A stretch of DNA of 21,209 bases from a virus: positions 24,073-45,281 of IMG/VR virus record IMGVR_UViG_3300030104_002792; one strand, written 5' to 3'. The notes beneath the pieces are model-generated. The model saw only the letters and a list, made by a program, of their open reading frames with translations. It ran no database searches and was not told where the DNA came from. The position numbers and the translations under genes are program-made. Positions within the stretch are counted from its first letter, which is position 1. Each line of letters starts with the position of its first letter. Shown here in pieces: positions 1-21,209 of this stretch.

Positions 1-48
1 CCTACCAGTCGGGTCTCAGATAGTAAGGTAAAAATCTACTCAATGTAG
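1..48 (+). CDS. Probable C-terminal tail of an upstream gene (partial)
   Basis: Frame 1 is open from the first base of the window to a TAG at 46-48 and would encode the last 15 residues of a protein (PTSRVSDSKVKIYSM). The other two forward frames close within 30 bases. The codons (AGT CGG GTC TCA) are less AT-biased than in the genes that follow, which would fit a gene outside the glycan block. The piece is too short to assign a family, and it could be chance open frame. Confidence 0.35.
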   Translation, partial: PTSRVSDSKVKIYSM

Positions 49-62
49 CAATGCCCCTTACT
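22..62. other. Nested inverted repeat between the upstream tail and the glycan block
   Basis: AGTAAGG at 22-28 is the exact reverse complement of CCTTACT at 56-62. Inside the loop, CTAC at 36-39 pairs with GTAG at 45-48 around a 5-base loop. The stem straddles the TAG stop of the upstream reading frame. No T-tract follows, so it is not a standard rho-independent terminator. It could shape the end of the upstream transcript or be chance. Confidence 0.25.
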
Positions 63-97
63 TGTTGGTAAACATGAACCCAACCTCCCACCCTAAC

Positions 98-106
98 TAT
101 ATAAAC
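98..106 (+). promoter_or_regulatory. Possible phage-late-like or -10 promoter element
   Basis: TATATAAAC lies about 18 bases before the ATG of the first complete gene, in the only non-coding stretch of any length. It resembles the TATAAATA-type element of T4-like late promoters, but not perfectly. No -35 hexamer sits at normal spacing: TTGTTG at 62-67 is about 30 bases away. In AT-rich DNA such strings are common, so this rests mainly on position. Confidence 0.22.
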
Positions 107-123
107 AGAATTATCATATTGAT

Positions 124-1149
124 ATGAAAAGAGTTTTAATTACTGGTGGTGCTGGATTCATTGCTCACCATCTTATTGGACAGATTCTTGAGACTACTGA
201 TTGGGAAGTAGTAAGTTTAGATAGATTGGATTATAGTGGAAATCTAAATCGTCTTCATGATATTATGCTATCCTTTGATCCTGAAGTAAGGAAGCGTGTG
301 AAGATTGTTCATCATGATCTTAAGGCAGAATTAAATCCTTTGGTTCGTAGTGAAGTTGGAAAGGTAGATTATATTTTACATCTTGCTGCTGGTTCTCATG
401 TTGACAGAAGTATTGATTATCCAATGGAATTTGTATTGGATAATATTGTAGGTACTGCTAACATTCTTGAGTTTGCTAGAACTCAAAAAGATAATCTTGA
501 GAGGTTTGTATATTTTAGCACTGATGAAGTATTCGGTCCTGCTCCTGATGGGATTAAGTATAAAGAGAATGATAGGTATAATTCAACTAATCCATATAGT
601 GCAACTAAAGCAGGTGCAGAGGAATTAGCAGTTGCTTATGAGAATACATATGGTCTTCCCATTTATGTTACTCATACTATGAATGTCTTTGGGGAACGTC
701 AGCATCCAGAGAAGTTTATTCCTATGTGTATTAAGAGAGCACGGGATGGTGAGACTGTAACTATTCATAGTGATAGGACAAAAACAATTGCAGGTTCAAG
801 ACATTATATACATGCTGAAGATGTTTCATCTGCAGTTCTATTTCTTTTAAATTATGAAGGAACATTTGAACCTACATGGGGTAATGCTAAGTGTCCTAAG
901 TTTAATATTGTTGGATCAGAAGAATTAAATAATCTTGAATTGGCAACTATTATTGCAGAAGCACAAGGTAAAAAACTTAAGTATGAGATGGTAGACTTCC
1001 ATTCATCACGTCCTGGACATGACTTACGTTATGCACTAGATGGTAATAAGATGAAGGAGTTAGGATGGGTTCCTGCTAAGTCTGTTCGTGAAAGAATTGC
1101 TGATGTAACTAAGTGGACATTGGAGAATAATCGTTGGATTACTCTGTAA
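124..1149 (+). CDS. NDP-sugar 4,6-dehydratase, RmlB-like extended SDR
   Basis: Cytosolic NAD-dependent enzyme of the extended short-chain dehydrogenase family, most like dTDP-glucose 4,6-dehydratase, which converts an NDP-hexose to the 4-keto-6-deoxy sugar. The Rossmann motif GGAGFIA is at residues 8-14. The 4,6-dehydratase triplet Thr-Asp-Glu (133-135, in STDEVFG) and the catalytic Tyr158/Lys162 pair (NPYSATK) are intact. The length of 341 aa is normal. The usual RmlB segment around the C-terminal substrate site is replaced by SRHYIHAED, so the nucleotide may not be dTDP. No RmlA, RmlC or RmlD is visible, so the 4-keto sugar must be used by another enzyme here or in the host. It heads the block, has no clear Shine-Dalgarno, and is followed by the largest gap in the cluster (26 bases). 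The SDR class is certain; the substrate is inferred. Confidence 0.85.
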   Translation: MKRVLITGGAGFIAHHLIGQILETTDWEVVSLDRLDYSGNLNRLHDIMLSFDPEVRKRVKIVHHDLKAELNPLVRSEVGKVDYILHLAAGSHVDRSIDYPMEFVLDNIVGTANILEFARTQKDNLERFVYFSTDEVFGPAPDGIKYKENDRYNSTNPYSATKAGAEELAVAYENTYGLPIYVTHTMNVFGERQHPEKFIPMCIKRARDGETVTIHSDRTKTIAGSRHYIHAEDVSSAVLFLLNYEGTFEPTWGNAKCPKFNIVGSEELNNLELATIIAEAQGKKLKYEMVDFHSSRPGHDLRYALDGNKMKELGWVPAKSVRERIADVTKWTLENNRWITL

Positions 1150-1175
1150 TATATACTAATAGAAATTAACAAGTC

Positions 1176-2306
1176 ATGGGTAAGTATGTTAGAAAGGCAC
1201 TTGTATTAGGTGCTGGTGGATTCATTGGAAGTCATATGGTTAAGAGACTTCGCAAAGAAGGTTATTGGGTAAGGGGAGTAGATTTAAAATATCCAGAGTT
1301 TACAGAGACAGAAGCAGATGAGTTCATTCAAGGAGACTTGCGTGAACCATCTTTTGTTCGTAAGTGCTTAGAGTATAAGGGCACTGGCGGGAAGTTCTAT
1401 GAAGAAATTCCTTATAAGTATGTTCATCCATTTGATGAGATCTATCAGTTTGCTGCTGACATGGGTGGTGCAGGATTTGTATTCACTGGTGAGAACGATG
1501 CTGAAATCATGCAGAACTCAGTTACTATCAATCTTAATGTATTAGAGCAGCAGAGATTGATGAATAAGGAACATGATAGAAATTATACTAAGATATTTTA
1601 TTCTGGTTCTGCTTGCATGTATCCAGAACATAATCAATTAGACCCCGATAACCCCGATTGCCGTGAAGATTCCGCATACCCAGCTGCACCAGATTCCGAA
1701 TATGGATGGGAGAAACTTTTTTCAGAGAGATTGTACTTGGCTTACAATCGTAATCATGGCATTCCTGTTAGGATTGCCCGTTATCATAATATCTTTGGTC
1801 CCGAAGGAACTTGGGACGGTGGAAGAGAGAAGGCACCAGCTGCAATCTGCCGCAAAGTTGCTCTCGCAGAGAAGCAAGGTGGATCTATCGAGGTGTGGGG
1901 AGACGGTTTACAAACTCGTTCCTTCTTGTACATTGATGAATGCATCGAAGCAACTAGAAGATTAATGGATTCTAATTTCTTAGGACCAGTTAATATTGGA
2001 TCGGAAGAAATGGTTACTATTAATCAGTTAGTTGATACTACTGCTAAGGTTGCTGGTAAAATAATAGAGAAGAAACATATAGATGGACCACTTGGTGTTC
2101 GTGGTCGTAACTCTAATAATGATCTTGTAAGAGAGAAGTTAGGATGGGATTATTCACAGACTCTTGAAGAGGGTATTACAAAAACTTATAAATGGATTAG
2201 TTCTCAAATAAGTGGAAATGGAAGTATCATTATAGGAACTGGTGATTTAGATGAAAATATGATTACATTAAATTTTCATGAATATGATATGCAGCAGCGA
2301 GAATGA
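1176..2306 (+). CDS. GDP-mannose 3,5-epimerase homologue
   Basis: Extended SDR matching plant GDP-mannose 3,5-epimerase (GME), which interconverts GDP-D-mannose with GDP-L-galactose and GDP-L-gulose. The NAD motif GAGGFIG is at 12-18. GME signatures are easy to see: ADMGGAGF (94-101), SGSACMYPE (143-151), YHNIFGPEGTW (203-213), GGREKAPAA (215-223) and WGDGLQTRSF further on. Catalytic residues known in Arabidopsis GME (Cys145, Tyr174, Lys178, Lys217) correspond to Cys147, Tyr176, Lys180 and Lys219, a constant offset of two. The last 30 or so residues (after WISSQIS) form an extra tail. Bases of roughly 1640-1960 use many C-ending codons, unlike the flanks. The gene overlaps the next by ATGA. 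Family very likely; the product sugar in vivo is inferred. Confidence 0.88.
   Translation: MGKYVRKALVLGAGGFIGSHMVKRLRKEGYWVRGVDLKYPEFTETEADEFIQGDLREPSFVRKCLEYKGTGGKFYEEIPYKYVHPFDEIYQFAADMGGAGFVFTGENDAEIMQNSVTINLNVLEQQRLMNKEHDRNYTKIFYSGSACMYPEHNQLDPDNPDCREDSAYPAAPDSEYGWEKLFSERLYLAYNRNHGIPVRIARYHNIFGPEGTWDGGREKAPAAICRKVALAEKQGGSIEVWGDGLQTRSFLYIDECIEATRRLMDSNFLGPVNIGSEEMVTINQLVDTTAKVAGKIIEKKHIDGPLGVRGRNSNNDLVREKLGWDYSQTLEEGITKTYKWISSQISGNGSIIIGTGDLDENMITLNFHEYDMQQRE
1642..1658 (+). repeat. Tandem 8-base repeat inside the epimerase gene
   Basis: ACCCCGAT occurs at 1642-1649 and again at 1651-1658, one base apart (a 9-base, three-codon period), encoding Asp-Pro-Asp then Asn-Pro-Asp. It sits at the start of the locally GC-richer stretch. 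It is probably a small in-frame duplication in a surface loop next to the catalytic Cys segment. Confidence 0.5.
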
Positions 2307-3373
2307 TTAAGATTTATACTTATTCTCATAATAGACCTGATCTAATACCTCTTCAATATGAAAGTATAAAGAAACATGTTAAAGATGATTTTGAATTTAT
2401 TGTCTTTAATAATGAAAGGGCAGGTTCTAATCCCTTTAGTGGTTATTCTCCTGAAAGAGTTCAGGAGATTTTTGATGTTTGTAAGAGATTGAATATACAA
2501 TGTATAAGAGTTGATCTAGACCCAGAACTTCAATTTATTAATGGGTATCAGCAGTTTGCTGGTGATTCATTTATGGGTGATGGAAGTCATGCCTGTGGGT
2601 ATGCTTTTAGTTGGGGATGGAAACATCATATCTCTAAGAATGATTGTGTATCTATGATCATTGATTCTGATATGTTCTTTATAAAGGATATATCAATTGA
2701 GGATGTGATGGAGGATAATAATTTAGCATTCATTCCTTCTCATAGGTATAGTGCTAAGTATCAGGATGAAGAGAACCGTGGTTCAATTGCTTTAAGGTAT
2801 CCTTGGAACGGTATTGTAATTGCAGATATTCCTAATATGCCAAACCCCTCAGAACTTAAATGGGGATTGGGTATGGTTAATGGACAAGCTTGTGATGTTG
2901 GTGGTGAGGGTTATAAGTATCTTCTTGACTATCAGAATGAATTGAGAATTAAATATATCGATCATGTAAGTATTCAGAGAGATGCATACTCTGGTGATGA
3001 GCACACACCCCCAGATGGTTATATTGAAATGGGGTTGAATGGATGTGCCCCTATGCATGTCAATTTAGATAATAATGAATTTGTAATATTAGATTATCAA
3101 GAATCAAATAAGAGAACTTTTCCTCATCAGAAAGAAAGAGAAGAGTATTGGCAATATCTTCATGACTGTTTTTCTTATATGGTGCAGTATGCTGCTAAGT
3201 ATGAATTTCCTAAACCAACTTTTATTGACTTGATTAAGTTTGAAGTAGATGATAATATGGAAGACGCATTCATCTTACATTATAAGAATGCCAGTAATGG
3301 TAATGCTTGGCAGTCTGATGAATATAATAGTAAAAAAACAAAAGCTTTATCTAATGTATTATCTGAATTATGA
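2303..3373 (+). CDS. Putative GT-A fold glycosyltransferase, unassigned family
   Basis: 356 aa, soluble, with no signal peptide or membrane segment. The N-terminus (IKIYTYSHNRPDL) reads like the first beta strand of a GT-A nucleotide-sugar domain. A hydrophobic strand followed by Asp-Ser-Asp (121-123, in MIIDSDMFFI) looks like the metal-binding DXD motif of GT-A transferases. Between them lies an aromatic segment (AFSWGWKHH, 101-109). I do not recognise a specific GT family, and the C-terminal 150 residues show no motif I can name. It overlaps both neighbours by 4 bases (ATGA) and lies between two SDRs, which fits a transferase using a sugar made next door. Glycosyltransferase function is inferred from the DXD-like motif and context only. 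Confidence 0.6.
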   Translation: MIKIYTYSHNRPDLIPLQYESIKKHVKDDFEFIVFNNERAGSNPFSGYSPERVQEIFDVCKRLNIQCIRVDLDPELQFINGYQQFAGDSFMGDGSHACGYAFSWGWKHHISKNDCVSMIIDSDMFFIKDISIEDVMEDNNLAFIPSHRYSAKYQDEENRGSIALRYPWNGIVIADIPNMPNPSELKWGLGMVNGQACDVGGEGYKYLLDYQNELRIKYIDHVSIQRDAYSGDEHTPPDGYIEMGLNGCAPMHVNLDNNEFVILDYQESNKRTFPHQKEREEYWQYLHDCFSYMVQYAAKYEFPKPTFIDLIKFEVDDNMEDAFILHYKNASNGNAWQSDEYNSKKTKALSNVLSEL

Positions 3374-4257
3374 TTGCGGAAACAGTTAAGTATGAAGGTA
3401 AGAAACGAGTTCTTATTCTTGGATCCAGTGGACAGATAGGTGCTCATTTAACTGAGTATCTAAAGGCAAAGGATTATGATGTCAGAGAGTTTGATGCTGT
3501 TAATGGAGAGCATCAAGACATGACTGAAATTCCTAATATAGAATTGCATAGGAATATAATGGTAGCAGATTTTATTTTCTTCCTTGCATTTGATGTAGGT
3601 GGTTCTCATTACTTAAAGAAGTATCAACATACATTTAACTTTATTAATAATAATACTAGAGTGATGGCAAATGCTTTTACTCTGATTGAGAAGTATAATA
3701 AACCATTTGTATTTGCATCATCTCAGATGAGTAATATGAGTTACTCACCTTATGGTGTAATGAAGAGAGTTGGGGAACTATATACTAAATCCTTGGGTGG
3801 ATTGATTGTTAAGTTCTGGAATGTATATGGAATTGAAAGGGACATGGAGAAAGCACATGTCATTACTGATTTCATCAGGAAAGGATTTGAAACTGGTACT
3901 ATTGACATGATGACAGATGGCACGGAAGAAAGGGAATTTTTATATGCTGAAGATTGCTGTGAAGCGTTGGAAACGCTCATGGAGCAATATTCTGATTTCA
4001 CTAGTGACGACGAGTTGCATATTACTAGTGCTGTTTCTACAAGTATTCTGGAGATTGCACAGCAAATTCAGTTATATTTTGGGGGTATATCGAAGGAGGT
4101 GCAGATTGTCCCGTCATCCTCGAAGGATGAGGTGCAGAAAGACGCTAGAAATATACCAGATACATACATCAGAAAATGGTGGAAACCAAAAACCAATATA
4201 ACTCTTGGTATAGGAAAAGTATTTGAGGAGATGAAAAAGGATTATGAAAATATTTGA
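3370..4257 (+). CDS. NAD-dependent epimerase/dehydratase (short extended SDR)
   Basis: 295 aa extended SDR of the WcaG/NAD-dependent epimerase group. The nucleotide-binding loop GSSGQIG is at 18-24 and the catalytic pair is Tyr128/Lys132 (SPYGVMK), with a Ser-Ser pair at 117-118 (FASSQMS) as the usual third element. The later motif FWNVYG (149-154) and the segment REFLYAEDCCEAL are typical of sugar-nucleotide SDRs. It lacks the Cys expected of GDP-fucose synthase and the TDE triplet of 4,6-dehydratases, so it is more likely an epimerase or 4-ketoreductase acting on the product of a neighbouring dehydratase. It overlaps the upstream gene by 4 bases and the downstream gene by 14. Its 3' third is locally GC-richer and contains two hairpins and an imperfect duplication, listed separately. 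Substrate unknown. Confidence 0.78.
   Translation: MIAETVKYEGKKRVLILGSSGQIGAHLTEYLKAKDYDVREFDAVNGEHQDMTEIPNIELHRNIMVADFIFFLAFDVGGSHYLKKYQHTFNFINNNTRVMANAFTLIEKYNKPFVFASSQMSNMSYSPYGVMKRVGELYTKSLGGLIVKFWNVYGIERDMEKAHVITDFIRKGFETGTIDMMTDGTEEREFLYAEDCCEALETLMEQYSDFTSDDELHITSAVSTSILEIAQQIQLYFGGISKEVQIVPSSSKDEVQKDARNIPDTYIRKWWKPKTNITLGIGKVFEEMKKDYENI
3963..3977. repeat. Intragenic hairpin, 6-base stem
   Basis: AGCGTT (3963-3968) and AACGCT (3972-3977) are exact reverse complements separated by a 3-base loop. The arms use codons rare in this window (GCG, ACG). It lies in the coding sequence of the short SDR. A stem this size is expected several times by chance in 21 kb. Confidence 0.4.
4090..4138 (+). 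repeat. Imperfect direct repeat containing a 7-base hairpin
   Basis: TCGAAGGAGGTGCAGA at 4090-4105 recurs at 4120-4138 with a 3-base insertion (TCGAAGGATGAGGTGCAGA), giving the protein repeat SKEVQ / SKDEVQ. Overlapping the second copy, TCATCCT (4114-4120) and AGGATGA (4124-4130) form a perfect stem around a CGA loop. This is the most GC-rich part of the short SDR gene and looks like a small in-frame duplication. Confidence 0.55.
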
Positions 4258-5020
4258 TTGTTTTATTTTTAATCATGAGGTAGAACTCTTAGAGATAAGA
4301 TTAAATATCTTGAATGATTATGTTGATAAGTTTATTATTACTGAAGGTGATATGACTTTCTCTGGATTACCCAAAGAGAGTCATTTTTTAAATAATAAAG
4401 AAAGATTTGCTAAGTGGGAAGATAAGATTATATTAAATCAAATTAATATTCCAGAGTGTGAGAGTCCTTGGCACAGAGAGATATATTCTAGAAATGCTAT
4501 GGTGAATCTTGATATCTTTAATGATGATGATTTAATTATTATGAGTGATGGTGATGAGATACCTAATCCAGAAATATTAGAACAAGCATCTGAATGGGTT
4601 TCTGATGATACTCATTTTACATTCGAACAATCTTGTTATGCTTATTGGATGAATAATTTATATTCTGACAAGTGGTTTGGCACTAGAGCAGCTACTTATA
4701 AGTATGTTAATAATACTACTGTTGATGATATACGTGAAGGCACAGAGGATGAAAGTAAAATTACTGGATCTGTTATAACTAATGGTGGATGGCATTTTAC
4801 ATATTTGGGTAATGAAGATCACATTCGACAGAAAATTAATTCTTTCTGCGATAGACACTTTGATGTTCCAGAAGTAACTGAAAATATTTCTAAGAACTTA
4901 GATGGTGGAACTGATGTTCTTAATAGAACTCATATAAGTTATAGGAGAGTTGATCTTGATGATTCATTTCCACAATATATAATTGACAACCAAGAGAAGT
5001 ATTCACACTTAATTAAATGA
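4244..5020 (+). CDS. GT17-like glycosyltransferase
   Basis: 258 aa protein of the GT17 family, whose eukaryotic founder is the beta-1,4-N-acetylglucosaminyltransferase that bisects N-glycans (MGAT3). The family pattern is clear: an N-terminal FDCFIFNHEVELLEIRLN stretch (4-21), VDKFIITEG (27-35), a Ser-Gly-x-Pro-Lys stretch (40-44), the DXD-like acidic motif SDGDEIP (101-107), and GGWHFTYLG near residue 180. Bacterial and viral members of about 250-300 aa lack the membrane anchor, as here, so it should act in the cytosol on a nucleotide sugar. Donor and acceptor cannot be read from sequence. The start at 4244 gives a 14-base overlap with the preceding SDR and preserves the family N-terminus. 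The 3' end overlaps the next gene by ATGA. Confidence 0.78.
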   Translation: MKIFDCFIFNHEVELLEIRLNILNDYVDKFIITEGDMTFSGLPKESHFLNNKERFAKWEDKIILNQINIPECESPWHREIYSRNAMVNLDIFNDDDLIIMSDGDEIPNPEILEQASEWVSDDTHFTFEQSCYAYWMNNLYSDKWFGTRAATYKYVNNTTVDDIREGTEDESKITGSVITNGGWHFTYLGNEDHIRQKINSFCDRHFDVPEVTENISKNLDGGTDVLNRTHISYRRVDLDDSFPQYIIDNQEKYSHLIK

Positions 5021-6060
5021 TTGTATCTGAAATTTATAATGGTTCTGGTTTAGGAAATCAGATATGGAATATAGTAGCACCAAGATGTATTGCAGAACAT
5101 AGAGGATTTAGATGGGGTGTAAGAAGAGATACTACAAACAGTGCTCAAGGAAGTAGTAAAATACCATCTGTGGGGTTAAAAACATTTAAAGGATGTCAGT
5201 TCCTACCACATATAGATTTTGGTGATGAGGTTATTGGTGGTGTAACTTCTGTTGAAGGACAAGAACCAGATAGATTACCAGACGGAATTGAATATTATGC
5301 CAGAGAAAGAGTAGATGAATACCCTACAAGTATTCATGCACTTCAGAATGAAGATGCGATGTTCTATGATGATCTACTTTATAATACTATTCCAGACAAC
5401 ACTAAGGTTGATGGAACATTTCAGAGATTAAGGTATATTAATGATCGTAAGAGTGATATTGTACAGTGGTTGAAACCAAGTATTGAAGTAATAGATTATA
5501 GTAGTGATGATTTTTGTGTAATACAATTTAGGGGTGGTGAATATTTGATTACTTCTGCATGGTGTCCTCCTGAGTATTATAGAATGGCAGCAGATAGAAT
5601 GTTAGAGATTAACCCTAACATGAAGTTTGGTGTAATAACTGATGATCCAGAGAATGCTAAGAAGTATATTCCTTGGGCACCTATCATAGGAGCATCTGCC
5701 ATGGAATCTCAAGATCCTCTTGCACATCTTCAGGGTTCAGGATTCTATGAGTATAAAGGTGGTCCGATAGGTATTGATTATTCTATTCTACATAATGCTG
5801 TTCATTCTATTTTAACTTCATCTACATTTGCTTTCTGGCCAGCATGGACTAATACTAAAGCAAAGAATATTATTGCTCCTAAGTATTGGAATGATTATAA
5901 ACGTTCTGATGGATATTGGAGAGGAGATGATAATATTGTAGATGATTGGTTGTATATTAATACGACTGGTGCTATAATGAATGGAGTTGATTGTAAGGAC
6001 GAATATAGAGAGTATAGAAAAAAACATACTTTCTATAATGATAAACCAGAAGTCGTATGA
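5017..6060 (+). CDS. Divergent GT11-like (fucosyltransferase superfamily) protein
   Basis: 347 aa, longer than the other two GT11 proteins here. It has the N-terminal GLGNQIW (11-17), corresponding to the GT11 GNQMFQYA loop, and a C-terminal SSTFAFWPAWT (268-278), corresponding to SSFSWWGAWL. The central motif that is HxRRGD in classical alpha-1,2-fucosyltransferases reads VIQFRGGEY (168-176): the Arg is retained (Arg172), the His is replaced by Gln170, and the acidic residue is Glu. GT11 enzymes are GT-B fold and use GDP-beta-L-fucose, the Arg contacting the diphosphate. A roughly 100-residue insertion before the central motif and a 60-residue C-terminal tail are unlike typical members. It probably still binds a GDP-L-sugar, but donor specificity is uncertain. 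ATGA overlaps on both sides. Confidence 0.68.
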   Translation: MIVSEIYNGSGLGNQIWNIVAPRCIAEHRGFRWGVRRDTTNSAQGSSKIPSVGLKTFKGCQFLPHIDFGDEVIGGVTSVEGQEPDRLPDGIEYYARERVDEYPTSIHALQNEDAMFYDDLLYNTIPDNTKVDGTFQRLRYINDRKSDIVQWLKPSIEVIDYSSDDFCVIQFRGGEYLITSAWCPPEYYRMAADRMLEINPNMKFGVITDDPENAKKYIPWAPIIGASAMESQDPLAHLQGSGFYEYKGGPIGIDYSILHNAVHSILTSSTFAFWPAWTNTKAKNIIAPKYWNDYKRSDGYWRGDDNIVDDWLYINTTGAIMNGVDCKDEYREYRKKHTFYNDKPEVV

Positions 6061-6740
6061 TGTTTAACACTGATAATATAACATACAGTAATGATCCTTT
6101 TGATCATTGGATACTTGATGATTTTTTAGATGTTAATGATGCTAAGAAATTAAGTTCACAATTTATTGATTATGATAATCCTACTGAAGAGATTATACAT
6201 TATAAAGGATGGATTGGTGAGAAGAGAACATGTAATAGATGGGATAGATTTCCACCATTAACTTATAGTACATTTACTAATTTGTTATCGATGGATTTTA
6301 TTTCTAAACTTTCTGAGATTACTGGTATATCACCACTTTATCCTGATATAGGATTACATGGTGGTGGATGGCACATGAGTGGTAAAGGTGGAAGTCTTGC
6401 CATGCATTTAGATTATTCTATTCATCCTAAAATAAATCTTCAAAGAAAATTAAATCTTATAATTTATCTTGAAGAAGATTATGATCCTGCATGGGGTGGC
6501 AGTCTTCAATTCTGGTCTCATGATGATGAGAATAAAAAACCCCTTAAAAAAATAAAAGAAATTGAACCTGTATTTAATAAGGCTATATTATTTGATACAA
6601 CACAACATTCTTGGCACGGGTTTCCTGAACCCATTAACCCTCCACAGGGAAAAATGAGAAAAAGTTTTGCTGTTTATTATATGACTGATATAACTTCTAC
6701 AGCAGAAGAAAGATACAGAGCACGTTACGTGGGAGTTTAA
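6057..6740 (+). CDS. 2-oxoglutarate/Fe(II)-dependent oxygenase
   Basis: 227 aa double-stranded beta-helix dioxygenase of the prolyl-4-hydroxylase-like group common in marine phages. The iron-binding facial triad is His117-x-Asp119 (MHLDY) and His187 (SWHGFPEP), and Arg201 (RKSFAVYY) is placed to bind the 2-oxoglutarate C5 carboxylate. YDPAWGGSLQFW (142-153) is the usual strand between them. It couples decarboxylation of 2OG to hydroxylation of an unknown substrate. Since every neighbour is a glycan gene and it overlaps the upstream transferase by 4 bases, the substrate may be a sugar, a glycan carrier or a protein residue later glycosylated. Phage members elsewhere have been proposed to act on tail proteins or in nucleotide or nitrogen metabolism, so the role here is inference. 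Confidence 0.87.
   Translation: MMFNTDNITYSNDPFDHWILDDFLDVNDAKKLSSQFIDYDNPTEEIIHYKGWIGEKRTCNRWDRFPPLTYSTFTNLLSMDFISKLSEITGISPLYPDIGLHGGGWHMSGKGGSLAMHLDYSIHPKINLQRKLNLIIYLEEDYDPAWGGSLQFWSHDDENKKPLKKIKEIEPVFNKAILFDTTQHSWHGFPEPINPPQGKMRKSFAVYYMTDITSTAEERYRARYVGV
6731..6735 (+). promoter_or_regulatory. Ribosome binding site of the DUF5672 gene
   Basis: GGGAG lies 6 bases before the ATG at 6742 and just before the TAA of the oxygenase gene. It is one of only three clear Shine-Dalgarno sequences in the window. It occurs at a junction without start/stop overlap, so translation here probably initiates independently. Confidence 0.6.
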
Positions 6741-6741
6741 A

Positions 6742-7509
6742 ATGTTAGATTTGAAAAGAGTTACTCTCTTTGCTATACACGTAGCATGGGATAAATCAAA
6801 GATTGCTACAGAAGATTTTCAAGATGGGGAAAAAGAAAAAACCCTTGATGATGGATTAGAAGGAACACTCAAAGCACTCTATACATGTATAGAGAGTTGT
6901 GAATTTGGTTCAGTAAGATTTGTCACATCTAAGGATGTTATTGATGAACGAGGTAAGGAACTCTTAAAGGATGGAATCATCTGTGAAGAACCTAATATTC
7001 CCATCAACAATATGAAAGATTATGCTAGGTATATGATTTATCATTTACATGAGCATGTTGATACTGACTTTGTTATTACAATTCAGCATGATGGATTCAT
7101 TATAAATCCAAGTGCATGGAGAGATGACTTCTTTGATTATGATTACATTGGTGCTCCATGGCCATGGAGAGAGCAAGGATTTGTGACACCTTTTGGTGAA
7201 CATATTGCTGTAGGTAATGGTGGGTTTTCATTCCGTAGTAAGAAACTAACTGAAGTTCCTACTAAGGTTGATGTTCCTTTTGACGTTGTTGCCATGAATG
7301 ATTTTTATAAAATGTTTGGTGGTGTCAATTGGAATGAGGATGGAAACATCTGTGTACATAACAGACACATCTTTGAAGAACAAGGATGTAAGTTTGCACC
7401 TGTAGAGGTTGCAAAAGATTTTTCACATGAGAGTCCATTAGATGTGAATCATGGTATAATACCATTTGGATATCATGGTAATTTGCCAACTGGCGTAGAA
7501 CTTAATTAA
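6742..7509 (+). CDS. DUF5672 family protein, predicted glycosyltransferase
   Basis: 255 aa protein with the DUF5672 signature, a family of unknown biochemistry found beside glycosyltransferases and predicted to be a GT-A-type transferase. Diagnostic segments are TIQHDGFIINPSAW (113-126), YDYIGAPWPW (133-142), VGNGGFSFRSKKL (157-169), a NEDGNIC stretch (198-204), an RxxxEEQGCKFAP region (208-220) and FGYHG (242-246). The Gln-His-Asp in the first motif is in the position where a DXD-like metal site would be expected. No signal or membrane segment. It starts one base after the oxygenase stop with its own Shine-Dalgarno and ends 11 bases before the next gene. Family recognition is firm; transferase activity is inferred. 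Confidence 0.75.
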   Translation: MLDLKRVTLFAIHVAWDKSKIATEDFQDGEKEKTLDDGLEGTLKALYTCIESCEFGSVRFVTSKDVIDERGKELLKDGIICEEPNIPINNMKDYARYMIYHLHEHVDTDFVITIQHDGFIINPSAWRDDFFDYDYIGAPWPWREQGFVTPFGEHIAVGNGGFSFRSKKLTEVPTKVDVPFDVVAMNDFYKMFGGVNWNEDGNICVHNRHIFEEQGCKFAPVEVAKDFSHESPLDVNHGIIPFGYHGNLPTGVELN

Positions 7510-7513
7510 GGAG
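7508..7513 (+). promoter_or_regulatory. Strong ribosome binding site of the TylF-like methyltransferase
   Basis: AAGGAG overlaps the TAA of the DUF5672 gene and lies 7 bases before the ATG at 7521. It is the best Shine-Dalgarno in the window together with the one at 18603, and it confirms this start codon. Confidence 0.72.
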
Positions 7514-7520
7514 ATTTAAA

Positions 7521-8315
7521 ATGAGTAAGTTTGATGTTCAACATTCGGATGCATCGTTTCAACATTTATCATCAAATGATTTAGTTGATAGTGTTGCTGC
7601 TATGGATATTTTATCCACATACCATAAGAGAAATCATTATCTATTGAATAATGGTGCTAAGGGTTATAAACCTCCTTCTTGGTCAGATGTAGATAATATA
7701 TTTTCAGATGATGCTCCAGTGCATCCAATGACGCATTTGGAATGGGCTGCAGGTATTAGAACTTTTGATCCTGATAATACTAAAGGTGATGTTTTAGAAT
7801 TTGGAGTTGCTTGTGCTGGAACTATTAGGGATATTTCCCCTATCAATGCTAGTAAAACAATCTATGGTTTTGATCATTTCAAAGGATTAGAACAAACTAA
7901 ACAGGAAACACCTGACTATGCTGGATGGTATAAGGGTGCATTCAGACTTGAGGGTTCTGAATATCGACAAACATATGATAGAGTGTTGGAAGATTGTGCA
8001 CAGTTTCCTAACATCACATTGATAGTTAAAGATATTCATGAACTTGATGAACCGTCTGCATATGGTATAACAAAGATATCAGCAGTTCATATTGATGTGG
8101 ATATCTATGAACCAACAGTCTCTTCTTTAAACTTTGTTGATAAGTGTGAATGGGATGAGATTTATATGAGGTTTGATGATTGGCACGGACATGAACCTGA
8201 TTATGACCAGCATGAAAGATTGGCTTGTAAGGAGTGGATTGACAAAAATGGTTATGGTGTTAATGTAATGAGAAATGGATTACATGGAGAACTTATTGTA
8301 ACGAGGAACAAATGA
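7521..8315 (+). CDS. TylF/MycF-like SAM-dependent O-methyltransferase
   Basis: 264 aa protein of the TylF (macrocin O-methyltransferase) family. These are Mg2+-dependent class I methyltransferases, several of which methylate sugar hydroxyls. Recognisable parts are VLEFGVACAGT (91-101, SAM loop), IYGFDHFKGLE (114-124), WYKGAF (136-141), HIDVDIYEPT (190-199) and DDWHG (219-223). The Asp residues of the last two motifs are those that bind the metal and position the catalytic base in MycF. An N-terminal 60 residues precede the core. Expected role: O-methylation of a sugar in the glycan. It has its own Shine-Dalgarno and overlaps the following fucosyltransferase gene by ATGA, so the two are translationally linked. 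Confidence 0.82.
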   Translation: MSKFDVQHSDASFQHLSSNDLVDSVAAMDILSTYHKRNHYLLNNGAKGYKPPSWSDVDNIFSDDAPVHPMTHLEWAAGIRTFDPDNTKGDVLEFGVACAGTIRDISPINASKTIYGFDHFKGLEQTKQETPDYAGWYKGAFRLEGSEYRQTYDRVLEDCAQFPNITLIVKDIHELDEPSAYGITKISAVHIDVDIYEPTVSSLNFVDKCEWDEIYMRFDDWHGHEPDYDQHERLACKEWIDKNGYGVNVMRNGLHGELIVTRNK

Positions 8316-9115
8316 CAATAGCATTTAATCATCTAGGAAAACTGGGACAACTTGGCAATCAGATGTTCCAGTATGCAGCAACTAGAGGTGCAGCATCTAA
8401 GACTGGTGTTCCGTTTATGATACCAAATCATAGAGAAGTATTTGATGATGGAATAGGAAATGTTTATACAATTCTATTATTTGATGTTTTTAAATTAACA
8501 GGTGCAAATATATTAGGAACATTGCAGACTGATAATTATATTCGGGAAGATAGTTTTACTTTTGATGAAGATTTCTTTGCTCTTGATAACTCAAAGAATC
8601 ATTCTTTATGGGGATTCTTTCAGACAGAAAAATACTTTAAGCATATTGAAGATGAGATAAGAAAAGATTTTTCATTTAAGGATGAGATTATAGATGAGTG
8701 TAAGTTAATCATAAAGGAATTTGATAATCCTATATCTCTTCATATTAGGAGAGGTGATTTTGTTATTAACTCTGGAAATCATCCTCCAGTTAGTTTGGAT
8801 TATTATGAGGAAGCATTGAAACTATTTGATTCGGATAGAGATGTTATTATTTTCTCTGATGATACTGAATGGTGTAAGGAGCAAAAGTTATTTGATAGTG
8901 ATAGGTTTGCTATTGCTGAAGGTGGTAATCAATTCTATGATATGTGTCTGATGACTTTATGTAATGACTTTATTATTGCTAATAGTTCTTTCTCTTGGTG
9001 GGGAGCATGGTTAGCAAACAAAGGTAAGGTGATTGCTCCTAAACAATGGTTTGGTGAGAATTTAAAAGATAAGGATACTAAAGATCTTTATTGTGAGGGA
9101 TGGACAGTTCTATGA
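8312..9115 (+). CDS. GT11 alpha-1,2-fucosyltransferase (canonical motifs)
   Basis: 267 aa GT-B enzyme of family GT11, the alpha-1,2-fucosyltransferases (FutC/WbsJ type) that transfer L-fucose from GDP-beta-L-fucose to galactose. All three family motifs are intact: LGNQMFQYA (14-22), HIRRGDF (144-150) with the diphosphate-binding His144-x-Arg146, and SSFSWWGAWL (225-234). It is slightly shorter than the usual 280-300 aa. It is soluble. It overlaps the methyltransferase upstream by 4 bases and the GT2 gene downstream by 4 bases. No GDP-fucose biosynthesis gene (Gmd, Fcl) is visible in the window, so the donor is either host GDP-L-fucose or, given the GME homologue at 1176, possibly GDP-L-galactose. 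Activity likely; donor inferred. Confidence 0.9.
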   Translation: MTIAFNHLGKLGQLGNQMFQYAATRGAASKTGVPFMIPNHREVFDDGIGNVYTILLFDVFKLTGANILGTLQTDNYIREDSFTFDEDFFALDNSKNHSLWGFFQTEKYFKHIEDEIRKDFSFKDEIIDECKLIIKEFDNPISLHIRRGDFVINSGNHPPVSLDYYEEALKLFDSDRDVIIFSDDTEWCKEQKLFDSDRFAIAEGGNQFYDMCLMTLCNDFIIANSSFSWWGAWLANKGKVIAPKQWFGENLKDKDTKDLYCEGWTVL

Positions 9116-9819
9116 AGGTATCAGTAGCTTGTCCTACATTTGAATATTATGGTAGAGGGGTAGAAGTTCTGGACGATATGTTCAGGACTATTTCTATTCA
9201 GACCCTAAAAGATGTTGAAGTTGTTATTTCTGATCATAGTAGAACTGATGAGATTGAAGATTTTTGTAAGAAGAATGAGCACGACTTAAATATTAAATAT
9301 CTTCGCAATGAGAATGGACGTGGTAATCCATGTATCAATACAAATAATGCTATTGATAATTGCACTGGAGAGATTATTAAAATATTTCAACAGGATGATT
9401 TTTTATATGACACTGAAGCATTGGAAAAGATGTATAAGGTCATGACCAATTCTTCTGAGAAATGGTTTGTCTGTGGTGCTACTCATACACGTGATGATGG
9501 TAATACTTTTTTCAATCCTATGTTCCCTAGATGGGATGATAAGATGATGTTATATCCTGGTTATAATTTTGTTGGTGGTGTATCGATTACATCTATCAAG
9601 AAAGAAGTTGCTGTTAGATATGATCCTGAGTTGAGAATGCTTTTGGATATTGATTTCTATTATAAGAATTTCTTAGAGTATGGAATGCCAATCTTCTATC
9701 ATGATATTTTGATTGCTAATCGAGTCAGAGATACTGATACTCTTATGGCAGAAGTGACTGAGGAAGAGATTGAGGAAGAATTTCAATATTGTTTTAAGAA
9801 GTATGGTCTTAGCAGATGA
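9112..9819 (+). CDS. GT2 family glycosyltransferase
   Basis: 235 aa when started at the ATG at 9112. An in-frame ATG at 9100 would add MDSS, but 9112 gives the ATGA overlap used at most junctions here and begins directly with the GT2 first strand (MKVSVACPTFEYYGRG). The N-terminal domain is typical of inverting GT2 enzymes: LKDVEVVISDHS, then NGRGNPCINTNNAI (nucleotide-sugar loop), then a strand ending in QQDDF (93-97) as the DXD-like metal site. The C-terminal part contains LLDIDFYYK, placed like the acidic catalytic-base region of GT2. No membrane helix. Sugar and acceptor cannot be deduced. It ends with an ATGA overlap with the GT92-like gene. Confidence 0.82.
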   Translation: MKVSVACPTFEYYGRGVEVLDDMFRTISIQTLKDVEVVISDHSRTDEIEDFCKKNEHDLNIKYLRNENGRGNPCINTNNAIDNCTGEIIKIFQQDDFLYDTEALEKMYKVMTNSSEKWFVCGATHTRDDGNTFFNPMFPRWDDKMMLYPGYNFVGGVSITSIKKEVAVRYDPELRMLLDIDFYYKNFLEYGMPIFYHDILIANRVRDTDTLMAEVTEEEIEEEFQYCFKKYGLSR

Positions 9820-10640
9820 GTCATAAGTATTATTTTTCTGTTGCTGCAATGTTCAAGAATGAAAGTTGGACATTAAAGGAATGGGTTGAACATTATAAGT
9901 TGCATGGTGCAGATCATATTTACTTGGTAGATGATTTTAGTGATGATGATTACTTACCAATATTACAACCATATATTGATAGTGGATATGTTACTCTGTT
10001 TAAGAGTGATGTAGAAGAGAGATTTACTGGTAGGCAGATTCATGTTACGAATAAGTATTTCCTTCCTATAGCAAAGGAATCTAAATGGATTGCTCAAGTT
10101 GATGTAGATGAGTTCTTGTATAGTCCTAAGGTTGTTAATATAAAAAAGATTCTGAAAAAGTATGAAGACTATGGTAGAGTAATTACGAATTGGGTATGGT
10201 TCAATTCAAATGATTTTATTGAACATCCTACAGGTGGTATAGTTAATAATTTTAATAAGAGAGCAGAGTATGATGCTAGAGTATGGGCTACTCTTTATAG
10301 TAATGCTAATCCAAATGGACAGGATGAACCTGAGTGGCAGAACTTAAATGCTCCTAAGTGTATTGTGAATACTGATTTTGGTATTGAGCAGTTTAATGTT
10401 CATGATGCAGTTAATAGTGGACAGACTATCAATCTTTCATGGAAAGGTAATGAGGAGTTGTTATTGAATCATTATCAATTACAATCCAGAGAGTATTGGG
10501 TGAAGGTAAAGATGGATAGAGGTGATTGTAACCATTGGTATACAGGAAACCGAAGAGGATTCCATGCATTCTATTCACTAGACATTGGTGATATAATAGA
10601 TGATAGATTAAAAGAACAAAATTCGGGGATAGTTCTATGA
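9816..10640 (+). CDS. GT92-like / Glyco_tranf_2_4 glycosyltransferase
   Basis: 274 aa GT-A protein resembling GT92 (formerly DUF23) and the bacterial Glyco_tranf_2_4 group. Signature: AAMFKNESWTLKEWVEHYKLHG (10-31), DHIYLVDDFSDDD (33-45), PYIDSGYVTLF (52-62), and the metal/donor motif VDVDEFL (95-101) after a Lys-Trp that opens the strand. LLLNHYQLQSREYW in the last quarter matches the conserved HYxxkS..w segment of the family. Animal GT92 enzymes are beta-1,4-galactosyltransferases acting on fucose; whether this protein does the same is unknown, though two fucosyltransferase-family genes flank the pair. Soluble. ATGA overlaps at both ends. Confidence 0.8.
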   Translation: MSHKYYFSVAAMFKNESWTLKEWVEHYKLHGADHIYLVDDFSDDDYLPILQPYIDSGYVTLFKSDVEERFTGRQIHVTNKYFLPIAKESKWIAQVDVDEFLYSPKVVNIKKILKKYEDYGRVITNWVWFNSNDFIEHPTGGIVNNFNKRAEYDARVWATLYSNANPNGQDEPEWQNLNAPKCIVNTDFGIEQFNVHDAVNSGQTINLSWKGNEELLLNHYQLQSREYWVKVKMDRGDCNHWYTGNRRGFHAFYSLDIGDIIDDRLKEQNSGIVL

Positions 10641-11500
10641 CAATTGGAATGAATAATCTTGGTAGGAACGGAAGAATGGGAAACCAGATGTTCCAGTATG
10701 CTGCTCTAGTAGGTATTGCCAAGCAGTGTGGATATGATTTTAGAATACCAGATCATTCAGAGGCAACATATTTTAATCGTAAGGTCGGTGCGAATATTAT
10801 AACTGAGTATCATGAACTACAACACTGTTTTGAAATGCTCCATTGTGGAGATAGGTATGGTATAGTTGAGGGTGATGAAGTAGAACTACATGAGTCCCAT
10901 GAATTTTGTGAAGAGTTATTTAAGGAATGTCCTAATCATGTATCACTCAATGGATACTTTCAGAGTGATAAGTATTTTAAAAATGCAGATAAATTAATTC
11001 GATTAGATTTTAGATTTAAAAAACATATTATTGATGAAGTTGATTCTCATTTTAAACAATACTTAGATGAGAAACCAGTATCTATTCTAGTAAGAGATTT
11101 TAATCCTGAATATGATTATCCTAATTGTGATAATAACCATGTTAATATACCACTACAATTTTATGAGAAGGCTATTGAAAGTTTAGGAAAGGATAGAACA
11201 TATATTATTTGTTCTAATAGCATTGAATTATGTAAGGAGCAAAAGATATTCCAAGGAGATAATTTTATCTTTAATGAGGTTGTTCCTGATGACATATATA
11301 AAGGACATTTTGATTTGTGTTTAATATCCAAGTGTCAAGACTTTATTGTTTCTAATAGTACTTTTGGATGGTGGGGTGCATGGTTAGGTGCTGGAGAAGG
11401 TAAGAGAGTAATTCTACCAACTCCTTGGTATGGACCAGGACTTTCTTATATTAATACTGATGATTTATATCCAGATGAATGGGAGAAAATTGAATGGTAA
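10637..11500 (+). CDS. GT11 fucosyltransferase paralogue with altered HxR motif
   Basis: 287 aa GT11 protein. The first motif MGNQMFQYA (14-22) and the last, SNSTFGWWGAWL (239-250), are classical. The middle motif, HxRRGD in normal members, reads SILVRDF (149-155): Arg153 stays in place but the His is Leu151, and RGD is lost. It shares NGYFQSDKYFK with the 8312 protein (GFFQTEKYFK), and the two genes have nearly the same DNA around the first motif (near 8361 and 10681), so they look like diverged duplicates. The altered pocket may mean a changed donor or acceptor, or reduced activity. It is complete and uninterrupted, so it is not an obvious pseudogene. ATGA overlap upstream, 7-base overlap downstream. 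Confidence 0.82.
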   Translation: MTIGMNNLGRNGRMGNQMFQYAALVGIAKQCGYDFRIPDHSEATYFNRKVGANIITEYHELQHCFEMLHCGDRYGIVEGDEVELHESHEFCEELFKECPNHVSLNGYFQSDKYFKNADKLIRLDFRFKKHIIDEVDSHFKQYLDEKPVSILVRDFNPEYDYPNCDNNHVNIPLQFYEKAIESLGKDRTYIICSNSIELCKEQKIFQGDNFIFNEVVPDDIYKGHFDLCLISKCQDFIVSNSTFGWWGAWLGAGEGKRVILPTPWYGPGLSYINTDDLYPDEWEKIEW

Positions 11501-12264
11501 CTGTTGTTAGTCATGCTGGTATAGCCAATAGAATTAAAAATCTATTGAGTGCTATATCTCAACATGGAGATGTGAGTATTTTGCATGATACAATATCTTT
11601 TATTTTTCCTTCTCTTCGTAAGGTAGATGAGGTTGAACAAGAGTATCCTGAAGACTGGAGATTATATGTTGCTCCTGATGAAGAGAAACATATACCAGAT
11701 TATAAGACTATTGATCTTTTATATGAAAGAACACCAGAATATTTTGTAAAAAAATATCTTAATATTATTCATAAATTAAAAATTAATTCAGAGATAATAG
11801 AATATGTTTCTGAGTCTACTGATACATGGGATGATATGGTAGGAGTCCATATTAGATCATGGTATTGTCCTAAGAAAGTATTTCATAGTAATGAGATATT
11901 TGAAAACCAGATAGATAAATTACCAGAAGATAAGAAGTTCTTTTTCTGTTCTGATAATTCTGATGTTCAACAACATTTTGTAGATAAGTATGGTGATAGA
12001 GTTGTCACATATGAAAGGCAGATGTTTAATGATCCTAGATTAGCTGAGTCTGGACATCATGATGATATACAATTAACAACTGATGCTTTTATTGAGTTGT
12101 TAATGTTATCAAAATGTGCTACAATTGTTGGTACATATGCTAGTTCTTTTGATGAATTAGCATGGTGGATGAGTGGGTGTAAATCTAAAGTGATTATTCC
12201 TACTCCTATTAATTGTGATAAAGAATTCCAAGATTTTAACAATTTGATTTACGTAAAAAAATGA
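11494..12264 (+). CDS. O-fucosyltransferase/NodZ-like GT-B transferase, copy 1
   Basis: 256 aa protein with the architecture of GDP-fucose-dependent GT-B transferases outside GT11 (GT23/NodZ and O-FucT relatives). It has an N-terminal GIANRIKN loop (9-16), the central DDMVGVHIRS (113-122) with the HxR pair His119/Arg121, and a C-terminal segment (TYASSFDELAWWMSG) equivalent to the donor-binding S/T-S-F region. It is a paralogue of the protein at 17711: both contain YKTID.LY..TP.YF..KYL and WDxxDMVGVHxR. No membrane segment or signal peptide. The start overlaps the preceding GT11 stop by 7 bases. Probable GDP-L-sugar transferase; exact family and acceptor unresolved. Confidence 0.7.
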   Translation: MVTVVSHAGIANRIKNLLSAISQHGDVSILHDTISFIFPSLRKVDEVEQEYPEDWRLYVAPDEEKHIPDYKTIDLLYERTPEYFVKKYLNIIHKLKINSEIIEYVSESTDTWDDMVGVHIRSWYCPKKVFHSNEIFENQIDKLPEDKKFFFCSDNSDVQQHFVDKYGDRVVTYERQMFNDPRLAESGHHDDIQLTTDAFIELLMLSKCATIVGTYASSFDELAWWMSGCKSKVIIPTPINCDKEFQDFNNLIYVKK

Positions 12265-13019
12265 TTACACTAGAAGCAACTAAACAAGTAGCAGATGATT
12301 CACCAGATCATATTTGTCCTGTAGGTGCGGTAAGAGATAACTTTACTTCTCAAGGATTGATTGATGAAGTTAAGGATGGATTTGATGATGAACAAATTTC
12401 TGTATTGGATCTTGGATGTGCTGGAGCACAATTTGTTGTTGACTTTATTAATAAAGGTGATATAGGAGTAGGTTTAGAAGGAAGTAGCACTTCTCTTACA
12501 GGTGTAGGAAAAGAGAATTGGGATAAGTATCATGATAAGAATTTATTTTTATGTGATATTACAAAGGACTATCAACTATATGAAGATGGTGAACCTATGC
12601 AATTTGATTTCATTCATTCAGAAGAAGTCTTTGAGCACATAGCACCTGATGATGTTGATCCTATGCTTAAAAATATCTTTAAGCATTTGAAAGAAGGAGG
12701 TCTTTGTGTCTTTGGAGTTTCTTTAGTTCCTGATGTAAGGAATGAAAAGGGTGAGGATATGGTACCACCATTTGCACCAGAGGATAGAACGATTGGATAT
12801 GAAGGTAAGTTATTTACTCTTCATCAATCTGTGTTTCCTGCTACATGGTGGAAGGAAAAGATAGAGTCTAATGGATTTAAAATATTTGAAGAAGGGTTGC
12901 ATAATAAGAATCATTTTGGATATCTTTTTGATCACATAGTTCGTGGTGCTGGATATTCTGGCAATGTTGCTGGATATCAAGGATGGGATGAATCTGCATA
13001 CTTCTGTTGTACAAAATGA
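12261..13019 (+). CDS. Class I SAM-dependent methyltransferase, copy 1
   Basis: 252 aa Rossmann-fold methyltransferase. Motif I is VLDLGCAGAQ (48-57), followed by an acidic loop GVGLEGS (69-75) at the end of beta 2 and FDFIHSEEVFEHI (about 113-125), the usual motif around beta 4. The N-terminus carries SPDHICPVGAVRDN (14-27), which recurs as SPDHIAPAGTIADN in the paralogue at 14768 and is not part of the generic fold, so it may recognise the shared substrate. Likely a sugar or sugar-nucleotide methyltransferase, but substrate and O-/C-/N-specificity are unknown. ATGA overlaps at both ends. Confidence 0.78.
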   Translation: MITLEATKQVADDSPDHICPVGAVRDNFTSQGLIDEVKDGFDDEQISVLDLGCAGAQFVVDFINKGDIGVGLEGSSTSLTGVGKENWDKYHDKNLFLCDITKDYQLYEDGEPMQFDFIHSEEVFEHIAPDDVDPMLKNIFKHLKEGGLCVFGVSLVPDVRNEKGEDMVPPFAPEDRTIGYEGKLFTLHQSVFPATWWKEKIESNGFKIFEEGLHNKNHFGYLFDHIVRGAGYSGNVAGYQGWDESAYFCCTK

Positions 13020-13843
13020 TTGATCTTAAACAATGCACCTTTATCATTCCTGTAAGGATTGAAAGTGAAGATAGGATGCGTAATGTTATTACAGTCCTTT
13101 GTTATCTTCTAGAAAATTTTGATACAAAAGTTATTCTGAAAGAAGTAGATACTGAATCTGTATTTGAGAAAGAAGTTCTACCACAGATTAAAGATTATCT
13201 TGGTGATGGTATCAATAATCTTACACATGTATTTGAGGAATCAGATGATCCTGTGTTCTATAGAATGAAGATTCTGAATGAGATGATTGATATGGCTGAC
13301 ACACCAGTCATTGCTAATTATGATGGTGATGTTTTGTTCAAACCAGAAACATATACCAAATCAGTTGAGATGGTTGAAGAAGGATATGATATAGTATATC
13401 CATATGGGTTTGGAGAATACCAGAAGCAGGTATTTGCTGATGATAATGATGTAAGTGAATTTCTTTCTGAGGATTTTGATTTTGATATTCTAGATAAGAA
13501 ATCAAAGATGTATGATGCTCAGTATGGACATGTTCAATTTGTGAGTAGGAAGTCTTATATAGAAGCAGGAATGGAGAATGAAAACTTTAGAGGTTCATCA
13601 CCCGAAGATAAGGAGAGATTCTATAGATTTGACAAAATGGGATATAAGGTTGGTAGAATAGATGATGAAGTATATCATTTAGAACATAGTAGAGGTAGAA
13701 ATTCTTGGCCTAATTCTGTTGAAGGTAATCCATACATGAAAGAAAATTTTAATGTATGGGAATCTATTCAGAAGATGACTGGAGAAGAATTGAAAGAATA
13801 CTATTCTAGTCAGGAGTATCTTAAAAAGTATGTTAGTTGCTAG
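13016..13843 (+). CDS. GT-A glycosyltransferase with galactosyltransferase-type C-terminal motif
   Basis: 275 aa from the ATG at 13016. A TTG at 13007 would add three residues, but 13016 gives the standard ATGA overlap. The first strand CTFIIPVRIES (7-17) is GT2-like, DGD at 103-105 (IANYDGDVLF) is the DXD motif, and FRGSSPEDKERFYRF (191-205) matches the acceptor-side motif of Glyco_transf_7C-type galactosyltransferases (FxGxxxEDxxfxxR), followed by a Gly-Tyr-Lys-Val strand. A His-rich segment (VYHLEHSRG, 219-227) supplies a possible metal ligand, as in those enzymes. Soluble. The 3' end overlaps the kinase gene by 14 bases. Glycosyltransferase is likely; the transferred sugar is unknown. Confidence 0.75.
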   Translation: MIDLKQCTFIIPVRIESEDRMRNVITVLCYLLENFDTKVILKEVDTESVFEKEVLPQIKDYLGDGINNLTHVFEESDDPVFYRMKILNEMIDMADTPVIANYDGDVLFKPETYTKSVEMVEEGYDIVYPYGFGEYQKQVFADDNDVSEFLSEDFDFDILDKKSKMYDAQYGHVQFVSRKSYIEAGMENENFRGSSPEDKERFYRFDKMGYKVGRIDDEVYHLEHSRGRNSWPNSVEGNPYMKENFNVWESIQKMTGEELKEYYSSQEYLKKYVSC

Positions 13844-14777
13844 TTGTCCTTTAAGAATTTCTTTGTTTGGGGGTTCTTCAGACAATCCTTATTTTGTGGA
13901 GAAGTATGGGTATGGTTCTGTTATTAGTTTTACATGTGACTTAAAAACATATGTAACTATTAGTCAGGATAAGATAGGATTTAATAAACAAAAGCATAAG
14001 TATCTCATAAACTATTCAAAGAGAGAAGAAGTTTCTAGTATTGGAGAAATACAGAATGAAGTAATAAGAACTGTATTGGAACATTTTGATATGCCACCAG
14101 TTCAAATTACTCTCACTAGTGATGCTTATTCGCAAGGAAGTGGACTAGCATCTTCTTCTTCTTATACTATAAGTCTTATTAAAGCTTGTTGTTTGTTCTT
14201 AGGAATTTCTATAACAGAGAATGATGCTTGTAAATTAGCATATAAACTTGAAAGAATTTATAATCCTTATTGTGGGTATCAAGATCCATATGGTTGTGGT
14301 ATCGGAGGGTTTAAAAGGATTGAGTTTATGGGTGGTGATCGTATTAAGTATGAGTTTTTATCTACTGATATATTTGATCATTATGATACACACCTTGTTT
14401 TTACTGGTGTCACTAGAAACTCTAAAGCAATCCTCAAAAACATCACGGATAACTTGGAGAAAGTTAAACCAGTTTTAGAGACAGTAGATTATGCTTATGA
14501 TAGTCTTATTAAAAATGATTATACAACTTTCTTTGAACATTTAAATAATGGTTGGAAACAAAAGAAAGAAACAAGCACTTCTATATGTGAGAATGAAAAG
14601 ATTATTGAAATAGATAATGTCTTAGAAAATAACGAAAGTGTTATCGCACATAAATTATGTGGAGCAGGTAATGGAGGTTTCTTTTTAGCATTCTCTAGTA
14701 AAGAAAGCTTGAATATTCCTTATAAATCTGTTAGAATAAATGTATCACCAAATGGAGTTATGGGTAGATGTCTTTGA
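13830..14777 (+). CDS. GHMP kinase, D-glycero-D-manno-heptose 7-phosphate kinase-like
   Basis: 315 aa GHMP-superfamily kinase most like HddA, which phosphorylates C1 of D-glycero-D-manno-heptose 7-phosphate. N-terminal motif CPLRISLFGGSSDNP (6-20) corresponds to the RAPLRISFGGGGTD start of HddA. The ATP loop (motif 2) is QGSGLASSSS (102-111), motif 3 is GAGNGGFFLAF (278-288), and GYQDPYG (149-155) matches the KQDQYA segment. Length fits HddA (about 320-340). The next genes but one are a GmhA-like isomerase and a HAD-nucleotidyltransferase fusion, the partners needed to reach an NDP-heptose, which supports heptose over other GHMP substrates. The start overlaps the upstream GT by 14 bases; no better ATG exists. 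hddA-like by motif and context; substrate not proven. Confidence 0.8.
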   Translation: MLVASCPLRISLFGGSSDNPYFVEKYGYGSVISFTCDLKTYVTISQDKIGFNKQKHKYLINYSKREEVSSIGEIQNEVIRTVLEHFDMPPVQITLTSDAYSQGSGLASSSSYTISLIKACCLFLGISITENDACKLAYKLERIYNPYCGYQDPYGCGIGGFKRIEFMGGDRIKYEFLSTDIFDHYDTHLVFTGVTRNSKAILKNITDNLEKVKPVLETVDYAYDSLIKNDYTTFFEHLNNGWKQKKETSTSICENEKIIEIDNVLENNESVIAHKLCGAGNGGFFLAFSSKESLNIPYKSVRINVSPNGVMGRCL

Positions 14778-15580
14778 TTACGTTAGAAACAGAGTATCCT
14801 GTTGCTATTGATTCGCCAGATCATATAGCACCAGCAGGAACAATTGCTGACAATAGAACTGATAAAGATTATATGAGAGCAGTAAAAGAATATTTTGGTG
14901 GGTCTAAAGACACTAAGGTATTGGATATGGGATGTGCTGGTGGGCAAATGATTGCTGACTTTGTAGAGGGTGGATATACTGCTGTTGGATTGGAAGGTTC
15001 CACTCATGCACATCAAGGAGCAGGTGCTGCTAATTGGAGTAAGTATCTGAATAAGAATTTCTTCAATGTTGATTTGGCAAAACCATTTCAATTGAAGGAA
15101 GATGGTGAAGATATGAAGTTCAACTTCATTCATAGTTGGGATGTTATTGAACATATCCATCCTGATGATTTGGGTATATGGTTTGATAATGTCAAGAATC
15201 ATTTAGCAGATGATGGTGTATTCTGTTGTGTTCTTGCTACTACTCCTGATTATGAACATGTAGATGGTGAGTTAGTAATACGTCATCAGTCAATGTTTAA
15301 TTCTGCTGAGTGGATAAACATTTTTTTTGATAATGGTTTTGAACTTTGTGTAGAGAATGATTGGCATTCATATCCTGTAGGAAGAAACTATCCTGATAGT
15401 GTTAAACCACAATGTTTCCATGAAGCTGCTGGTGTGGTTGGAACAGAAAATGGATTATACTTTGGATACTTATTTGGAGATGCTCAATTTAGTAATCATG
15501 ATAATAAAGGAGCAAACATTTATTTCTGTGTAAGAAAGAAACAGAATCATACACAACGTATACCATCTAATTGGGATTAA
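14768..15580 (+). CDS. Class I SAM-dependent methyltransferase, copy 2
   Basis: 270 aa paralogue of the methyltransferase at 12261. Motif I is VLDMGCAGGQ (51-60), then AVGLEGSTH (72-80), then FNFIHSWDVIEHIHPDD. The shared N-terminal signature SPDHIAPAGTIADN is at 16-29. Compared with copy 1 it has a longer C-terminal tail rich in basic and amide residues. It is embedded between the heptose kinase and isomerase genes, with a 10-base overlap upstream and 4 bases of spacing downstream, so it may methylate the heptose-derived sugar. Methyltransferase class is firm, substrate inferred. Confidence 0.78.
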   Translation: MSLITLETEYPVAIDSPDHIAPAGTIADNRTDKDYMRAVKEYFGGSKDTKVLDMGCAGGQMIADFVEGGYTAVGLEGSTHAHQGAGAANWSKYLNKNFFNVDLAKPFQLKEDGEDMKFNFIHSWDVIEHIHPDDLGIWFDNVKNHLADDGVFCCVLATTPDYEHVDGELVIRHQSMFNSAEWINIFFDNGFELCVENDWHSYPVGRNYPDSVKPQCFHEAAGVVGTENGLYFGYLFGDAQFSNHDNKGANIYFCVRKKQNHTQRIPSNWD

Positions 15581-15584
15581 AATT

Positions 15585-16088
15585 ATGAATCCATTCAATG
15601 AATATATTGAAACTCTTAAATCTGCTCATATGGAAGTTGAGTTTTTTAAATTTCAGAAAGCATTTCACACTCACAATAGAATAATTATTTTGGGTAATGG
15701 TGGAAGTAATTCAGTTGCTTCACATATCTCACAAGACTATATGAAGTTTCATACTAAGAAAGTTTCTATTCTTTCTGATCCTTCTATGATTACTATGCTT
15801 ACTAATGACTTTGGTTATGATTTAGCATATCAAAAATTCTTAGAAAACTATGTTGAAAAAGATACTTTAGTAATTATTATGAGTTCTGGTGGGGAGTCTA
15901 AGAATATGTTGAACTGTGTAGATTGGTGTGAAGATAATAAAGTTTCATATGGAGTATTGACAGGATTTAAATCTAACAATACTATAAGAAATGAAGCAAC
16001 TAATGCACTATGGAATTATTATATTGAAAGTGATAGTTATGGTGTGGTAGAATGCGTACATCAAATATTCTTACATGGAGTAGTATGA
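15585..16088 (+). CDS. SIS-domain phosphoheptose isomerase, GmhA-like
   Basis: 167 aa single SIS domain of the GmhA group, which converts sedoheptulose 7-phosphate to D-glycero-D-manno-heptose 7-phosphate. The phosphate loop GNGGSNSVASHISQDY (37-52) matches GmhA GNGGSxxxAxHxxxe, and SSGGESKN (100-107) the second Ser-rich loop (STSGNSxN). The C-terminal helix ECVHQIFLH (156-164) carries His and Glu in the positions where GmhA places metal and active-site residues. It is shorter than the usual 190 or so residues, mainly at the N-terminal helix, which helps form the tetramer. It follows the methyltransferase with 4 bases of spacing and overlaps the HAD-nucleotidyltransferase gene by ATGA. GmhA assignment is good, helped by the adjacent heptose-type kinase. 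Confidence 0.82.
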   Translation: MNPFNEYIETLKSAHMEVEFFKFQKAFHTHNRIIILGNGGSNSVASHISQDYMKFHTKKVSILSDPSMITMLTNDFGYDLAYQKFLENYVEKDTLVIIMSSGGESKNMLNCVDWCEDNKVSYGVLTGFKSNNTIRNEATNALWNYYIESDSYGVVECVHQIFLHGVV

Positions 16089-16831
16089 AGTATTGTTTTG
16101 ATTTAGATGGGACTATATGTGATACTCCCTTAAGACCTTCTGATTTAAAACCAGGATATTTGGAAGCAACTCCTTTTCCATTTATGGTGGAACAGGTTAA
16201 TAGATTGTATGATGAAGGTAATCATATAATTATAATGACTGCTAGGGGTAGAGGTTCTGGTATTGATTGGACAGAATGGACAACCAAACAATTAGATATG
16301 TGGGGTGTCAAGTATCATGATCTTGAACCTATGTTTCATAAACCTACTGCCGATCTTTTTATAGATGATAAAGGTATTAGTGTAGAGGAATGGAAGAAAA
16401 CTGTACCACCTAAGAAAGGTATTATTGCAGGAGCATTTGATGTTATTCATCCTGGATATATTAGAATGTTTAAGGATGCCAAGGAACATTGTAATCATCT
16501 TACAGTTGCACTTCATCAGGATCCATCAGTTGCAAGACGCAATAAATTAAAACCAGTACAGACTGTAGAAGAACGTAAAGAGATACTACTTGCTCTTAGA
16601 GATATTGATGATGTGGTAGTATATCAAGAAGAAGAAACATTTTTATCTTACTTGAAAGATTATGATATTCGTTTTCTAGGAACAGATTATATGAATGGTA
16701 GTTATACTGGTAAAGATATTCCTATTGATATTGTTTGGTTAGATAGAGAGGGACATGATTATTCAAGCACTAAAATGAAAAGATTAATTTTTGAATCAAT
16801 TGCAGTAATGGGGCGTAGCGATTATGATTAG
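16085..16831 (+). CDS. HAD-family domain fused to a cytidylyltransferase-like nucleotidyltransferase
   Basis: 248 aa from the ATG at 16085. An upstream in-frame ATG at 16052 adds 11 unlikely residues, while 16085 forms the ATGA overlap and puts the HAD motif at the N-terminus. Residues 1-105 are a small HAD domain: motif I FDLDGTICD (5-13), motif II region MTARG (51-55), Lys86, and motif IV IDD (93-95). Residues 110-248 are a nucleotidylyltransferase: GAFDVIHPGY (116-125, the GxFDxxHxGH site), a VEERKEIL stretch (161-168) and YSSTKMKR (226-233), equivalent to the ISTT/CSTT nucleotide motif of TagD and the HldE C-terminal domain. Together they could dephosphorylate a heptose 1,7-bisphosphate and activate the 1-phosphate as an NDP-sugar. 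The HAD part is shorter than GmhB and lacks its Zn loop, so that step is inference. CDP-glycerol-type products remain possible. Confidence 0.8.
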   Translation: MKYCFDLDGTICDTPLRPSDLKPGYLEATPFPFMVEQVNRLYDEGNHIIIMTARGRGSGIDWTEWTTKQLDMWGVKYHDLEPMFHKPTADLFIDDKGISVEEWKKTVPPKKGIIAGAFDVIHPGYIRMFKDAKEHCNHLTVALHQDPSVARRNKLKPVQTVEERKEILLALRDIDDVVVYQEEETFLSYLKDYDIRFLGTDYMNGSYTGKDIPIDIVWLDREGHDYSSTKMKRLIFESIAVMGRSDYD

Positions 16832-17714
16832 TTTAGTAACTGGTGGTGCAGGATTTATTGGTTCAAATCTTGTTGATTACTTATTGAGTAAAGGACATGA
16901 AGTAGTTTGTGTTGATAATGAAAGTGCAGAATGTAATGATAAGTTCTATTGGAATCCTAATGCCATTAATGTCAAAGCAGATGTAACTGACTATAAGGCT
17001 ATGAAAAATGTATTCACTGGTGTTGATTATGTTTTTCACTTTGCTGCTGAATCTAGATTGCAACCAGCAATTAAGAATCCTATTGAAGCAGTATATAAGA
17101 ACTGTGTAGGCACTACTACAGTATTGCAATGTGCTAGAGAAGCAGGTGTAAAGAGACTTGTTTATTCTTCTACATCTTCTGGTTATGGATTTAACCCATC
17201 ACCTAATATAGAAACACAACCTGATGATTGTTTGAATCCTTATTCAGCATCTAAGGTTGCTGCAGAAAAATTCTGTAAGATGTATAGTGATCTATATGGA
17301 CTTGAGACAGTTGTTTTAAGATACTTCAATGTATTTGGTGAGAGATCCCCTACTAGAGGACAGTATGCTCCTGTCATAGGTATATTCCAGAGACAAAAGG
17401 ATGCTGGAGAACCTCTTACTATCGTGGGTGATGGCACACAGAGAAGAGATTTTATCTATGTTGGAGATGTTGCAAGAGCAAATGAACTTGCTGCATTAAT
17501 GCCTGGTGTGAAAGGTCATTTGGGAGAAGTATTTAATGTAGGTAGTGGTATTAATTATTCTGTTCAAGAAATTGCCGATGCTATTTCAGATAATCAAACT
17601 TATATACCCAAAAGAGATGGTGAAATGGAGACCACGTGGTCTAATATAGATAAGGTTAATAAGGTTATAGGATGGAAACCAGAGGTTGATGTTTTGGAAT
17701 GGATTAAAGGATGA
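16824..17714 (+). CDS. NAD-dependent sugar-nucleotide epimerase, GalE/WbpP-like SDR
   Basis: 296 aa extended SDR. GGAGFIG is at 7-13, the Ser/Thr-rich catalytic segment SSTSSGYG at 115-122, the Tyr140/Lys144 pair in NPYSASK (138-144), and RYFNVFGERS follows, as in UDP-glucose/UDP-GlcNAc 4-epimerases. The DGTQRRDFIYVGDVA segment is likewise typical of this group and also of HldD, the ADP-heptose 6-epimerase. GalE/WbpP-type is the better match to the eye, but its position directly after the heptose-activation genes (8-base overlap) makes an NDP-heptose epimerase a real alternative. The C-terminus is compact (ends VLEWIKG), about 20-30 residues short of many family members. A 14-base palindrome lies near the 3' end. 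Confidence 0.82.
   Translation: MISLVTGGAGFIGSNLVDYLLSKGHEVVCVDNESAECNDKFYWNPNAINVKADVTDYKAMKNVFTGVDYVFHFAAESRLQPAIKNPIEAVYKNCVGTTTVLQCAREAGVKRLVYSSTSSGYGFNPSPNIETQPDDCLNPYSASKVAAEKFCKMYSDLYGLETVVLRYFNVFGERSPTRGQYAPVIGIFQRQKDAGEPLTIVGDGTQRRDFIYVGDVARANELAALMPGVKGHLGEVFNVGSGINYSVQEIADAISDNQTYIPKRDGEMETTWSNIDKVNKVIGWKPEVDVLEWIKG
17629..17642. repeat. 14-base perfect palindrome inside the epimerase gene
   Basis: AGACCACGTGGTCT reads the same on both strands and contains CACGTG. It falls in codons for Glu-Thr-Thr-Trp-Ser and uses ACC and ACG, which are uncommon here. About one 14-base palindrome is expected by chance in a random sequence of this length, so it may have no function. Confidence 0.4.
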
Positions 17715-18622
17715 GTAAGTTTGTAGTATTAAAATCAGCTGGATTAGGAAACAGAATTAAATTATATGTTTCCTATTTACAAAGATATGATGAACTCTTA
17801 ATTGAGAAGGAACCTGATATGCATTTGTTTGATAATTTTAAATTATGTAATAAGGATGAAGATATAAAGATTCATCCATGGACTCATTCAGGGTGGAGAT
17901 TATTAGTTAATGAGGATGAAGAAGATTATTGTAGTGAATACAAAACCATAGATCAATTATATAATGATACTCCACAATATTTTATTGATAAGTATCTTCC
18001 TGTATGGCAGAAGTTGAGAATTAAACCAGAGGTTAAAAAAATTATTGATGACTTTACTGAGGATTGGGATAAAGATGACATGGTAGGAGTTCATGTCAGA
18101 ACTAATTTCCCTCCTGTAGATGATGGAAGTAGAAGTGTATGGATGGACTTTGCTGGATTTGAAAAAGAGATTGAAAAATATCCATCAACTCAGAAGTTTT
18201 TTCTTGCTACGGATCATGAACCAGTAGTTGCTCATTATAATTCTAAGTATCCAGAACAGATTATTACATTCCCTAAGAATGATATTGTTAGGCATGATAA
18301 TCATTCTGATAATATAGATCAAACTATTACAGCATTCATTGATATGTATTTGTTGTCACAGTGTTATAAGAAATTGATATTAACATGGGCAACTTCCTTC
18401 TCAGAATGCTCTTGGTGGTTTGGTGGATGCAAGGCAGAAGTTGTAATGCCAACACTTTGGGATAAAGTTCCTGAAGATTTCTTCAAAATCATTTACAATA
18501 AGAAGGGTATGTCCTATAATCTAGGAGGAAAACCAGTCTTCGCAGAAGGTTGTCGTACTTATGCTCCTTTAAATATGGGAGATAATTATACAATAAAAAA
18601 TTGGAGGGTTCACAATGAATAG
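17711..18622 (+). CDS. O-fucosyltransferase/NodZ-like GT-B transferase, copy 2
   Basis: 303 aa paralogue of the protein at 11494. It has GLGNRIK (11-17), MVGVHVRTN (124-132) with HxR at His128/Arg130, and a C-terminal TWATSFSECSWWFGG equivalent to the TYASSFDELAWWMSG of copy 1. Shared linear segments include YKTIDQLYNDTPQYF and a WDxDDMVGVH stretch. The extra 40-50 residues at the C-terminus (from KKGMSYNLGG) are absent from copy 1 and may alter the acceptor site. The GNRIK and HxR elements point to a GDP-L-fucose-type donor, but no precise family can be fixed by eye. Soluble. ATGA overlap upstream and 8-base overlap with the NAD synthetase gene. Confidence 0.7.
   Translation: MSKFVVLKSAGLGNRIKLYVSYLQRYDELLIEKEPDMHLFDNFKLCNKDEDIKIHPWTHSGWRLLVNEDEEDYCSEYKTIDQLYNDTPQYFIDKYLPVWQKLRIKPEVKKIIDDFTEDWDKDDMVGVHVRTNFPPVDDGSRSVWMDFAGFEKEIEKYPSTQKFFLATDHEPVVAHYNSKYPEQIITFPKNDIVRHDNHSDNIDQTITAFIDMYLLSQCYKKLILTWATSFSECSWWFGGCKAEVVMPTLWDKVPEDFFKIIYNKKGMSYNLGGKPVFAEGCRTYAPLNMGDNYTIKNWRVHNE
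18603..18608 (+). promoter_or_regulatory. Strong ribosome binding site of the NAD synthetase gene
   Basis: GGAGGG lies 6 bases before the ATG at 18615, inside the last codons of the preceding transferase. It supports this start and suggests that NAD synthetase is translated at its own rate rather than only by coupling. Confidence 0.7.
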
Positions 18623-19358
18623 AATTAAAGATTATGATAGTCTATCATTTGATATTGATAGATGGTTAAAAGATTATTATTACATGTATGCTCTTAAAGC
18701 ATTTGTGGTAGGTGTATCAGGAGGAATCGATTCTGCTGTTGTATCTACTCTTTGTGCTAAGACAGGACTTCCTACTTATGTTCTGACTATGCCTCTTCAT
18801 TCTAAGGAAGAGAATACAGAGTTATCAGAACTACATGCTTATGGATTAGTTGAGAAGTATTCTAACGTGACATTAGTAAACGTTGATTTGTCTGAAACAT
18901 ATGATAAGTTTATGTTCTGGATAGATAATACATTTACTAGTAATAAACTTGCGAATGCGAATACAAAGTCCCGTCTTAGGATGGTTAGTCTCTATCAGGT
19001 TGCAGGATCTGTTGGAGGTATTGTTGTTGGTACAGGTAACAAGGTAGAAGATTATGGAGTGGGTTTTTATACTAAGTATGGTGACGGTGGCGTTGACATT
19101 GCACCAATTGCTGACCTCTACAAAACCGAAGTCTGGGAGTTAGGAAAGCATCTTGGAGTAGATGAACGCATAGTTAATGCAGTTCCTACTGATGGTCTAT
19201 GGGATGATGGTAGAAAGGATGAAGATCAGATTGGTGCTTCTTATGAGCAATTGGAAGAAGCAATGGAGTATAGAAGAGGCCCTGCCGTGGATATATTAGA
19301 TGAATTTAATATGAAAAACAAACACAAAATGGAACCTATCCCCACATTTAAATTATGA
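18615..19358 (+). CDS. nadE: NH3-dependent NAD+ synthetase
   Basis: 247 aa N-type ATP pyrophosphatase that amidates nicotinic acid adenine dinucleotide to NAD+, using ammonia and ATP. The PP-loop SGGIDS is at 35-40. The NadE-specific substrate region is present: GTGNKVEDYGVGFYTKYGDG (139-158), then DIAPIADLYKTEVW (161-174). The C-terminal PTDGLWDDGRKDEDQIG stretch matches the Pxx-GLW-x-x-x-x-DE-x-x-G lid motif. There is no glutaminase domain, so it depends on free ammonia; the length is near the bacterial short form (about 245-275). This is unusual in a glycan cluster. Four NAD-dependent SDRs and a UDP-glucose dehydrogenase nearby suggest it supports cofactor supply. A sugar-amidating PP-loop enzyme (WbpG-like) was considered, but the NadE motifs argue against it. 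Confidence 0.9.
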   Translation: MNRIKDYDSLSFDIDRWLKDYYYMYALKAFVVGVSGGIDSAVVSTLCAKTGLPTYVLTMPLHSKEENTELSELHAYGLVEKYSNVTLVNVDLSETYDKFMFWIDNTFTSNKLANANTKSRLRMVSLYQVAGSVGGIVVGTGNKVEDYGVGFYTKYGDGGVDIAPIADLYKTEVWELGKHLGVDERIVNAVPTDGLWDDGRKDEDQIGASYEQLEEAMEYRRGPAVDILDEFNMKNKHKMEPIPTFKL

Positions 19359-20467
19359 AAATTGGATTGATTGGAGCAGGAAGACTTGGTATCTGTCTTG
19401 CTCTTTTAATAGAAGAAGTAGGTTTTACTGTTGTTGCTTCAGATATTCGTGAAGATTATGTGAAGGGTCTTAATGAAAAAAGAATTGATACTGCTGAACC
19501 TGATGTTCAAAGACTTCTTTCTAATTCTAGTAAGATTTCTTTTACAACAAACAATTATGATGTAATAGAACAGTGTGATATTATCTTTACTCTTGTTGCT
19601 ACTCCATCATTAGAAGATGGTAGTTATGATGTAAGTGCTGTAGATAAAGTAGTTCAGGACTTTACAACTTCATCATCAAAACTTAAGGGTAAGTCACTTG
19701 TAGTTGGATGTACAACCAATCCTGGTGACTGTGATAGATTCCAAAAGAAATTGGATTATTTTGGTGTGGATGTTTATTATAATCCAGAGTGGATTGCTCA
19801 AGGTTCTATTGTTAAAGACCTACAAAAACCTGATATGATATTGATTGGTGGTGATGGGCATCATGCAACTGACATAGAGGGCATCTATATGCATGTAGTA
19901 GAGTCTGATTGTTCTGTTCATTTTATGAGCACTAAAGCTGCTGAGATTACAAAAATTGCAGTTAATTGTTTTCTTACAACTAAGATCAGTTATGCTAATC
20001 AGGTAGGTCAAGTTCTTGCCTTGGCAGGTATGGAGAATGAAATTGATACTGTGTTGAATACAATTGGCACTGATTCTAGAATTGGTAATAAGTATCTTGG
20101 ATTTGGTTTTGGATTTGGTGGTCCATGTTTCCCTAGAGATAATCGTGCCTTTGCTTCTTATGCTAAGGACCTTGGTGTATGTTTTAATCTAGGTGAAACA
20201 ATAGATAATTTTAATAATGAGCATAAAGTTTTTCTTAAAGAATATTTTATTTCTAAGAATAAGAAAAAATTACCATATTGCTTTAATTACTTGACATATA
20301 AAAAGGGAATAGATATTCTTACAGAGAGCCGTCCTTATGATCTTGCATTAGAACTTCTTGATGAAGGTTATAATGTTTATTGTTTGGATGATACAATAAA
20401 AGAAAGATTGGATAAAAGAATTATTTTTAATACACCTGATGAAGAAGTTTATTCTATTGATATATGA
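19355..20467 (+). CDS. UDP-glucose/GDP-mannose dehydrogenase family (UDP-glucose 6-dehydrogenase-like)
   Basis: 370 aa NAD-dependent four-electron dehydrogenase that oxidises C6 of an NDP-hexose to the uronic acid, usually UDP-glucose to UDP-glucuronate. N-terminal Rossmann GAGRLG is at 7-12. NPEWIAQG (143-150) corresponds to the NPEFLREG motif, Lys200/Asn204 (EITKIAVN) to the catalytic Lys and Asn, and Cys258 in GFGGPCFPRDN (254-264) to the thiol that forms the covalent intermediate. It is shorter than typical Ugd (390-450 aa); the C-terminal UDP-binding domain is reduced and ends shortly after CLDD. GDP-mannose dehydrogenase cannot be excluded by eye. ATGA overlaps on both sides, linking it to NadE and to the GT25 gene. 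Confidence 0.85.
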   Translation: MKIGLIGAGRLGICLALLIEEVGFTVVASDIREDYVKGLNEKRIDTAEPDVQRLLSNSSKISFTTNNYDVIEQCDIIFTLVATPSLEDGSYDVSAVDKVVQDFTTSSSKLKGKSLVVGCTTNPGDCDRFQKKLDYFGVDVYYNPEWIAQGSIVKDLQKPDMILIGGDGHHATDIEGIYMHVVESDCSVHFMSTKAAEITKIAVNCFLTTKISYANQVGQVLALAGMENEIDTVLNTIGTDSRIGNKYLGFGFGFGGPCFPRDNRAFASYAKDLGVCFNLGETIDNFNNEHKVFLKEYFISKNKKKLPYCFNYLTYKKGIDILTESRPYDLALELLDEGYNVYCLDDTIKERLDKRIIFNTPDEEVYSIDI

Positions 20468-21209
20468 TGGATAAAAATAAAGCACTATACAAATTAAAAG
20501 GTCTTCCCCATATTTACTATATCAATTTGGATGAACAACCAAGTAGAAGAGAATATATGGAGAATATGTTTGAGTATTGGGAAGTAAAAAATTATACTCG
20601 CATCTCTGCTTATGATGGAAGAGAGGATGACCTTGGTGATATTTTAAAAGGAAGGTATCCTGATAATATGTCTTCAGGTGAAGTGGGATGTAGCACATCG
20701 CATCTAAAAGCAATCAAACATTTCTTAGAAAATTCTGATGCTCCATGTGCTCTTATCATGGAGGATGATTGTGATATTAATACTGTATCTCATTGGTCAT
20801 TTAGTTGGAAAGATTTTTTCTGTAAGATTCCATATGATTATGATATAGTCCAATTAGCTGTGATTAATCCTGCACAGGTGCACATGAAGATGCATCGTAG
20901 ATTTGTGAATGACTTTTCTACAGCATGTTATTTAATTCATCGTAGGTATGGTCAGAAGTTAATGGACTTACATGTACGTGGTGATAAGTATAAACTTGAC
21001 AATGGTGTAAAACCAAGAGCAGTCGCAGATGATCTAGTTTATAATTCTGGTAATACTTTTGCTATACCTTTATTTCTTTATACAATGGAGTTAGGTTCTT
21101 CTATTCATGATGATCATCTGGATGTATTTCATAAGTCAAGTTATGAAGGACTATGGAATTTTTGGAAAACGGATTCAACTAACGTGGAAGATTGGAATAG
21201 TGTTTTTGA
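20464..21209 (+). CDS. GT25 family glycosyltransferase (3' end beyond the window)
   Basis: The frame opens with ATGATG at the stop of the dehydrogenase gene (ATGA overlap) and stays open to the last base, giving 248 codons without a stop. The TGA visible at 21207-21209 is out of frame. Family GT25 (bacterial LPS galactosyl/glucosyltransferases and animal procollagen galactosyltransferases) is clear: IYYINLDEQPSRREYM (17-32), RISAYDG (46-52), SGEVGCSTSHLKAI (71-84) and the DXD-containing ALIMEDDCDI (96-105). Full-length members are about 250-280 aa, so little is probably missing. It likely adds a hexose to a surface glycan; a hydroxylated protein acceptor is an alternative given the oxygenase at 6057. 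Confidence 0.85.
   Translation, partial: MMDKNKALYKLKGLPHIYYINLDEQPSRREYMENMFEYWEVKNYTRISAYDGREDDLGDILKGRYPDNMSSGEVGCSTSHLKAIKHFLENSDAPCALIMEDDCDINTVSHWSFSWKDFFCKIPYDYDIVQLAVINPAQVHMKMHRRFVNDFSTACYLIHRRYGQKLMDLHVRGDKYKLDNGVKPRAVADDLVYNSGNTFAIPLFLYTMELGSSIHDDHLDVFHKSSYEGLWNFWKTDSTNVEDWNSVF

Follow-up and report, generated by a model that had tools for sequence, protein, structure and literature searches.

A 21,209-nucleotide stretch of the viral record IMGVR_UViG_3300030104_002792 (hereafter the window) raises the question of whether a virus can carry the activation of a heptose in one short block of genes. The first-pass annotation had described a GHMP kinase, a SIS isomerase and a HAD-nucleotidyltransferase fusion within 3 kb, and open reading frames combined with profile searches bore this out, placing all three genes on the + strand within that span. 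The layout was nevertheless incomplete, as a class I methyltransferase gene (14768..15580, + strand) between the kinase and SIS genes had been overlooked; it is an optional module, and a homologue occupies 16 of the 17 inserts found at this position. The claim that three genes encode the whole route stands in that the four activities are covered by family, but it missed a fourth member of the conserved block, a GalE-like extended SDR (16824..17714, + strand) encoded directly downstream of the fusion, and the HAD domain is not GmhB. The profile comparison that had been suggested returned HddA, GmhA, rfaE_dom_II and TIGR01518, and for the fusion no GmhB match at 1e-3; none of the kinase, SIS protein and fusion reached a curated equivalog cut-off of the NCBIfam profiles.

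The kinase (13830..14777, + strand) is HddA/WcbL-like. It matched NCBIfam HddA at 1.1e-27 with 97.3 bits against a curated cut-off of 600, and its best solved relatives were 3k85, 4n3o and 4usk (5e-24 to 3e-21), the last of which we take to be WcbL. Alignment with chain 4usk showed that every residue whose loss by mutation left WcbL inactive, as listed in the available part of PMC4691232, has a counterpart here, namely R9, D18, S108-S110, Q151 and D152. All 82 distinct viral kinases have R9, D18, S108, S109, Q151 and D152 unchanged, S110 being left out of this count, and the invariant positions include the counterparts of WcbL Q162, D22 and D163, named as heptose-binding in the same portion of that paper.

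The SIS isomerase (15585..16088, + strand; 167 aa) matched TIGR00441 gmhA at 6.5e-14 with 52.3 bits against a cut-off of 209.45, and its AlphaFold2 model (pLDDT 91.8) superposed on GmhA 5i01 with a TM score of 0.89. DiaA was near-equal at 0.88, and the SIS may conceivably be a DiaA-like protein without enzymatic activity. The zinc ligands H, E, Q and H of GmhA are described in the accessible text of PMC5705639 as completely conserved in orthologues and needed for full activity. At the corresponding metal site the window protein has H47, D51, E156 and H164, so that only two of the four ligands are identical, and the earlier GmhA-like assignment holds for fold and profile match but not for half of the zinc site. 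The D and E changes are nearly invariant across the viral group; at the E156 position the alignment has P in six of 88 SIS rows and a gap in three, and the P rows probably reflect misalignment of a distant group, since that group by eye shows E at the same spacing. The same H/D/E/H variant was recognised by eye in two further settings, namely fused to a GmhB-like domain (104.3 bits, below the cut-off of 149.6) 2.3 kb from an HddA-type kinase in locus L251, and one small gene away from HddA in Caulobacter phage Cr30. Sequence comparison supports a placement of the kinase and isomerase in the heptose lineages (HddA and GmhA-like).

The fusion gene (16085..16831, + strand) has its first ATG at 16052, but its true start is likely 16085, because the ATG there overlaps the SIS stop as ATGA and the same offset recurs in 60 of 60 measurable viral fusions. 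The N-terminal HAD domain (16085..16408, + strand) matched phrog_1238 at 2.1e-27 and PDB 9iqw at 1e-8, the latter being its only solved sequence relative in a search at E values up to 10. The title of 9iqw is 'phage HY126 encoded D-arabinose 1,5-diphosphate phosphatase AfhF', HY126 being a coliphage, and the 10 literature matches listed, of 364, included no description of the entry. Structural alignment of the HAD domain with 9iqw gave a VIA Z of 12.3 over 97 residues, with identities of 30% (VIA) and 36% (Foldseek). All HAD motifs are present (DxD, the motif II T, the motif III K and the motif IV DD), and the corresponding D6, D8, T52, K86, D94 and D95 are invariant in A1 and A4; one further viral fusion, L170, has SARG instead of TARG. 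Identity with GmhB was ruled out, as no match to that family was obtained. Phage records often label this HAD family 'phosphoheptose isomerase'.

The C-terminal domain (16412..16828, + strand) matched PF01467, TIGR02199 rfaE_dom_II (1.6e-16, 60.4 bits) and TIGR01518 (2e-13, 50.5 bits), and its fold is cytidylyltransferase-like, closer by structure to TagD (1coz, Z 16.6 over 123 residues) than to HldC (5xf2, Z 14.1 over 119 residues). These results agree with the TagD/HldE-C type assigned at first, with the difference that the domain reads HPGY (H122, Y125) in place of HxGH. HPGY is constant in the main viral group and nearly invariant in the viral group overall. The (F/L)XXGRSTT motif ascribed to the NTP-promiscuous STTR5 HENases in the available part of PMC11573728 was not found, Y226 standing before S-S-T by eye. 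In G001, rfaE_dom_II also matched at a second place (47.7 bits). CDP-glycerol synthesis of the TagD kind was rejected, since TIGR01518 scored below TIGR02199 and such a route would have no use for the isomerase, kinase and phosphatase encoded alongside, a rejection resting mainly on the linkage as TagD ranks first by structure. The CDP-6-glucitol route of C. jejuni was likewise excluded, the domain here being PF01467 and the cytidylyltransferase there being assigned to PF01128 in PMC10918830. The SDR scored 171.6 bits as GalE and 110 bits against heptose_epim TIGR02197 (cut-off 274.6), and it was therefore rejected as the ADP-heptose 6-epimerase HldD.

Selection of viral loci by the kinase alone gave 61 loci with 53 distinct kinases, of which 11 were cut short and 42 were followed by 3.5 kb or more of sequence. 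In 40 of these 42 the kinase was accompanied by SIS, fusion and SDR, the exceptions being L186 without the SDR and L227 without the HAD half of the fusion, and the linkage exceeds chance. This count is preferred to the 60 of 67 obtained by pooling fusion-, kinase- and transferase-found loci, which is biased towards the fusion. The viral loci listed were 80 of 180, 80 of 105 and 80 of 245, with some contigs recurring under several locus ids. Among named relatives that carry the block, Synechococcus phage SynMITS9220M01 is the nearest. The block is also present in all four genomes available for a genus of the Prochlorococcus group and in a fifth genome outside that set, and its Prochlorococcus copies adjoin glycan-type genes recognised by eye. 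By kinship, these relatives bear out the suggested link to a phototroph. In a tree of 69 rows, one per distinct kinase and fusion pair and excluding loci without a full kinase or fusion (L042 among them), the four host rows fell on one side of a single branch (99/98) within the main group. No transaldolase was found in the window's own, partial record; the search also covered six viral contigs and SynMITS9220M01, and four of these seven records had one.

One host genome offers a single case of natural complementation, as its HAD domain has decayed and a GmhB gene above the curated cut-off lies 2.8 kb away. GmhB had no match at 1e-3 in the four genomes with an intact HAD domain, one of them a single 1.94 Mb contig and the other three assembled in several contigs and perhaps incomplete. 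The background in the family is 17 of 400 genomes with GmhB above the cut-off, or 65 of 400 at 1e-15 without it. A HAD gene lay within 4 kb in 42 of the 54 viral HldA/HldC-like loci that are flanked by 4 kb or more on each side, none of which had a GmhB match nearby (26 of the 80 listed loci, cut at contig ends, were set aside). Stand-alone AfhF-type HADs may provide the missing phosphatase next to such viral HldA/HldC-like genes as well. No SIS match was found near the 80 listed HldC-like loci, which makes it less likely that those viruses encode a complete route.

Heptose activation is the best-supported reading of the block, whose product is probably a heptose in nucleotide-activated form, destined for a glycan of the surface or of the virion. 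Sedoheptulose 7-phosphate would be the substrate, and host carbon would be diverted into heptose; the HddA-like kinase would phosphorylate C1, the HAD domain would remove the C7 phosphate, and the C-terminal domain would couple the 1-phosphate to a nucleotide, most plausibly from CTP or ATP. The NDP-sugar may then be epimerised or otherwise edited by the SDR and used by nearby glycosyltransferases. This reading is based on the kinship of the families, on catalytic residues that are conserved, on the linkage of the genes and on their copies in hosts, and from these we infer the substrate, anomer, nucleotide, SDR reaction and final glycan. It is favoured because isomerase, C1 kinase, phosphatase and nucleotidyltransferase reproduce the published heptose logic, because the WcbL-essential residues are kept and invariant in viral kinases, because the SIS model matches GmhA and its metal-site variant stands beside GmhB-like or HddA proteins elsewhere, because GmhB accompanies the decayed HAD, and because a huge-phage protein joins the kinase to the nucleotidyltransferase with the SDR as the next gene. 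It is weakened by the scores below the equivalog cut-offs, the altered zinc ligands, the HPGY motif, the D-arabinose phosphatase as sole solved HAD relative, the nearness of the transferase to TagD, the higher GalE score of the SDR, the single complementing genome and the sub-threshold GmhB-like part in L251. A Synechococcus LPS core said to lack heptose in the available part of PMC4377996 also weakens it.

The main rival, on account of that AfhF relative, is a pentose route in which ribulose 5-phosphate would pass through D-arabinose 5-phosphate, the 1,5-bisphosphate and the 1-phosphate to NDP-arabinose for decoration of DNA or a glycan. Its order of steps is identical and its substrate likewise comes from the pentose-phosphate pathway, yet it is quite improbable here. 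Phages HX01 and Acj9, which have AfhF-type HADs, combine them with a KpsF/KdsD-type isomerase and a PF00483-type nucleotidyltransferase domain in a 561-aa protein, and the window kinase and transferase profiles had no match in either phage, the SIS profile reaching only 5-8 bits. A kinase relative occurs in 14 phage records, none of them named as an Escherichia phage (seven read 'Bacteriophage sp.'), and a SIS relative in seven, one of which is so named (ECO95 1-6-1, 24.5% over 75% of the query); the glycan-type neighbours in Prochlorococcus also speak against it. HX01 is a Mosigvirus, the group of the arabinosylated RB69.

Recruitment of the GmhA-like and HddA-like enzymes with a new specificity, for another phosphorylated ketose-derived sugar, would accord with scores far under the equivalog cut-offs and with SIS and HPGY changes that are nearly fixed in the viral group. 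It is nonetheless unlikely, given the invariant counterparts of the heptose-binding residues, the fusion of the SIS variant to a GmhB-like domain and the GmhB gene found where the HAD domain decayed. A further possibility is a nucleotidyltransferase domain that has no activity or serves regulation, in a protein working as a phosphatase only. Catalysis in the nucleotidyltransferase superfamily involves the second His of HxGH, and here it is Tyr; however, HPGY is held constant in the main group rather than eroding, HAGH or HSGH occurs in five distinct distant fusions, locus L030 has lost the HAD domain and kept the HPGY domain at the same gene position, and one virus joins this domain to the kinase, all of which makes inactivity very improbable.

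Read as heptose activation, the block resembles several known systems without coinciding with any. The C. jejuni HddA/HddC-type route and B. pseudomallei WcbL share the GmhA-fold isomerase and the HddA-type GHMP kinase with its essential residues, and a phosphatase and a nucleotidyltransferase are also present there; in the window, however, the phosphatase is an AfhF-type HAD instead of GmhB, the transferase is of TagD/HldC type, to which HddC is presumably unrelated, the two are fused, and the zinc ligands are partly changed. For C. jejuni, PMC10680097 describes the HddA-type kinase as acting together with the guanylyltransferase HddC on the alpha anomer. The ADP-heptose route (GmhA, HldE or HldA with HldC, GmhB, HldD) has a transferase of the same HldC/TagD superfamily, whereas the window has a GHMP kinase in place of PfkB and a GalE-like SDR in place of HldD. 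With the D-arabinose route of phages (AfhF of HY126; the HX01 and Acj9 clusters) the block has the HAD domain in common, but the regions covered there contain no GHMP kinase. In SynMITS9220M01, gp204-gp207 comprise the four genes in the order of the window, the kinase, SIS and fusion being 70-73% identical, without the methyltransferase insert and with the fusion annotated 'hypothetical protein'.

Cyanophage heptose genes are already known, the kinase, isomerase and epimerase of SynMITS9220M01 being reported as heptose LPS genes in the available text of PMC7378029. New are the HAD-nucleotidyltransferase fusion, its copies in hosts and a candidate phosphatase, an enzyme which a commentary on a cross-kingdom survey of NDP-heptose enzymes gives, in its accessible part, as absent in viruses (PMC11461863). 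A companion piece describes, as far as its text was available, three nucleotidyltransferase (HENase) architectures, none with a phosphatase (PMC11573728), and the fusion is not among them. The chances appear evenly balanced that the AfhF-type HAD is an overlooked viral heptose 1,7-bisphosphate phosphatase and, in fused form, part of a fourth heptose-activating architecture in a cassette of cyanophages and the Prochlorococcus group. The cassette is a concrete candidate for both the missing viral phosphatase step and that fourth architecture, and if its sugar is heptose, it would be a surface-sugar module common to cyanophages and Prochlorococcus that draws on a Calvin-cycle intermediate.

Family searches upheld the three genes of the first-pass annotation, namely a GHMP kinase nearest to HddA (13830-14777), a SIS protein nearest to GmhA (15585-16088) and a fusion of a HAD phosphatase domain with a TagD/HldC-type nucleotidyltransferase. 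The layout was amended in two respects: position 16085 is the most likely start of the fusion, and the stretch between the kinase and SIS genes holds a previously overlooked methyltransferase gene (14768-15580). None of the three proteins reached a curated equivalog cut-off, and they are therefore named by lineage, residues and context. All 25 genes counted in the window are co-oriented, and among the 20 proteins searched for families, those matched were mostly glycosyltransferases, sugar SDRs or methyltransferases, with some left without a match. Two class I-type methyltransferases (14768-15580 and 12261-13019) have similar starts, and an NAD synthase-like gene (18615-19358; TIGR00552, above cut-off) lies within the sugar cluster; such a gene also occurs downstream of the block in two other loci (L007 and L010). 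The virus record comprises 45,281 bases, with the window at 24073-45281; genes for the two subunits of ribonucleotide reductase and for a DNA primase are among those upstream. Of the named viruses that carry the block, Synechococcus phage SynMITS9220M01 (Kyanoviridae) is the closest relative; its kinase, SIS, fusion and SDR genes adjoin one another in the order of the window. This kinship suggests a T4-like virus with a cyanobacterial host. Heptose-related LPS genes (kinase, isomerase, 6-epimerase) were reported for that phage, the fusion not being named in the portion of the article consulted (PMC7378029).

The conserved unit consists of four genes: kinase, SIS, fusion and a GalE-like SDR (16824-17714). 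The kinase as sole query retrieved 61 viral loci with 53 distinct kinases, 42 of which had at least 3.5 kb downstream; SIS, fusion and SDR lay nearby in 40 of these 42, the exceptions being one locus without the SDR and one without the HAD half of the fusion. When the transferase domain was the sole query, 67 of the 69 distinct domains scoring over 150 bits in the best 80 of 180 loci were HAD-fused. Pooling the kinase-selected, transferase-selected (best 80 of 180) and 35 fusion-selected loci gave 168 loci, in which all partners were present for 60 of 67 kinases, the two domains were fused in 85 of 88 cases and no GmhB match occurred. Three domains were unfused: one in L030, which lacks the HAD domain and has a separate HAD of this type some 7.8 kb upstream; one that is a second copy in L037; and one in L293, whose HAD and transferase occupy separate, overlapping frames. 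The fusion start overlaps the SIS stop by 4 bases in 60 of 60 measurable cases, and SIS lies within 1.6 kb of the kinase for 75 of 82 distinct kinases (58 adjacent, 17 with an insert). Since 16 of the 17 inserts are homologous to the methyltransferase of the window, this gene is an optional module between kinase and SIS, and a methylated variant of the sugar is plausible. The flanking genes differ from locus to locus, indicating that the block travels as a unit. In a huge-phage protein (L250:7800-9176), a GHMP kinase is joined directly to an HPGY nucleotidyltransferase, and the next gene encodes a related SDR.

By alignment, the window kinase has counterparts for all WcbL residues whose mutation abolished activity, as listed in the excerpt of the study used (PMC4691232), and six of these essential residues were counted across the viral set, where all 82 of the 82 distinct kinases have them. 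Further, more canonical HddA-like kinases occur in SynMITS9220M01 (L001:9974-11977, 286.7 bits) and phage Bellamy (L252:5986-7959, 278.8 bits; cut-off 600 for both), the latter accompanied by an HddC-like transferase (62.5 bits) and two SDRs. The AlphaFold2 model of the SIS protein (pLDDT 91.8) gave TM scores of 0.89 to GmhA (5i01) and 0.88 to DiaA, which is not known to be an enzyme. The residues of the SIS protein at the zinc positions are H47, D51, E156 and H164 instead of the H, E, Q and H described, in the sections consulted, as completely conserved among GmhA orthologues (PMC5705639), and it is therefore not called a GmhA orthologue. By eye, the H/D/E/H set was also recognised in Cr30, where a single small gene separates the SIS gene from that of an HddA-type kinase, and in the SIS domain of L251:6064-7623, a GmhB-like::GmhA-like fusion 2.3 kb from an HddA-type kinase, whose GmhB-like part scored 104.3 bits (cut-off 149.6); L251 is an unverified 'phage' record from faecal samples and may be bacterial. 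These occurrences link the variant, though not firmly, to heptose chemistry. The transferase domain matched TagD (1coz, Z 16.6) and HldC (5xf2, Z 14.1) in structure. HPGY stands in place of HxGH in all main-group rows of the alignment shown, and HAGH or HSGH in five distinct distant fusions; the STTR5 promiscuity motif, looked for by eye in this domain, was absent.

The HAD domain has a single solved sequence relative, 9iqw, which bears the title phage HY126 D-arabinose 1,5-diphosphate phosphatase AfhF (VIA: Z 12.3, rmsd 2.8, 97 residues) and raises the possibility of a pentose route instead of a heptose one. Coliphage HX01, a Mosigvirus and thus of the group of arabinosylated phage RB69 according to the parts of the sources consulted (PMC13390438, PMC6024577), and Acinetobacter phage Acj9 carry an AfhF-type HAD together with an isomerase of the KpsF/KdsD type and a protein of 561 aa whose nucleotidyltransferase domain is PF00483-type (tested on HX01 alone). 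The HAD domain is the one component clearly common to these clusters and the window: the kinase and transferase profiles of the window matched none of these proteins, and its SIS profile gave 5 to 8 bits only. AfhF-type phosphatases are often labelled 'phosphoheptose isomerase' in the phage collection (for example NC_018855 and NC_014663; also phrog_1238), which is misleading. In a possible natural complementation, the fusion of the bacterial genome G212 keeps both motif I aspartates of its HAD domain, but motif II is gone, as are motifs III and IV in their standard form; a GmhB gene lies 2.8 kb away (156.2 bits, above the curated 149.6), and the fusion is the only rfaE_dom_II match in that genome. 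Within the family, 17 of 400 genomes have a GmhB above cut-off, and none matched at 1e-3 in the four intact-HAD genomes (G001, G002, G003 and G035), the first three being multi-contig assemblies that may be incomplete. This one case fits a putative GmhB-like role of the HAD domain.

Host copies were also found. Among the matches listed (80 of 245) in the bacterial genome scan, Prochlorococcus AG-363-P08 and AG-363-P19 carry the full block and AG-363-M17 a block whose kinase is cut by the contig end; ilvC, clpP, a CobD-like gene and a sugar transferase were seen by eye as neighbours. The fusion occurs in 5 of 400 genomes of the family, in 4 of 4 of the genus of G035 (one contig, 1,937,096 bases) and in 1 of 266 of that of G212, and in the tree a branch (99/98) inside the main group has the four host rows together on one side. 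A contig labelled Acidimicrobiaceae (L041) carries the block and clusters with viruses in the tree; a misbinned phage is the probable explanation. Literature searches by titles and abstracts returned no description of a phosphatase::heptose-nucleotidyltransferase fusion or of the block in Prochlorococcus; from the extracts consulted, three heptose nucleotidyltransferase architectures are published (PMC11573728), and the phosphatase is said to be absent in viruses (PMC11461863).

A second viral arrangement is exemplified by P-TIM68, with an HldA-like kinase (112.1 bits), HldD-like epimerase (184.6) and HldC-like transferase (124.8), all below cut-offs, alongside an unfused AfhF-type HAD. A related HldC-like gene flanked by 4 kb or more on each side was present in 54 viral loci (from 80 of 105 loci); of these 54, such a HAD lay within 4 kb in 42, an HldA-like kinase occurred in 48 and an HldD-like SDR in 8, with GmhB and SIS in none. 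These loci could encode heptose or pentose routes, heptose being favoured where the HldD-like gene is present, and their first step is unaccounted for because no SIS gene lies nearby. A 130,604-base contig in a cyanobacterial genome (L149, G061:C3; L434), with adjacent HAD and HldC-like genes, looks viral, IMG/VR contig 2716884398_000001 being likewise 130,604 bases. As to carbon supply, transaldolase makes and uses sedoheptulose 7-phosphate; it was not found in the partial record of the window itself and was found in SynMITS9220M01 and 3 of 6 other viral records searched. Host carbon may be diverted into the pathway.
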